Source: Phycisphaerae bacterium (GTDB lineage Bacteria; Planctomycetota; Phycisphaerae; SM23-33). Taken from it: a stretch of DNA of 64,000 nt. The notes under the pieces were generated by a model, which made no database searches, was not told the DNA's origin, and was given only the letters and a program-made list of their open reading frames with translations. The translations under genes and the position numbers were made by a program. Position 1 is the stretch's first letter. Each line of letters begins with the position of its first letter. Location of the stretch: positions 58,358 to 122,357 of the forward strand of contig JASLNT010000058.1 of NCBI GenBank assembly GCA_030745875.1. Direction: 5' to 3'. This document shows positions 1 through 64,000 of the stretch, in pieces.

Positions 1-3000
1 TGTTCTTGGCCATTGCGGGATACATGATCGTGAACTGCAGCGGTCCGCGGATGCTGGTGACGGGCAGGGCGTCGGGCTCTGCTCCGACCTGGGGCGAATC
101 GGTGCGGCTTAGCATGTGTTCGTAGGTGAACTTCGGAGCCTCATTTTCTTCGCGTCCCTTGAGGATTGCGTCGGGATCGTCCTTGGTCTGCGTTCTGACC
201 AGCGAGGATGTGTAGCGTTCGAAGTTGACTTCCTCGACAAGCGGGTCTCCGCCTTCATACAGTTCGTATTTTCTGCGGAATTCCACCCCCGGGTCGGAGT
301 TTTCCGAATCCATATAGCTTACGGTGATAAGGTCTCCGGGCTTGACTTCGATCGTGCCCTTGTCCGCCTTCTTGCCCAGACGCAGCAGCGCCAGGAATTC
401 GCCTGTATGGTGCGTTTCAACTTCCTTGCCTGTCGGGTCCGTAACGACCTGCCCTTCGGTTTCCAGCGCGTCGAGTTCTATGCTCTTTCCGCTGGATGTT
501 TCGACCAGGACCTTCATTACATCGCGTTTGGGCGTGGTGTCGTTGTCGGCTTCGTTTATGAGTATCGCCAACGCATCGCCCACACCGCATCGCTTGGCGG
601 GGAAGTAAGTCGTCTTCATGCCTCCGCCCGTGTCGGTCACCATCTCGTTGGCGATTATGATCGAACCGTTGTAGTACCCCGTCGACAACGACGCCCTGCG
701 GTCGGGCGAGCCGCCCTCGGGCCGCTTGACGTCCACGTAAAGCGCCGTGATCTTATCTCCGGGCGCTATCTCGAGAATGTCGTTGGTTGTCGCCGACGTG
801 AAGTCGCGCTTGATGGGGATCAGCACCTTTCCGTCCGCGTCGATTACGCCGAGTTTCTTGACCGATACGGCGCTGCCTTCGTAGTCGTTAAACACCCATC
901 GGACATCCCGCAGGCGTTTGGGCTCGGTTAGCTGGCAGATAAGGCTGTTGCCTTTGACCCCGATGTGTCCGGCCGGTGACACCGCCGGTATCAGTTCGGG
1001 GTGGTGATCCGCGGAGAACCATGCGGGTTCCAGCGGTGTGAATTCGTCCGCATCATTCTTGTATGTAACGGCGATATCGCAGGCCTTTCGCCCGCAGAGT
1101 GCGACACTGAGCTTGTGCACGCCTTTGGTGAGTTTGACGGTTACCGCGGGCACGAGTTCCGGCGTGGTGTCGCGGTTTCTGCGGCTGGTTCGTCTGAGCA
1201 CTATTTCACCGTCGATGAACAGGCTGGCCCAGCTTTCGGGGCTTTCGAATGACTTGCCCGTGAGTCTGAGCGTCATGTAGCGGGCTTTGGGAACGTAGAA
1301 GCTTCCGCTCATCCGGACGATGCCCCATTCTGCGGCGGGGGCGGTGTACGAAGCGGAGGGGCGGTGGACTGTGCCTTTCCCGCCGCGCTGTTCGAAGTAC
1401 TCGGCGATAGTGGTTGGGTCTGCGCCCTCGACCTTGCCATCGGTAAGGCTGGCGTATTGGACGGCTAGTTCGTCGCGTCGCCGGGCCTGCCCGCCGGGAT
1501 ACATCGCGCTGAGATCGATCGGCGCGCCGCCGCCTTTCGGGCCGGCTGACGTTATCGACAGCGAGGCCTGGGCCTTGGAGGGAATGTAAACCAGTACGAA
1601 GGGCGTTTCGCCCTTGCCCGCGATTGCCGAATCGTCGACGGTTATGGAAGTCTTGCCCGATGCTTTCTTGGGGGCGATGATTTCCTTGCCGCCGACGGTC
1701 AGGCTGGCCTGGCCGTCGGTGTTGATATTGAATGTGTGTTCGCCCGAGGCGGTCGCTACGAAAACACCGCTGTAGCGTACGGCTTCGATGCCTTTTTCGA
1801 CCTTGCTTGTTAGTGCGGTTACAGTCTTTTCGCTGGAGAGTTTGGTCATCGCGGCGTCGGCGAAGTACTCGGCCCGCAATCCTTTCTGCACTCCCGTTAC
1901 CGGATAGCTGGCGATGGTTTGGAAATCTGACGCCAGTCTGGCCTGCAGTTTCACCGATTTGGCTGCAGCGGCGCTGGGCAGGTCGGCGGTGATGGTCTTC
2001 ACAAGGTAAGAGCCCATCATGTCGACGCCCACCGATTTGGGTTTCAGTCCGTCAGCCAGGCTCGACCAGTCGCCCGCGAGAGTGGAGTTGATCAAGGCGG
2101 ACGGTTTCTTGCCTTCAAAAGTATCGGAGGCGTAAGCCTTGGGCAGGGGGACGCCTGTTTTGACCGCTCCGCGGAAGGCTCCCGAATGCGCGTCGCTTTC
2201 GGTCAGTTCGACTGCTTCGATCACGTCGCCGTTAGTTGTGGTCAGCTTGACGGTGACCTTGTCGTTGGCGTTGGTTACGTCCTGATCGACATCGTAGACC
2301 TGGAGGTATATGTCGTTGCCCGGGCGAACCATATTGCCCGAGGTGCGTTTCCACGCAGCCAGCGTGTTCGGATCTACCTTCTTAGCCAGCGTTGCTTCTA
2401 GTCGCTGCTTTTCGGCCTGTTCGGGCGTAAGAATTTTGCCCGCTGATGCGACCAACTGTGCGGTGGTGCGGATGTCGAGGTATTTTGGCGGATAGTCGAT
2501 GTTGTTCTTGCGTTGGAAGTCGGGCGCGATGATGTAGCTGACGCGATCGGCTCCGGTTACTTCGAGGGCTCCGTTGTTTGGTTTGGCCACGCCGAGGGTC
2601 GTGCGGAGCGTACCGGTAAACAGGTTCTTCCCGCCGGCCAGGCTCAGCAAATCCACGCGCTCTTCGTCCTTACCGCTGGTCGTCTGCACCAGAATCGGGA
2701 TGGTCTTCTGGTCGCGTGCGATCGACAGGTTGGCGTCCTGGAGCTTCAGCGCCAGTTCTTCGCCCGGAATCAGAATTCGTCGTGTGGCGGCGGTTCCGAC
2801 CTCCACTTCCGGATTGATCATCCCACCGGGCAGCTTGAGCTTCAGTTGTCCGTCCAGGAAGGCGGCCTCAACGTGATCGTTAACGCAGAGGCGCACTTTG
2901 TCGATGTTCTCGGCGGCGGTTTCGTAGTCTTTTTGCTCGAAGGCGAGGCTGGCCATCAGGTAGTAACCTTCGGCTTTGACTGTCAGGTCGACCGAGTCGA

Positions 3001-6000
3001 TCAGTCTCTCGATAAGCCGCTGGGCGGTGGTGTACTGCCCGGTTGCTATCATCAGGCTCACGAGGTGATAGGTCGCCCGCCCGCCGGCGGGGGTCTTACG
3101 ATATCGAGTGTTGTCCTTCAGTGCGCGATATTCGATTCTGGCTACATCGAAGTTCTTCTTGTCGCGGTATATGTCGCCGCGGGTCAGGAGCACCTGGGCG
3201 GCGATGTCGGCTTCGAGATCGTTTTCTCTGAGCAGCACGGTAAACGCCAACTCCAGCGCCTCGGTGAGCATCTTGTTCTTTCGCATCTGTTCGATGCACC
3301 ATGCGACGTACTGCGGTTCAAAGCTTGTCCACGTTTCCAGCAGCAGTTTCGTTCGTGTGCGCGTAAGCTGCCACGCTCTGCCTTCGTCTCCGAGCGACAG
3401 GACCCGTGCGGCCATGTGCAGGTGGTAGGTCTTGTCGCCTCTGGCGACGGCCATCATGCCCGTGATCTTGTTCGCAGCCTGGGTTCGATACCTGGCGAGG
3501 GCTTTCATCACCGACTCTCGCGGTCGCGCCTGACGCATGCGTTCGAGAATGGTGTACAGAACTTCCCACGCCTCGGTCTTTGTCAGTGTTTTCGCCAGCT
3601 CCACGATGTTCTCGTGATAGGCGCTGTCCCAGTCGGTTCTGGTCTGGGGCAGAGCGCGGAAATACAACGCCCCCAGTCGTACGACGTCATCCCACTGCGA
3701 GGCGGTTATCGCCTTGTCCAGATCGCTTCGCACTTGTCCGGACAATCTGCCCAGAGCGCTCGGGCTTCTCGGTTCGGCTCCGGCGGCGAAACGGGCGATC
3801 AGGATAGGCGTGATCTTGTCGGCGGCTTTGAACAGCTTGCCGTCAGCGCTGTAGGCCTTGCGGTGTTTACGCGATTGTTTCGCCAGCAACGTCATGTCGT
3901 CGACGATGCGATCCGAAACCTTGTGCAGGACCCAGTCGGAATCGGACATGCGGGCGTAGGTGTCGGCGAGTTTTTCGATTACGAGCGTATACGGGCCGGC
4001 CTTCGGTAGTCCGCTCTCGCTTGCGAGAGTAAGGTTGTAGCATACGTATTCCAGGCGTGCGGCGCGGGTGACCGCTCCGAGGCGCCCAAGTCCGGCGACC
4101 AGGTCGTTAATGTTGGCTTCAAGGGCCTTGGACTTTCCGGAATTCCCCAGGATTCGCATCACACCGCATCGTGCGCGAAGGTCTCTCCGCCAGTCGGAGC
4201 GATCCGGAGCCGACAAGTAGGCTCCCCACAACGACGCCAGGGCGCCTTCGGAGACTTTCACCGTTTTGGACGCACGGGCCAGCGAATCGATCACGAACGC
4301 CAGCGTGTCGGGGTCAGTAGGTTTGAACCCGCCGATTCCGGTCAGCTTCGCAACCGCGTCGGCTGCGGCGTCGGGGCTGTCTTTCAACGGTCCCTGCCTG
4401 TTGGAGTGATACCCCATCTGCGTTGCGATGTGTCGCAGCGCATTGTCCCATCCCATCTTCTTGTAGAATTTCGCCAGCGGAGGCGTCTTTGTCTTTCCGT
4501 GGTAGGGGGTGTTAGCCAACTTCTCCCACACGGGATCTCCGGCTGGGATTGCCCCGCCGATTCGGGACATTGCTTGTGTCATTTCCTCTGCGGTAAGGCC
4601 TCTCGCCAGCGTCGCCAGCATGGTTCCCGGGCTTGCGGCTCGCGCCATCCACTGTTTTGCGATAGTAGCTCGCACCAGTCCGCTGCGCGTGCCGTTGTAG
4701 ATGTTTACCATCACCTTCAGCGCCAGGACGTCGTCGCGGTTCTTGCATCCGCTCGCGCCCAGAGGCAGGGGGCGTTTGTACTTGGACAGGAACGCTGACG
4801 CCAGTTCACCGCCTTTGGCCAGTTGCCGCCTGTTGTTGTTGGCCCGACCGGTGAGCACCGCGTAGTTCGACAGGACATCCGCGCCGGTCTTGCCCGCCTT
4901 CCACAGATCGATCAGCGACTTGTACTCGGGAACCTTCTTGACCTGCCCGTTAAGGCTCTTGATCAGTCTGGCCATCGGCTGGGTCTTGTGACCGGCTCCG
5001 GCGCGGGTGAGTTGGTCCCGCACGAGGGCGACTTTCTCGCCGGTCGAAAGGATTTTGCTGTTCAGGATGTTCGAAGTGACGGTGCCTTCGTGGAAGCTGA
5101 CGGGCTTTAAGTCCATATATTCGCGCGCCGCGGCCAGCAGAGATGCTTTATCGCCGATGCCGGCGTACCACTGCATGACCGCCGAGGAGATGTCGCCTCG
5201 GGCGGTGTAGTTGCCCTGGGCGATGAACTTCGCAATTTCGCGCTTGCCTTGAGCGATGAGTTTGTCTCGGTTGGGGTCTGAGGCTCCCTTGATTTTGGGC
5301 AGAAGATAGCGGATAGCGTAGTGAGAATGCCGTGCGGCGTATTGGCGTTTGATTGCGGTGCGTCGCTCGGAACTGACGTAGCGGTCGGCAAGATCGCTGA
5401 TGCGGCGGATGAATTCCCAGTCAGTTCTCCGGGCCTTCTCGGCGATTGACTTGATCATGCCCTCAGCCGCCGATTCGGTCACCAATTCCTTTCCTTTGAT
5501 CCCAAATACGTCTGTGAGATCTACGATGACGCGAAGGTACTCGGAGTAATCCACGGAGTTCGGGGAGTTGCGATAGGTCGGCTCGAGCGCCAGGAAGCGT
5601 CGTCCGGCGGTGAGTTTCTTCTCGTCTGAGCTTAACTTCTGGATCTCCCGGAAGAAGTCGAACACCGATCTGGGAAGTGCTTTTTTGGCGAGTTTCTGGT
5701 GATCGAAAACGATTCCGAGCAGCTCTTCCTTGCTGATTTTACCGGCGGCGCGGGCAAGCAGGCGCGAGTATGGTTCGTAGTTCGAGGGGATAGTCTGCGC
5801 GATCACCTTTATCGGAAGGACGTATGCGTTTTGCTGGTCCGAGCCGAGGCGGTTGTTTTCGGCGGCGTACTGTATTCGCCGATGCACTTCGTAAACCTGT
5901 TGGGGGTGGCGGAAGTTCTCCAGGAGTGTCTGGGCTACGTCGAATGTGGGGTTGATTTCGCTGTCGGTTATCAGTCTGCCCAGCAGATTAGTTCCCATAT

Positions 6001-6556
6001 TCCAGGCGATTTCATCCTTACCATAGAGGCGAAGATACTTCTTGTACTGTTGGGGGAACTTGCCGTTAGCCGCTACGTACGCCAGCGCATATCGCAGCTT
6101 GTCGCTCTTGGCGTTCTGACGCTGGGCGTAGTCCAGATAGCGGCTGAGCGCCAGACTGTCTTTGCAGGCGAGTTTCGCGATCTGGGCGCCTTTGAAGACC
6201 AGCTCCAGATCATTGCTCTTTGTCTTGAGCAATGATGTTACGCGTCGCTGTGCGGTGACGAAGCGTCCGTCGGCCATGGCGGCGTCAAGGCTGATCTGCA
6301 ACGCCTCGGACGAAGGGCTCTTTCCGCGAAGTGCGTTGCCCAGAGCCTTGTCGACCTGGGAGTACTTCTTGTCGGAAAGGAGCTTCTTGGCTTCGGGTAT
6401 TCCGCCGTCCGCCGGTGTTATTCCGCCGCCGATCAGCACTGCACATATTGCTGTCAGGCAGATAACTGCGCCGAATCGCCTGTAGCCTGCGCTTTGCGCC
6501 GAAGCGCTCGGTCGGCGGGATGACTGTCCTATGCTTGATGCACCAGATGTCTTCAT
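1..6556 (-). CDS. Giant secreted TPR/Ig-like repeat protein, partial (C-terminus beyond left edge)
   Basis: Not in the ORF track because it is open at the window edge. Reverse strand from ATG at 6556 reads MKTSGASSIGQSSRRPSASAQSAGYRRFGAVICLTAICAVLIGGG...IPEAKKLLSDKKYSQVDKALGNALRGKSPSSEALQISLDAAMADGRFVTAQRRVTSLL. The same frame (codon high position = 1 mod 3) at bases 1-118 reads MLSRTDSPQVGAEPDALPVTSIRGPLQFTIMYPAMAKN. Both ends match the 2782-aa neighbour. Confidence 0.88.
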   Translation of the reverse strand, partial: MKTSGASSIGQSSRRPSASAQSAGYRRFGAVICLTAICAVLIGGGITPADGGIPEAKKLLSDKKYSQVDKALGNALRGKSPSSEALQISLDAAMADGRFVTAQRRVTSLLKTKSNDLELVFKGAQIAKLACKDSLALSRYLDYAQRQNAKSDKLRYALAYVAANGKFPQQYKKYLRLYGKDEIAWNMGTNLLGRLITDSEINPTFDVAQTLLENFRHPQQVYEVHRRIQYAAENNRLGSDQQNAYVLPIKVIAQTIPSNYEPYSRLLARAAGKISKEELLGIVFDHQKLAKKALPRSVFDFFREIQKLSSDEKKLTAGRRFLALEPTYRNSPNSVDYSEYLRVIVDLTDVFGIKGKELVTESAAEGMIKSIAEKARRTDWEFIRRISDLADRYVSSERRTAIKRQYAARHSHYAIRYLLPKIKGASDPNRDKLIAQGKREIAKFIAQGNYTARGDISSAVMQWYAGIGDKASLLAAAREYMDLKPVSFHEGTVTSNILNSKILSTGEKVALVRDQLTRAGAGHKTQPMARLIKSLNGQVKKVPEYKSLIDLWKAGKTGADVLSNYAVLTGRANNNRRQLAKGGELASAFLSKYKRPLPLGASGCKNRDDVLALKVMVNIYNGTRSGLVRATIAKQWMARAASPGTMLATLARGLTAEEMTQAMSRIGGAIPAGDPVWEKLANTPYHGKTKTPPLAKFYKKMGWDNALRHIATQMGYHSNRQGPLKDSPDAAADAVAKLTGIGGFKPTDPDTLAFVIDSLARASKTVKVSEGALASLWGAYLSAPDRSDWRRDLRARCGVMRILGNSGKSKALEANINDLVAGLGRLGAVTRAARLEYVCYNLTLASESGLPKAGPYTLVIEKLADTYARMSDSDWVLHKVSDRIVDDMTLLAKQSRKHRKAYSADGKLFKAADKITPILIARFAAGAEPRSPSALGRLSGQVRSDLDKAITASQWDDVVRLGALYFRALPQTRTDWDSAYHENIVELAKTLTKTEAWEVLYTILERMRQARPRESVMKALARYRTQAANKITGMMAVARGDKTYHLHMAARVLSLGDEGRAWQLTRTRTKLLLETWTSFEPQYVAWCIEQMRKNKMLTEALELAFTVLLRENDLEADIAAQVLLTRGDIYRDKKNFDVARIEYRALKDNTRYRKTPAGGRATYHLVSLMIATGQYTTAQRLIERLIDSVDLTVKAEGYYLMASLAFEQKDYETAAENIDKVRLCVNDHVEAAFLDGQLKLKLPGGMINPEVEVGTAATRRILIPGEELALKLQDANLSIARDQKTIPILVQTTSGKDEERVDLLSLAGGKNLFTGTLRTTLGVAKPNNGALEVTGADRVSYIIAPDFQRKNNIDYPPKYLDIRTTAQLVASAGKILTPEQAEKQRLEATLAKKVDPNTLAAWKRTSGNMVRPGNDIYLQVYDVDQDVTNANDKVTVKLTTTNGDVIEAVELTESDAHSGAFRGAVKTGVPLPKAYASDTFEGKKPSALINSTLAGDWSSLADGLKPKSVGVDMMGSYLVKTITADLPSAAAAKSVKLQARLASDFQTIASYPVTGVQKGLRAEYFADAAMTKLSSEKTVTALTSKVEKGIEAVRYSGVFVATASGEHTFNINTDGQASLTVGGKEIIAPKKASGKTSITVDDSAIAGKGETPFVLVYIPSKAQASLSITSAGPKGGGAPIDLSAMYPGGQARRRDELAVQYASLTDGKVEGADPTTIAEYFEQRGGKGTVHRPSASYTAPAAEWGIVRMSGSFYVPKARYMTLRLTGKSFESPESWASLFIDGEIVLRRTSRRNRDTTPELVPAVTVKLTKGVHKLSVALCGRKACDIAVTYKNDADEFTPLEPAWFSADHHPELIPAVSPAGHIGVKGNSLICQLTEPKRLRDVRWVFNDYEGSAVSVKKLGVIDADGKVLIPIKRDFTSATTNDILEIAPGDKITALYVDVKRPEGGSPDRRASLSTGYYNGSIIIANEMVTDTGGGMKTTYFPAKRCGVGDALAILINEADNDTTPKRDVMKVLVETSSGKSIELDALETEGQVVTDPTGKEVETHHTGEFLALLRLGKKADKGTIEVKPGDLITVSYMDSENSDPGVEFRRKYELYEGGDPLVEEVNFERYTSSLVRTQTKDDPDAILKGREENEAPKFTYEHMLSRTDSPQVGAEPDALPVTSIRGPLQFTIMYPAMAKN

Positions 6557-6694
6557 GATGAATCCTGTTCCTGCGGCCGGGCGCGTCAATACGGACCGCG
6601 TGCGGCCTGGCTGTAGATATTCAATTCAGATTGTCTTGCGTCGCTAACCCGACCTCGCCTTGGCCAAGCCGGGGTAAATCCGGTTTCTTGCGTT

Positions 6695-9600
6695 CTACTC
6701 GTCTTCTTCTTCGGGCTCGAACTCCTGGAGTTCGTCCGTACCGAGCAGTTTTCTGGCGTCGGCGGCCCGTTCGGATTCCGGGTAGTCCCACGTCAGACGT
6801 TTTAGCGCACGATAGGCCATTACGTAGTTCTTGACTTCGCGTGCACACACGCCCTGCCAGTAGAGTGATTCTGACCGTATCAGTTTGTTGTCGCGGTATT
6901 GCTTGCCCGCTCGAACAAAGACCCCGATGGCGTCTTTGTATCTTTCCGAGAGTCTGTAGCATTCTCCGGCGAGGAACAGCGTCTTAGCCGCCAGGCGGTG
7001 CTTCGGATTGTTGTCGTGGAACTTCTCGAAGATTCGCCCAGCCACCGCGTAGTTCTTGACCTTCAGGTAGTGCCTGCCCAACCGCAGCGTAGCCTGCGGG
7101 ACTTCGGGGCTGTTGGGGAAGAGATACGTCACCCTGACGTACTCTTCACCGGCCCGTTCGAAGTTGCCCTGCGTTTCGTAGCATTGCCCTATGCGGTACA
7201 GCGCCTTGGGTGCGTACGAACTCTTTGTCCATCGCTGCACGACCTCGGAGTACTTGCCGATCGCCTCGCTGTAGTTGCCCAGTTCCTGTGCGAGCGTTGC
7301 AACGAGGTATTCGCCCTGGGCTACGAGCGTGGTGTTGGGATAGTTGCGCAGGGCGAGTTCCAGAATGCTCTTACCGTGCGAGATGTATGATTTCGCCAGT
7401 TCGGAGCGTTTCTTCTTGCGCATGTCCTTGGCGATGCTGAACATCGCTTCTGCGGTGAGGAACGCGGTTTTTACAGCCATCTCCGGATCTTTGTACTCCT
7501 TGCTGAACAGGGCGACTGTTCCATCAGCTCCGTGAACGATGGAGCCTTCCATATCCAGGACGCGCGGTTCTGTGGTCGAGACGGCTTTGTTGTCGATGTA
7601 TCGGAACGAGACGGTGTCTCCGAAATCCGCATAGACAACAACCACAGGCTTGACCACCGCGGGTTTGGCGACCGGTTTGGGCCTGGTCGCCGGTTTGGTC
7701 GCCGGACCGGAGGTCGGTCGGCTTGTTGCGGCGGCCTTTCGTCTTGCCGCTTCAGCCGCCGCCGCTGCTTGTCTGGCTGCTTTCGCCGCCGCAGCGGCTG
7801 CCGCTTTGCGGGCCGCTTCGTCGCGTTTGCGATCCTTGATCCATCGCGGTTCGATACTGCCGGTGAAGATGCCCGAATGAATCATCGTCTCGGTGAGCTC
7901 CAGATTGACAGCGTCGCCTGACTTGCTCTTTACGGCGACCGTTACAGTGTCGCGGACGTTGCTGGTGTCCCTGTCGGGATCCGCTACTCGCAAGTGGAAC
8001 TTCTGCCCGAGATGGATGTTGAGTTTCTGGGCTCGCATGGTGCGTTCGAGCACCTCCAGGCGACCGTCGGCCAGAAGGCGGACTCGCTTGACATCGGTTT
8101 CTCCGGTGGCGGGATCCTTGAACCGCAGTTGCACTACGTCGTCACCTCCGGCGATGATCGTCTTTATGGGCATCTCGCCCGGTTCGAGTTCAACCGCATT
8201 CGCGTCGAGGGCAAGTTTGTCTCCGGGCACGCCGATCTGGAGATTCAGCGTTCCGTAGAACCGTCCGGCTTCAAGTTCATCCTCGTCGGGGATGTCCATG
8301 GTGACGATGGCGCCCTTCAGCTTTCGGTTTTCCGCTCTGGCGGCTTCTATTTCGGATTCCACAACGGCTGCAATGCGTATCGTGCTGCCGGTATTGCGGG
8401 CCATGCGAGGATAAAGCAGACTGAATTTCAGCGGTCCGCGGATCGAGCACACGGGCAGGCCGTTGGTGTCGACGCCGCGATCGATGGTGGGTTCTTCGTC
8501 CGACTCATTGGCTTTGATCTTGGGGCTCAAGTGCAGGATGTTCTGCCTGTACAGCACCAGTTCCGGGTCGTTACTGAGCCTTCGCAGGTCGTTCTGCAGC
8601 ACTACGGCGTCAGCGGACTTGTCGGGGACCAGTTCGGTGCGCGTTCTCATAACGGACCATCCGCCCAGGCCGGCTCCGCCTTCGGTCAGGCGGCTGATAC
8701 GGTCCATCGGCACGCCGTCGTTGTTCTCAGTGTCCAGATACCTGACGACGATCTCGTCCCCGGGCTTAACCTTGATGCTCGGCGTCGCCGGTTGACTGGT
8801 CGGTTGGGTGGCCGGTTTGGTCGTCGCCTTTGGCGTCTGGTCAGAGACCAGTTTGAACGTTGCGATGAACTGTCCGGTGTGGCAGACTTCATGCACTTCG
8901 CCCTTGCTTCCGGTCGACTGCTTCTCGAGGATTTCGAGTTCCAGCTTCTCTCCGCTGGACGTGGTTACGATCGCGTGGACCTTATCGCGTTTGGGCGTCA
9001 GGTCGATATCCTGATCGTCGATAACCACAGTAAGCATATCACCGCTGGAGCAGCGTCTGGCCGGGAAGAGTTTGACGTCCGTGTTCCCGTTGGCGTCTGA
9101 TACGAGTTCTTCGTGCGCCAGGAGAATTTCGCCTTCATCAAATCCGACCGAAAGCGACGCTCCGCGCCCCAGGCCCATGCCCGCTTTGCGTCTTCCGTTG
9201 TCGCCCTGCAGGTTCTTCTTGTCAATGTAAGTCAGCGAGATCCTGTCTCCGGGGGCGATTTCAAGGATATCGTTGCTCAGCGAGGTGGTGAAGTCCTTCT
9301 CGACGGGAATGATCGTCTTGCCCGCGGCGTCGATTACGGTGATCTTCTTGACCGAGATATCCTTGCCCGCGAAGTCAACGAAGTTCCAACGCGCGCTTCG
9401 CAGGCGAATGGGCTTGCGGAGTTTGGCGGTGAAAACGTTGTCTTCGAGCGTGATCAGCCCGTTGGGCAGGATCGCGTCGGCGAGATCCGGCGTGTGATCC
9501 GCCGAGAACCATCGCCACGGCATGGCCGCAAACTTCTTGTCGGCCCCTTCGCACGACACGCCTACGCCGGCTCCCGGGCGCGGTTTTCCGACGCTGCGGT

Positions 9601-12600
9601 AGATCAACTCCATCTTGTGGGCGCCTTTGCGAAGGAACACGCTGGCGGTCTTGTTGGCGATATCCGACAGCTTCCCGCCGATTTCCTGCTTGTCGTCGAT
9701 CAACAGGAACACTCGCGAGTTATTGCTCAGGCCCTGAGCGTCGATTTTCATCGCGAGCATCTGTTCGGTTGCAGCGATGAACGTTCCGCTGAGTATGCCC
9801 GCCTCATCGTTTCCGGTGGGGGCTACGGACGTGGTCTTAACGTACTTGATCGGCGCGTTGGCGCCGACGGTCGCTATGACGCGGTCGCGAATGCTCTTAG
9901 CCGTCTCCAGCCTGCTGGCGCCGGTCGCCGTTGCCGTGCTTCGCGTGAGCACAAGGTCGTCCTTGCGAGAGGCCATCTCGCCGGGATACATCGCCTCAAA
10001 CGGTATGTCCTTGCTGCTCTCGGTGCTGGACTTCCACCTTATGACGCATTCTCCCGACACGCGTCCGTCTTTCGATTCAGGTGCGTAATCCAGGACGAAT
10101 TTGTACTCCCGTCCGGCTTTTACGGCGAACTTGGCGGGGAAATCGCCCGACACGTTCTTGCCCGTCCACTTGTCGGTGAGAACCTTACCGCCGACGCTCA
10201 GTTTCGCCTGTCCCGATTTCAAGCTCATAGAGAAAGTGTACTGCCCCGACCTGGTCGGTACGATCACGCCGCTAAGCCTTGCCGCCGCATTGCCCTTTCC
10301 AAGCGAATCGGATCGGAGATACGTCGAGCTTACCACGCGTTCGGTGGTGGGTTTGGCGAGTTTTGCATCGGCGAACAGTTCAAGTCTCAGCCCGTGCTGC
10401 TGACCGGCCAGCGGATACGTCGCCAGCATACCAAGATCCTCAGCCAGACTCCCCGACAGAGTGATCTCCTTGACCTTCTGCGAATCGGGCATCGCGACGC
10501 TGACGGAGCTGACCAGGTGCGAGGTCATGGTGTCGGCTTCGACCCACTTGGGTTTGACGCCGTCGTCGAGGCTGGACCATACGTCGGTGGTCTTCGAATT
10601 AACCAGCCACGAGGTGTTCTTGCCTTCGAAAGTGTCGCTGGCCAGGCCCTTCGGAAGGGGCATCGACGTTGGGATCGTGCCCATGAAGACGCCCGAATTG
10701 TAGCTGGTTTCGGTCAGCGTGACGGCCTTGAGCACATCGCCGCCGGTCGTCTTCACCGAGACGGTCACCTTGTCCGGATTGTCGGTCAAGTCGCGGTCGA
10801 AGTCGATTACTCGCACGTAGATCGGGCTGCCCGGGCGAACGCTCTTCTGTCGTTCAGTGGTCCATGCGGGCGGTTCCTCACCGCGGGCCAGTGCGAGCTT
10901 GCGCTCCACTTCGCGCTGTTCGATTTCCAGTGCGCTGAGTATTCTTCCTGCAGACGCCGACAGCTCGCCGTCGGCTTTTACTTCGAGCTCCTTCTGCTTG
11001 TACTTGAGTTCATGACTCTTCTGGAACTCATCTTCAATGCGGTAAGATACGACGTCATCACCGCGAATCTGGAGCGTTCGGTCTCCCTGGGAGACCCTGC
11101 CCAGGGCGGTGACGATAGTTCCCTTGAACATGTTCTTGCCCGTACCGCTGAGCACGAGATTAACCGTTTCGCGGTCCTTGCCCGTGGATGTTTCAACGGT
11201 GATCGGAATCGAAGAACTGCCCTTGGCGATAGCCAGATTCGAGTCCTGCAGCCTGAACACCAGTTCTCTTCCGGGTACGGCTATGGTTTCCATAGCCACC
11301 ACGCCGATTTCGAGTTCTTCCCCGCGTGCGAGCATGCTGGGCGCCTTTGCTCGCAGTTCGCCTTCCAGGAACGCTGCTTCAATGTGATCGGGCACGCGCA
11401 GGCGAACCTGTGCGAGGTACTTGTCGGCCCGGGCGTATTCCTTCTGCTCGTCGGCGAGTTTCGCCAGGAGGAAGAACGCTTCAGCCTGTTCGTCAATGCT
11501 GGGCGACTCCACCATTTGGGCCAGTGCGTCTTCGGCGTCGCCGTAGGCTCCCGTGGCGATCATCAACATCACGTTTCGGTAGCGCGATTCGCGTCCGGCG
11601 CGTGTGTCCTTGTAGCGGTCGGACGTCTGGAGGACCTTGTAGATTTCGACGGCTGCGTCGTTGTTCTCCAGGGCGCGTTGCACGTCGCCCAGGGCAAGAT
11701 GCACTGCGGCGGCGGTTTCGGCGTCGAGCGACGATTCCTTCCGCAGGATGTTTCGACCCAGTGCGGTGACCTGCTCGTAGCTCTTCTGCTTGAACAAGGC
11801 CCGGACATACCAGGCTACGAAGTTCGCATCGAGACCCTCCCAGGACGTAGTAAACAGCTTGGACTGTTCACGGGACAGCTCCCAGGCTCTTATCTCGTTG
11901 CCCAGCAGCAGTGCTTGGGCGGCGAGGTGCAGCGGATACGATGCGTCATTGGGCGATACGGCGATCAGTCCGGAAATATCCTTGGCGGCCCTGGCCCGGA
12001 GGATGGCGATTTCCTTGCTCATTGCGCTCGAGAGCTTAGCCTGCTGTTCGATCTGCCGGAGGAAGGCGTAGAGCACTTCGCTGGCTCCGACGTCCTGGAG
12101 AGATCTCGCCGATGCGATAATGTTCGACTTGTAGCTGTCGGCGTATCGTCCGTCGTCCAGCGTTTCGGCCAGGCGGCGCGTGGCTGACAGCGCCGTCGCC
12201 CAGTCGCCCTTAGCCGATGCGGTCTTTATAGCCTGTTCACACAAAACCGGCACGGGGTTGTGCCCGCCGCTCAGCGTTGTCCCAGTCAGTAATCTGGCTT
12301 CAAATGTTTCGGTGAGTTTCTTGCCCGTTTCAAGCAGTTTGGTCTGGTCTTTCAGTGCTGTTCGCCACGGGACATTGTTTGCCAGCATAGCCGCCGCCCA
12401 TCGCGTGTTTTCATACACGCTTGCGGTGCTCCACTGCTTGTCGGACATCTTCTCGTACAGTTTGGCGGCGATTGTGAACAGTCGCAGGTACGTGCTTTTT
12501 TCTTTCGTCTTCGCAACGTCCTGGTAGCCGACCGTTCGCATCATCATGTCGAGAGATCGCAGTTGTTCGGCGCTGGTGCGAGAGGCGACGGCTTTGGAGT

Positions 12601-15043
12601 ACTCGTTGATCCACGCCAAGGCCTGGGCGGGGTCTTTCTGCCAGTGAATCGTATAGATTGCTGCTTCAAAGTCCGTGTCATACGCCCCGGATGCCGCCGC
12701 CCGGGCAAGATAACCGCGCCACATGCTGTCGATAAGTTTCTTGGAGGCTCTGGCGGCCGAACCCTTCTTCCCCTTGCCTCCCTGCCAACGAAGAATGATT
12801 CCGCGAACGTTATTGGTCAGTTCCCTGTCGCTGAACTCAAAGCCCTTGACTGCAGCGAGCTTCTCCAATTCGCCCAGGAACACTTCGTAAGTCCAGCACA
12901 TCTTGGGCGAGTACTGGTCCCGCCACGACCGGTCATGCCACATTCCCATTTGCCCAATGAGATACCTCAGGGCGTTGTCCGAACCCATTTTCCCGTAGTG
13001 TGATGCGAAGATCGACTTGGGGTCTGCTTTGGGGTTCTTGGCGTACGACAGCGCCCGCCATATCCGCATTGTGTCGGGATCATCGCCTTTGAGTTTCCCC
13101 GCGAGACTCTGGGCGATGGTGTGCGGGTTTCCTATCGACGCGCTGTTGAGCATACTCGCCATCAGCGGACCGGGGGCCAGGCGATCGGCCAGACCAAGCC
13201 TGGCGGCTTGGTCGATACGCTTGATCTGCGGAAGTATGCGTTTCAGTATTGTCGTCAGCATTATCTCATTGGCGTTGGTCGGCGCGTTCTTACCGGACGG
13301 AAGCTGCTTGTCGTAGCTGCGGAGCAGTCCTGAGAGCACCGCCTCGGGCGTGACTCTTCTTCGCCCGTCGCTCATTGTGTGGGCGATTATCGCAGTCCGC
13401 ATCACCGGGTCGCTTCCCTTGCGCCGGTATCCGCGGGCCAGGGATTGGACGACAGGCTCCTTCCGCAGGGCCGCGTCGCGAGCTATGCGGTTGGGTATAA
13501 TCTGTTCGAGCGGAGCGCTCGGTCCCGACAGGTCTCGTTGCTGGCGCAGGAGCGTTAGTTTCTCGTCGAGGCTCGGCAGCTTGCTCTGCCAGACATGCCT
13601 CCAGATGGTGTTCCAGTCGAAGTCGGCGGGGAAGGCGCCCATGTACGCTTTGGCGGCGGCCAGCAGGGCGTTCTTGTCTCCGGTCTTGTTGTACCATTCC
13701 ATCAGTGCGGCGTTGGCGAGAATTGTCCCGCGGGCGTCTCTGCCTTTTGCGAATTTCGCGACAAACGGTCCAGCCGCCTTTATCGCGGCCTCTCGCTCCT
13801 TGTCATTCCCGGAGATCGAGCCAATAACCCACGACGCGTGTTCGGGCAGAATGTGGGCGGCGTGTTTTCTGGCCAGGGCGGTCCTGAGTTCGGGGTTGCG
13901 CTGGCAGAGGCGGTTGATGATGTTGTCTATCTGGTCTTTTGCGTTCTTCTCTGCGGCGGCCAGCAGTTTTGAGACCGTGTCCTTGTCGAACACCGTATCG
14001 TCTGCGTTGACGAATGACGCGTGGTGATTGCAGACGCGTTCGATGAACTTCGAGTAGGCGCCGGTGATTTTGCTCTTGCGGTAAATCGGTTCGAGCTTCT
14101 GGTATATCTTGCGCGCCAAGGCCAGTGAGGCTCCTCCTTCTCGGGAGTAGCGAAGGCGGTCGAGCAATACGAGACATCGCGGGTCGACGGCGTCTCCGGA
14201 TGCGTCATGTATCGCCGTCAGGATATCGGCGGCTTCTTGCGCCGAGAGGTAACGATAGGCCTGTTCGCACAATCTCACCAGCCGGTGCGGATCGTCCATC
14301 TTCCTGCGCGACATGATCTGCAGCGGAAGAATGTACCGCTTTCGCTGGTCTGTGCCCAGATAGCCTCTATCCGAGGCGTTGCTCAGGTACGCGCTGAAAT
14401 TGGAGACTCGTTTCGGATCGGGCTTGAAGGTGTCCATCATGAACGATGCGACATCCAGCGCCGCGGTTGTTTCCTGGTCGACCACCAGGCGCCTCACCAA
14501 CGCCAGGCCCATATCCCACGCGCTGTCGCCGGCGCCCAGAAGCGAAACGTACTTCTTGTACTCTGCGGGGAACTTGCCTTCTGAGACAAGGTATTCCAGC
14601 GCATGGCGCATGCGATCGTCTGAGGCGGTCTGCTTTCTGACGTAGATTAGATAGCGACTTAACGCCATTCGACGCTCGCCGACCTGTTCGGAGATCATCG
14701 CGCCGCGGTACACCAGATCGAGGTTCGCATTTGACGTGAGTTTGAGCAGCCGGGTCACGCGTCGCTGGGCGGTGATTACCCTACCCTGAGCCATGGCCGC
14801 ATCAAGCGAGATCTGCAGCACTTCGGCGGCTGGTTGGTCTGAGGCCAACTGTTCCTTGAGGACCGTGTCGACCTGGTCGTACTTCCCGTCTTTGAGCAGC
14901 TTTCGGGCGTCCTCGATCGGACCGGCCGAAGCTGTCGGAAGGACCATCCACATCCCAACGACCGCAAGGAGACAAAGAAGCGATTTCGTTACCGTTGCCG
15001 ATTTACCGGCCAGTATTCTCTGTGACATACCAAACCCATCCAC
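6695..15043 (-). CDS. Giant secreted protein (2782 aa): signal peptide, TPR-like N-terminus, PA14-like domain, repeated Ig-like modules, C-terminal TPR repeats
   Basis: Full-length ORF. N-terminal hydrophobic signal (LLCLLAVVGMWMVLPTASA); PA14-like stretch (GLRLELFADAKL...SGVIVPTRSGQYTFSMSLKSGQAKLSVGG...); C-terminal TPR repeats (YSEAIGKYSEVVQRWTKSSYAPKALYRIGQCYETQGNFERAGEEYVRV). Confidence 0.9.
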   Translation of the reverse strand: MDGFGMSQRILAGKSATVTKSLLCLLAVVGMWMVLPTASAGPIEDARKLLKDGKYDQVDTVLKEQLASDQPAAEVLQISLDAAMAQGRVITAQRRVTRLLKLTSNANLDLVYRGAMISEQVGERRMALSRYLIYVRKQTASDDRMRHALEYLVSEGKFPAEYKKYVSLLGAGDSAWDMGLALVRRLVVDQETTAALDVASFMMDTFKPDPKRVSNFSAYLSNASDRGYLGTDQRKRYILPLQIMSRRKMDDPHRLVRLCEQAYRYLSAQEAADILTAIHDASGDAVDPRCLVLLDRLRYSREGGASLALARKIYQKLEPIYRKSKITGAYSKFIERVCNHHASFVNADDTVFDKDTVSKLLAAAEKNAKDQIDNIINRLCQRNPELRTALARKHAAHILPEHASWVIGSISGNDKEREAAIKAAGPFVAKFAKGRDARGTILANAALMEWYNKTGDKNALLAAAKAYMGAFPADFDWNTIWRHVWQSKLPSLDEKLTLLRQQRDLSGPSAPLEQIIPNRIARDAALRKEPVVQSLARGYRRKGSDPVMRTAIIAHTMSDGRRRVTPEAVLSGLLRSYDKQLPSGKNAPTNANEIMLTTILKRILPQIKRIDQAARLGLADRLAPGPLMASMLNSASIGNPHTIAQSLAGKLKGDDPDTMRIWRALSYAKNPKADPKSIFASHYGKMGSDNALRYLIGQMGMWHDRSWRDQYSPKMCWTYEVFLGELEKLAAVKGFEFSDRELTNNVRGIILRWQGGKGKKGSAARASKKLIDSMWRGYLARAAASGAYDTDFEAAIYTIHWQKDPAQALAWINEYSKAVASRTSAEQLRSLDMMMRTVGYQDVAKTKEKSTYLRLFTIAAKLYEKMSDKQWSTASVYENTRWAAAMLANNVPWRTALKDQTKLLETGKKLTETFEARLLTGTTLSGGHNPVPVLCEQAIKTASAKGDWATALSATRRLAETLDDGRYADSYKSNIIASARSLQDVGASEVLYAFLRQIEQQAKLSSAMSKEIAILRARAAKDISGLIAVSPNDASYPLHLAAQALLLGNEIRAWELSREQSKLFTTSWEGLDANFVAWYVRALFKQKSYEQVTALGRNILRKESSLDAETAAAVHLALGDVQRALENNDAAVEIYKVLQTSDRYKDTRAGRESRYRNVMLMIATGAYGDAEDALAQMVESPSIDEQAEAFFLLAKLADEQKEYARADKYLAQVRLRVPDHIEAAFLEGELRAKAPSMLARGEELEIGVVAMETIAVPGRELVFRLQDSNLAIAKGSSSIPITVETSTGKDRETVNLVLSGTGKNMFKGTIVTALGRVSQGDRTLQIRGDDVVSYRIEDEFQKSHELKYKQKELEVKADGELSASAGRILSALEIEQREVERKLALARGEEPPAWTTERQKSVRPGSPIYVRVIDFDRDLTDNPDKVTVSVKTTGGDVLKAVTLTETSYNSGVFMGTIPTSMPLPKGLASDTFEGKNTSWLVNSKTTDVWSSLDDGVKPKWVEADTMTSHLVSSVSVAMPDSQKVKEITLSGSLAEDLGMLATYPLAGQQHGLRLELFADAKLAKPTTERVVSSTYLRSDSLGKGNAAARLSGVIVPTRSGQYTFSMSLKSGQAKLSVGGKVLTDKWTGKNVSGDFPAKFAVKAGREYKFVLDYAPESKDGRVSGECVIRWKSSTESSKDIPFEAMYPGEMASRKDDLVLTRSTATATGASRLETAKSIRDRVIATVGANAPIKYVKTTSVAPTGNDEAGILSGTFIAATEQMLAMKIDAQGLSNNSRVFLLIDDKQEIGGKLSDIANKTASVFLRKGAHKMELIYRSVGKPRPGAGVGVSCEGADKKFAAMPWRWFSADHTPDLADAILPNGLITLEDNVFTAKLRKPIRLRSARWNFVDFAGKDISVKKITVIDAAGKTIIPVEKDFTTSLSNDILEIAPGDRISLTYIDKKNLQGDNGRRKAGMGLGRGASLSVGFDEGEILLAHEELVSDANGNTDVKLFPARRCSSGDMLTVVIDDQDIDLTPKRDKVHAIVTTSSGEKLELEILEKQSTGSKGEVHEVCHTGQFIATFKLVSDQTPKATTKPATQPTSQPATPSIKVKPGDEIVVRYLDTENNDGVPMDRISRLTEGGAGLGGWSVMRTRTELVPDKSADAVVLQNDLRRLSNDPELVLYRQNILHLSPKIKANESDEEPTIDRGVDTNGLPVCSIRGPLKFSLLYPRMARNTGSTIRIAAVVESEIEAARAENRKLKGAIVTMDIPDEDELEAGRFYGTLNLQIGVPGDKLALDANAVELEPGEMPIKTIIAGGDDVVQLRFKDPATGETDVKRVRLLADGRLEVLERTMRAQKLNIHLGQKFHLRVADPDRDTSNVRDTVTVAVKSKSGDAVNLELTETMIHSGIFTGSIEPRWIKDRKRDEAARKAAAAAAAKAARQAAAAAEAARRKAAATSRPTSGPATKPATRPKPVAKPAVVKPVVVVYADFGDTVSFRYIDNKAVSTTEPRVLDMEGSIVHGADGTVALFSKEYKDPEMAVKTAFLTAEAMFSIAKDMRKKKRSELAKSYISHGKSILELALRNYPNTTLVAQGEYLVATLAQELGNYSEAIGKYSEVVQRWTKSSYAPKALYRIGQCYETQGNFERAGEEYVRVTYLFPNSPEVPQATLRLGRHYLKVKNYAVAGRIFEKFHDNNPKHRLAAKTLFLAGECYRLSERYKDAIGVFVRAGKQYRDNKLIRSESLYWQGVCAREVKNYVMAYRALKRLTWDYPESERAADARKLLGTDELQEFEPEEEDE

Positions 15044-15362
15044 AGTAGGAGGAAATAACAGATATCTTCGAATGCATTAGCAGACTGTCTGGTTAACAAC
15101 GCAGATCAGCCCCGGAAATTTCCAGTTTATTAAACGATACAAAGCCCTTGGCGCACGTAGGAGACCGGCGCGTTGGACTTTCGGTCAAGCGTTCGTGTTT
15201 TGCAGCCGCGCCAGCCCCATTGTATCGCGTGCCGGGTTTCGGCTACTACGGCCGGGAAGGGTCTGCCCGCCCGGCCGATCAGGGTATATTAGACCGCTTG
15301 TCCGCCCGGTCCGCAAGTGCAAAGTCCCCACTGTCAGTAGGAGATTATCCGAATCTGCGCGC

Positions 15363-18300
15363 TCAGGTCGCCACCGCTCTGGGCTTGGGTTGCGGTTTAG
15401 TCGCCCTGGGTCTGAGAATACCCTTCGAATCCAGGTAGGCCTCGCACCTTGTCATGATGCCCGCATCGTTGCTGTGACCGTCGAATTGCAGTGTCAGGAA
15501 GGGTTTACCCGCTGCAGGCCTGGTGAAGTGCTTGACGAATGAATCAGGCCCGCATTTGAAGTTGGTTATGTATATGATGTCGAGATTGGGGTTCTCTCCG
15601 ACGATCTTCGCCGCGGCCAGTACATGACGGCCCAGTGACCAGAACATGTTCGCGTTGACTTCTGATATATCGACATTGTGGGTCGGAAGGAAATCCTGCG
15701 GGATGCAGTCGACCCCGTAGAACTGCCGGAGTTTGCGTGCGACCGACAGATTCACGCCCGGGTCGTGGAGGTTGTAAGGCCTGCCGACCAGGACAACCCC
15801 GCGGCGTCCGGTCTGTTTCAGGGTTTCCAGCGCCTTGGCTCCGGCGGTAAGGCATTTTTGCTTGAAATCGGCCTGCGCTTCGAATGCGGCCGCCGAGGCC
15901 GATCGGATCTTCGAGCGTTTCAGACCCATAGATCGGAAGAATCGCACCAATTCGCGCGTCACCGCCGCCTGACCATCGGAGAAATGCACTTGGGGACTGA
16001 TGAACTTCCTCGCCGCGGCCTCCAGCGCCGGTGCGCTTCGAGCTACGAACGGAAGCGTCTGGTGCCACGGGCACAGGTGAATCTCCATGTCGCACTGCAT
16101 CTCCTCAGCCGAGATGATGTTCGGTACGAGGATATGGTCTATGTCCGGTCGGTCGAGGCAGGCGATATGTCCGTGCGCGACGACTATCGGGAAACACGGT
16201 TCAGCCACCACCGCGTCCTGCCCGGCTTGTTCGGTTTCTTTGTTCGTGGGCGTGCTGAGAACCGTCGCGAAGCCCAGTTTGCTCAGCAGCGTACGCCAGA
16301 AGGGCAGTTGTCCGTGTGCGAACATCGCCATTGGTATTCCCACCACCGGCGCGCCGGCCGGGGCCTGGTCGATGTTCGAATCGTCGGTCAGCAGTTCCCG
16401 CCTGAGGCCCATCAGGTCCTCGGTAACCGGTTCCTGCGGGCGTACGGCGCGCCTGCGGAAACGCTCGGAGCACTTGTCGCCCCAGTATGTCTTGTTCCCT
16501 TCTACGTTGAATTCCTGGATCTGGCAGGCGTTGGAGCAATGGTTACAGGTGAATTCTCTCAACGAGTAGTCCACCTTGGACATATCGTAGCCCCGGAACT
16601 GCGATTCGGCGGGCTGGCGCGTGTGTTTCATCTTCTCGCTGGCCAGCAACGCTGCGCCAATGGCCCCGATCACCCCGTTGTGCGGAGGTACTATTATCTG
16701 CTTGCCCGTGACCGCTGCGAACGCTGCAGCCACCGCATCGTTGTACGCCGTCCCGCCCTGGAAGAAGATACACTCGCCGATATGGCGCCCGCGAACCACG
16801 CGGTTTATGTAGTTGTAGACCACCGAACACGCCAGTCCCGCCACCAGGTCGGACTTGTCTGCTCCGCGCTGCATATAGCTGTTAACGTCGCGCTCCATGA
16901 ACACCGTGCATCGCTCGCCCAGGCGTATTGGAGCCTTGCTCGACAGGGCCATCTCGGCGAACTGTTGCTTGATAGCGATATCCAGCTCTTCGGCGCGTTC
17001 CTCCAGGAAGCTGCCCGTACCGGCTGCACACGCTTCGTTCATGGTGAAGTCCACGACCACACCGTCCTGCAGCGAGATGTACTTTGCGTCCTGTCCGCCG
17101 ATTTCGAAAATCGTATCGGGCAATTGCCCCGACAGCATGGTCTTGCCCACAAACAGCGCGCCGGTCTTATGAGCGGTGATTTCGTCGTTTACCGTGTCGG
17201 CTCCGACAAGTTCGCCGATCAGTTCGCGACCGGATCCGGTCGTACCGACCCCGCTGATGGTCAACGAGTCGCCCCATTGCTTCTCGATCTGCGAAAGGGC
17301 GTCGGCGACGACCTCTATGGGTCTGCCCATTGTCTTGGTGTAGATTTCGGTTATCACCCGTCCGGCTTCGTCGATGACCACGACGTTCGTCGAAACGCTT
17401 CCGATGTCGATTCCGAGATACGCGTTGATCGGGACGGTGGTGTTGGCTCCGACGTAGCTCCCGATCCGGTCGCGGAGAAGAAGCACGTTTTCCATCGATA
17501 GCGGAGCGGTTGTCGGGAACTTAACCCCCGCGGTGTCTCCGGAGCGGTGGATGTCGGCCAGCGCCGACAGATTCGGAGCCTTGGCGCCCATTCGCCTTGC
17601 CGCGCACGCCGCCCCAATCGCCGGAATGTGCCTGTGGGCCTCGGGGACTACAAGCTCCTCCTGACCCAGGTCGAACGCGTCTCGAAGGCTCTTGACTACT
17701 GCTGCGTTTGACGCCACGCCGCCAATCATCACCACCGGAGCCGTCACCGCGTGCGATCGGACGACAGCGGCGCGGAAGTTCCTGGCCACTGCGTCACACA
17801 GGCCTCCCAGCACCTCTGCGGGGCAATATCCCTTCTGCTGGGCGTGGATCATGTCGGATTTGGCGAAAACGCTGCATCTTCCAGCCACCTGCGCCGATCG
17901 CTGGGCCTGGGCGACCAGTTCGGCGACATCTTCAATAGCGTATTGCAGGCGTCCGGCTTGCTGGTCCAGGAAGCTGCCCGTCCCGGCCGCACAGTCGCCG
18001 TTGGTCGCGTAGTCGATGATACTCAGCGTTCCGTTGTCGGTCTCACGGGCCAGGCGGAGGTACTTGGAGGTCTCACCGCCCATCTCGAAAACCGTACTCA
18101 CCGACGCACCGACGGATTTCAGACCCGATGCGATCGCCTGGAACTCATTCATGCGGTGCGTGTTGAGCTTATCGGCTGCCAGTGATGATCCGCTCCCGGT
18201 CATGCATATCGCTGTGATATCCTCGGCGCCGGTGGTTGACAGTATTTCCTCCAGCAGTTCGCACGTCGCCGCCAGCGGGTGGCCTCGCGTGCGCCGGTAC

Positions 18301-18446
18301 GGTGAAAGCCACATCGCCCCCTGTCCGTTCCCAGCCGACGAACCGGACGATGTCCATCCTTTCGGCGCCGACCAGGACGCATCATCCGTCCAAAGGCCCG
18401 CCGTAACGCTCACTGCACCAATATCTATGCCGATATAACAACTCAT
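15363..18446 (-). CDS. Acyl-CoA dehydratase activase-like protein with two ASKHA (BadF/BcrAD) domains plus C-terminal DUF2229-like region
   Basis: Two copies of the fold: YIGIDIGAVSVTAGLW...GDCAAGTGSFLDQQAGRL and YLGIDIGSVSTNVVVID...EIGGQDAKYI...EACAAGTGSFLEERAEEL. C-terminal Cys-rich 2-hydroxyacyl-CoA dehydratase-like region follows. Confidence 0.88.
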   Translation of the reverse strand: MSCYIGIDIGAVSVTAGLWTDDASWSAPKGWTSSGSSAGNGQGAMWLSPYRRTRGHPLAATCELLEEILSTTGAEDITAICMTGSGSSLAADKLNTHRMNEFQAIASGLKSVGASVSTVFEMGGETSKYLRLARETDNGTLSIIDYATNGDCAAGTGSFLDQQAGRLQYAIEDVAELVAQAQRSAQVAGRCSVFAKSDMIHAQQKGYCPAEVLGGLCDAVARNFRAAVVRSHAVTAPVVMIGGVASNAAVVKSLRDAFDLGQEELVVPEAHRHIPAIGAACAARRMGAKAPNLSALADIHRSGDTAGVKFPTTAPLSMENVLLLRDRIGSYVGANTTVPINAYLGIDIGSVSTNVVVIDEAGRVITEIYTKTMGRPIEVVADALSQIEKQWGDSLTISGVGTTGSGRELIGELVGADTVNDEITAHKTGALFVGKTMLSGQLPDTIFEIGGQDAKYISLQDGVVVDFTMNEACAAGTGSFLEERAEELDIAIKQQFAEMALSSKAPIRLGERCTVFMERDVNSYMQRGADKSDLVAGLACSVVYNYINRVVRGRHIGECIFFQGGTAYNDAVAAAFAAVTGKQIIVPPHNGVIGAIGAALLASEKMKHTRQPAESQFRGYDMSKVDYSLREFTCNHCSNACQIQEFNVEGNKTYWGDKCSERFRRRAVRPQEPVTEDLMGLRRELLTDDSNIDQAPAGAPVVGIPMAMFAHGQLPFWRTLLSKLGFATVLSTPTNKETEQAGQDAVVAEPCFPIVVAHGHIACLDRPDIDHILVPNIISAEEMQCDMEIHLCPWHQTLPFVARSAPALEAAARKFISPQVHFSDGQAAVTRELVRFFRSMGLKRSKIRSASAAAFEAQADFKQKCLTAGAKALETLKQTGRRGVVLVGRPYNLHDPGVNLSVARKLRQFYGVDCIPQDFLPTHNVDISEVNANMFWSLGRHVLAAAKIVGENPNLDIIYITNFKCGPDSFVKHFTRPAAGKPFLTLQFDGHSNDAGIMTRCEAYLDSKGILRPRATKPQPKPRAVAT

Positions 18447-18992
18447 CAGTACTATCCTGAGGTCTCCGCGCCGTAGTTACAAGCAAGAATCTCCGCCACC
18501 CATCAAAACGTGCGGGCTTCCGTTGCGATCAGTCCCAGTATAGACGTGATCACCCCATAGGGGTAAAAAAAAATGGCCACCGCTAGATGCCGATGCAGAT
18601 CCGGGGAATAAAGAACCCATTATTTCAAGTGGGTTGCGCGTGAGACGCCTTAGCGTTTCGACCTTACATCCCAGATAATGGTTATCGGTTCTTTTCACAC
18701 CGGCCCGCTGTCGAACAACAGCAGAAGCCATAGTTTCTTCTATTACATCCTACCTCAAGTTTATCGAATCTCAAAGGCATAATCTTTAGGAAAAATGCGC
18801 TTCGGGGCTCCGCTCGCCCGCCCGCTGAGCACAACAGACCGCCGGAGATAAACTTGCGCATAACCTTCAACGCGGTCGCAGGGAAAAGTTTTTTTTCGCC
18901 CATCTCGCCGCCCGTAAAACATAATCGGGAAACCTGTAACATCCGCCCGCCCGTGTGCGTATATTCCTCCAGGATACTAACCGGAGAACGCC

Positions 18993-20075
18993 ATGAACAA
19001 GAATATGCGCATCAAATGCAGCGGTCTGTTGAGTTGTCTGGCGGTCGTGATCTTCGCAGCGACCTGGCCGACCATCGCTAATGGGGAGGTCAGCTCAAGG
19101 AACAATCGACAGCTAAGAGCCGCACTGAAAAGATATCCCGCCGCCGACACCAACAAGGACGGCGTGCTGACGATGTCGGAGGCCAGAGCCCACATGCGCC
19201 GTATGGCCGGAGGCGGCGACAAGGGCAAGGATAAGGGAACTGGAAAGCAGCCCGAGACCACCAAGAAGACTGACAAGGACGGGACTACGGTCATAACCAA
19301 CGCCAAATACGGTTTGCACCAGCGACAGGTAATGGATCTGTGGCTGCCGAAGTCCGACAAGCCTACGGCGATAGTGATGTACATTCACGGGGGCGGGTTC
19401 GTAGGCGGAGACAAGTCTCACGGTCACCGTCAACCGATGAAGGGCAAATGCCTCGACGCCAAAGTCGCGTTTGCGACAATGAACTACCGCTTCAAGCAGC
19501 ATGCGTCATACCAGGAGATAATGCTCGACGGCGCTCGGGCGATTCAGTCTCTGCGAGCCAACGCCAGGAAGTTGAACATCGATCCCAGGCGGATCGGCGT
19601 GTACGGGCACTCCGCAGGGGCGATAATGTCTCTTTGGTTGGGGTTCCATCCCGATGTCGGAAGGCGAGGCGGAAAGGGACTGAGCGCGTATTCATCGACA
19701 GTGCGCGTGGTGGGCGGACTGCTCACCCCCGTTGGGACTGACGGGCTGGCGCTGCGATACGCCAGCCGGGGCGACCCGCCGGTGTTCCAGCACAACGCCA
19801 TACCATTCAGCAAAACCAAGGATCTCCATCACCCCAGTCACGCGGTGGCCGTTAAAAGGAGATGCGATCAATTGCGGATCAGTTCGATCCTTCTCCTCGA
19901 AGACGGTCCCAAACCGTTCAAAGGAGACCCGGCTGCCGCACAGTCCGCATTCTTCTTCAAGTATCTTGGCGTGGTCAATCCGGACAAAAAGAAGAAACCC
20001 GCCGACACACCCGTCAAGCCTGATGGTTCGAGCAAGCCTCGCAAGAAGAACGGGCCCGATAAAGTTCGAACTTAG
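18993..20075 (+). CDS. Secreted alpha/beta-hydrolase (esterase/lipase) with N-terminal EF-hand-like motif
   Basis: Signal peptide; EF-hand-like DTNKDGVLTMSEA; HGGGFVGGD oxyanion motif; GHSAG nucleophile elbow. RBS GGAGA upstream of ATG. Confidence 0.85.
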   Translation: MNKNMRIKCSGLLSCLAVVIFAATWPTIANGEVSSRNNRQLRAALKRYPAADTNKDGVLTMSEARAHMRRMAGGGDKGKDKGTGKQPETTKKTDKDGTTVITNAKYGLHQRQVMDLWLPKSDKPTAIVMYIHGGGFVGGDKSHGHRQPMKGKCLDAKVAFATMNYRFKQHASYQEIMLDGARAIQSLRANARKLNIDPRRIGVYGHSAGAIMSLWLGFHPDVGRRGGKGLSAYSSTVRVVGGLLTPVGTDGLALRYASRGDPPVFQHNAIPFSKTKDLHHPSHAVAVKRRCDQLRISSILLLEDGPKPFKGDPAAAQSAFFFKYLGVVNPDKKKKPADTPVKPDGSSKPRKKNGPDKVRT

Positions 20076-20094
20076 CTGTTTCGAGCCCGACCGA

Positions 20095-23000
20095 TTACTT
20101 CTTTCCGTAGCACGAGACCTTTCCATCCATAGTCGCCAGATACAAGCGTCCTCTGCTTGCGGCCATTCCGTCCCACACCGGCGGGGCGGGCAGGGCGATC
20201 TTGTTAAGCGTCTTGCCGTCAACGGTGGAAATCGCCCAGATGGCTCCTTGGCGCTTGCCCTGGAACGCTGCTTCCTGCTCTTGGAGCGTCTTTGGCGACC
20301 GGAGCGTATAGGGATGCTTGCCCCTGGGGGCTTCTGCGCCCACGATGTCGGGCGGGCCTGCGACGAAGAGCGTCTTATCAGTAGAATCACCGGTCAGGAC
20401 CATAGCGCGGACAATCACGCCGACATCGCGGGACCAGTGGACTGTGACTTTGGATGGAGCCCGTCGGCGCTTGGCAGGGGCTTTGGCGGGTTTCCGCACA
20501 CGGTCGCAGGCGAACAATTGATATTTCGTCTTGCCCATTCCGACATGGCTGCCGTCGCGATGGTATTGGTTCAACCTTCCGAAACCGTACACGTTTGACT
20601 TATCGAGCACCAGCAGTCTGCCCGATGGAACGCGATTGCCTGTCACCGGCCAACCGCCCCATGTGGACGACATTCTCGAACCCACCTGCCAATATGTCCT
20701 ATGCCACCACTCGCCGTCCAGGAAGCCAGCCGAACTGTACAGGTGCGCCGCCGGTGTTTTCACGATGTTTCCGTCCATGTCGAACCGTTTGTGTCGCATA
20801 AACACCGATTCGCCGTCGCTGGACAGGACGTCGGGAAGGGCTCCGGTGTCGACGGGTGTGGCTGAAATCAGCTTGCCCGTGACCGCGTCGAGGCGGTAAA
20901 GCGTCAGCCCGCCGTCGAGGAACGTCGACCGCCCGGCGATGGCGTAGACTGCGCCTTTGGCGACCATGACCGCGCCGCTTACGGGACGCGCTGCTTCAAG
21001 CTGGCCGTACGAGATGATGCGGCGTTCGGCGTCGTCGGTGCGGAATCGCCACGCCAGTTTTCCGTCGGTTTCGTGCAGGCAGTAAATCCATCCGTCCGCG
21101 CAGCCGAATATCACTCGCCCGTTCCAAATTGTCGGAGGCGAATCGATTCGCCCGCCCGCAACGAACCGCCACAATCCGCGTCCGCCGACAGCGTCGAGAC
21201 AATGGACCGTGTGTTCGTCAATCGCAGTCGCAAAAACTCTGCCTGCTGCGATTGTGATCCCGCTGAGTTTCCCGCCGATCTTTGTTTCCCACAGACCGGT
21301 CAAGTTGGGCGGTACCGCGGAGGTCGTCGATCCGCTGCGATTTGCATCGGCCCGGTGAGTGGACCAGTCTGAATGAGACTGCCGGCTGCGGATTTTCGAC
21401 TGCGGAATCTTGTCGAATGCGGGACCTTTTTCCAAGCGCGGAACAGCGGAGGGCTTGGCTTGCGGGGCCTTCGCATCGGCCGGAGCGAGAACGTTGAAGT
21501 TGCTCAGTTTGTATTCGATGTGACACGCGCACGCGTGGGGCGGAATATAGACCAGACCGTTGCAGGGCATCACGCCGTACTGGCACGCTCCGCGGGTCCA
21601 TTGGTTGCTCTGACCCTTGCCGGTGGCGATATCGATAAACTCGATGCCGTCGCGTCCGAGTACGAGATATTTTTCGGTGGCCTTGTTGCGATAGCAGCGG
21701 TGATGCACCGGTCCGTAGGCGAACTGGCTCGAGTCTTTTGGTCTGGTCCGCTTGACCTGTCCGGTGTTCGGGTCGCGTCCGGCGGTTATGCCCGGTTCGC
21801 TGCGTTGGACCATATTACCGGTCCAGATCAGCCCGCCTGCGACCAGAACGTCAACCGGTGCGTTGTACACTTCTTTGGCTGGCGATTCCCAGAGCTTCTT
21901 GCCTGCATCGGCGCTGAAGGCCAGTAACTTGCCCACCGGCGCGACGCCTCCCAGCGAACTGACGGTCCACTTGACCTTCCTCTTGGAGTTGTCGGCGGGG
22001 CTGGCCTTGCCGACCGCCCGGTCGGCTGACAGCACTACGTCTCCATACGCCACCAGCGTCGGAGCCGTCCACGACGGTCGCTGCCGGGCGCTTGCCCGCG
22101 GAGCCCGCCACAACACTTTTCCGGTCTCTGCGTTCAGAGCTATTATGTGCGTGGGGTTCTGAATGAACGCTCGCGAGCCTTTCGCCGCCAGCGCCGTGGG
22201 CAGTATCTCTACGGTTTCGGCGTCGTCTTTTTTCCACAGCAGTTTGCCCGTGTCGGCGTTTACCGCCAACAGGCGTTTCTTCGGAGGCGTCTCTTTGTAG
22301 ATCGCCCACCAGTGCCAGATATCCTTCGGTTCGACCGGAACGGCGGCCCCGTTGATGTTATCCGGAGCCCGGTCGCCCACAACCGTGTAAAGCACGCCGT
22401 TGTGACAGATGAATTCCATCGCGCCGGCGGTGCTCTCGTACGTGGTTTGAGTTTCGCCCGTTGCCGCATCCAGTGCGCAGATGGGCTTTCCGTAACCAAG
22501 CGTTACGTAGACGCGGTCGCCTATGGCGACCAGGCGCCGGGCCAGTTCCGCCGGGCCCGTGCGGAAGCCTCGCAGGTGACCTTCCCACGGACCGACGTTT
22601 CGCTTCCAGAGCAACACGCCGTTAAACGCATCGCGAGCGATGAGTTTCCATTTGGGCTTCATCGCCGCGAACGCCGTCGAGCCTTCGTCGATGATGTAGA
22701 ACACCCGTCCCGCCGCCGAGACCATTGCGCTGGTCGTCGATAAATGGTCGTGGCTGCGCGCCCACTGTGGTCCGCAGATCCATTGCACGCGTTTGGGCGG
22801 GCCGACCACGCTGTCTTTGGCGACGGCGTTGTTGCTCGGTCCGTGCAGGTAGTGGGTCCATTCGTCGATATTCTTCGGGCGGGGCTTGACGGTCTTGGTC
22901 CACTTGTCGCCTGTCTTTACGTATGCTGCGCCCCTCGGCGCCAGCACGCGCATGATTTCGTCAGATGTGATCCGCCCCGGGTTCTCCGAGACCACGAGAT

Positions 23001-23349
23001 TGACCATGTTGTCCGCATACGGCAGGCGGGCGGAGGTAAGGCGTTCGACGCTTATGCTACCGTACAGTCCCAGAGAGCGGATGTGCTCGCGTGCGGTTGC
23101 GATGTTCTTCGCGCTGGTGTCGAGTCCGTGAACGAGTATGTTGTCGGCGCTTCGCAAGGCTGCGGTCAACTTGCCGTCTCCGCACTCGATGTGAACGATC
23201 AGCCCGCCAGCCGGACCTGCGGCGTCGAGTATTCGTTTTGCTTCGGTTCTTGCGGTTTCCGGGCCTTGTGCCGCCGGCGTTGGACACGCCGATGCCGCGA
23301 TTATGCAAAAGGCTGTCCCCAGCAGGACGAATCGTTCAACTGCATTCAT
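20095..23349 (-). CDS. Secreted methyltransferase-like domain fused to PQQ-type beta-propeller (paralogue 1)
   Basis: Signal peptide; Rossmann-like N-terminus GGLIVHIECGDGKLTAAL...VHGLDTS; repeated PQQ-like blades (GKVLWRAPRA, GKLLWKKDD, GKLAWRFRTDD). RBS GGAGA before ATG. Confidence 0.87.
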   Translation of the reverse strand: MNAVERFVLLGTAFCIIAASACPTPAAQGPETARTEAKRILDAAGPAGGLIVHIECGDGKLTAALRSADNILVHGLDTSAKNIATAREHIRSLGLYGSISVERLTSARLPYADNMVNLVVSENPGRITSDEIMRVLAPRGAAYVKTGDKWTKTVKPRPKNIDEWTHYLHGPSNNAVAKDSVVGPPKRVQWICGPQWARSHDHLSTTSAMVSAAGRVFYIIDEGSTAFAAMKPKWKLIARDAFNGVLLWKRNVGPWEGHLRGFRTGPAELARRLVAIGDRVYVTLGYGKPICALDAATGETQTTYESTAGAMEFICHNGVLYTVVGDRAPDNINGAAVPVEPKDIWHWWAIYKETPPKKRLLAVNADTGKLLWKKDDAETVEILPTALAAKGSRAFIQNPTHIIALNAETGKVLWRAPRASARQRPSWTAPTLVAYGDVVLSADRAVGKASPADNSKRKVKWTVSSLGGVAPVGKLLAFSADAGKKLWESPAKEVYNAPVDVLVAGGLIWTGNMVQRSEPGITAGRDPNTGQVKRTRPKDSSQFAYGPVHHRCYRNKATEKYLVLGRDGIEFIDIATGKGQSNQWTRGACQYGVMPCNGLVYIPPHACACHIEYKLSNFNVLAPADAKAPQAKPSAVPRLEKGPAFDKIPQSKIRSRQSHSDWSTHRADANRSGSTTSAVPPNLTGLWETKIGGKLSGITIAAGRVFATAIDEHTVHCLDAVGGRGLWRFVAGGRIDSPPTIWNGRVIFGCADGWIYCLHETDGKLAWRFRTDDAERRIISYGQLEAARPVSGAVMVAKGAVYAIAGRSTFLDGGLTLYRLDAVTGKLISATPVDTGALPDVLSSDGESVFMRHKRFDMDGNIVKTPAAHLYSSAGFLDGEWWHRTYWQVGSRMSSTWGGWPVTGNRVPSGRLLVLDKSNVYGFGRLNQYHRDGSHVGMGKTKYQLFACDRVRKPAKAPAKRRRAPSKVTVHWSRDVGVIVRAMVLTGDSTDKTLFVAGPPDIVGAEAPRGKHPYTLRSPKTLQEQEAAFQGKRQGAIWAISTVDGKTLNKIALPAPPVWDGMAASRGRLYLATMDGKVSCYGKK

Positions 23350-23539
23350 GTGTGTTCTCCTCGATCGACGTTCAGGATATCTTCAAAGATTGTATTCAAT
23401 GCGGCTCGATGGGCAAACGAATTGGGGATTTGAGTTTGCCGAAATCCACCGAGCCGGCGATAATGGAAGCGGTGTTGATCGAGCAATGGACCGCATAAGC
23501 TCCTTCCTGAGGCTTACTGGAGTTTGGGGATACCCGGGT

Positions 23540-23769
23540 ATGTTCGCAAAGTTCACTGTAGTTGCGGTGTTGGCGATCGTTAGTGTGCAGTGTGCGCTGG
23601 CGGCGGATAAGAGCGGTCGGCCCGGGGCGGGCGGATCGACCCGGCGAGCGATTACGTAACGGGCTTTCTGTATGGCGACACGTGTCTGTTCTACGCGTCC
23701 ACGTGGCGAGCCCTGCCTGTTAAGAAAGTCCAACCAACCACCCAACCAAAACCAACAGAAACCCCCTGA
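23540..23769 (+). pseudogene. Short secreted-protein remnant: signal peptide, then frame break
   Basis: From 23540: MFAKFTVVAVLAIVSVQCALAADKSGRPGAGGSTRRAIT*. An overlapping frame continues RIDPASDYVTGFLYGDTCLFYASTWRALPVKKVQPTTQPKPTETP* to 23769. Confidence 0.4.
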
Positions 23770-23793
23770 CCCTCGCGTTGCAAGTAGCGCCCG

Positions 23794-24087
23794 TTATTGG
23801 TCAATGTCTGCCTCTTGATCGGAAGGGGTGTCGTGCAATATGGTTTTATAGTCCTCGCCTATCGGTATGTTTTCGGGATCCTTGACCCACCACTCGGCAA
23901 AGCCGCACTTCTGACAGACGTGCAGCACCAGCACGCCGTGACCGTGTCTAGGGTCCCTGTGGTTCTTGAACAACCAACGTGGTTCGGATGTGACTGTCAT
24001 CGTGCACTCGTAGTTGTTAGTGTACTCTCCAGGCAGTGCGGTGATAATTTTGGTGTGGCTGCATTTCGGGCATTTCCCTGATTTCAT
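23794..24087 (-). CDS. Small zinc-ribbon protein
   Basis: MKSGKCPKCSHTK...HVCQKCGFAEWWV; two CxxC knuckles; RBS GGGAAG before ATG at 24087 (the track uses a longer start at 24138). Confidence 0.7.
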   Translation of the reverse strand: MKSGKCPKCSHTKIITALPGEYTNNYECTMTVTSEPRWLFKNHRDPRHGHGVLVLHVCQKCGFAEWWVKDPENIPIGEDYKTILHDTPSDQEADIDQ

Positions 24088-24155
24088 TTGTCTTCCCTTT
24101 CGAGTCAAGACGATAGGCGTTTCGGTCAGCCCGTTCAAGATCGCATCGCCTGGGA

Positions 24156-25265
24156 TTATACGGAAGCTCCCGGCCAGTCGGTGTGTTCGCCCCAGAACAG
24201 GACTCTGACCTGCGGGCCATCGCCCCAGGGCGGGGCGAGTTTGGCGTCGTCAAGTTCGCGAAACGTTCGCGGATATCCGCTCCGCAGAAACGAAGGATGC
24301 TTGATCTCGTTTTCGTGCCCGGTGATCGTCAGACGCGGGGACACCCCCTCAATGCACGTAGTCAACTTCGCCCAGCAGTTGCCCAGAAGTACGTCCACCT
24401 TATGCTCGGTTGCGATCTCGCGGTATAGCGGTGTCTTGTCGTTGTCGCCCTGGTGCATTACCGTCAACCCGCCCATGCGAACGATATATACGTTGTTGCG
24501 GGCGGTGGGGAACTGGCGACCGGTGTATCCGTACACACTCACGCCTGCGACTCGAAGCGGGAGAGCCGCCTTGCCCGGAATCCGAAACACGTTTTCGCCC
24601 GTGAATTCCTTTGCAACGCTGTCGAGGAGGACGATCTTCTTCCCGGCCGCCAACATCTGTTTAAGGAGCGGACGCGAACAGTGGTCCGCGTGCCAATGCG
24701 ATACAAACGCCGCATCCAGCGCCCCGGCCAGCCGCTTCTGCTGCGCCTCGTCCATCGGATTGTCGAAAACCCAGCCCGGATGAATGTCGAACCCGACTGT
24801 CGCTTCGGCCGATTTGACGACGAAACCCATGTTGTACATCCGCCATATCCGCACCCCGCCGGTTATCCGGGCAGTGCTGATCTCGGTGATGGCTTTGTCC
24901 ATCTGACGCCGGAATACCGATCCGACCGCCCGACGCCAGGCGTCATTCTTCCGGGCGTTGATCGGAACGTCGATGGCCTCCAGCAGCTTCCTTCGCCTGG
25001 CCCAGTTCGAACCGTTCGACGGATGTGTCTCCAAGCCATGGAGGGAGGCCTCCAGCGTATCTACAAGCCAGTCGCCCGTCTTCACCCGAGTCGCGCCACC
25101 GATCTCCCCGGCTTCGGCCAATCGCCGGCGAGCGATGTTCTCCAGGTCTGACGGGGATTCACCTGCATATTCACCGCCATAGACCAGCCAGATCACCAGC
25201 CCAGCGACGAACAACGCCGCGACCGCCGCCCCTGCAATCTGTTTCTTCATGCGCCTTCGATTCAT
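24156..25265 (-). CDS. Membrane-anchored metallo-beta-lactamase-fold hydrolase
   Basis: MNRRRMKKQIAGAAVAALFVAGLVIWLVYGG TM anchor; HWHADHC motif; later GHENE. The track ORF to 25706 overlaps the upstream gene; start moved to 25265 (or 25250). Confidence 0.82.
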   Translation of the reverse strand: MNRRRMKKQIAGAAVAALFVAGLVIWLVYGGEYAGESPSDLENIARRRLAEAGEIGGATRVKTGDWLVDTLEASLHGLETHPSNGSNWARRRKLLEAIDVPINARKNDAWRRAVGSVFRRQMDKAITEISTARITGGVRIWRMYNMGFVVKSAEATVGFDIHPGWVFDNPMDEAQQKRLAGALDAAFVSHWHADHCSRPLLKQMLAAGKKIVLLDSVAKEFTGENVFRIPGKAALPLRVAGVSVYGYTGRQFPTARNNVYIVRMGGLTVMHQGDNDKTPLYREIATEHKVDVLLGNCWAKLTTCIEGVSPRLTITGHENEIKHPSFLRSGYPRTFRELDDAKLAPPWGDGPQVRVLFWGEHTDWPGASV

Positions 25266-25300
25266 CCGGTTCACCCGTGCTTGTCGGACGATCCAGCCGG

Positions 25301-26251
25301 TCAGGCCAGGGCCTTTTGCACCGCGGCGCGGAGCTTGGTCAGGCCCTCTTTGGCGACCTTGTCGGCCGGGCGCTTGTAGTACTCGCGATTGAACAGCTCC
25401 AGGCTCAGCCACCCGTGAAAACCGCCTTTCTTCAGCGTGGTGAATATCTGTTTCAGCGGCGCCGCACCATCGCCCGGGAAAACGCGGTGAGAGTCGTTGA
25501 TGGTCTCGCGCGGCGGGTCGGCGGGGTAGTCGTTCACGTGGAACACGCTCATCGCGTCGGGTCCGAGGAACTTCAGGCCGGAGAAATCCGATCCGCCCTT
25601 GTAAATGTGATAGACGTCCAGCAGAACACTTGCCTTGGGATGACCGCTCTCGGCGGCGACGAATAGCGCCTGGCCGATGCGGCTTAGCGTGTTGGACGGG
25701 CCCCAAATCTCAAGCAACGGCGCCACGCCGGTCTTGTCGCCCAGATCGAGAACCGCGCGGTAGCGTTTTGCGATGGCTGACAGATCTTTTATGGGTGTTC
25801 GGCCGGCCCCGGCGGGGGCGGCTGCTATGCCCGTACCGCCGATCCGCCTGACCAGATCCATATCGCGGGTGAAATCCTCCAGGCCCTTGGCGCGCTTCGT
25901 GTCGTCGTCGGATATCCACGACGCGAATCCGATGGCGCTGGGCACAGACAGGCCCAGGTCGGATATTTTCTTGCGGAGGTCCTTCAGCGACCCGCCTTGC
26001 TTCTGGTAGCTTCGAATCGAGCCGATCCACGGTTCAATGGCCTTGTAGCCGGTTTTGGCGGCGATTTCAACTTCCTTGACGATGCCCAGCTTCTGGCCTC
26101 GGATGGTGCCTGTGTTGAGGCAGTATCCGAACGGTTGGTTCGCGGGTCTCTGTTCAGCGGATTGAGCGCTGCTTGCGATTGCCCCAACGGCCAGGGCCGC
26201 GCCCATCTGCTTCAGTGCGGTCCGTCGTGCTATATTTGCTGTCATATTCAT
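25301..26251 (-). CDS. Sugar phosphate isomerase/epimerase (AP endonuclease family 2 TIM barrel), Tat-exported
   Basis: Tat-like signal ARRTALKQMGAALAVGAIASSAQS; GYKAIEPWIG, VLLDVYHIYKGGSD, VFHVNDYPADPPRE, GWLSLELF motifs. Confidence 0.87.
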   Translation of the reverse strand: MNMTANIARRTALKQMGAALAVGAIASSAQSAEQRPANQPFGYCLNTGTIRGQKLGIVKEVEIAAKTGYKAIEPWIGSIRSYQKQGGSLKDLRKKISDLGLSVPSAIGFASWISDDDTKRAKGLEDFTRDMDLVRRIGGTGIAAAPAGAGRTPIKDLSAIAKRYRAVLDLGDKTGVAPLLEIWGPSNTLSRIGQALFVAAESGHPKASVLLDVYHIYKGGSDFSGLKFLGPDAMSVFHVNDYPADPPRETINDSHRVFPGDGAAPLKQIFTTLKKGGFHGWLSLELFNREYYKRPADKVAKEGLTKLRAAVQKALA

Positions 26252-26263
26252 CGCCTTCCTTCG

Positions 26264-29200
26264 CTATTGTGCCGACATGCAGATGATCTCGCCATTTTCC
26301 GTGCATAAATACAGGCGGTCGTCTGCGACGATCATGCCATCGAAGATCGGCGACTCCGAAAGCTTCAGTTTCGCGATAGTCTTGCCGTCGTCGGCGGAGA
26401 TTGTCCAAAGTTCGGTTCCCATGCGTCCTTCGAAGGCGGCCATCGGGTCGCCGTCCTTGACCACATCGGGCGGTCCGCAGACCACGAGCGTCTTGCCCGC
26501 CAGAACCATCGCGCGGGCGCGGACGGGCAACCATTGATGCCACAGCGGTTCGGCTCCGCGGGAGAATCCCATGCCCTTGTCCTTGGCCCATGCGCGTGGG
26601 TCAAGGGTCGGCTCGTTGTTGTTGTCATCGGCGATCAGCAGGTAACCCTTGGTCTGCGGGTTGAGTCTGGGGCTGAGCGGGTATCGCGACGTATAGGCCT
26701 TCAGCGCATAGGTGTTCTTCGGGCCGACGACCACCAATTGCCCGCTCTTGGGAGCCAGGTTGGCGTGGTTGAAGCCCGGCCAGGTTTTCGAGTACATCCA
26801 GAACGTGCGATTGAAGAAGGTTGAATCCAGGAAACCGCTGGTGGTGAACAGGTGCATGCCCAAAGCGTGCTCGCCGACGCCGGTCTTTTCGTCCACCAGC
26901 AGGCCGGCGAGCTTGTCGTAATTGCTGTAGGTCTTCCCTCGCCAACTCACTTTGAAGATGTCTTCGTTGACGTAGGGTTTGTTGTCGAGGTTTATCGACG
27001 GGCGCCTGGTGAGTTGGGCCTTGTTGAGATACGCGGTCGGCTGGAGCTTCAGGTCCGGTGAGAACTTCATCTGGTGCAGATATATGAATCCGCCCTGTGC
27101 GACGAGCAGATCCGAGTTGCCGCCCTCGATGTGGTAGGCCGGGACGAACGGCTTGTCGACCGCGTCAACGCGCGTGTTGGAGGCGGTGTCCACGCGCCCG
27201 CGATGCTTGACTTGCCCTGTTTCGATGTCAACAGCGTACAGAAAGAGCCCGCCGTTGAGATAGGTCGACCGCCCGGCGAGACAGTAGGCCAGGTTGCCGA
27301 CGATCACCACGCTGCCGTGCAGGCGCCATACCGACTCGAGCTGTCCGTCGGCGGCCATCCACCGCTCCAGCGGAGCCAGCCTTCTTCGCCAAGCCAACTT
27401 CCCGTCTGATGCGCGAACGCAATACAGGAAACCGTCGGCCCCGCCGAACAGGAGCAATCCGCGGTAAATCGATGGCGCCGAATCGATGCGAGCGTCGCTG
27501 GAGAACGTCCAGGCCACCTTGCCGTCAGCAGCGTCGAGGGCGTAGATAGTGTGCAGGTTCCTGGCCGCCACATAGACCCGTCCGTTCGCCGCAACCGGAG
27601 CCGTCAGGTCCGTTTTGAGAGCGATCTTCCACTTCCGCTTCAGCGATCCGGAGATGTTGTTGGCTGTGGCTCCGGAGCGCATTGCGTCGTGACGGTAGCC
27701 TGGCCAGGACTTGTTATCGGGCCTGGCCTTTGGGGCGATCGAGCCGAACGCGGGTCCTTTCTCGATCGATCCGATCGAAGATTCCCGCGCCAGTTCGGCC
27801 CGTTCGGACTTGCTCTCACCAGCCAGGGCGTTCATCCCCTTGAGCAGCGCCGCGGGGAAGCAGAGGCAGGAATGCGGCGGGACGTACAGCACGCCGTTGG
27901 CGGGCATGACACCGTAAGTGCACGTACCGCGAAGCCAGTCCTGCTGCGTGTGCGGTTTGCCCGTAAGAGACACAAACTCCACACCGCGAAACTGCGTGAT
28001 CAGGTAATCTTCGGATGCCTTGGCCCGGTAGCATCGCAGGTGGTGGCCGTCGCTCTGCACGCTGCTTGCGTCCACGCGCTTGACCTCCTTGCCGGTTTTT
28101 ACATCGTAGCCTACCACCGCGCCCTGGTCCCCGGAACACCAGATTGCCCCCTGGGCGTAGAACAGGTCTTGTGCGCGCATCGACTGGCCCCGAGCTCCGG
28201 GGGCCTTCCATACGAGCTTGCCGCCCGCTAGAGAGACCGCGACGATGCTCCCGCGCGAGGACATGACGGCCTTTCCGTCGACCAGCACCAGCATCCGGCC
28301 CGAACCGCGCCTGCCTCCGGCAGCCTTGGCGGGGTGCTTCCAGCGAACCGCGCCGTCGCTGCGGTCCAGGCAAGTCATGCCCTTGTTGTTGCAGTAGACA
28401 ACCTCGGCGGGTCCGGCGGTGATCGTCTGGGACGCCAATCCGCCGTCCCTGGCCTGCCAGAGCACTTTCTTGGCGGCGATGTCATAGCAGACAATTGCGA
28501 TCGGAGCTTTTCCCTTCGCTTGAGCCTGGCGGCAGGCGACTATAACCTGTCCGGACGAGACGAGAATTTCCATCGCTCCGCGCGTGTTTGGGATTCCGCC
28601 CAGGATCTTGCCCGTGCCCGCATCGAGGATCCGCACTGCTCCGCCGTAGTCAAGGGTTACGTACACGCGGTCACGGTCGGCTACGAGGCGCCTGGCCATG
28701 CTGCCTCCGAAGAAACGAAGAGCCCGGGTCTTCCACGCGTCGAGTCCCCATGTCTTCAGCGGGCGGCGCCACAGCACTGTCCCGTTGAAGGCGTCCCGCG
28801 CCACCAGGGCCCACTTTTGGCCCAGGCGCGGGTCCTCCATGCCGGTCAGGCCGTAGTCGAAAATGGAGAACATCCGTCCGCCTGCGGTAACCAGGGCGGC
28901 TACGCTGTTGTTTGTCTCGTGGCTTCGTCCCCATAACGGGCTTGCGGACCATTGCAGGCGCCGCGGCGGGGCGATGTTCTTGTCGCTGGAGACGGCGTTG
29001 CCGGTGGCGTCGCGCAGGAAATGCGACCATTCGTCCATGCCTTCGGGCCAGGGCTTTGTGACCTTTCGCCACGCATCGCCTTTGCGAATCAGCACCGCCC
29101 CGAGCGGTCTGACCACCCGCAGCATTTCCTGCTCGGAAACGCCAAGCGAATCGTCAGCGATCAGGAGGTTCACGAGATTGTCGAGGTATGGGAGCCTGGC

Positions 29201-29503
29201 TCCGCTTAGAACCCTCGCCGAAACCACTCCGCAGCTTCCCTGAGATTGGATCTTCTTTCGCGCAGCGGCCACTTTCCCGCTGTCGCTGTCGATCGCCTGG
29301 ACGACGTATTTGCCCCGATTGTGCAGGTCCAGGCATCGCTGGACATCGCCGCAGCCGAGTTGGACAATAATGCCCCGCTGAACACCGGCGTCAGACAGGA
29401 CCTTGACGCCGTCTATCTGTTCGGCCCGCGCCGAATGACCAATCGCCGCCAGCAAGACCACCGCCATCGCCCTCAAACAAACCGGATATCTTCTTGTCAT
29501 CAT
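26264..29503 (-). CDS. Secreted methyltransferase-like domain fused to PQQ-type beta-propeller (paralogue 2)
   Basis: IIVQLGCGDVQRCLDLHNRG N-terminal motif; PQQ blades. Start at 29503 (MMTRRYPVCLRAMAVVLLAAIGHSARA) has GGAG RBS and avoids the overlap implied by the track start 29566. Confidence 0.86.
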   Translation of the reverse strand: MMTRRYPVCLRAMAVVLLAAIGHSARAEQIDGVKVLSDAGVQRGIIVQLGCGDVQRCLDLHNRGKYVVQAIDSDSGKVAAARKKIQSQGSCGVVSARVLSGARLPYLDNLVNLLIADDSLGVSEQEMLRVVRPLGAVLIRKGDAWRKVTKPWPEGMDEWSHFLRDATGNAVSSDKNIAPPRRLQWSASPLWGRSHETNNSVAALVTAGGRMFSIFDYGLTGMEDPRLGQKWALVARDAFNGTVLWRRPLKTWGLDAWKTRALRFFGGSMARRLVADRDRVYVTLDYGGAVRILDAGTGKILGGIPNTRGAMEILVSSGQVIVACRQAQAKGKAPIAIVCYDIAAKKVLWQARDGGLASQTITAGPAEVVYCNNKGMTCLDRSDGAVRWKHPAKAAGGRRGSGRMLVLVDGKAVMSSRGSIVAVSLAGGKLVWKAPGARGQSMRAQDLFYAQGAIWCSGDQGAVVGYDVKTGKEVKRVDASSVQSDGHHLRCYRAKASEDYLITQFRGVEFVSLTGKPHTQQDWLRGTCTYGVMPANGVLYVPPHSCLCFPAALLKGMNALAGESKSERAELARESSIGSIEKGPAFGSIAPKARPDNKSWPGYRHDAMRSGATANNISGSLKRKWKIALKTDLTAPVAANGRVYVAARNLHTIYALDAADGKVAWTFSSDARIDSAPSIYRGLLLFGGADGFLYCVRASDGKLAWRRRLAPLERWMAADGQLESVWRLHGSVVIVGNLAYCLAGRSTYLNGGLFLYAVDIETGQVKHRGRVDTASNTRVDAVDKPFVPAYHIEGGNSDLLVAQGGFIYLHQMKFSPDLKLQPTAYLNKAQLTRRPSINLDNKPYVNEDIFKVSWRGKTYSNYDKLAGLLVDEKTGVGEHALGMHLFTTSGFLDSTFFNRTFWMYSKTWPGFNHANLAPKSGQLVVVGPKNTYALKAYTSRYPLSPRLNPQTKGYLLIADDNNNEPTLDPRAWAKDKGMGFSRGAEPLWHQWLPVRARAMVLAGKTLVVCGPPDVVKDGDPMAAFEGRMGTELWTISADDGKTIAKLKLSESPIFDGMIVADDRLYLCTENGEIICMSAQ

Positions 29504-29552
29504 GTCGTTTCTCCGCGGCTGGGATTTTCCAGAGAAGTTGTTCATCCAATCT

Positions 29553-32500
29553 TTACCGTCCTTCAAGACACACTAACCTGCCGTTGCGCAGGCTGACAAA
29601 GAGCCTGCCGCGGGCCGCGGCCAATCCGTCGTGAACGGGCGCCGCGATGAGTTTATGCGAGCCAATCTGACTCCCGTCCGTTCTTGAAATAATCGCCACA
29701 CGACCGCCCGTTTGTCCCTCAAACGCAGACCACGGTTTGTCAGCGTCCAACGTGTCGGGAGCCCCGGCTGCAATTACGGTCTCGCCGGTCAGAATCATGG
29801 CTTTCACGAGCAGTGGTACGTGAACGGACCAATCTGTCTTTCCGGTCGAGGCGTTCTGCGAAATGAGATTGCCTGCGTCCTTTCCCGGAGCGAAAGGCGC
29901 CGAATGCAAATTCCATTTCCCAAAAGCCCTGAAGCAAAAAGCGCTGTTCCCGTCCGTTACAAGAGCTTGCCCCGAAGCCTTTCCATACATCAAACCCGTA
30001 CGATGAAACCAACCGTCCAGCGGCATCCTGTCGGCGGAGACCAGCACGCGGCCGTACGGTGTGGCGACCGCCCCTCCGCCCAGTTTCTCTCGCGACTGTT
30101 TTCCCTCCACCTCGATTCCCGTTTCAGTTACGTTGATCTTCGAGAAACGCATGTAAACGGATTCACCATCGCCGACCAGAACATCGGAAACCATCCCGGG
30201 CGGAGGGTCTTTGGGATGCTTGTTTCCGGTGGTGTTGAAGTTCGTCTGTTTCACTACTCGCCCCGTGGTCGGATCGAGCACGTATATGAACATCCCGCCG
30301 TCAAGGTAAGATGTCCGCCCCGCGGATACGATCGCTTTGTTGTTCCTTATCAGGACCGAACCGCTTACCGGCCACGACGACTCCAACTGGCCGTAGGAAA
30401 CTATGCGGCGCGGACCCGCCGCCGCCCTGAACCGCCACGCCAGCTTTCCGTAGGCGGTTTCAAGGCAGTAGACCCACCCGTCATTTGACCCGAACAGCAC
30501 CGTCCCGTTATGGATGGTTGGGGGCGTATCCACCCTCCCGCCGCAGGTGAAACTCCAAATCAATTTTCCCGTATCGGCATCGAGGGCGTGCACGGTATGG
30601 GTGTCGACCGAGGCGATGAAGACCTTGCCTGCAGCGATCACGGGCTGGGTGAGATTCCCGCCCAATTTGGTTTCCCATCGGTTTTGGAGTTTGGTCGGAA
30701 CGGCGGTCTTCGCAAGGCAGCTCCTGGCTGGGTCATGACGATACATAGGCCAATCAGCGGGATCAGGCTCCGCAGATTTCGAACTTGCCGCCTTGCCGAA
30801 TGCCGGACCCTTTTCCAGCCTGGAGGTTTTGTCAATTCGGTCGGCCTGCTGCTTCCGGGACGCTATCGCAAGCAGGCCGTTGATCTTCACTTCAATATGG
30901 CAGGCGCAAGGGTGCGGTGTGATGTACGCCAATCCGTTGCAGGGCATCATGCCTACGCGACAGCCCGCTCGTAACCAGGGCATGGAGCAATTCTCACCGG
31001 TATCAAGATTCACCACCTGCTGAGGCTTGCCGCCTATCGAAGTCCACAATCCGTGATCCGTCGCCCGTCCGGGATAACACCGCATATGTCCGCCCGAGGC
31101 GCTGACGGCTTCGGAGACGTCTATGCTCCGCTTGAGTTTTCCCGTTGCGGGGTCGAGTCCAACGAAGAAGGGCGGTTTTGCGTCATGCACCCACAACAGG
31201 CCCTGGGCTACAAATAGAACGCTGTGCGTTCCGTACGTGTACGCTCCGCGAGTGGAGGTCCATACTGTCTTTCCGGATTTGGCGGATATGGCGTCGAGTT
31301 TGGCGGTTTTGCCTCGCGGTTGGAGAAGATAAACGACGTCCTTGTGATAGATGAGCGTGGCGTAGTTGTTCTTTATTCTCCCGGGCCGGGCTTTTCTTCC
31401 CTTTCTCCGTTTGCGATTGTCAGGCTCCGCCCCGGTCCCCAGCCCCGATCGCCAAAGTTCCTTACCCGTATCGATATCCAGAGCGATCAGGGCTCCTTCG
31501 TCCATGAAGAACACGCGCCGATCGCCTACGGTGACAAGCAGATCGGGCAGGCCGGGATAGAGTCCGGCGCGTCCCTTGTACTTGTCGGTTTTCCAGAGCA
31601 CTTTTCCCGTTGAAGCCTGAACGGCCATAATGGCGTGCGAGCGGTTGTCGGTTGGCTTTGTCTTGACGCCCAGAATCAACTTGTCGGCTTTGCAGATAAT
31701 TTCCGTTGCGCCCTGCGTCCCCTTGCAGGTGCGGATAAGCTGACCTGTGGCGCCGTCCAGTACGCTTACCGGAGCGGCGAACCCCAGCGTTACGTAGACC
31801 TTGTCGCCGACGGCGACGAGGCGTCTGTGCATTTGTTTGGGATTGCTGAATCGCTGGACCAGGGCTCCGCGCGGGCTCCAGGCCTTCCACCCGAACTCGT
31901 TCATGGACTTCTTCCACAGGAGCACGCCGCTGAATGCGTCTCGGGCTATGAGTTTCCACTTGTCGGGCAGCGAGTCGGCTATGCTGGCTTCGGCCTCATC
32001 AACGATATAGAAGATTCGCCCGTTGGCGGACACTATCGCCTCGACGCCCTGGACCGAATCGTGATGGCGCGCCCAGAAGGGCCCGGCCCGCCACTGCAGA
32101 TATCGCGGGAAGCCCACCACCGAATCCTTCGCCGAGGCGTTGTTGTCCGGACCATGCATGAAGTGCGTCCATTCATCGATATTCGCCGGGACGGGTTTGG
32201 TGATCTTGGCGCGGCCGATGCCCATCGCCACGCCCCGTGGAGCGAGCACTCGTGTGATCTCGCCACCGGCCGCCTCTTCCGAATCGCTCGCGTTGATCAG
32301 CAGATTGACGATATTGTCGGCGTAGGGCAGTTGTTTTCCATCCCAGACGTCAGCCGAGACCTTACCGTAGCATCCCTTGGTCATGATGTGCTTGCGTGCG
32401 GCGTCGACGCGTTTCCGATCGACATCCAGCCCGTGGATTATATAGCTTTCGCTTGAGCGCAGAGCGGTCAGCAGGGCGGGGTCCTTGCAGCCTATTACGA

Positions 32501-32651
32501 CAACAAGCCCGCCCTTGACGCCCGAGGTCGACAGGATCTGTTCGGCAGAAAGCTTCGCGGCTTCGGCGGCGCCGAGATCGGACGTTTCTGCGCCCGGGAG
32601 AACGCTTGTCAACATGACCAGCAAATATGTCACAGACCATCGATTTCTCAT
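29553..32651 (-). CDS. Secreted methyltransferase-like domain fused to PQQ-type beta-propeller (paralogue 3)
   Basis: GGLVVVIGCKDPALLTALRSS...HGLDVD; NIDEWTHFMHGPDNNASAKDSVVG as in paralogue 1; PQQ blades; RBS GGAG before ATG. Confidence 0.87.
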   Translation of the reverse strand: MRNRWSVTYLLVMLTSVLPGAETSDLGAAEAAKLSAEQILSTSGVKGGLVVVIGCKDPALLTALRSSESYIIHGLDVDRKRVDAARKHIMTKGCYGKVSADVWDGKQLPYADNIVNLLINASDSEEAAGGEITRVLAPRGVAMGIGRAKITKPVPANIDEWTHFMHGPDNNASAKDSVVGFPRYLQWRAGPFWARHHDSVQGVEAIVSANGRIFYIVDEAEASIADSLPDKWKLIARDAFSGVLLWKKSMNEFGWKAWSPRGALVQRFSNPKQMHRRLVAVGDKVYVTLGFAAPVSVLDGATGQLIRTCKGTQGATEIICKADKLILGVKTKPTDNRSHAIMAVQASTGKVLWKTDKYKGRAGLYPGLPDLLVTVGDRRVFFMDEGALIALDIDTGKELWRSGLGTGAEPDNRKRRKGRKARPGRIKNNYATLIYHKDVVYLLQPRGKTAKLDAISAKSGKTVWTSTRGAYTYGTHSVLFVAQGLLWVHDAKPPFFVGLDPATGKLKRSIDVSEAVSASGGHMRCYPGRATDHGLWTSIGGKPQQVVNLDTGENCSMPWLRAGCRVGMMPCNGLAYITPHPCACHIEVKINGLLAIASRKQQADRIDKTSRLEKGPAFGKAASSKSAEPDPADWPMYRHDPARSCLAKTAVPTKLQNRWETKLGGNLTQPVIAAGKVFIASVDTHTVHALDADTGKLIWSFTCGGRVDTPPTIHNGTVLFGSNDGWVYCLETAYGKLAWRFRAAAGPRRIVSYGQLESSWPVSGSVLIRNNKAIVSAGRTSYLDGGMFIYVLDPTTGRVVKQTNFNTTGNKHPKDPPPGMVSDVLVGDGESVYMRFSKINVTETGIEVEGKQSREKLGGGAVATPYGRVLVSADRMPLDGWFHRTGLMYGKASGQALVTDGNSAFCFRAFGKWNLHSAPFAPGKDAGNLISQNASTGKTDWSVHVPLLVKAMILTGETVIAAGAPDTLDADKPWSAFEGQTGGRVAIISRTDGSQIGSHKLIAAPVHDGLAAARGRLFVSLRNGRLVCLEGR

Positions 32652-32697
32652 TCTCGTCTCCTGCCGGATCGCTGCTTTGCGTTCCGTTTCAACCGAC

Positions 32698-34698
32698 TCA
32701 TTTCAGGGCGGTCGACGTTTTCGACTGGTCGCGTTTTTCGATTTCGGACGTTGTTTTGGCGCTGTCGGGGTTGTTGTCCGTTCCAGAGTACTTCCCGCCT
32801 TCCCATCGCAGATTGCCGAAAGCGCGCGGCGGGGACCAGCGACTGGTCTTGTCGGAAGGCTTGAGTTCGGGCAGCTCGATCTGTTTGCCGCCCTGCTCGA
32901 CCTTCACGCGCCCTCGGATGCCGAGCTCCGTAACGTGTCGCCAACTCTTCAGCGGATGCTTCGTGCGTTTGCCGAAGAGCTTGAAGTCGGCAACTGTTAC
33001 GCCAGCTGTCCGCCACTTGTCGGATCCTTTGATGTTTACCCGGGCGTAATACTGTCCGCCGTTTTGTCCCGGGAAGGCGTTCCAACTGTTGTCCTGCAGT
33101 TCGAAGAAGAGCACGGCGTCATGGGCGACCTTCACGTCAAGCATCAGTTTGGCGCCTTCGGGCGCCGAGTAGGCGGGGTCTTTGATCTTGCGCGTATAGG
33201 CGCTCCACCAGTGCGGATTACCCCAGCTCAGGCGATACCAGTCCTGGTAATCATCGAAGTCTTTTTCGATCATCCGGCTGCGGTTCGGCGAGGCTTTTAC
33301 TTTCGCGGCCTTTAGCTGTCGGGGCGTGTAGCTGATCATTTCCGACGACACGCCGAACGTCTCGGGAGCCTTGGCCATCCAGCGATACCCAACCACCGGA
33401 TGATCCAGCTTGTAGTACACGTTGGCCATTACATACAGCGGCTGATCGGTGCTGAAGATCGGGCATCCGGCCTCCCACGCATCGCCGTTTCTGCGCGTGT
33501 TTGCGGTGCGCCAGAACCGCGTGAGGATGTGCGGGTCGACGGAATAATAGATGTCGACCTTCGCGACGTTCTTGATCTGATCGGGTTTGACGACGACTGA
33601 CGGGACGGAGTCCTTTGTTTTCAAACTGGCTGATATCGTCGGCGTCCTGGGGAATTCGAAAACGCCCTTCAAGTGATCCTCAAAGAACAGCATGCCCGCG
33701 AAAAGGTGTTCGCTGATCGCGCGGTGGTTCATGTGCGGTGTGACGGTGTAGTTGACCGTTTTGCTCTTCAGGCCGCGCCAGTTGGCGTACATGTTGTCGA
33801 GGATCCCGTTGAAATCGTTGTGCGGTCCGAGGTAGAGCATCGGTATGGCGATCTCTTTGACGTACAGCGCGTCGTCGATTGTCTTGTGATAGAGTTCGGA
33901 CTGCCTGCGGCGCACGCCGGCGTTGGGGCGGTTGCGGATGTGGTCCGGAGCTGAACCGCTCCCGCCGCACGACGGGACGGCTGCTTTGATTCGCTTGTCT
34001 GCGCCGGTGAGCATCACCGTGAGCTTTCCGCCCATCGAGTGGCCGAACGCTCCGATCCTGTCGGGATCGACTTCGTCCTGTTTCTGCAGGAAGGTTATTC
34101 CGCGTTTGGCGGCGATGATTATCAGGAACCAATTGTTGTTGCGGGGCGATTCTACGGTGTCGATGGTGAGCTTATCGGGCATGAGCGAGCCGTAGTGGCT
34201 GTTGTGTCCCTTTTGGGTGGCGTCGACGGCGCCCCAGTCGGTGGTCGGTTCGCCGGACCGGGCGCCCTCCATCTCTCGGCCGCCCCAGTTAATCGACAGC
34301 GTCGCGTATCCGTTGTCGGCGCCGTATTTGACGCTGTGGATTGAAGCCCTCTGCCCGCCGCCGTGCATCTGGATTAGCGCGGGGAGCTTGCCCTTGTGCT
34401 TTGTCGGGAATGCATAGAACGCGGCCATCGTCGACTTCTTACCCTTGAAAGTCCCGATCGTGTAAGTCAGGTAGCGGTAGGTCGCGACTTCATCCTTCCA
34501 TTCGCGCACGACCTTTGCTTCGAGCGGTTCTTTGGTCGAGTCGTAGTTCGCCCACAACTCCTTGACGTTCTGCGGGACCTTCCCGTCTTTGAGCGGGGGG
34601 AGCGTGTCGGCGGCGTTGATCGCACCGGCCGAACCAAGCATCACACCAGCCGCCAGCAAGATTGCAATGAGTCTTATTTTCAACGTTCCACGCTCCAT
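32698..34698 (-). CDS. Secreted acetylxylan esterase-like alpha/beta-hydrolase with extra C-terminal domain
   Basis: Signal peptide; ALIQMHGGGQRASIHSVKYGADNGYATLSINWGGREM; GHSMGGKL nucleophile elbow; about 250-aa C-terminal extension. Confidence 0.8.
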   Translation of the reverse strand: MERGTLKIRLIAILLAAGVMLGSAGAINAADTLPPLKDGKVPQNVKELWANYDSTKEPLEAKVVREWKDEVATYRYLTYTIGTFKGKKSTMAAFYAFPTKHKGKLPALIQMHGGGQRASIHSVKYGADNGYATLSINWGGREMEGARSGEPTTDWGAVDATQKGHNSHYGSLMPDKLTIDTVESPRNNNWFLIIIAAKRGITFLQKQDEVDPDRIGAFGHSMGGKLTVMLTGADKRIKAAVPSCGGSGSAPDHIRNRPNAGVRRRQSELYHKTIDDALYVKEIAIPMLYLGPHNDFNGILDNMYANWRGLKSKTVNYTVTPHMNHRAISEHLFAGMLFFEDHLKGVFEFPRTPTISASLKTKDSVPSVVVKPDQIKNVAKVDIYYSVDPHILTRFWRTANTRRNGDAWEAGCPIFSTDQPLYVMANVYYKLDHPVVGYRWMAKAPETFGVSSEMISYTPRQLKAAKVKASPNRSRMIEKDFDDYQDWYRLSWGNPHWWSAYTRKIKDPAYSAPEGAKLMLDVKVAHDAVLFFELQDNSWNAFPGQNGGQYYARVNIKGSDKWRTAGVTVADFKLFGKRTKHPLKSWRHVTELGIRGRVKVEQGGKQIELPELKPSDKTSRWSPPRAFGNLRWEGGKYSGTDNNPDSAKTTSEIEKRDQSKTSTALK

Positions 34699-34787
34699 AT
34701 CATCGAGGAATCCCCAACAGCATGCATCTGAGTATATCCCCGCAACGGATACTCATCAACGCTTTCGGCTTTCCGCTCTCGCGGTGC

Positions 34788-34829
34788 AAATAAAAACGAG
34801 CCCGCCCCTCGCAATGAGGGACGGGCTCG
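34788..34829 (-). terminator. Rho-independent terminator (minus-strand orientation)
   Basis: CGAGCCCGCCCCTCGCAATGAGGGACGGGCTCG hairpin (one mismatch); on the minus strand it is followed by TTTTTATTT. Confidence 0.75.
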
Positions 34830-34867
34830 GAACAGTCTTTTAATGCGACCTCTTGGGCCGCGGTTTC

Positions 34868-35152
34868 TTACGCTCTGCGGCGTCGTCTCAGAATCGCCAA
34901 GCCGCCCAAGGCCAGCAGACTCATCGTCGCCGGCTCGGGGATCAACTCGGTTACCACGTTTTCAAACAGCCGGTCGTAGTCGGCGGTGTGAAAATCGCCA
35001 AACTCATACACATCGCCGGCGTCGTATCCCCAAGTGGGCAGAAGCACCCGCCGGCCGGCCGTTACGCCAAAGTCGGTTATATCCGCCAGATCCGTCCCTG
35101 ACGGTATGTCGATTATGATCCCAACAAAGTACCTTTTGAAAAAAAAATTCAC
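34868..35152 (-). pseudogene. PEP-CTERM protein C-terminal fragment
   Basis: Ends LIPEPATMSLLALGGLAILRRRRRA*: PEP motif, hydrophobic helix, Arg tail. No signal peptide; ORF begins at a T-homopolymer (GAATTTTTTTTTC). Confidence 0.7.
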
Positions 35153-35306
35153 CAGAGTCGAAAGGAGGGCTCAAAAAGGCCGCCTCCCGCTCTTGTGAAT
35201 CATAACCGCATGAATCGGCGACTGTAATGTGTTGAATACAGAACCTCCCCACAGTCCTTTGCCGCAGACGATTACACAATCGTAATTAAGGGATAATATT
35301 TAGCCG

Positions 35307-35376
35307 ATAGTATTTATATGATATCTCTAATAGATAATATCTTATCTCTAGCTCGTATTTGCGGTATAATACTATT
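35307..35376 (+). promoter_or_regulatory. Promoter/operator region of hipBA
   Basis: AT-rich island in a GC-rich window; TATAAT at 35365-35370; palindrome TATCT-N5-AGATA at 35322-35336; inverted pair ATAGTATT (35307-35314)/AATACTAT (35368-35375). Confidence 0.6.
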
Positions 35377-35688
35377 ATGAGTCCGACGATCTTAACGTTG
35401 CTTGGTCCGGGGGAGATGAGCGGTTTATTGGCCGATCGCGCCAAGGCGTTGCGTTTGGGCAAGGGTTGGACCCGGGAAACGCTTGCTTCTCGCGCGGGCG
35501 TTTCGGCGTCCTCGCTCAAGCGGTTCGAGACCAGCGGAAAGGCCTCGCTTGAACTCGTCCTCAAAGTCGCCGGAGCCCTGGCCCGCCTTGACGAGTTCGG
35601 CAAGTTGCTCCAGCCGCCCCCGGCCCGCAGCATCGCCGAACTCGAACACCGCGCCGCCAAACCCAGCCCAAAGCGAGGGCGCATATGA
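35377..35688 (+). CDS. hipB: HipB-like XRE-family antitoxin/repressor
   Basis: LLADRAKALRLGKGWTRETLASRAGVSASSLKRFETSGKASLELVLKVAGAL HTH; directly upstream of hipA with ATGA overlap. ATG at 35377 preferred over the TTG at 35359 used in the track. Confidence 0.82.
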   Translation: MSPTILTLLGPGEMSGLLADRAKALRLGKGWTRETLASRAGVSASSLKRFETSGKASLELVLKVAGALARLDEFGKLLQPPPARSIAELEHRAAKPSPKRGRI

Positions 35689-36914
35689 AGAAACTGAATG
35701 TTCAATTCACACGCGCGCCTGGTGATTCGCTGACGGTCGGCACGCTGGTCGAAGATCGCCGAAGAGTCTATTTTGAGTACCGCCCGGAGTTTCTCGATAC
35801 GGACCTGAACCTCTCGCCATTTCGCCTGCCGTTCGAAAGCGGGCTATTCGAGCATACTGATCGCGAGTTTGGCCCGCTGCCGGGTCTGTTTGACGATTCC
35901 CTGCCCGACGGCTGGGGCCTGCTGCTGATGAACCGCCATTTTCGTTCGCTGGGCCTGGATCCAGCCGAAGTATCCGTGCTGGACCGCCTGAGTTGGCTGG
36001 GAACTCGAACGATGGGCGCGCTTACCTACCACCCGCCTGCGGAGCGCGACGATCTGGACACAGACGTGTTCGACCTGCACGATCTGGCCCGTCACGCACA
36101 AGAAATCCTCGAAGGCTTCGCCGTGGATGTCCTGCCGCAACTTCTGCAGGCCGGCGGTTCACCGGGCGGAGCACGTCCAAAGGTGCTGGTCGGCTTCGAC
36201 CCGGTCGGAGGCAGGGTTGTTTCGGGTGAAGATGATCTGCCCGACGAATTCGAACATTGGATCGTCAAGTTCGCAGCCAGGGCCGACTCGCCTGACGCCG
36301 GGGCGGTCGAATACGCCTATTCCCTGATGGCCGCCGACGCCGGGATAGACATGCCGACAACGCGACTGTTCGAGACCGCGCGCGACGACCGGTTCTTCGG
36401 CGTAAAGCGATTCGACCGAGACGGTAACCGGCGTATACACATCCACACGTTCGGCAACCTGATCCAGATGAACTTCCGCATCCCGTCTGCCGATTACGCC
36501 GATCTTTTGAAGACCGCATCAATATTGACGCGAAACCACCAGGACGTGCTACGCGCGTATCGCCGGATGGTTTTCAACGTACTGGCCCACAACCGCGACG
36601 ACCACGTCAAGAACTTCGCCTTCGTCCTGGACCGAGCTGCAGGCGAGTGGACACTTTCGCCGGCCTATGACCTGACGCATACGAGCGGCCCGGGCGGCGA
36701 GCACACGATGACGCTGGCTGGCGAGGGCAAGAATCCAACACGATCCCACATGGACCAATTGGCCCGCCAGGCCGATATATCACAGAAGGAAGCCGACCAG
36801 ATCTTCGACCAGGTCCAATCCGCCGTAGATCATTGGCCCGATCGCGCCGCCCAGGCAAACGTGTCGCAAACCAACATCAGCCGGATCGCCGAGTCCATGC
36901 CGAAAGTGAGATGA
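35685..36914 (+). CDS. hipA: HipA-like serine/threonine kinase toxin
   Basis: GGSPGGARPKVLV Gly-rich loop; EYAYSLMAADAGIDMPTTRL; HNRDDHVKNFAFVLDRAAGEWTLSPAYDLT catalytic region. Confidence 0.93.
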   Translation: MKKLNVQFTRAPGDSLTVGTLVEDRRRVYFEYRPEFLDTDLNLSPFRLPFESGLFEHTDREFGPLPGLFDDSLPDGWGLLLMNRHFRSLGLDPAEVSVLDRLSWLGTRTMGALTYHPPAERDDLDTDVFDLHDLARHAQEILEGFAVDVLPQLLQAGGSPGGARPKVLVGFDPVGGRVVSGEDDLPDEFEHWIVKFAARADSPDAGAVEYAYSLMAADAGIDMPTTRLFETARDDRFFGVKRFDRDGNRRIHIHTFGNLIQMNFRIPSADYADLLKTASILTRNHQDVLRAYRRMVFNVLAHNRDDHVKNFAFVLDRAAGEWTLSPAYDLTHTSGPGGEHTMTLAGEGKNPTRSHMDQLARQADISQKEADQIFDQVQSAVDHWPDRAAQANVSQTNISRIAESMPKVR

Positions 36915-36923
36915 ATTCACAAG

Positions 36924-38603
36924 TCAAGGTTTGCTCGCGCGCGGGTGTGGGCGAACGATCAGGCGCAGCGGTTTGTTTGGTTTGAGGCTTACGGGCAGGC
37001 CTTTGCTGAGGGCCTTGCCCGAGACGATGCGAGTTGATCCGTCATCTGCGTTCCGGATGGCGTATTTGTGTTTTTCGTCGGGTTCGACTGTGAACCATTC
37101 GGGCACGGAGTTCATACGCGGCCAGTCCTGTTTGAAGCCCATGTAGATGCGATGTCTGGGGATGTCGAACTGGAGCTTTCCTTCGTACGCTTTGTCGGAC
37201 CGCATGTACACGCAGATTCCGTCGCCGACAGGCGCCGCGCCAAGTTGAAGCCCCCCGCGCCAAGGACGTGCGATGGTGTTGCGCGTGTGCAGCATTGTAT
37301 GAATCAGCACTGTGCGGACCGTGTTGGCCTCCAGCTTGTGAGTCTCCCAGAGGCGTTTGGGGTTGGTGTGATCGACCAGCATCGTCGCGATTTCGCGGTC
37401 GGCCCAGACGAATCCTTCGGGCGTTGGGAACTTGCGCAACAGGTACAGTCCGCCCTCGACCGAGTCGGCTATATTGTCGCGCGAGCCATGATCCCAGTTG
37501 AAGTTTTTGTATCGCGGTTTGAGCAGATTCTTCAGCGGTCGGCGGATCGCGCCAGAATACCGTTTGCTCCCCAGGGCAAGATCGTAGTCCAGGAAACCGA
37601 CGAAATCGTATCCCCACCCGTCGCCGATGGTGACCTTGTCGTGCGGCCCGGGCGTCTTCTGCAGTGAGCGGACGATGACGCCGTCGGAATTTGTCCCGCG
37701 ACGCAGGATCTCGTCGAACATGTATTCCATGTGCGGTTTGTACTGACGGAGTTTCTTCGTGTCGGCTTTGGCGTCGACGGCGAAGAGCAGGCCAAGACCG
37801 CCTATGACCTCGCAGCCGTGGTCGCTCAGACGCGAGGGAACGAACTTGCCTCCCAGGAGGTAGTAGTCCGCCAGGCGGTGAGCCCAGTCGAGATACTTCT
37901 TCTCGCCCGTCATGCAGTACAGGCGAGGCAGAATCTGCAGCAGTTCGCCGTTTACCTCGATGTTCTTCGACGGGATCTTCCCGTAGGGGCTGTCGTAGCG
38001 CGCGTGTTTGAAAATATCGTCTACGATGCCACGCATGCGATCGAACCAGGGCGAGTCCTTGCCCGTGATTTCAACGATTGCGACCAGCCCGTCCTTGGCG
38101 TATTCGCACGCGCCGAAGATCATCGCATCGAACGAGCCTGCGACCTTCTTGCCGGATTTCAGGTCGTAATTGACCGGAAGGCGATCGAGATGGTTGCAGA
38201 GTTTCTGCTCGGATTTGAGCGTTTCGACCATCACGCCGTCGAGCACCTTCTTGTCCGTATAGAACGCCGCCCACACGTAGAACGGATAGCAGTCCGCAGC
38301 GGTGTCGCGGTAGTTCCACGCCCGTGCGGTCGACCGGAACAAACCGGTCTTCGCGTCGCGAACGGGCAGAACGCGCTTGTGCAGCCATCGCTGCACTTTG
38401 TCCAGTGCGACTCCCGCGTACTGCGCCGAGCGTTCGGCCCGGTTCCAGTCGCAGGTTTTCGGCGAGGGATTCCAGAGGCTCCGCGTCTTGTCATTGATTT
38501 CGAATCCGGGCAGGTCCGCCCAGCGGTCGGCGCGCTGCGCCTGCGAAACTGAAGTCGCCGCCCCGATCGCCAGGATGCAAGCCAGCATTATCGTTCTCTT
38601 CAT
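36924..38603 (-). CDS. Secreted (alpha/alpha)6 six-hairpin glycosidase-like protein
   Basis: Signal peptide MKRTIMLACILAIGAATSVSQA; helical repeats with Trp/Tyr-rich motifs (YLDWAHRLADYYLLGGKFVPSRLSDHGCEVIGGLGLLFAVD). RBS GGAGA before ATG at 38603. Confidence 0.6.
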   Translation of the reverse strand: MKRTIMLACILAIGAATSVSQAQRADRWADLPGFEINDKTRSLWNPSPKTCDWNRAERSAQYAGVALDKVQRWLHKRVLPVRDAKTGLFRSTARAWNYRDTAADCYPFYVWAAFYTDKKVLDGVMVETLKSEQKLCNHLDRLPVNYDLKSGKKVAGSFDAMIFGACEYAKDGLVAIVEITGKDSPWFDRMRGIVDDIFKHARYDSPYGKIPSKNIEVNGELLQILPRLYCMTGEKKYLDWAHRLADYYLLGGKFVPSRLSDHGCEVIGGLGLLFAVDAKADTKKLRQYKPHMEYMFDEILRRGTNSDGVIVRSLQKTPGPHDKVTIGDGWGYDFVGFLDYDLALGSKRYSGAIRRPLKNLLKPRYKNFNWDHGSRDNIADSVEGGLYLLRKFPTPEGFVWADREIATMLVDHTNPKRLWETHKLEANTVRTVLIHTMLHTRNTIARPWRGGLQLGAAPVGDGICVYMRSDKAYEGKLQFDIPRHRIYMGFKQDWPRMNSVPEWFTVEPDEKHKYAIRNADDGSTRIVSGKALSKGLPVSLKPNKPLRLIVRPHPRASKP

Positions 38604-38652
38604 TGCGATATTCTCCATCGACAACGGCGCAAGGTGGCGCCGGTTCTATCGG

Positions 38653-41463
38653 TTACTGTCCCACGGGTTTGATGTCCCAGACTTTACCAGGATACGAGTG
38701 ACAGGTCGTGAGGGGAAGGCTCGAAGCGTAATGTTCGGCACGGGTGAAATCTTTTCGAATGTAATGTGCTTCAAGCCTGCTTCCGCCGTTGGACATCACT
38801 TTCCTCACCTGGCCGGGCTCAAGGAATACTGAAAACCGCAACCCGTCCCTTGGATCGACATACAGAACAACGATGCGCCTGCCCGTGAGGTTTCGCCACG
38901 CGACGTCAGCTCGTCCGCCTTCCCTGTGCGAAGGAATGCGTTTGATGGTCCTGGTGATCGTCAGCTTGGGCATCCGGGCCTTGAGTTTGGCGATAGCGGC
39001 GTCCGAGATTTTCGATTCCTTTGTCACCACCATCGACTCCAGTCCGGGCATCTTTATGAATGTTTCGATGTTCTCGACGAAAACCTTGTTGCCGCCGGTC
39101 CAATCCGTTCCGAGAAGTATGTCGGGAATCCTGTACGAGGGCCTGTGTGTTCCGGGCGGTGGTATGAAGCCCACCGAACCGCCGAGCTGGTTGATTTCCA
39201 GAGCGACGAGTTTCTTAGTCCTGCTGATCCGGGTCGCCATAAGCGCCTGTCCGAGAGAGATCGGGACCTTCATATCGCTCTTTCCGACAGACGCCATAAT
39301 GTCCGTCAGTTCGTACTCGGGCGGAAGAGTCTCCGACATGCCGACGGTCTTCCAGTGCAACGGCTGGCCGCCGACGGCCTGAATCAGCTCGAGCGTAACT
39401 TTCTTGCCCCGGTAATCGCCAATGGGGAACAGCAGCGGCGCCGGGCGACCTTGCCACGTCTGCATGACCGGAACCTTCCTGGCCTGAACTTTGTTTCCGC
39501 CTATGCTCAACGCCAGCGAGTTGACTTTCGCAGGTCCCCCGTCAGGCAGGCTCACGTGCGCCGCCAGCCACTTGTCCTTCGGTCCGATCTTCATCTCCCG
39601 CCATATCCGCAACGGTTTGCCCTTGGGCTGGATCATCGTTCGGAACCGTCGCGCTCCGGGTGTTCCCGTCCCATCCAGGCTGCTGGTCCAGCGGTAAGCA
39701 CTGCTTCGCTCGTGTCGCAGTCGCCATTGCGAACCATCGGCCAGCAGCGGGGCGATATGTTGTTGGACCTTCTGTCGAAGGGCTTCGATGTCCAGTTCGA
39801 TCTGCGGGTCGAGCCAGTCGATCTTGTCGCGAATGTTCGAGGGGTCGGCGGTGGGAGGAGCCCCGCGGTTAACCGGATCGGCCAGCAGGATCAGGAGCCC
39901 GGGGCTGTCGGGCGGTGTTTTGACGCCGACCTGTCCGCTGTCGACAACTTTTTTGGAACCGATTAGCAATGGGCTTTCGTACGCCGGCTTGCCGCTGGTC
40001 GATCCGACGTAGACTTTTGCACGTGCGCAGCCGCCCGCCCCGACAACGTGGTCCAGCCCGACGCTCCCGCGAAAAGCTCTGGCGAATTTCGGTAGCGGGA
40101 AACTCAGTTCGCTGGGAGCGTGGACGGCGAATCCCCAGGCGTATTGGCTCGCACCGCTATGGAGCATGCCGCCCGAGGAACTGCGGTTTGTGTGTCCGGG
40201 CAGAAGAGGCGGGCTGACTGTCGCAGCCGGAGGTATGCGGCTTAGCGGGACCTGTTCGCAGGCGAACGACCAGCGCATGTGAATTCTGTTGAACGGGACC
40301 GCCAATGGATCGAGACTCCAGACCGGTTGGATGATATGGAGCCATGTGTCGCGAGTTCCAGCCGGTCCGCTCATGGCGGTCAGTTGCGACTTGAGCGATC
40401 CTACCGTACGCTGGAATCCCTCCCATCGCCGGGTCTCGGTTTCCAACTGCTTCTGTGTCTTGGACAGTTTGCGCTGAATATCTCGAATTTGCTGCTGGAA
40501 TTTCTTTTCTTCGGCAGCGACATTCTTGTCATAGGCTTTCCGGGCGGCCTGCTCTTGCTTCCTGGATTCGATCGCCTGCTGCTCATGGCGTCGGCGGGCC
40601 TGCTGCAATCCCTGTTGAATCTTCTTACCGCTGCTTTCGACTTGTGCGATACGTCCCTTCAGCGAGTTCATTCGCATTTCGGCGGTGTGTCGGTGAGCCT
40701 CGGTGTGGTAGGCCGTCGCGCCAAACCGCAGCGAACCGCCCGTCGCCGCCAAGCCGCCGATCGTCTCAATTCGCATCATCCGAGACTCACACGCCGGGCT
40801 GAGCACCGCAAGCTCCTGGTAATACGCCTTCCACGGATCGACCCGCGGCAGGCGGACTTCCGCAATTTCCGACATATCGATCCGGCGAGTACCGTCCTTC
40901 AGCAGGAGGACTACGGACTGGTCTTTCCAGCGAAGGCTGACGAATTTCACTCTTCGGCCGTTGAGACGACAGAGAACTCCGGGCTGCAACCGACGGCGCG
41001 AATCGTGCCGAAACACCACGCGCCGGATGCGATCGGTCCCGATACGTATGCGGGTCGGCAGGCTCAGCGCAGATTTGCGCGCCGGTCTTGCGGGGATGAC
41101 CAGCAAGTGTTCCGGAACGCGCACGCCGTCAGTCCCGCCGCCGGAACCCGCGCCTTCGATACGCCCGACAATCCGGTCTCCGCCGACAAACTCTATGTAG
41201 GCGTCGTCGCGGCTGGGGCTCCAGGCTTTCAGCTCGCGATCGCGCAGCCAGCGCAACGGGCGCTTGGAATCGAACAATGCAATCTTGTCCAGCTTTGGCG
41301 TTCCGGGGCGCCTGCCCCAACCCGACAGTGTCTTACCGACGACGCGAGAACCGTCAACAAACACCGCCTCGTATCGTCCGACACCTTCGGCGTGCGCAAT
41401 CGAAATCGTCAGTCCCGCCGCCGCCCAGATCGATAACAGTCTTGCCGAGCCCGAGCTTCTCAT
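38653..41463 (-). CDS. Secreted NPCBM/NEW2-like domain protein with coiled coil (936 aa)
   Basis: WGFAVHAPSELSFPLPKFARAFRGSVGLDHVVGAGGCARAKVYVGS matches NPCBM-type pattern; coiled-coil Gln/Arg/Lys-rich centre; paralogous to 42640..45714. Confidence 0.72.
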   Translation of the reverse strand: MRSSGSARLLSIWAAAGLTISIAHAEGVGRYEAVFVDGSRVVGKTLSGWGRRPGTPKLDKIALFDSKRPLRWLRDRELKAWSPSRDDAYIEFVGGDRIVGRIEGAGSGGGTDGVRVPEHLLVIPARPARKSALSLPTRIRIGTDRIRRVVFRHDSRRRLQPGVLCRLNGRRVKFVSLRWKDQSVVLLLKDGTRRIDMSEIAEVRLPRVDPWKAYYQELAVLSPACESRMMRIETIGGLAATGGSLRFGATAYHTEAHRHTAEMRMNSLKGRIAQVESSGKKIQQGLQQARRRHEQQAIESRKQEQAARKAYDKNVAAEEKKFQQQIRDIQRKLSKTQKQLETETRRWEGFQRTVGSLKSQLTAMSGPAGTRDTWLHIIQPVWSLDPLAVPFNRIHMRWSFACEQVPLSRIPPAATVSPPLLPGHTNRSSSGGMLHSGASQYAWGFAVHAPSELSFPLPKFARAFRGSVGLDHVVGAGGCARAKVYVGSTSGKPAYESPLLIGSKKVVDSGQVGVKTPPDSPGLLILLADPVNRGAPPTADPSNIRDKIDWLDPQIELDIEALRQKVQQHIAPLLADGSQWRLRHERSSAYRWTSSLDGTGTPGARRFRTMIQPKGKPLRIWREMKIGPKDKWLAAHVSLPDGGPAKVNSLALSIGGNKVQARKVPVMQTWQGRPAPLLFPIGDYRGKKVTLELIQAVGGQPLHWKTVGMSETLPPEYELTDIMASVGKSDMKVPISLGQALMATRISRTKKLVALEINQLGGSVGFIPPPGTHRPSYRIPDILLGTDWTGGNKVFVENIETFIKMPGLESMVVTKESKISDAAIAKLKARMPKLTITRTIKRIPSHREGGRADVAWRNLTGRRIVVLYVDPRDGLRFSVFLEPGQVRKVMSNGGSRLEAHYIRKDFTRAEHYASSLPLTTCHSYPGKVWDIKPVGQ

Positions 41464-42593
41464 TACCTCTGCGGTTTCCCTTCGGTCAGCCAGGCCATAT
41501 TGAACTTCACAACCGATACGTATTGATAGAGTTTCTTCTCACCCCGCTCGAACAGCAGGTAGATATTGCCTCTCTTGTCGGCGGCCAGCGACGAGTACGC
41601 GCTGAGACCTTTGTACACCAGTCGTTTTACCGGCCAGGTCTTGCCCCGATCGAAACTCGCCCAGACCGTCATTTTAATTCGCGACTTGCCCGGGTTGTCC
41701 GGTGTGGAGAACAGGAGCACGTCCTTGCCTCCGGTGGTTTCCAGCGGCAGGCGGATCATGCCCGCATTGCAGCCGTAGCTGGGCTTGGTCCCGTACTTGA
41801 AGTAGAACGGTTGGCCGACTTCCTTCAGATGATCGCAGACGCGCCAATCGGTCCACATGTTCCCGCCGTCATAACTCATCGCGATTCGCCTGCGATGGTC
41901 GATCGACATGTGCGACCGCGAGTTGTAGTAGATGTTCCCGCTTGACAGTTCCGCCAGCGTGCCCTCACCGGTTCCGCTCTGGACCGGCCCGCTGGTTTGC
42001 CATGTCTTGCCTCCGTCGTCGCTATAGATCGCCGAATTGTAATGGTACGGCCAGGTCTCCTGGGCGTTGCTGTCTTTGGGCGGAACGATCCGCGCAGGCA
42101 TGAGCAGTCTGCCCTTGTGTTTCCCGTAACGCAGCGTGACTCCCGACTCCGAACAGGACGTATTGACGCCGATGCCTTCGGGAGCCCCGTGGCCGGCGGG
42201 GTTCGATTTGATCTTGATCTCCTGACGCTTCCATGTCTTGCCCTGATCGCTGCTCCGCCACAGATAACCGCTGCGCGAACGCACGACCATGATGTCTCCG
42301 GTGTTTTCGTCGACGATGGCGCTTCCCCCCGCATCCGAGCCGACTTCGACCGCCTTGGACCAGGTCTTGCCCATGTCGGTGCTGCGGCGGATCATGCGCC
42401 CGGACTTGGCGAATGCGAGCACGGTTCCGTCCGTAGTGACAACGATGTTCGGAATTCGCACTGACTTGTACAAGTCCTGCATCTCGAAAGCAGGTTTTGC
42501 CTCCGGAGCGCTCCCGACCGGGGGTTTCTCGCCTCGGACCGGCCGGATCGCCATCACCGCCAGAATCAACAGCCAGACAGTCTTTCGTTTCAC
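41463..42593 (-). CDS. Sialidase/BNR-repeat (Asp-box) exo-glycosidase-like protein
   Basis: Asp-box repeats STDMGKTW, SSDQGKTW, SDDGGKTW, SFDRGKTW; signal peptide. TAATG overlap with the next gene. Confidence 0.85.
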   Translation of the reverse strand: MKRKTVWLLILAVMAIRPVRGEKPPVGSAPEAKPAFEMQDLYKSVRIPNIVVTTDGTVLAFAKSGRMIRRSTDMGKTWSKAVEVGSDAGGSAIVDENTGDIMVVRSRSGYLWRSSDQGKTWKRQEIKIKSNPAGHGAPEGIGVNTSCSESGVTLRYGKHKGRLLMPARIVPPKDSNAQETWPYHYNSAIYSDDGGKTWQTSGPVQSGTGEGTLAELSSGNIYYNSRSHMSIDHRRRIAMSYDGGNMWTDWRVCDHLKEVGQPFYFKYGTKPSYGCNAGMIRLPLETTGGKDVLLFSTPDNPGKSRIKMTVWASFDRGKTWPVKRLVYKGLSAYSSLAADKRGNIYLLFERGEKKLYQYVSVVKFNMAWLTEGKPQR

Positions 42594-42639
42594 GTGGAAT
42601 CTCCTTGGATGTCAGACTGAACCATCCAGCCTGTGTTCG

Positions 42640-45600
42640 TCAGTGCTTGATCTCCCAGACCGAATTGGCGCTTTCCATATGGAAGGTGGAAATCGGTTGG
42701 CTGAAGAAGTAGTCCTGGGCTTTATCGAAACCCTTGCGGACGTAGTGCGCCTCGTAGCGGACCCCGAGATAGGCGCTCCGTTTCAGCTCCTGGCCGGGCT
42801 TGAGGTCGGGCGTGCTCGAGAACTTGAGCTTGTTCTCCTCGGTGACCCACATGATGATAAGTTGCCTCTTGGTGCGATTACGCCACGTGACCGGTCGGTA
42901 ATTTCCGCCCGATAGCGAAGGGACTCGCACGATGATCCTCGATATCTTCAGCTTGGGCATCTTGGTTTGGAGTTTCGCCACCGCGCCGTCCGAGATTCCG
43001 GATTCGGCCATCACCAGCAGGGATTTAAGCTTGGGCATCTTACTGAACGTTGCGAAAGCTCCCAGGAACGTTTTGTCGCCGCCGACCCAATCGCGCCCGA
43101 TCATTACGTTATCGAGCGTGTTCGAAGGCTCCTTGACGCTCATTGGCGGGCGGAAGTTCACCACGCCGCCTTGTTGATTGATCTCCAGAGCGGCGAGTTT
43201 CTCGCCCTTGCTCAGCCACTCCGACTGAAGCGCCAACCCCAACTCGTGGGGGACCTGCATGTCCTTCTTGCCGACAAGCTTCAGAACATCAACCAGGTGA
43301 TACTCCGGAGGCGGGAGCTTAGAGATGCTTACCGCCTGCCAGTGCAGCGGTTTACCGCCGGCCGGTTGGGTCAACTCGAGCGTGATCTTCTTACCGTTAA
43401 ACTGCTCAAGATCGAACACCAGCGGTGTCGGTCGGTCCCTCCATATCTGTCTGATCGGAATCTTCCGCGCGGGTATCTTCCGCCCGTCGGCGTGCAGGGT
43501 TATCGTGCCCGGTGAGTGGTGTATGTCCGTCGGAAGGCCCAGGTGAACCGCCAGTTGCCTGCTGTCCGGTCCGATCATTGTTTTCCGCCGCAGGCGAAGC
43601 GGTTGTTTCTTCGCCTCGATCATCGGCCAGAAACTCCGCTGATCGTGTCTTCCCTTCTCGTAGAAGAAGCTCGTCCAGACGTAACCGCCTCGCTGATCCA
43701 ACTGGATTTCCCATCCCGGACACGCCGCCAGCAACGGTCCGACCTGCTGTCGAACCCGGTTTTCCAGCCCGGCGCGGTCCAGTTCCAGTTGCGGATCGAG
43801 CCAGTTCAGCTTGTCGCGGATGTTCAGCGGATCGGTTCCTGTAGGACCGTTGCGATCGGCCGGATCGGCCTGCAGGACCAGGAGCCTGGGATCGTCGGGT
43901 TTCACAGTCAGACGGACCGAACCGGTGTCAACGGTCTTCTTCGTTCCGATCAACAGCGGACTTGCATATGCGGGCTTGCTCTTGGTCGATCCGACAAAGA
44001 TTCCCGCCCGGGCGCACCCGCCCTGACCAACGACGTTGTCCAGCCCGACCCGGCTGCGAAACGCACTTGCGCATTGCGGCAGCGGAAACCGCAATTCGCT
44101 GTAAGCGTGTACTGCAAAACCCCAGGCGTGATTCCGCCCCCCGCTGCGGAGCAGTCCGCCGACCCAACTGCGGTTGGTGCGTCGGGGCAGGAACGGGGGA
44201 TTGACCTCAGAGACCGGTCGCACGCGACAAAGCGGGACGCGGGCCGGATCAAACGACCACCGCATGCGGATTCTCCGGAAAGGGACCCAAAGCGGGTCGA
44301 GACTCCAGACCGGCTGGATGATGTGAGCCCAGGTCTCATGTCTGCCGCTGCGGACGGAATCATGCTGCAATCTCGCCGATTCGAGAACGACCAGGAACGA
44401 TCGCCATCGCACGGTCTCTTCGTTCAATTGCCTCTGCGTCACAGCCGTCTTGCCCTGAAGCTCTTTGATTTTGAGCTGAAGTTTCCTCTTGTCGCTGCTG
44501 ATGAACCTGTCGAGTTCCCTTGTCCTCTGCCTATCGAGTTTCGATTTCTCGTCTTCCAGCGTTTTTTCCCGTCTCTGGCGAAGTTGGGTCTGCTTCGAGA
44601 GGAAAGTCTTGAGCATCGCATCCTGTTTGTCGGCGGGTTTTTTGGACAACTGTTTTCGCATCGCTTTTTCGGCGGCGCGCAGCTCCTCGTCCAAACGGTT
44701 TCGCTGCTTTGTGAATCTGGCGCTGTCGGTTTTTCGAAGCCCGTCAATGCGTTTGCGCATGTCAGCCAGGGCTTTTTGATGCGCCTGTCCGGCTGCTTTG
44801 GTCTGCTCTTCAGATTCGCGCAGTTGTTTTTCGTGTCTGGCGCGGGCCTGATCGAGCTTAAGTCGATTAGCTTTCTCCTTGTTCTTGATCTTCAAGAGCT
44901 TCTGGAGCGACTGCCTTATGCGCACTGCGGCGGCTTGCTGCTGAGACCCCGTATCGTACGCCGCCGCCGCGAACCGCAGCGAGCTCGCGGTGGCGATCAA
45001 ACCGCCGGTCGTTTCGATACGCATTATGCGCGATCGGCAGGCGGGGCTCAGAATCGCAAGCTCGCGCCAGTACGCCTTCCAGGGCTCAATACGGGGCAGG
45101 TGGATCTCGGAGATGTCGGCGGTCTGGATTTCGTTCGAGCCGTTCCTCAGCAGAAGAACCACGGATTCTTTTTTCCAGCGAAGGTGCACGAACTGTTCTT
45201 TGCGCCCATCACGGCGGTAGAGCGTTCCGGGCTGAAGCCGGCGGCGCGAATTGGATTGGAATACAACGCGCTCGATACGTTCGGGCAGGATTCGTACGTG
45301 GGGCGGCGAGTCGTGTTGCGTTTGGTGCAGCGGTGCGGCGGGTTTGAAGACCAGATGCGGCGGGGCGTATAGACCGTCGCCGGCTCCTATGCTTTCGATG
45401 CGCCCGACAATCCGATCGCCGCCGACGAACTCTATGTAGTGTTCGCGATGGTTCGGGCTCCACGGTTTCAGCGTGCGATCCAGCAGCCATCGCAACGGGC
45501 TCCCGGCGTCGGTCAGTGCGGTGTCGCCCAGGCGCGGGGAACCCGGATGCTCTCCCCATCCGGACACTTTGTCGCCCTCAATGCGCGCACCGTCGGCAAA

Positions 45601-45714
45601 CATCGCCTCGTACCGCGCCGCACTTTCAGCGTGCAGCCCGGTCGCTGCGGCCGACAACAACACCGCAATCAGCACACACCGCAAGATGTTCCTAAAGTAA
45701 TTCACAGGCAACAT
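42640..45714 (-). CDS. Secreted NPCBM/NEW2-like domain protein with long coiled coil (1024 aa)
   Basis: WGFAVHAYSELRFPLPQCASAFRSRVGLDNVVGQGGCARAGIFVGS; colinear with 38653..41463 throughout. Confidence 0.72.
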   Translation of the reverse strand: MLPVNYFRNILRCVLIAVLLSAAATGLHAESAARYEAMFADGARIEGDKVSGWGEHPGSPRLGDTALTDAGSPLRWLLDRTLKPWSPNHREHYIEFVGGDRIVGRIESIGAGDGLYAPPHLVFKPAAPLHQTQHDSPPHVRILPERIERVVFQSNSRRRLQPGTLYRRDGRKEQFVHLRWKKESVVLLLRNGSNEIQTADISEIHLPRIEPWKAYWRELAILSPACRSRIMRIETTGGLIATASSLRFAAAAYDTGSQQQAAAVRIRQSLQKLLKIKNKEKANRLKLDQARARHEKQLRESEEQTKAAGQAHQKALADMRKRIDGLRKTDSARFTKQRNRLDEELRAAEKAMRKQLSKKPADKQDAMLKTFLSKQTQLRQRREKTLEDEKSKLDRQRTRELDRFISSDKRKLQLKIKELQGKTAVTQRQLNEETVRWRSFLVVLESARLQHDSVRSGRHETWAHIIQPVWSLDPLWVPFRRIRMRWSFDPARVPLCRVRPVSEVNPPFLPRRTNRSWVGGLLRSGGRNHAWGFAVHAYSELRFPLPQCASAFRSRVGLDNVVGQGGCARAGIFVGSTKSKPAYASPLLIGTKKTVDTGSVRLTVKPDDPRLLVLQADPADRNGPTGTDPLNIRDKLNWLDPQLELDRAGLENRVRQQVGPLLAACPGWEIQLDQRGGYVWTSFFYEKGRHDQRSFWPMIEAKKQPLRLRRKTMIGPDSRQLAVHLGLPTDIHHSPGTITLHADGRKIPARKIPIRQIWRDRPTPLVFDLEQFNGKKITLELTQPAGGKPLHWQAVSISKLPPPEYHLVDVLKLVGKKDMQVPHELGLALQSEWLSKGEKLAALEINQQGGVVNFRPPMSVKEPSNTLDNVMIGRDWVGGDKTFLGAFATFSKMPKLKSLLVMAESGISDGAVAKLQTKMPKLKISRIIVRVPSLSGGNYRPVTWRNRTKRQLIIMWVTEENKLKFSSTPDLKPGQELKRSAYLGVRYEAHYVRKGFDKAQDYFFSQPISTFHMESANSVWEIKH

Positions 45715-45833
45715 AACGCCCGCAGCCTACTCGGGCCTCCCCAGAGATTGTATCGACGCGACGCACAATCACCAACTCTTTCCAGATCGGCGGGGGGCTT
45801 GTGACGATCTGCGGACGGGACGATCCGGGCGTA

Positions 45834-46676
45834 CTACTCTGCGTGGAACAGGCGGGTCGCTCCGCCGATACCGCATTTCTGATACTTGTTGTAGGCCAGG
45901 GCGGCGCGGGCTCTCATGCCCTGGGCTCCGTGCCCCGAAAGCCATGCGCTAACCGCTGCTTCGAGACTGTACGCCTCGGGCGCCATTAGCCCCGTTGTCA
46001 GCAGAATCGGTTTGCATCCGAGTTGGGTCAGCGTGTTGCGGAAGTAAGGTTTGGATTTGCACGCCAACACGATTGCGGCCTTGCCGACTCCCGCAGGCTC
46101 TGTCCGCCGCGGGAGACGAACCTGAAAATCCATCAAACCGTTATGCCCGACATAGGCCACAAGGTTCGCCCCGCCGCAGATCCCCAGACGAACCCCGCCG
46201 ACTTCCAGAACGACAGGCTTATTCCCCGCCGCCGCATCGAGGAAGGCCTCCACCGTCTCCTTGATCTTCACGCCGCGATAAGCGTCGGCCACCAGATACG
46301 CTCCCGTCGCTCGATGCTTGAGGATTATCCGCTCAAGCACCGAACTGCTGATGTTCTTCGTCGCAAGAACCACGTCCCAGGCGCTGCTGCGCCTGAGGAA
46401 CGTCTTGGTTCCGTACATCGCGCCCCAGTAGAGATTGTTCCGCGGATCGTCCCCGTCGCCAAGCAGTTTGGAAACAGGCGCAATGCCCTGACTGTCGTTG
46501 TCGCACAGGGCGACGAAAACGTGGATCGTCCGTTCGGTCTTCAGCACGACTTTCGCGGGCCGAGGGGCCGGTTTACTCTCGGGCTCCGCATCCGGCTTGC
46601 GGTCTGTCCGAGTATCCGCTGCTTCGCCGCATCCGGTGAATACAACCAGCAGTATTGCGCTGAGAATCGCTTTCAT
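45834..46676 (-). CDS. Putative lipoprotein of unknown function
   Basis: Lipobox-like LLVVFTGCG near N-terminus; compact globular ORF; 1-bp gap after the upstream gene's stop. Confidence 0.6.
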   Translation of the reverse strand: MKAILSAILLVVFTGCGEAADTRTDRKPDAEPESKPAPRPAKVVLKTERTIHVFVALCDNDSQGIAPVSKLLGDGDDPRNNLYWGAMYGTKTFLRRSSAWDVVLATKNISSSVLERIILKHRATGAYLVADAYRGVKIKETVEAFLDAAAGNKPVVLEVGGVRLGICGGANLVAYVGHNGLMDFQVRLPRRTEPAGVGKAAIVLACKSKPYFRNTLTQLGCKPILLTTGLMAPEAYSLEAAVSAWLSGHGAQGMRARAALAYNKYQKCGIGGATRLFHAE

Positions 46677-46677
46677 C

Positions 46678-47904
46678 TTACTGGTTTTTCTTCTCGAGCA
46701 TCGCCAGCGGGTTCTTGCGGTTCTTGAGCGGGAAAGGCGCCGCTTCGCCCAGGCGGACCGACTCGTACACTGCTGCGATCATCTCGAGGTTGGCGCGGGC
46801 TTCGGAGAGATTCGCCACCGGTTGGCGGTCTTTCTCGATTGACGAGATCAAGTCCTTCACCGCCAGAACATTCCCGCCATGGTGCGAATTTTCGCCCTTG
46901 AGCGGTTCGGGCTTGCCGATGCCCGCCGAGGTCACCGGGACCCACTTCTTACCGCTCTGCCCCGGATACCACAGCGGATCGTCTAGATAATAGACCGACG
47001 GGAAGAACAGCTCGCTCGAGTGGATGTCCAACACGCCTTTGGTCCCGAATATCTGCAGTCCGTACCGAGAAGGCCACCCCGCTCCAGCCCGCTTCACCGA
47101 GTCGAAATACCCGACCGCTCCGCCAGCCAGACGATACATCGCGTGGATCTCGTCGCCGGCCAGCGGTCCGATACCGTAGGATTGGCAGTTCTTGACATCC
47201 TTTGCGGTGATGGGGCGTTTGTCCTGAAGCACTGCAGCGGTGCACGAGATCGGATTCCCGCCGAAACGTTTCATCATCGCCAGTATTCGCGTACCGAGCA
47301 CCCACAAACCGATCCCGCCGCCGCGATGGTCCTCCTTGCACCGCCCGCGGAACTCCAGAACGCGTCCCAGTTTGCCCGAACGAATGATCTCGGCGACCCG
47401 ACTCATCGTCGGGACGTAGAAGCTTTGATGGGCCATCGCCAACTTGACCTTGTTCTTGTCGCAGGCTGCGACCATTTTGTCGGCCTCTTCGAGCGTGCGG
47501 CAGAGCGGTTTTTCGATGTAGATTCCGCGCACCTTTCGCTCGGCGGCCGCCAGAACCATCTCGCAGTGCTTGTCGATGTGCGTCGGTCCGACAGTCAGGA
47601 TGTCGATCTTGCTCTCGTCGAGCATTTTGCGGTAGTCGGAGTAGCCCTTGTCGGCTCCGAATCGCTTGACGGTTTGGGCAAGGCCCCGAGGATTCGGATC
47701 GGCTACGGCGACTATCTTTCCCAAAGGCATGTCGCGCCAGAGCTTGTCGAGCCCGTGACCGTAACCCCCGCGACCGGTGTGGCCGATCAGCCCGACGCGG
47801 TATTTCCCCGCGATGGGTTTGGCTCCCAGCGCAGCGGCGGCGGTAAGCCCGACTGCGCCGGCCAGCAGGGTGCGGCGTTTAATGCTGTTCGGTTTTCGGT
47901 CCAT
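46678..47904 (-). CDS. Gfo/Idh/MocA family oxidoreductase, Tat-exported
   Basis: IKRRTLLAGAVGLTAAAALGA signal; YRVGLIGHTGRGGYG Rossmann motif; YIEKPLCRTLEEADKM. Start 47904 (MDRKPNS) has GGGAGA RBS; the track start 48033 overlaps the upstream gene. Confidence 0.87.
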   Translation of the reverse strand: MDRKPNSIKRRTLLAGAVGLTAAAALGAKPIAGKYRVGLIGHTGRGGYGHGLDKLWRDMPLGKIVAVADPNPRGLAQTVKRFGADKGYSDYRKMLDESKIDILTVGPTHIDKHCEMVLAAAERKVRGIYIEKPLCRTLEEADKMVAACDKNKVKLAMAHQSFYVPTMSRVAEIIRSGKLGRVLEFRGRCKEDHRGGGIGLWVLGTRILAMMKRFGGNPISCTAAVLQDKRPITAKDVKNCQSYGIGPLAGDEIHAMYRLAGGAVGYFDSVKRAGAGWPSRYGLQIFGTKGVLDIHSSELFFPSVYYLDDPLWYPGQSGKKWVPVTSAGIGKPEPLKGENSHHGGNVLAVKDLISSIEKDRQPVANLSEARANLEMIAAVYESVRLGEAAPFPLKNRKNPLAMLEKKNQ

Positions 47905-47921
47905 CAGCTTATCTCCCGAGT

Positions 47922-49415
47922 TCACGCCGACAGGTCCGGCACGGTGAACGGTTTGCGGTACTGTCCGTCGACGAGCGGGTCGGCTTTGTCGTCGCCCTTG
48001 ACACGCTGTTTGTCGCGGTCGATCTGTATCCACGGTCCCAGCGTTGCACTGCTCGGATCGATTTTGTGATGCTTCAATGTCGTCTGCAGACGTTCGAACG
48101 CCTCGGTGAATCCGCCCACGCCCGCGATAGCCTCCCGCTGCTTCTTCACCGGGGCGACGCTACCCAGACGATGTGCGATATTTGCGGTCTGGACTGTGGC
48201 GGTGGAGATGAAGCCTTCTTCGATTTCGGCGTGGAGATGTTCGCGCTTACCGCTGCGGACGGCCTCGATGAAGTTGACAAAATGGTTCGGGCCGCCGCGC
48301 CCGTGGAACGCCTTTATCTGCTTGCCCTTGAAATCGTACGCTACGCACGTTTCGTGCGCCTGGTAAGCCTGGGTCAGCACAAAGCCTCCTTCGCACGTGA
48401 CGACGAACCCGTAGGGTCCGTGTCGCAACATGCGATCAGCGCGGGAGCCTTTGATCGCCTTGGGAAGTTTCAGCCCGTCGACAAAGCCCGGAGCCTGCAC
48501 GTTGTATATCTCGTGAACGATCGGAGCGGTGGGGAAGTCGTAGCACATTACGTGTGCATTGGCCGCATCGCCCGCGTCGTCCCAAATGAATCGACCGCCG
48601 ATGCTCATGGTCCGCCGGGGCAGCTTCTTCTCGCCCAGCCATGCGCGAGCCACATCCAGTTCGTGAATGCCCTGGTCCAGCGTCTCGCCTCCGCCGGTGT
48701 TCCAGTCGTAGCGGCAATCATATTGGAGGCGGTTGCGATAGATCGGCAGCTTCTTCGCCGGCCCGCACCACAGTTCGTAATCGACGCTGTCGGGTATCTT
48801 CAAAGGCTCTTTGCGTTTGCCCAGCGATTGGCGCGGCTTGATGGCGAAGCAGTTGATGTGTTTGATCTTTCCGAGATGACCTTCGCGAGTCCACTTGGCG
48901 GCTTGGGCGACGCCTCTGGCCGAGCGGTGTTGAGTTCCGTGCTGGACGATGCGTTTGTGTTTGCGGGCCGCGGCGAGCATCTGCTTGCCTTCCCACATGT
49001 AAAGAGACAGTGGTTTCTCCACGTAAACGTGCTTTCCGGACTGACACGCCCAGATGGTACTCAGCCCGTGCCAGTAGACTTGCGTGGCGATCGAGACAAC
49101 GTCGATATCGTCGCGTTTGAAGATGTCGCGCATGTCGGTGTGCTTGCTTGCGTCGCGTTTGAACCAGTGCTTCACGCTTCGCGCTGCCCCGTCCAGCCGG
49201 CCGCGGTCCGGGTCGCAGACGGCGACGATCTCGACCCCGTCCTGGTTGCCCAGGCTGGTCGCGTGGCTGTGCGAACCGCGCCCGCCCAGACCGATCACCG
49301 CTACGCTGATCCTGCTGTTGGCTCCAAACGCCCCGGACGGAACGAACATCGGCAGACTGACCGCCGCAACCGCTGCGGAGGAATGTTTCACAAACCGCCT
49401 TCGCGTAATTCCCAT
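47922..49415 (-). CDS. Gfo/Idh/MocA family oxidoreductase, Tat-exported
   Basis: TRRRFVKHSSAAVAAVSLPMF Tat signal; ISVAVIGLGGRGSHSH; HVYVEKPLSLYMWEGKQML. Confidence 0.9.
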   Translation of the reverse strand: MGITRRRFVKHSSAAVAAVSLPMFVPSGAFGANSRISVAVIGLGGRGSHSHATSLGNQDGVEIVAVCDPDRGRLDGAARSVKHWFKRDASKHTDMRDIFKRDDIDVVSIATQVYWHGLSTIWACQSGKHVYVEKPLSLYMWEGKQMLAAARKHKRIVQHGTQHRSARGVAQAAKWTREGHLGKIKHINCFAIKPRQSLGKRKEPLKIPDSVDYELWCGPAKKLPIYRNRLQYDCRYDWNTGGGETLDQGIHELDVARAWLGEKKLPRRTMSIGGRFIWDDAGDAANAHVMCYDFPTAPIVHEIYNVQAPGFVDGLKLPKAIKGSRADRMLRHGPYGFVVTCEGGFVLTQAYQAHETCVAYDFKGKQIKAFHGRGGPNHFVNFIEAVRSGKREHLHAEIEEGFISTATVQTANIAHRLGSVAPVKKQREAIAGVGGFTEAFERLQTTLKHHKIDPSSATLGPWIQIDRDKQRVKGDDKADPLVDGQYRKPFTVPDLSA

Positions 49416-49548
49416 AAGCGGGCTCCTTATTCCTGACGTATCGGACCTAAGTGTCCCCTAACGATCCCGGTCCGTCAACGCTCAAGCCAACGGCGCCGCC
49501 TTGCAGCGAGGGCGGACTCGCATTGACCCTCAGAAGTTCCTGCGGGAT

Positions 49549-50364
49549 TCAGGGAATAAGAAATGCGTCGTTGATCGCGCCGCGCCGTCCGTCGGCGTCG
49601 TCATTGCCGCGTCCGCAGGATCGATATATGTCGTCCGGCTCGCTTCTGTTGTTCAACGGTTTCGTGTCGGGGATCGTCGTAGTGGAAAACCAGTCGGCGC
49701 GCCCGTCCACAAACCCGACATTCTGCCCGACCCGATCGTGGTTGAGGGAATTGGCGCCGATCTGATCGTTGTCCAGGCCCTGTCGCCCTGGTCGGCAGCG
49801 CGGGTTTGCATCCGCGATTACAGCAAGTTCAGACGGTCTTAGTCCCTTGTTCACAGGTCCGGTTATTTCGATTTCGGCGCTGGTGTTCGCGTCAGTGAAT
49901 CGTACCTGCGACAGGTAACTGTACGATAACGTGTTGTCAGTAAACGCCGAATCCCCAGGCCGCGGGGTGCGAGAGTATCCCGAAGCCTCAGCCGAAGGAC
50001 ACACGAATGAACTGCGACCTATCAGCTTGTATCGCACCAGCAGCCATAATGCCGAAGGATTGCCCTTGGCGGCGCTGCCCCAGTTTGTACTGGACGGTGC
50101 GGGAGTAACCTTCGGCAAGGCCGCCCCAATCGCCGAGTTGCGGTGCATCATGGGGGAGTTCATGTACATCCGGCAGGCTTCTGCGATATTGCGAATGTTG
50201 TTCCGACATTTTGCCGCTCGGGCAGAGTCGACCGGGGACGGGCTAACCGTACACGACGCGGCGACCATCGCAAGCAGCGTGACGCTAACTATAACCACCG
50301 TCAACTCCGCCAACGTGAATCCGTATTGTGTTGCCGCAGACTTACGCACAAGTGATTTGTCCAT
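49549..50364 (-). CDS. Type II secretion-like pseudopilin (prepilin N-terminal methylation domain)
   Basis: YGFTLAELTVVIVSVTLLAMVAAS prepilin motif; C-terminal NLNHDRVGQNVGFVDGRADW typical of planctomycete pseudopilins. Confidence 0.8.
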   Translation of the reverse strand: MDKSLVRKSAATQYGFTLAELTVVIVSVTLLAMVAASCTVSPSPVDSARAAKCRNNIRNIAEACRMYMNSPMMHRNSAIGAALPKVTPAPSSTNWGSAAKGNPSALWLLVRYKLIGRSSFVCPSAEASGYSRTPRPGDSAFTDNTLSYSYLSQVRFTDANTSAEIEITGPVNKGLRPSELAVIADANPRCRPGRQGLDNDQIGANSLNHDRVGQNVGFVDGRADWFSTTTIPDTKPLNNRSEPDDIYRSCGRGNDDADGRRGAINDAFLIP

Positions 50365-50642
50365 GTGCGCATCGTAGCACGGAACGCATCGCATGCCAAT
50401 CATCCGAGAGCTGCAAACCCGGAATCCTCTAACACTCGCCGCCCGTCATATCCCCGTTGTATTGTATGGGAATCACCCCAGGCTGCATTTCGGAATGCGG
50501 CGCGATATCGCCGGCGGTTCTCATTGTCAACGCCTTATTGACACCCGCCGGACCTGCCACTAGCATGCGGGACGGTCGGAATACGAACAGCTATTCGCCC
50601 GCCAACCTGTGGCGGACTCAACGTAGTGGAGCCCGAAGTCCC

Positions 50643-52910
50643 ATGATCAAGAAGACACGCCTCCTTTGCTCTTTTCTGCTGCTTTCTTCAACAATCGCAT
50701 GCACGTCGCTCGTCGCCGCCGATGCGAAAAGCCCGGCTTCCAGCCCCGAGGCTCGCATGAAGTCGTGGGGCCAGCATGTGAAACTCAAAACCGAGTCGAT
50801 ATTCAAGGACGTGAAGTGGATGGCGGTCGGTCCCAGGATTCAGGGAGGGAAGATCGAGAGCATCTGGTCGGTCAAGAAACGCAAGTCCACCATCTACGTG
50901 GGCGTGGGATCGGGCAACCTGTGGAAGACCGTGAACAACGGTACGACGTGGAAACCAGTTTTTGAAAGCGAGTCCACTTTCGCCGTCTCAGTGGTGACGG
51001 TGTGCGACAAGGACCCCAATCTGGTGTGGGTTGGAACGGGCGAGCCCCACATGGCCCGCAGTTCGTTCGCCGGAACGGGCGTGTTCAAGTCCGTTGACGG
51101 AGCCAAGACATGGAAGCACATGGGACTTGTCGACACGCACCATATCGGCAGGGTCCTGATTGATCCGAAGGATTCCAACGTTGTGTACGTAGCGGCCTTG
51201 GGGCATCAGTATACGTACAACAAGGAGCGCGGGCTTTTCAAAACCACCGACGGCGGGAAGACGTGGGACAAGTGCCTGTATATCTCCGAGAAGGTCGGCG
51301 TGGTGGAGGTGGCGATGGATCCCAAGGACAACAAGACGCTTTACGCCATCGCCTGGGAGCGCGACAGGAAGGCCTGGAACAATGTCGACTCCGGACCGGG
51401 AAGCGGGCTCTACAAGACCACCGATGCGGGCAAGACCTGGAGAAGGATCACCAAGGGGCTTCCCAGCGGGAAAGACGCCGGCAGGATGTGCATCGCTGTT
51501 GCGCCTTCCAACCCGAAAGTGCTGTATATCATCGCATCCTTCAAGGGCGGAAAAGTCTATCGCTCCGACGACAAGGGCGAATCCTGGACCAAGACCCACG
51601 AAGGCAATGTGCCTACCGGGATCGGTTACGATTTCTGCCTTATCCGGGTATGCCCCGACAATGAAAACGAGATCTTTGTGCCTGGTTTCAACCTGATCTA
51701 TTCATCCGACGCGGGCAAGACGTTCACCAGCAGGTCCGAGCAGGTGATTCCCATGCTCTCGTACAAACCCCGCCGCAAGACTCCACATTGCGACAATCAC
51801 GACATGTTCATCGACCCCGACGATCCCGACAGAGTTATGCTGGGCACGGACGGCGGGCTTTACATATCGCACGATCGGGCCAAGACGTGGCTGCACGTAA
51901 ACAGGCTTCCGATCGCCGAGTTTTACGCGATCTCGGTTGATATGGCCAAACCGTATCGAATATGGGGAGGCACGCAGGACAACGGCATACTCGGCGGGGA
52001 GGCCAGGCCCATGAACCCCGGTATGGAGCATTGGTACTGGAACCACGGCGGGGATAATTATGTAACGCTAATCGACCCGGACGATTTGGACACGATGTAT
52101 TTCGAGGGCATGTTCGGCGGGATGGGAAGAAAGAACATGAAGACCGGTAAAGGACGCGGGATAAGACCCGGACCGACTCCGAAAGGCGAGCGGCTGCGAT
52201 TTAACTGGATGACCCCCTTTATACTGTCGCCCCACAATTCGAAAACGCTCTACGCCGGAGCCAACTACGTTTTCAAGAGTGAAAACAGAGGCGACAAATG
52301 GGCTCGCATAAGCCCCGACCTGTCGACGAAGCCCGGCCCGGAGAAGAAAGGCAACGTTCCCTACGGAACGATAACCGACATCTCCGAATCGCCGCTGAAG
52401 AAAGGACTGCTCTACGCCGGAACCGACGACGGGCAAGTCCACGTAACAAAAGACGACGGAGCTTCCTGGACGAAGATCAACAAGGGCCTGCCCGACAGGT
52501 GGGTCACCCGCCTGGTCGCGTCGAAATACGTCGAGGGCGAAGTGTTCTGCTCGCTTACCGGATATCGCCAGGATGACTTCGAGGCGTATCTCTACTTCTC
52601 CACCGATTACGGGAAGACCTGGAAGTCGATCAAGAACAACCTGCCGGGCGAATCGATCAACGTAATACGCGAAGATCCGTTCGACAAGGACATCCTGTAT
52701 GTGGGCACCGAACTGGGCGCCTACTGTTCGATCGATCGCGGGAGGAAGTGGCATTCGCTGTGCAACCACCTGCCCACCTGCGCAGTGCACGACATTGCGG
52801 TCCATCCGCGAGACGGCGATTTGGTTGTCGGCACTCACGGAAGAAGCGCCTTTGTCCTGGACGCGAAGGAAATCAAGAAGATAAAGAAAGCGATTGCAGA
52901 ATCGAAATAG
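50643..52910 (+). CDS. Secreted BNR/VPS10 (sortilin)-like beta-propeller protein
   Basis: Repeated Asp-boxes (TTDGGKTW, TTDAGKTW, SSDAGKTF, STDYGKTW); signal peptide MIKKTRLLCSFLLLSSTIACTSLVAA. Real start 50643. Confidence 0.85.
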   Translation: MIKKTRLLCSFLLLSSTIACTSLVAADAKSPASSPEARMKSWGQHVKLKTESIFKDVKWMAVGPRIQGGKIESIWSVKKRKSTIYVGVGSGNLWKTVNNGTTWKPVFESESTFAVSVVTVCDKDPNLVWVGTGEPHMARSSFAGTGVFKSVDGAKTWKHMGLVDTHHIGRVLIDPKDSNVVYVAALGHQYTYNKERGLFKTTDGGKTWDKCLYISEKVGVVEVAMDPKDNKTLYAIAWERDRKAWNNVDSGPGSGLYKTTDAGKTWRRITKGLPSGKDAGRMCIAVAPSNPKVLYIIASFKGGKVYRSDDKGESWTKTHEGNVPTGIGYDFCLIRVCPDNENEIFVPGFNLIYSSDAGKTFTSRSEQVIPMLSYKPRRKTPHCDNHDMFIDPDDPDRVMLGTDGGLYISHDRAKTWLHVNRLPIAEFYAISVDMAKPYRIWGGTQDNGILGGEARPMNPGMEHWYWNHGGDNYVTLIDPDDLDTMYFEGMFGGMGRKNMKTGKGRGIRPGPTPKGERLRFNWMTPFILSPHNSKTLYAGANYVFKSENRGDKWARISPDLSTKPGPEKKGNVPYGTITDISESPLKKGLLYAGTDDGQVHVTKDDGASWTKINKGLPDRWVTRLVASKYVEGEVFCSLTGYRQDDFEAYLYFSTDYGKTWKSIKNNLPGESINVIREDPFDKDILYVGTELGAYCSIDRGRKWHSLCNHLPTCAVHDIAVHPRDGDLVVGTHGRSAFVLDAKEIKKIKKAIAESK

Positions 52911-52921
52911 CGTAGCGAATT

Positions 52922-53452
52922 ATGAAACTCTCCAAGATAAACCGCGTCTTCCACCGGTGGGGGTCGATTCTCGCCCTGGCGCCGATCATGATCATCATCG
53001 TTTCGGGTCTTATTCTGCAACTGAAGAAGGAAGCGGCGTGGATTCAACCGCCGACCCAGCGCGGGACCGGCTCGGAGCCTTCTATCAGCTTAGATCGTAT
53101 CCTGGAAGTCGCCAAAACGGTTCCCCAAGCCGAAATCAAGTCCTGGGACGACATCGACCGCCTCGACGTTCGACCGGGCAAGGGCGTGGTCAAAGTTCGA
53201 TGCAAGAACGGTTGGGAGGTGCAGATCGATACGCAAACCGGCCAGGTCCTGCAGACCGCCGTTCGCCGCTCCGACCTGATAGAGAGCATTCACGACGGGA
53301 GCTACTTCCACGAGAGCTTCAGGCTCTGGGTGTTCCTCCCCTCCGGTTTGATCCTTGCGATTCTCGCAGTCACCGGACTCTATCTATTCAGCCTGCCGCA
53401 TCTGGCCAGACGGAAGCGGCGCCGAAAAGAACTGGACGCCAGGAGTCAATGA
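52922..53452 (+). CDS. PepSY-associated transmembrane protein
   Basis: N-terminal TM (ILALAPIMIIIVSGLILQL), PepSY-like VKVRCKNGWEVQIDTQTGQVLQ, C-terminal TM. Confidence 0.72.
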   Translation: MKLSKINRVFHRWGSILALAPIMIIIVSGLILQLKKEAAWIQPPTQRGTGSEPSISLDRILEVAKTVPQAEIKSWDDIDRLDVRPGKGVVKVRCKNGWEVQIDTQTGQVLQTAVRRSDLIESIHDGSYFHESFRLWVFLPSGLILAILAVTGLYLFSLPHLARRKRRRKELDARSQ

Positions 53453-53526
53453 CGTCAAGTGCGGACTTCAGCGTTCAGGGTCTCGGCCAGGGCGCTTACT
53501 ATTGCCTGAATTTGCTGGTCGACCTG
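53453..53526 (-). pseudogene. Degenerate copy of the pheT 3' end
   Basis: Minus-strand reading PQVDQQIQAIVSALAETLNAEVRT* versus PheT SEQVDEQITEIVTALAGALKAEVRT*; 17-bp exact match CGTCAAGTGCGGACTTC (53453-53469 and 57757-57773); about 58/74 identical by eye, ungapped. Confidence 0.75.
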
Positions 53527-53601
53527 AGGTATGTGTCTGTCGAGAGGCGGTCTTAGTGCAGAGTGAAGCGCCCTGCCCTCTTTTGCACACAAGGTCCTTT
53601 G

Positions 53602-56229
53602 TCATTCTCGGTTGTTGATTTGTTTCCAGGCATGGAGCAGTTCTTCGGGCTCAAGGGCGAGCAGGCCGCCATTTTCGCCCACTTTACGGCCAGATGTTAT
53701 TTCGGACAGCGCAGCCAAAACCCTCAAGGGACGTTCGTCAGGTGAGATGTCCCACACTTGTGGTTCATTGTCGCTGACGGTCATCAGTTGAGTCGAGTTA
53801 GTGCGAAAAGCGACTTTCATCACCGTCTGGGTATGTGGTAGCGGAGGAGACACAGGAAGACCGGTATTCGTTTCCCAGATTCTTGCTGTCTTGTCGTAGC
53901 TTCCTGTGGCTAGAATGGCTCCCCTGGGGTCGAAGATCACGCTGGCTAGGTATCCGGTGTGTTGGACCGGCGCCGCGATCATTCTATGCGATTCGGCATC
54001 CCAGATTCTGACCGTCCCATCGTCACTGGCGGTGACCACCCGCTTTCCATCCGGGGAGAATTTCGCTTCTCTGACATGTGCGTACCGGTCTGACGCGTCA
54101 CTTCGGTGTCGAAGGGGCGGTTGGATCTGCTTGCCCGTTTGGGCGTCCCATATCCACGCCACGCCGTCGTTGCCCGCAGTCACGATGCGGCTGCCGTCCG
54201 GGCTGAACTCGACGTGGGCTATCGCGGGAGCTCCATGAAGCAACTCTAGTTTTCCCTGCTCGGGCGTAACGCAGTCCCACACGTATGCGCGGCCGCTGAG
54301 ACCTGACGCGACGATACGTTTTCCATCCGGGCTGAAGGATGCGCATATTGGAACATTGAAGCCGTACAGCGCCGGCGTGCGAGGCTGCCCGGTTCTGACG
54401 TTCCACACGCGTATCTGCCCTGCAGACATTATGACGACACTCTCAGAGTCAGAACTGAATCTGGTGAAACGCGCCCTGTTCTTCAGCGGGCTGGGTCCGC
54501 ATATGCGCTGGGGTTTGTTCCCATCCCAGACTTGGATGACGCCGTCGTTGTCTTCGGTGAGAACGTATTGTTCGTTAGGACTGCGCGCCAGTACAGACGC
54601 TGCATTCCCGCCTGGTTTGACCGCCTGGAACGGTGTGCCAACACCTCCTTTGACAGGCGGCAGGGACCAGACATATGCGACCGGTCCACACAATGTCACG
54701 AAGGATTTCTCGCCCCAATTGATGAATGCGTCGCGGACCTTGTAAGGATGCAACAGGGTGACAGAGAGCTTCTCGTCGCCTCCGCCCCAATAGCTGACCT
54801 GTACGGTATTCCTTTTTGCTTTCAGGCGGCCCGTCAAATCACGTTCTCGATCAATTGTCTCTTCCATCGGACCAGGCTTAAGCACACGCTTGCCTGTTCG
54901 CGCCTCCCATATGAGAAGATCCTTGTTCTGCGTCCACACCACGATCCTACCGTATCGCTTGCCGAAACCCGCGGTTTCGATTCGATCGCCAAGCTGAAGC
55001 GGTTTGAACGCCAGATTGCGGGATTTCAGATCCCATACGCTGACGGACTTGTCTGAAACGGTCATCAGGCGGTCGCGATCAGAACTGAACGCTACATTCT
55101 TGATGTACTGTCCGTGTTTGATTGGCAGGTGAATTGTATGTCCAGTGTCGATGTCTCGAACGTACACTTTGTACGATTCTGAACGATAGCGTATGAGGGC
55201 AATGCGAGTATGGTCTTGACTCATGGAGGCTCCTACGACTGATGAGTCATTCTCAATGTCGAGGAGTCGAAGCTGCGGTAAGCGGCGAAACATATGACCG
55301 ACACGAATGCGGTGGGCTCGTTCGGGGCAAATCCACTCGCCGTTGCGGGCCGAGCCTTCCGCGTCCAACCTGAACGCCTCTACAAACAGCGCCAGCGCGC
55401 CGCTCAGGTCATTGTCCTTGTGCAACCGCCAGCCCTGAGCCACATAGTTGCTGATCAACCGTTGGCTGCTTACTCGTTCAGCTTTCTCGGCCGCCCTTCG
55501 CTGACGGTCGGCTGAGGCGCGCTGGCGTCGCGCTTCGGAAGTCTGCCGAATCGCGATGGTTGTCAGGCCGCCCATAATCAACAGGAGAACGGTCGCAACT
55601 GTCGCAATTGCGGTCATTCGGCGCCGATGACGTTCGTCCTCCCGCCGTCGCAAGTCGTCAAAGCTGCAACCCAGCAGACAGGCGAGCATTCGCAGCTTCG
55701 CCATGCGTTTGAGGAATCTCGGCGACTCGGTCCGAATAGGGCGTACGTCCGCCGCCAGAGGTTCGACCTCTTCGATCCCTTTGGAGACAATGCTGGTTCC
55801 TTCCGTGACAACGGGTCGGATTTTTCTCAGAGCATCTGGAAACGCCTCACGTGGTTCGCCGTCTATGAGCATCGCCAGAATTCGGTCACCCCGCCCCAGT
55901 TCGTGGAATCGTTCAATCTCCTTGCCGATCCACTCGGATTCCGGCGTGCGACGCGAGCAGATCACGATCAGAAACCGGGACGCTCGCAACGCCGTTTCGA
56001 TCTCCTGATTCAGATCCGCCGACGCCGGCATCTCATCCTCGTCGCGGAAGACCCGCTTTATTCGCGGCGCAATGTTCTTCTGCCGAACAAGTTTCTTCGG
56101 TACTCGGTAGGTCTCCAACGCCGAGTGGAGCCACTTGGCCCATTTTCGATCCAGATTCAGATGACGATAACTGATGAATGCGTCGTATTGGTATGCGGCG
56201 GTATCCGATACAGTCCCATCTTCTGTCAT
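53602..56229 (-). CDS. TIR domain - transmembrane - WD40 repeat protein
   Basis: YDAFISYRHLNLDRKWAKWLHSALETY...FLIVICSRRTPESEWIGKEIERF (TIR, putative catalytic Glu); TM TAIATVATVLLLIMGGLTTIAI; WD40 repeats (FSPDGKRVVTASDDGTVRIWDA). Start 56229 with GGGAG RBS. Confidence 0.87.
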   Translation of the reverse strand: MTEDGTVSDTAAYQYDAFISYRHLNLDRKWAKWLHSALETYRVPKKLVRQKNIAPRIKRVFRDEDEMPASADLNQEIETALRASRFLIVICSRRTPESEWIGKEIERFHELGRGDRILAMLIDGEPREAFPDALRKIRPVVTEGTSIVSKGIEEVEPLAADVRPIRTESPRFLKRMAKLRMLACLLGCSFDDLRRREDERHRRRMTAIATVATVLLLIMGGLTTIAIRQTSEARRQRASADRQRRAAEKAERVSSQRLISNYVAQGWRLHKDNDLSGALALFVEAFRLDAEGSARNGEWICPERAHRIRVGHMFRRLPQLRLLDIENDSSVVGASMSQDHTRIALIRYRSESYKVYVRDIDTGHTIHLPIKHGQYIKNVAFSSDRDRLMTVSDKSVSVWDLKSRNLAFKPLQLGDRIETAGFGKRYGRIVVWTQNKDLLIWEARTGKRVLKPGPMEETIDRERDLTGRLKAKRNTVQVSYWGGGDEKLSVTLLHPYKVRDAFINWGEKSFVTLCGPVAYVWSLPPVKGGVGTPFQAVKPGGNAASVLARSPNEQYVLTEDNDGVIQVWDGNKPQRICGPSPLKNRARFTRFSSDSESVVIMSAGQIRVWNVRTGQPRTPALYGFNVPICASFSPDGKRIVASGLSGRAYVWDCVTPEQGKLELLHGAPAIAHVEFSPDGSRIVTAGNDGVAWIWDAQTGKQIQPPLRHRSDASDRYAHVREAKFSPDGKRVVTASDDGTVRIWDAESHRMIAAPVQHTGYLASVIFDPRGAILATGSYDKTARIWETNTGLPVSPPLPHTQTVMKVAFRTNSTQLMTVSDNEPQVWDISPDERPLRVLAALSEITSGRKVGENGGLLALEPEELLHAWKQINNRE

Positions 56230-56472
56230 CTTCGCACTCCCTACCGATCCGGGCGTTGGGCTGGTTCGTTCTCGATCAGGCGGTCGACGATCAACCGGAG
56301 ATGGCGAAACGGGCCATGCGAGGCGCCCACCAACCCGCCGTACGTGCGCCAACGAGACAATAGCGTAGCGGCGCCCGTCTCCAGAGGTCAAGGGAATTGG
56401 CGCCGACACACGCGTACGGTTCCCCGGAAATGGGGAGGCGTATCCCGGACAGTCAATTCCGAATTAGGTCAG

Positions 56473-57612
56473 CTATTGGCGGATATCGATCGGGTATTGG
56501 CCGTGGTGTAAAGCTGTCTCGTACAATGCGAAAAAATTGTCCACTGGAACATCTTCCATGAAATGATTTGACGGCGCGAATATATACCCTCCCCCGGGCC
56601 CAAAGGCCTCTATCCTGGTTTTGGCTTCCTCTACAGCGTCTTTGCGGCTCCCGGTAATGCCGCCTTGCAGATCAAGCCCCCCGTGAAAAATAATCTCGCT
56701 GCCGAATTCCTTCTTGAGTTCGAACGAATTCATCCCGGCCGCTTTCGGCTGGAGGGAATTCAATATATCAACGCCCATGTCGATAAAATCGGGGATGAGC
56801 TTCCTCACCGAACCGCATGTGTGCATGAATATTCTCGCCGACGGTGCGGCCTTCCTGACGGCCCGGAACAACCGGGCGTAGGGCTTCTTGAAGAACTCCC
56901 TGTACATTTCAGGCGAAACGAAAGGCCGGTCCTGCATCCCGTGGTCGCTGGAAAACTCCACCCAGTCAAGGTGCCTGCCGATCGGGGCGAGATAATAAAG
57001 GTACAGCTCCGTTATGACGTCAGTGACCTTTCCTATAAGCGTGTGAGCGAACTTTGGATCCAGGTACAGATCCGTGAAGAACTGGCGGAACCCTCTGAGA
57101 TAAGGGCAGATATCGATCATGAGCCCTGATACGGCGGTCGTGGACGTGATGCAGTAGTCAGTGTTCTCTCGCCAGTCTTCGACCTGCTCGGCGAGCCCTT
57201 CGATCCTCGCGGGGTCCTCGATGAAAGGCCATTTGTGCTTCTCGATATCAGACACTTCGGCGTTGGCGAGGGGGTGATAAGTAACGGTTGGATGACCGGC
57301 GGCGTCTTTCGTTCCGACGCCCCATTCGTCGATGGTGTTGCCCGCCTGATCGGTATACGGCTTGAAGTATTTCGGGCGCCCTATGTTCGTGTGCCTGAAA
57401 TCCGAATCGACCAGGTCGCTGACCCTGTAGTCTACATAGTCCCCTGACCTGCTGGCTCTGACGCAGGGTCCCGGTTCGGCCCATCCCTCTTTTTCGACGA
57501 TCTTGAAATAGAGGTCATTGCAGATCCTGCTGGCCGAGCCCCACAGATCCACCGGAACCCTGTCAGGCTCACGATGGTCAAGTGCCGTCAATACTCTCTG
57601 GCGATGGGTCAT
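56473..57612 (-). CDS. Uroporphyrinogen decarboxylase (URO-D/MtaA-like) family protein
   Basis: MTHRQRVLTALDHREPDRVPVDLWG N-terminus; IFMHTCGSV HxC motif; FHGGLDLQ. Confidence 0.87.
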   Translation of the reverse strand: MTHRQRVLTALDHREPDRVPVDLWGSASRICNDLYFKIVEKEGWAEPGPCVRASRSGDYVDYRVSDLVDSDFRHTNIGRPKYFKPYTDQAGNTIDEWGVGTKDAAGHPTVTYHPLANAEVSDIEKHKWPFIEDPARIEGLAEQVEDWRENTDYCITSTTAVSGLMIDICPYLRGFRQFFTDLYLDPKFAHTLIGKVTDVITELYLYYLAPIGRHLDWVEFSSDHGMQDRPFVSPEMYREFFKKPYARLFRAVRKAAPSARIFMHTCGSVRKLIPDFIDMGVDILNSLQPKAAGMNSFELKKEFGSEIIFHGGLDLQGGITGSRKDAVEEAKTRIEAFGPGGGYIFAPSNHFMEDVPVDNFFALYETALHHGQYPIDIRQ

Positions 57613-57758
57613 GACAACGGCGCCATTGGTTCATACCTTCCGCCAACATTTCCTCGATGGCGTTCTTCCCCGCCCCGACCTACATCGGGATCGCAGGGCG
57701 TTTGCAGGGATTGTATCCGATGCGGTGCGTTGAGCCGCGCGGGAAATCCCGGATAGCG

Positions 57759-59762
57759 TCAAGTGCGGACTTCGGCTTTCAGGGCGCCCGCCAGGGCGGT
57801 TACTATTTCGGTGATCTGTTCGTCGACTTGTTCGCTTCTCAGTGTGGCGTCGTTTGACTGGTAAACTACCGTCAGCGTGACGCTCTTTCGACCTGCGGTG
57901 ATGGGCTTGCCGCGGTAGGTTGTTACGTATTGCACATCCGTGCGGAGGGGTTGGTCTATTGCGGTCAGCACTTCCTGGATCTGGGCCCAGGTGGTTTCTT
58001 CGTCGACCACAAGCGACAGGTCGCGGCGGACGGCTGGGAAGCGGGGAACTGTGCTGTACGTGCGTTCCAAATGTGCGCAGCTCTTCAGCACGTCCATGCG
58101 TAGACGGGCCGCCGCCAGTGGGCGTTCGATGCCGTAGTGCTTCAGCACGTCGGCGGAGATCCGCCCGATTACGCCGATTGTGTTTCCATTGAGGAGCATT
58201 TCGGCGGCGGCGTCTGAGTCCATGCCCGGTTGGGCCGAGGGCCTGAGCTCCAGCGACGCCCCGGTTGCGATCTGCTCGCACAAGGCTTCCACCGCTCCGC
58301 GCAGGTCGCGCAGGTCGCTGCTTGTCACCATCGCTATTTCCAGATGCTCGTCCAGCTCGTTCTCGGAGCCGGTTGGCATGAAGGCGGCGGCTAGTTCATA
58401 CAAGCTTATGTCGCTGTTTCCGGAGTCCTGATTGGCTTTGCACGCCGCCAGCAGGCTCGGAAGGAGCGTGGGGCGCAGTGCGTTGTTGGTCTTGCGGGTG
58501 AGCGTGTCGGCGCAGGCGGGCTTATCCACTCCGAAGAGTGCGGCCTCTTCGACGTCTATGTACGTGAACGTGATGGCCTCGTCGAATCCGGAAGCGGCCA
58601 GCACCAGCGAGATGTCCTGTCGGATCTTCTGCTCGTCGTCCATTCCGACCACTTCGTGAGCGATCTTCGTCGCCAGCGGGATCTTGTCGTATCCGACTAT
58701 GCGTGCGACTTCTTCGATGAGGTCGGCTTCGCGGGTAAGGTCGGCTCGGTAGGGCGGTATGGTGCAGGTAATGGTGTCGCCTTCGAGCACGGCGGCCAGG
58801 CCGAGGCGGTCGAGAATGCTCGCTTGCTCGTCTGCGGGAATGTCGAACCCAAGCAATGCCGAGCATCGCGCCGGGCGCATCGTCACCGTGGGCGCCTCGT
58901 ACGGATCGGCCCACACGTCGACCGAACCTTCAGCCAGCTCCCCGCCGGCCAGTTCAACGATCATCTGGCAGGCTCGCAGCGACGCTTCATCAAGCGCCAC
59001 CGGATCCACGCCCCGTTCGAAGCGGAAGTTGCTCTCGCTCATAAGCGCCAGCTTGCGCGACGTGTGGCGGATGTTCAGCGGGTCGAACTGCGCCGACTCC
59101 AGCAGTATGTTCACCGTCTCGTCGGACACTTCGGTATCCAGGCCGCCCATGACGCCCGCGATGGCGACAGGTTTGTTCGCGTCGGCGATAACCAGCATCG
59201 ATTCGTCCAGATCGCAGGTCGTCTCGTCGATGCTCACCATCCGCTCGCCGCCCCTGGCGCGTCGCACCACGATGCGATTCTCCGCCAGCTTGTCGTAGTC
59301 GAACGCGTGCAGCGGCTGGGAGTATTCCATGAGTATGAAGTTCGTCACGTCGACGATGTTGTTCACGCTGCGCATTCCGATTGCTTCGAGGCGCTCGACC
59401 AGCCACTCTGGGCTCGGTCCGATCTTCACCCCGCGGATTACGCGAGCGCTGTATCGCGGGCACAGGTCCGGAGCCTGGACGTCTACGCCGGTAAGCTCGG
59501 ACGCCTTGCCCGCGGTCGCAACGTCCTTCAGCGCCGGCGGGGTGAACGCCTTGCCCGTGGCGACCGCGAGTTCGCGCGCCACGCCGATATGCCCGAGGCA
59601 GTCGGGGCGGTTTGAGGTCACTTCCAGATCGAGCACCAGGTCGGTGGGCGTTTCGCTGGTTCCTTCATGGTTCAGGCCGATGCGCGTGAAGAGCTGCTCG
59701 AGCTCGGCGGCGGGCATTGCGACCTCAACGTAATCGGTAAGCCAGTTCAGTGATATATTCAT
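57759..59762 (-). CDS. pheT: Phenylalanyl-tRNA synthetase beta subunit (short form, no N-terminal EMAP-like tRNA-binding domain apparent)
   Basis: MNISLNWLTDYVE; LEVTSNRPDCLGHIGVARELA; B5 region; FDX-ACB C-terminus (FPAVRRDLSLVVDE...VTLTVVYQSNDATLRSEQVDEQI). Confidence 0.95.
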   Translation of the reverse strand: MNISLNWLTDYVEVAMPAAELEQLFTRIGLNHEGTSETPTDLVLDLEVTSNRPDCLGHIGVARELAVATGKAFTPPALKDVATAGKASELTGVDVQAPDLCPRYSARVIRGVKIGPSPEWLVERLEAIGMRSVNNIVDVTNFILMEYSQPLHAFDYDKLAENRIVVRRARGGERMVSIDETTCDLDESMLVIADANKPVAIAGVMGGLDTEVSDETVNILLESAQFDPLNIRHTSRKLALMSESNFRFERGVDPVALDEASLRACQMIVELAGGELAEGSVDVWADPYEAPTVTMRPARCSALLGFDIPADEQASILDRLGLAAVLEGDTITCTIPPYRADLTREADLIEEVARIVGYDKIPLATKIAHEVVGMDDEQKIRQDISLVLAASGFDEAITFTYIDVEEAALFGVDKPACADTLTRKTNNALRPTLLPSLLAACKANQDSGNSDISLYELAAAFMPTGSENELDEHLEIAMVTSSDLRDLRGAVEALCEQIATGASLELRPSAQPGMDSDAAAEMLLNGNTIGVIGRISADVLKHYGIERPLAAARLRMDVLKSCAHLERTYSTVPRFPAVRRDLSLVVDEETTWAQIQEVLTAIDQPLRTDVQYVTTYRGKPITAGRKSVTLTVVYQSNDATLRSEQVDEQITEIVTALAGALKAEVRT

Positions 59763-59820
59763 GGTTGTTCCAGTAGATTCGGTTTCTTTCCAGTCGGGGG
59801 GATATGTTAGCTAACGGCGT

Positions 59821-59871
59821 GGCAATTGGCAATTGGCAGTTGGCGATTGGCGACGGCGATTGGCGACAGCC
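59821..59871 (+). repeat. Degenerate heptamer tandem repeat (GGCAATT/GGCGATT)
   Basis: GGCAATTGGCAATTGGCAGTTGGCGATTGGCGACGGCGATTGGCGACAGC read directly. Confidence 0.85.
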
Positions 59872-59896
59872 GCACCGGGCGAGTATAATCGTCGAC

Positions 59897-60385
59897 ATGC
59901 CTCAGGATGACCGAAATGAATCTCAGTACGAGCGGTGGATGGACGCTGCGATCGACCAGGCGCTTATCGCCCAGCGCGAAGGCGACGTGCCTATCGGCGC
60001 GGTCATCGCAAACTCGGGCGGTGAAATAATCGCCGCCGCCCACAACAGGCGAATAATCGACGCCGACCCGACCGCACACGCCGAAATGCTTGCAATCCGC
60101 GCAGCGGCCGGTGCTGTCGGCGACTGGCGCCTGGGCGGATGCACAATAGTCGTAACTCTCGAACCGTGCTGCATGTGCGCCGGGGCGATAGTGCTGGCGC
60201 GCCTGGACCGCGTAGTCTACGGAGCCTCCGACCCCAAAGCCGGCGCCGTAGACACCCTGTACCAACTCTGCACCGATCCGAAACTAAACCACCGCTGCGA
60301 AACTGTCCCAGGCGTCCAAGCCGCCAAATGCGGACAACTCCTCACCGACTTCTTCCGAGCACAAAGAGCGGCCGGGAAGAAGTAA
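59897..60385 (+). CDS. tadA: tRNA-specific adenosine deaminase
   Basis: HAEMLAIRAA and LEPCCMCAGAI zinc/catalytic motifs; VYGASDPKAGAVDTLYQL. Start at 59897. Confidence 0.92.
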   Translation: MPQDDRNESQYERWMDAAIDQALIAQREGDVPIGAVIANSGGEIIAAAHNRRIIDADPTAHAEMLAIRAAAGAVGDWRLGGCTIVVTLEPCCMCAGAIVLARLDRVVYGASDPKAGAVDTLYQLCTDPKLNHRCETVPGVQAAKCGQLLTDFFRAQRAAGKK

Positions 60386-60525
60386 CACCGAACCGCATGT
60401 ACCGATCCCACCTTGTTCACCGCTTGCGGCTTAGCTATTGCTGGCGTACCAAACCAGAGGTGATACAATCTCTCAAGAGGCCCGCGATGGTTGCGGGCGG
60501 AAACCTATATGGGAAATCCCGGATC

Positions 60526-61293
60526 ATGAAACACACACTCACCGCACTGTTCGTCGTATTGCTTTTCGCGACGATTGTTGTCCCGGCCGCCGAACGAGCA
60601 GCAAAGCAGTCCGCCGCTGACATACTCATCGCACGGATAAACGCGGACTACACAAAAGCCCTCAGCGAGGCCGACGCGTCTTACGAGAAGTTCACCTCTC
60701 CGCTGCTGAAGCGTTATGGGGACACCCGCGACAGGAAGATCCTCGGAGCCGGGAGCAACGCGATCAAACGCCTCAATCTCGCAAGGACAGGAGTCTCAGA
60801 GTTGGATGGCGTGAGGATGGAGCAGGAGATCGCGAAGATACGCAAGTCTATGGACGATCAGTTCGGAAATGCTCCCAAGGTTTCGCCGAAGGCGTCGGTG
60901 TTGGCGGTGTGCGGGGCCTCTTTCAAGGGGCACACGTACCTGACGATCAACTCGAATGCGAATTGGAAGGAGGCAAACGAGCTGTGCAGGAAGATGGGAG
61001 GGCATCTTGCATATATTGAGACCGCAGAAGAGCTGGTCTTTCTAACCAAAGCGTCTCGAGGGAGGATATGGGTCGGGGCGACCGACGAACACAAAGAAGG
61101 AGACTGGCGATGGGGCAATGGGAAACCGGTGTCCAAAGCCCTCTGGGGCGAGCCCAATCCGAGCAATACGCGGGGAAGCGAGCACTACGCTGTTCTGGCG
61201 ACCCACAAGGGAAAACGCCTGCTCAATGACGTTCCCTTGAAGAGCGGAGTTGATCTTGCATTTGTGATCGGTTTCATTTGCGAATGGGAATAG
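60526..61293 (+). CDS. Secreted C-type lectin-like domain protein
   Basis: Signal peptide MKHTLTALFVVLLFATIVVPAAE; helical N-terminus; CTLD pattern (YLTINSNANWKEANELCRKMGGHLAYIETAEE...IWVGATDEHKEGDWRWGNGKP...FICEWE). Confidence 0.86.
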   Translation: MKHTLTALFVVLLFATIVVPAAERAAKQSAADILIARINADYTKALSEADASYEKFTSPLLKRYGDTRDRKILGAGSNAIKRLNLARTGVSELDGVRMEQEIAKIRKSMDDQFGNAPKVSPKASVLAVCGASFKGHTYLTINSNANWKEANELCRKMGGHLAYIETAEELVFLTKASRGRIWVGATDEHKEGDWRWGNGKPVSKALWGEPNPSNTRGSEHYAVLATHKGKRLLNDVPLKSGVDLAFVIGFICEWE

Positions 61294-61390
61294 CGCGGGT
61301 TCAGATCCTCCCGTTTGCCCGCCCGGCAACCAGCAGAGGTGCGATGGTCAACGCTGAATACAGCGCCGAACGCCAATCATCCTGTTTAGC

Positions 61391-61410
61391 GGCCGACGCC
61401 CGCGTCGGCC
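61391..61410. repeat. Perfect inverted repeat (hairpin), no T-tract
   Basis: GGCCGACG-CCCG-CGTCGGCC. Confidence 0.8.
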
Positions 61411-61439
61411 TGATCGCGACAGCGCCCCGACTGTCGTCA

Positions 61440-61453
61440 CCCCCCCCCCCCCC
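61440..61453. repeat. Homopolymer tract of 14 C
   Basis: Read directly: ...GTCA(C14)TCAATTG. Confidence 0.95.
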
Positions 61454-61560
61454 TCAATTGTAGTTTCAAGACGACGTAACAGCACCACACAACCCGAAAG
61501 ACGGTAATTACGTGTTGTGTCTCCTTACTACTATCAACTCTTCAACTTTCTCGCGCAGCG
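61454..61560. repeat. 107-bp direct repeat, copy 1
   Basis: TCAATTGTAGTTTCAAGACGACGTAACAGCACCACACAACCCGAAAGACGGTAATTACGTGTTGTGT... to ...GCGCAGCG; near-identical to 61950-62056. Confidence 0.95.
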
Positions 61561-61768
61561 CGGTGTTCGCCGAATCTCGTGGCGTAATCGCTGTAGCATC
61601 CGGTTGCAAGGAGTGTCGCATTGGAGTTGCTCTGCAGTTGTTTGCGGATGGTTTGGTGGGTCCTGCGCATGGCCGGTGCGGTTACGCAGCATGTGTTGAC
61701 AGTCACCAGGGTGGGAAAGCTGTTTGCTTCGCCCCGCAACAACAACCATTAGAAAAAAGGACTACGCC

Positions 61769-61906
61769 ATGAACAACACGCCATTAGATATAGCTGTAAC
61801 AGCATTGGGTATAGTGACCTGCATCGCCTTCTGCCTTATGGCGCTCTCGCTGTACGTGGTAATTTGGGATGCGTTGTCGAAGCGAAGACGGAAGAAACAC
61901 CGCTGA
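61769..61906 (+). CDS. Small single-pass membrane protein (45 aa)
   Basis: MNNTPLDIAVTALGIVTCIAFCLMALSLYVVIWDALSKRRRKKHR*; AAAAAAGGA RBS about 8 nt upstream; TM helix plus basic tail. Confidence 0.6.
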   Translation: MNNTPLDIAVTALGIVTCIAFCLMALSLYVVIWDALSKRRRKKHR

Positions 61907-61949
61907 AGTCCATCACGGACTACGCCCCTGAATTCGGGTGTCAGTATAC

Positions 61950-62056
61950 TCAATTGTAGTTTCAAAACGACTTAACAGCACCACACAACCCGAAAGACGG
62001 TAATTACGTGTTGTGTCTTCTTACTACTCTCAACATTTCTACTATCTTGCGCAGCG
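61950..62056. repeat. 107-bp direct repeat, copy 2
   Basis: TCAATTGTAGTTTCAAAACGACTTAACAGCACCACACAACCCGAAAGACGGTAATTACGTGTTGTGT... to ...GCGCAGCG; substitutions only, no indels against copy 1. Confidence 0.95.
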
Positions 62057-62083
62057 TTGGGCTGATCCCGACGCCCCACGTTC

Positions 62084-62941
62084 TTAGGGGTTTTGTTCCC
62101 GTTTCTTAGCCCGTCTGTTCTTCTGCTTCTCGAATTCTTGCGCTTGCCATGTGGCATGCGGCACCATGTTCAGGTGAAGCTGCTGGGTAATGTCACAAAG
62201 TTCATATATGTCTCGAACCAAGAGCATCTTCTGCAGATATACAGGGAACTGCTTTCCTTTCCAGCATATCGGAGGACCATCGAAGTCGAACAGTTCGGTC
62301 CCCGTAAGAACCAGCACCGGATTATGCCACATGTCACCCCTCCATATCTCGCGCCCCTTCTTTGCCAAGAGGGCAATCCTGGTTATCTCCTCGGACGTGA
62401 GTTCTGTCCTCAACGTGCAAAAGGCGATCGTGCTGCCAGGAAATATTGCTGCCAACGTTGCCATTCTATCGACATCCCTCTTCTTGAAGGGACCGTAGCT
62501 CTTGCATTCTCCCAGGACCAGAATCGGTTCACGGCCACAGTGTCCCCTACCTATTCGACCGCAGAATGCGGCGAGATCTGCCTCCAACGGTTTCTTTCCC
62601 TTCTCCTGTAGGTCAACGCCAGGTAGCCACGTCATACCGTCCAGGCCGTGTGAAGCGAGTTGACCGATTGTGCGGAGAGCAAGTCCCACTGTATAACTCC
62701 CCTGTGCATAGTTCTCGATGGCAAATGGGCCAACGACACGATAATGCCATTCTGCAGATTTTGGTTCCCCGATGGGAAACGAAAACATCTCCAAACATCG
62801 CTCGCATTGGAGATCCTCGGAGAGGGAGTCCAATGCGTACCAACTATGTTGACCACAATGTTCGCATTTTACTCGTAGGCCCAACCGAAGGACTCCATGC
62901 TCCAAAAGATGTGCAAGTGTATCTTCGGCAGGATGGTACAC
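62084..62941 (-). CDS. Zinc-ribbon plus PD-(D/E)XK-like nuclease-fold protein, possibly 5'-truncated
   Basis: CEHCGQHSWYALDSLSEDLQCERC zinc ribbon; LEADLAAF...EPILVLGECKSYG (E-x-K core) then RDVDRMATLAAIFPG. GTG start with no clear RBS; frame open upstream to a stop near 62990. Confidence 0.55.
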   Translation of the reverse strand: MYHPAEDTLAHLLEHGVLRLGLRVKCEHCGQHSWYALDSLSEDLQCERCLEMFSFPIGEPKSAEWHYRVVGPFAIENYAQGSYTVGLALRTIGQLASHGLDGMTWLPGVDLQEKGKKPLEADLAAFCGRIGRGHCGREPILVLGECKSYGPFKKRDVDRMATLAAIFPGSTIAFCTLRTELTSEEITRIALLAKKGREIWRGDMWHNPVLVLTGTELFDFDGPPICWKGKQFPVYLQKMLLVRDIYELCDITQQLHLNMVPHATWQAQEFEKQKNRRAKKREQNP

Positions 62942-62964
62942 TACTAATGATTGGGGCCCACCAG

Positions 62965-62988
62965 CTAAGTATCTTCCTAAGTATCTTC
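62965..62988. repeat. Perfect 12-bp tandem duplication
   Basis: CTAAGTATCTTC x2 in the gap between two minus-strand ORFs. Confidence 0.9.
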
Positions 62989-62995
62989 ATTCTAT

Positions 62996-63904
62996 CTATC
63001 CACCTGCAAGTTGTGTCTTATCTGAGCGAAAGGCTTGAATGAAGCTATCAGATATTCGGGTTCCTCCCGCAAGATCAAGCCAAGCCCATTGCCCATTGGG
63101 ATTGATTTCAAGAAAGTACCACTCGCCAAGACGATCAATCACAAAATCTACGGCAGCAAAGCGAAGAGAATAGCTGCGAAGCAACTTCAGCAAGCAATTT
63201 TCGACATCCTCAGGGATAAGGATGTGGGTATACTCAACACCTGTCATGTTATCTCGCCGTATGTCCTGTAGTTGCGTGCCGTGGTCATCTCGGCGGGACA
63301 GTTCAACAGCGTGTATGTCTGAGTCCACAACGGTCACACGCACGTCGACTCTCTTGTCTACCGCCTGTTGAAGTAGCGTCGGACATTTCGGAAGAAGAGA
63401 AAACTCTTTAACGTCATCCGCTTTTACACGCCTTGTATACAGGAGGCCGTCTGACGCATCTGCCCGTTTGATCTCTCCGGGAGATAGAGGTTTTATTACC
63501 ATGGCCCCTTTCCATTGCGACCATTTCCTCGAAGCAACAACAGGGTCCCGCGTGAGAATCGTATCTGGAACACTCAAACCAAACCTCGATGCTCTCGTCA
63601 ACTGCTCAAGTTTGGATGAAGCGATTGCGTTGTATGCAGGATGGTTAATCCATCGCTTCCGTGGGATACTGGCAAAGAATCCCTCAATTGCCTCGCTCCA
63701 CTCGTGTTCCATGAATCGCCTTGCACCAGCATCTGGACTTTGGGGTAGTTCTAGGGGTTTGGGGCGCCTCATCCAAACGCTCGATACATCGCTGGGCCTG
63801 ATGGTTGTGTTTTGGGTGTGCAATGACACGCACAAATCCGAGAATTCGACAAATAGGTCGCCCAATTCACAGTCCGTATTCAATCTGAGAAGAGGCAATC
63901 CCAT
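62996..63904 (-). CDS. ATP-grasp ligase, MvdD/graspetide-maturase-like
   Basis: Pre-ATP-grasp-like LPLLRLNTDCELGDLFVEF...SSVWMRRPKP; INHPAYNAIASSKLEQLTRASRFGLSVPDTILTRDP; VIKPLSPGEI; RFAAVDFVIDRLGEWYFLEINPNGQWAWLDLAGG. Confidence 0.72.
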   Translation of the reverse strand: MGLPLLRLNTDCELGDLFVEFSDLCVSLHTQNTTIRPSDVSSVWMRRPKPLELPQSPDAGARRFMEHEWSEAIEGFFASIPRKRWINHPAYNAIASSKLEQLTRASRFGLSVPDTILTRDPVVASRKWSQWKGAMVIKPLSPGEIKRADASDGLLYTRRVKADDVKEFSLLPKCPTLLQQAVDKRVDVRVTVVDSDIHAVELSRRDDHGTQLQDIRRDNMTGVEYTHILIPEDVENCLLKLLRSYSLRFAAVDFVIDRLGEWYFLEINPNGQWAWLDLAGGTRISDSFIQAFRSDKTQLAGG

Positions 63905-64000
63905 GGCTTGCCCCGGTTCTTCGGTCCAGTTGTTATGAGAGAACCATTACCTTGTCATTCGTTCCGCTGCCTGGCTGCGTAGGGCGGAGCGCAGCGGAGC

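What the first reader, a model, noticed from the sequence alone, without database searches (positions are those of the whole stretch)
61454..62056. Near-identical 107-bp direct repeats with a conserved hairpin, 496 bp apart
61454-61560 and 61950-62056 are the same length and highly similar. Each contains a conserved arm pair ACACAACcCG...CGtGTTGTGT around AAAGACGGTAATTA. The copies bracket a short segment with a single tiny ORF, giving a cassette-like layout. Options are a structured RNA family, an integron-attC-like site, or a MITE-type repeat. I could not match attC core motifs confidently.
Basis: partly seen in the sequence, partly recalled or inferred. Interest (0 to 1): 0.7.

Follow-up and report, generated by a model that had tools for sequence, protein, structure and literature searches.

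The report
Decayed mobile palindromic repeats between genes
Two near-identical 108-base repeats in a planctomycete genome are worn remnants of two small dispersed palindromic repeat families, one of which ends like the terminal repeats of single-strand transposases encoded in the same genome; they are not gene-capture (integron) sites and show no sign of being a structured RNA.

Summary
The repeats are real: 61453-61560 and 61949-62056, 99/108 identical, 496 bp apart. Only these two full copies exist in the genome held, but each is a composite of two modules found separately elsewhere. Module A (left ~70 nt) is a diverged member of an imperfect-palindrome family (core about 58 nt, full length 65-105 nt), sometimes lying just after stop codons in the same genus. 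A model built only from the other species recovers both window copies as its top two hits. Module B (right ~40 nt, extended to 62078 in copy 2) carries the end GGGGTCAGCCC, the start of the terminal inverted repeats around Y1 (REP/TIR-associated tyrosine) transposase genes in this genome. The attC idea fails. The genome has a true integron integrase and at least 34 attC-model hits, none found on this contig, and the attC model finds nothing credible in the window. The RNA idea gets no support: ordinary folding energy, no covariation beyond shuffles, no Rfam match. Most likely these are REP/TIR-type (MITE-like) remnants spread by Y1 transposases; mobilisation is inferred, not shown, and for module A no cognate transposase was found.

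The parts
61453..61560 (.). repeat copy 1 (module A + truncated module B)
61949..62056 (.). repeat copy 2 (module A + module B)
61478..61529 (-). module A palindrome core, copy 1
   Evidence: covariance model R3, 55 bits (model includes this copy); HMM built without the window copies finds 61487-61523, E 1.6e-4
61974..62025 (-). module A palindrome core, copy 2
   Evidence: R3 52 bits (model includes this copy); HMM without window copies finds 61983-62018, E 6.4e-4
61930..61955 (+). outer arm of module A in copy 2 (GAATTCGGGTGTCAGTATACTCAATT); not recognisable in copy 1, where a C14 tract (61440-61453) stands instead
   Evidence: local alignment with outer ends of elements on C19/C118: 1 and 5 of 2000 shuffles as good; copy 1 flank no better than shuffles for C19/C118, 64 of 2000 for C47
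62017..62078 (-). module B in copy 2: pyrimidine tract with CTTACTACT..CTACTAT, GCGCAGCG, then GGGCTGATCCCGACGCCCC (reverse strand: GGGGCGTCGGGATCAGCCC), a GGGGTCAG-type transposase end
   Evidence: same end on C8 (two tandem copies) and C19; TIRs of Y1 transposase genes on C103, C70
61521..61560 (-). module B in copy 1, lacking the GGGGTCAG-type end
61769..61906 (+). small ORF (45 aa, with a hydrophobic stretch) between the copies; not part of the repeat
   Evidence: no Pfam or NCBIfam match

Best explanation
The two repeats are degenerate copies of a composite of two small non-autonomous repeat elements of the REP/TIR (MITE-like) kind. Module A is an imperfect palindrome of about 60-105 nt with ends of the GGGGACAC..TAATTA type. 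Module B is a solo terminal repeat of the GGGGTCAGCCC type. Elements of this kind are thought to be spread by Y1/HUH single-strand transposases (RAYT/TIRYT), which recognise hairpins or terminal repeats in single-stranded DNA and cut and rejoin them without leaving target duplications. Shown: family membership of both modules, palindromic symmetry in the better-preserved members, intergenic position (in several cases just after stop codons), and Y1 transposase genes in the same genome bracketed by GGGGTCAGCCC repeats. Inferred: that a Y1 transposase moved them; that the window pair arose by local duplication or re-insertion of an already fused A+B unit; that today they are inert or at most act as transcribed 3'-end hairpins.
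For: Module A alone at G000:C118 (81% over 62 bp; 69 bits) and in a second species of the genus, G002, at C13, C32 and C12. R3 finds 11, 2 and 16 hits in the three genomes of the genus at E<=1; several are hit on both strands at the same place, i.e. true palindromes. An HMM from G002 elements only finds exactly the two window copies first (E 3.8e-4 and 1.6e-3; best control hit E 2.1). In G002, elements begin 7-10 nt after stop codons at two places (L072: stop 13866/element 13876; stop 16770/element 16778). Copy 2 carries the family's outer end. Module B is found without A on C8 (twice, as a 42-bp tandem), C19 and in G002. Y1_Tnp genes L015, L016, L097, L100 are flanked by GGGGTCAGCCC repeats and L101-L104 by GGGGTCAGAGC-type repeats; NCBIfam places L016 nearest to REP-associated tyrosine transposase, 75 bits against a cut-off of 80. 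The published TIRYT terminal-repeat consensus is GGGGWSAS (PMC3733652; PMC6006769); both module ends fit it in the better-preserved copies.
Against: No Y1 gene flanked by module A ends was found in the held genomes. The only links are one Y1 gene (G001:C166, L108) with a related palindrome about 70 nt downstream, and one decayed Y1 frame with an A-like end nearby (G002:C395, L107); chance cannot be excluded. The module B end shares only the first 11 nt, and the spacer between tandem units, with the TIRs of the transposases present. Copy numbers are low. No empty site or mobility event was seen.
Confidence: 0.72

Rival explanations
1. The pair is simply a local duplication of one 108-bp stretch (DNA copied 496 bp away) with no mobile-element activity at this locus.
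For: The fused A+B unit occurs only here in the genome. The copies are in direct orientation, close together, and 92% identical.
Against: Both modules occur separately elsewhere, so the content is repeat-family DNA. Nothing outside the unit is shared. This is a statement about the last step, and is compatible with the main explanation.
Confidence: 0.4
2. Integron attC (or attC-like) recombination sites bracketing a gene cassette.
For: Imperfect palindrome with AAC/GTT near the core. The genome does have an integron integrase (C4, 422 bits, cut-off 265). One module A copy in G002 lies about 25 nt from an attC site.
Against: A covariance model from five attC sites of the genus finds 34 attC hits in this genome but none on contig C58 (only 150 candidates per genome were scored). 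Searched directly, the window gives only a chance-level 12.7-bit hit at 35596. R and L boxes, spacing and length do not fit. The flanking genes are not separated by attC.
Confidence: 0.02
3. A structured regulatory RNA or terminator at 3' ends of genes.
For: Palindromes lie close after stop codons in several loci; copy 2 lies between convergent ORFs (ends 61906 and 62084).
Against: No Rfam family. Folding energy like shuffled sequence (z -0.4, -0.3 on +; +0.5, +0.8 on -). Covariation not above shuffles (3 pairs with double changes, 415/500 shuffles as high). No T-run typical of an intrinsic terminator beside the hairpin.
Confidence: 0.1
4. Module A is a MITE of a DDE insertion sequence (not of a Y1 transposase), with GGGGACAC..TAATTA terminal inverted repeats.
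For: Full-length copies (C118, C47, C82, C19) have about 20-bp terminal inverted repeats and 68-105 nt length, the size range of bacterial MITEs (PMC3733652).
Against: No target duplication seen by eye at C47, C50 or C82. No IS with these ends was encountered, but no dedicated search was made for DDE families. The ends fit the Y1 GGGGWSAS consensus.
Confidence: 0.15

Closest known systems
TIR repeats of TIRYT (TIR-associated tyrosine transposase) elements, 'TIRtrons' (Di Nocera et al. 2013, PMC3733652)
   Same: GGGGWSAS-type ends, dispersed solo/dimeric/tandem copies, some self-complementary, Y1 transposase genes with the same end motif in the genome
   Different: Module A has no identified transposase; module B differs from the resident transposases' TIRs after the first 11 nt; the window copies are degenerate and fused into one composite unit
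REP / REPIN elements of RAYT transposases (PMC3116915, PMC6006769)
   Same: Short intergenic palindromes, sometimes just downstream of genes, related Y1 transposases in the genome
   Different: Longer palindrome (58-105 nt rather than 20-40 nt); no GTAG tag at a fixed hairpin foot; low copy number; direct rather than inverted pair
Integron attC sites
   Same: Imperfect palindrome with AAC/GTT, intergenic
   Different: No match to the attC model built from the same genus; no R/L-box architecture; no array on this contig
Bacterial MITEs (e.g. NEMIS, ERIC)
   Same: About 70-110 nt, terminal inverted repeats, no coding capacity
   Different: No target duplication seen; no parent DDE element identified

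Membership tests
Integron attC site | match to attC sequence/structure model (R'', L'', L', R' boxes) | tested here: not met
   Model R2 from five attC of the genus: no credible hit in the window, none on C58 (150 candidates per genome scored)
Integron attC site | integron integrase in the genome | tested here: met
   C4:2119-3066, 422 bits, but on another contig
TIRYT terminal repeat (TIR repeat) | GGGGWSAS motif at the end | tested here: inconclusive
   Exact in module B on C8/C19; one mismatch in window copy 2 (GGGATCAG); absent in copy 1; module A ends GGGGACAC exact on C19/C47, degenerate in the window
TIRYT terminal repeat (TIR repeat) | same repeat brackets a Y1 transposase gene in the genome | tested here: inconclusive
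   GGGGTCAGCCC brackets Y1 genes on C103 and C70, but the rest of module B differs; no Y1 gene bracketed by module A
TIRYT terminal repeat (TIR repeat) | dispersed, often dimeric or clustered copies | tested here: met
   (module A pair on G002:C12); tandem module B on C8
REP (GTAG type) | 20-40 nt hairpin with GTAG at its foot | tested here: not met
   Palindrome core is about 58 nt; GATC rather than GTAG flanks most members; the GTAG in the window is not conserved (C118: ACAG)
Structured RNA family | covariation supporting a stem | tested here: not met
DDE-type MITE | target-site duplication and parent IS | tested here: inconclusive
   No duplication seen by eye at three full-length copies; parent IS not systematically searched

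The most novel reading that the evidence does not exclude
Module A is an undescribed palindromic element family of this planctomycete genus with its own, unidentified mobiliser, and modules A and B travel together as a composite mobile unit.
Probability: 0.2. Interest if true: 0.4.

Novelty: new member of a known kind. Interest (0 to 1): 0.2.

Why it matters
It shows that an attC-looking repeat pair in a genome that really has an integron is something else, using the genus's own attC sites as control. It adds one low-copy palindromic family and one TIR variant, in a little-studied phylum, to the REP/TIR repeats linked to single-strand transposases. Otherwise it is ordinary intergenic repeat debris.

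Tried and rejected
Rfam scan of the window: nothing. Search for the fused unit in plasmids: none; of a family end in plasmids: one chance-level 21-nt hit. Exact module B core in viral contigs: none. Y1 genes L011-L014 (IS200-type, 153-181 aa frames) lack these ends. A regex scan for attC by R boxes and folding was too loose to use by itself and was replaced by the covariance model.

Full report
OBSERVATION. The two repeats are as reported: 61453-61560 and 61949-62056, 99 of 108 positions identical, no gaps, 496 bp apart. Seven of nine differences fall in the last 41 nt; the stretch 61477-61522 is identical in both. The window is the end of contig C58 (122,357 bp) of a 6.2 Mb, 131-contig draft genome. 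Other direct repeats in the window of comparable length are 70-78% identical, so this pair stands out.

COPIES ELSEWHERE. The full 108-bp unit has no third copy in the genome. But the right part matches C19 and C8 alone, and the left part matches C118 alone, 81% over 62 bp. So the unit is a composite. Module A is the left ~70 nt. Module B is the right ~40 nt, and in copy 2 it continues to 62078.

MODULE A. A sequence model of the window copies and C118 finds three more in a congener, G002 (C13 E 3e-8; C32 and C12 E about 0.005). Reading those contigs shows a clear family of imperfect palindromes, for example GATCGAGGGACGCAAAACATAATTATTGTCTCGCACATGAGAGTTATGTATTGCGTCC (L071:5324). Elements start 7-10 nt after stop codons at two places on L072. 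A structural model finds 11, 2 and 16 places in the window's genome and two congeners at E<=1, several on both strands at once, as expected for palindromes (only 150 candidates per genome were scored, so these may be undercounts). The independent test: an HMM built only from G002 elements, scanned over the window and two controls, has the two window copies as its top two hits (E 3.8e-4 and 1.6e-3); the best control hit is E 2.1. Full-length elements on C118, C19, C47 and C82 run to outer ends resembling TTCGGGGGACACNNTACTTAATTA. Copy 2 in the window retains such an end at 61930-61955 (1 of 2000 and 5 of 2000 shuffles as good against C19 and C118), while copy 1 has a C14 tract there.

PAIRING. 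Neither exceeds column shuffles in covariation. Single-copy folding energies are ordinary. The palindrome is therefore best read as DNA symmetry, not as an evolved RNA fold.

MODULE B. The end on C8 is GGGGTCAGCCCAGCGCTGCGCGAGATAGTAG, in two tandem 42-bp units; C19 has one copy. Window copy 2 has GGGATCAGCCCAACGCTGCGCAAGATAGTAG on the minus strand. In the same genome, Y1 transposase genes on C103 and C70 (340 and 343 aa, Y1_Tnp 56 and 53 bits) are bracketed by inverted GGGGTCAGCCCTTAAAATATAAAATA (one mismatch at the downstream end on C103); on C70 the downstream end is a tandem with spacer GTGGGGGGCATT, resembling the spacer AGGGGGGCGTC on C8. Congener genes have GGGGTCAGCCC or GGGGTCAGAGC ends. 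The published motif for such ends is GGGGWSAS (PMC3733652, PMC6006769). GGGGTCAG and GGGGACAC both fit.

INTEGRON TEST. The genome has a true integron integrase at C4:2119-3066 (422 bits, curated cut-off 265) and cassettes with attC beside it. Five attC from the genus gave model R2. It finds 34, 16 and 30 hits in the three genomes at E<=0.1, none on C58, and in the window only a chance-level 12.7-bit hit at 35596. The attC reading is therefore rejected with a working positive control.

MECHANISM. Shown: dispersed palindromic family (A), dispersed terminal-repeat family (B), resident Y1 transposases with the B-type end motif, intergenic positions. Inferred: spread by Y1 transposases as non-autonomous elements; fusion of A and B; local copying to make the pair. 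For A the mobiliser is unknown; the nearest hints are a Y1 gene with a related palindrome about 70 nt downstream on G001:C166 and a decayed Y1 frame near an A-like end on G002:C395, which could be chance.

CAVEATS. Draft genomes miss repeat copies. E-values from the session's covariance models are rough. R3 includes the window copies, hence the separate HMM test. Target duplications were judged by eye on few copies.

Noticed in passing
L091 (G000:C4) 1-3147: Bona fide chromosomal integron in the window's genome: intI at 2113-3147 and at least two upstream cassettes with canonical attC (about 240-312 and 923-981). 34 attC-model hits in the genome (C16, C71, C81, C96 hold several each).
   Followed up: partly
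window 62996-63904 (-): ATP-grasp ribosomal peptide maturase relative (NCBIfam GRASP_SAV_5884 217 bits, MvdC 163, MvdD 136, all below their curated cut-offs): possible graspetide locus cut by the contig end; the 285-aa neighbour 62084-62941 has no Pfam or NCBIfam match.
   Followed up: partly
L016 (G000:C70:11336-14665): A Y1 transposase gene with GGGGTCAGCCC terminal repeats lies about 0.8 kb from an attC site (C70:11918-11976), suggesting insertion near or into a cassette.
   Followed up: no
L039 (G002:C32) 1405-1560: A module A element lies about 25 nt beyond an attC site at the edge of a cassette.
   Followed up: partly
window 59825-59868: Heptad-like repeat attggca/attggcg between genes, of the same low-complexity kind as the GTAGAAA-like tract of module B.
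   Followed up: no
L073:2177, L074:5798, L074:7765 (G002): A further repeat type: GGGACRCAATAMACAACTCTC followed by a CTTTCGGG.CGGGCTT palindrome, possibly another related family.
   Followed up: no
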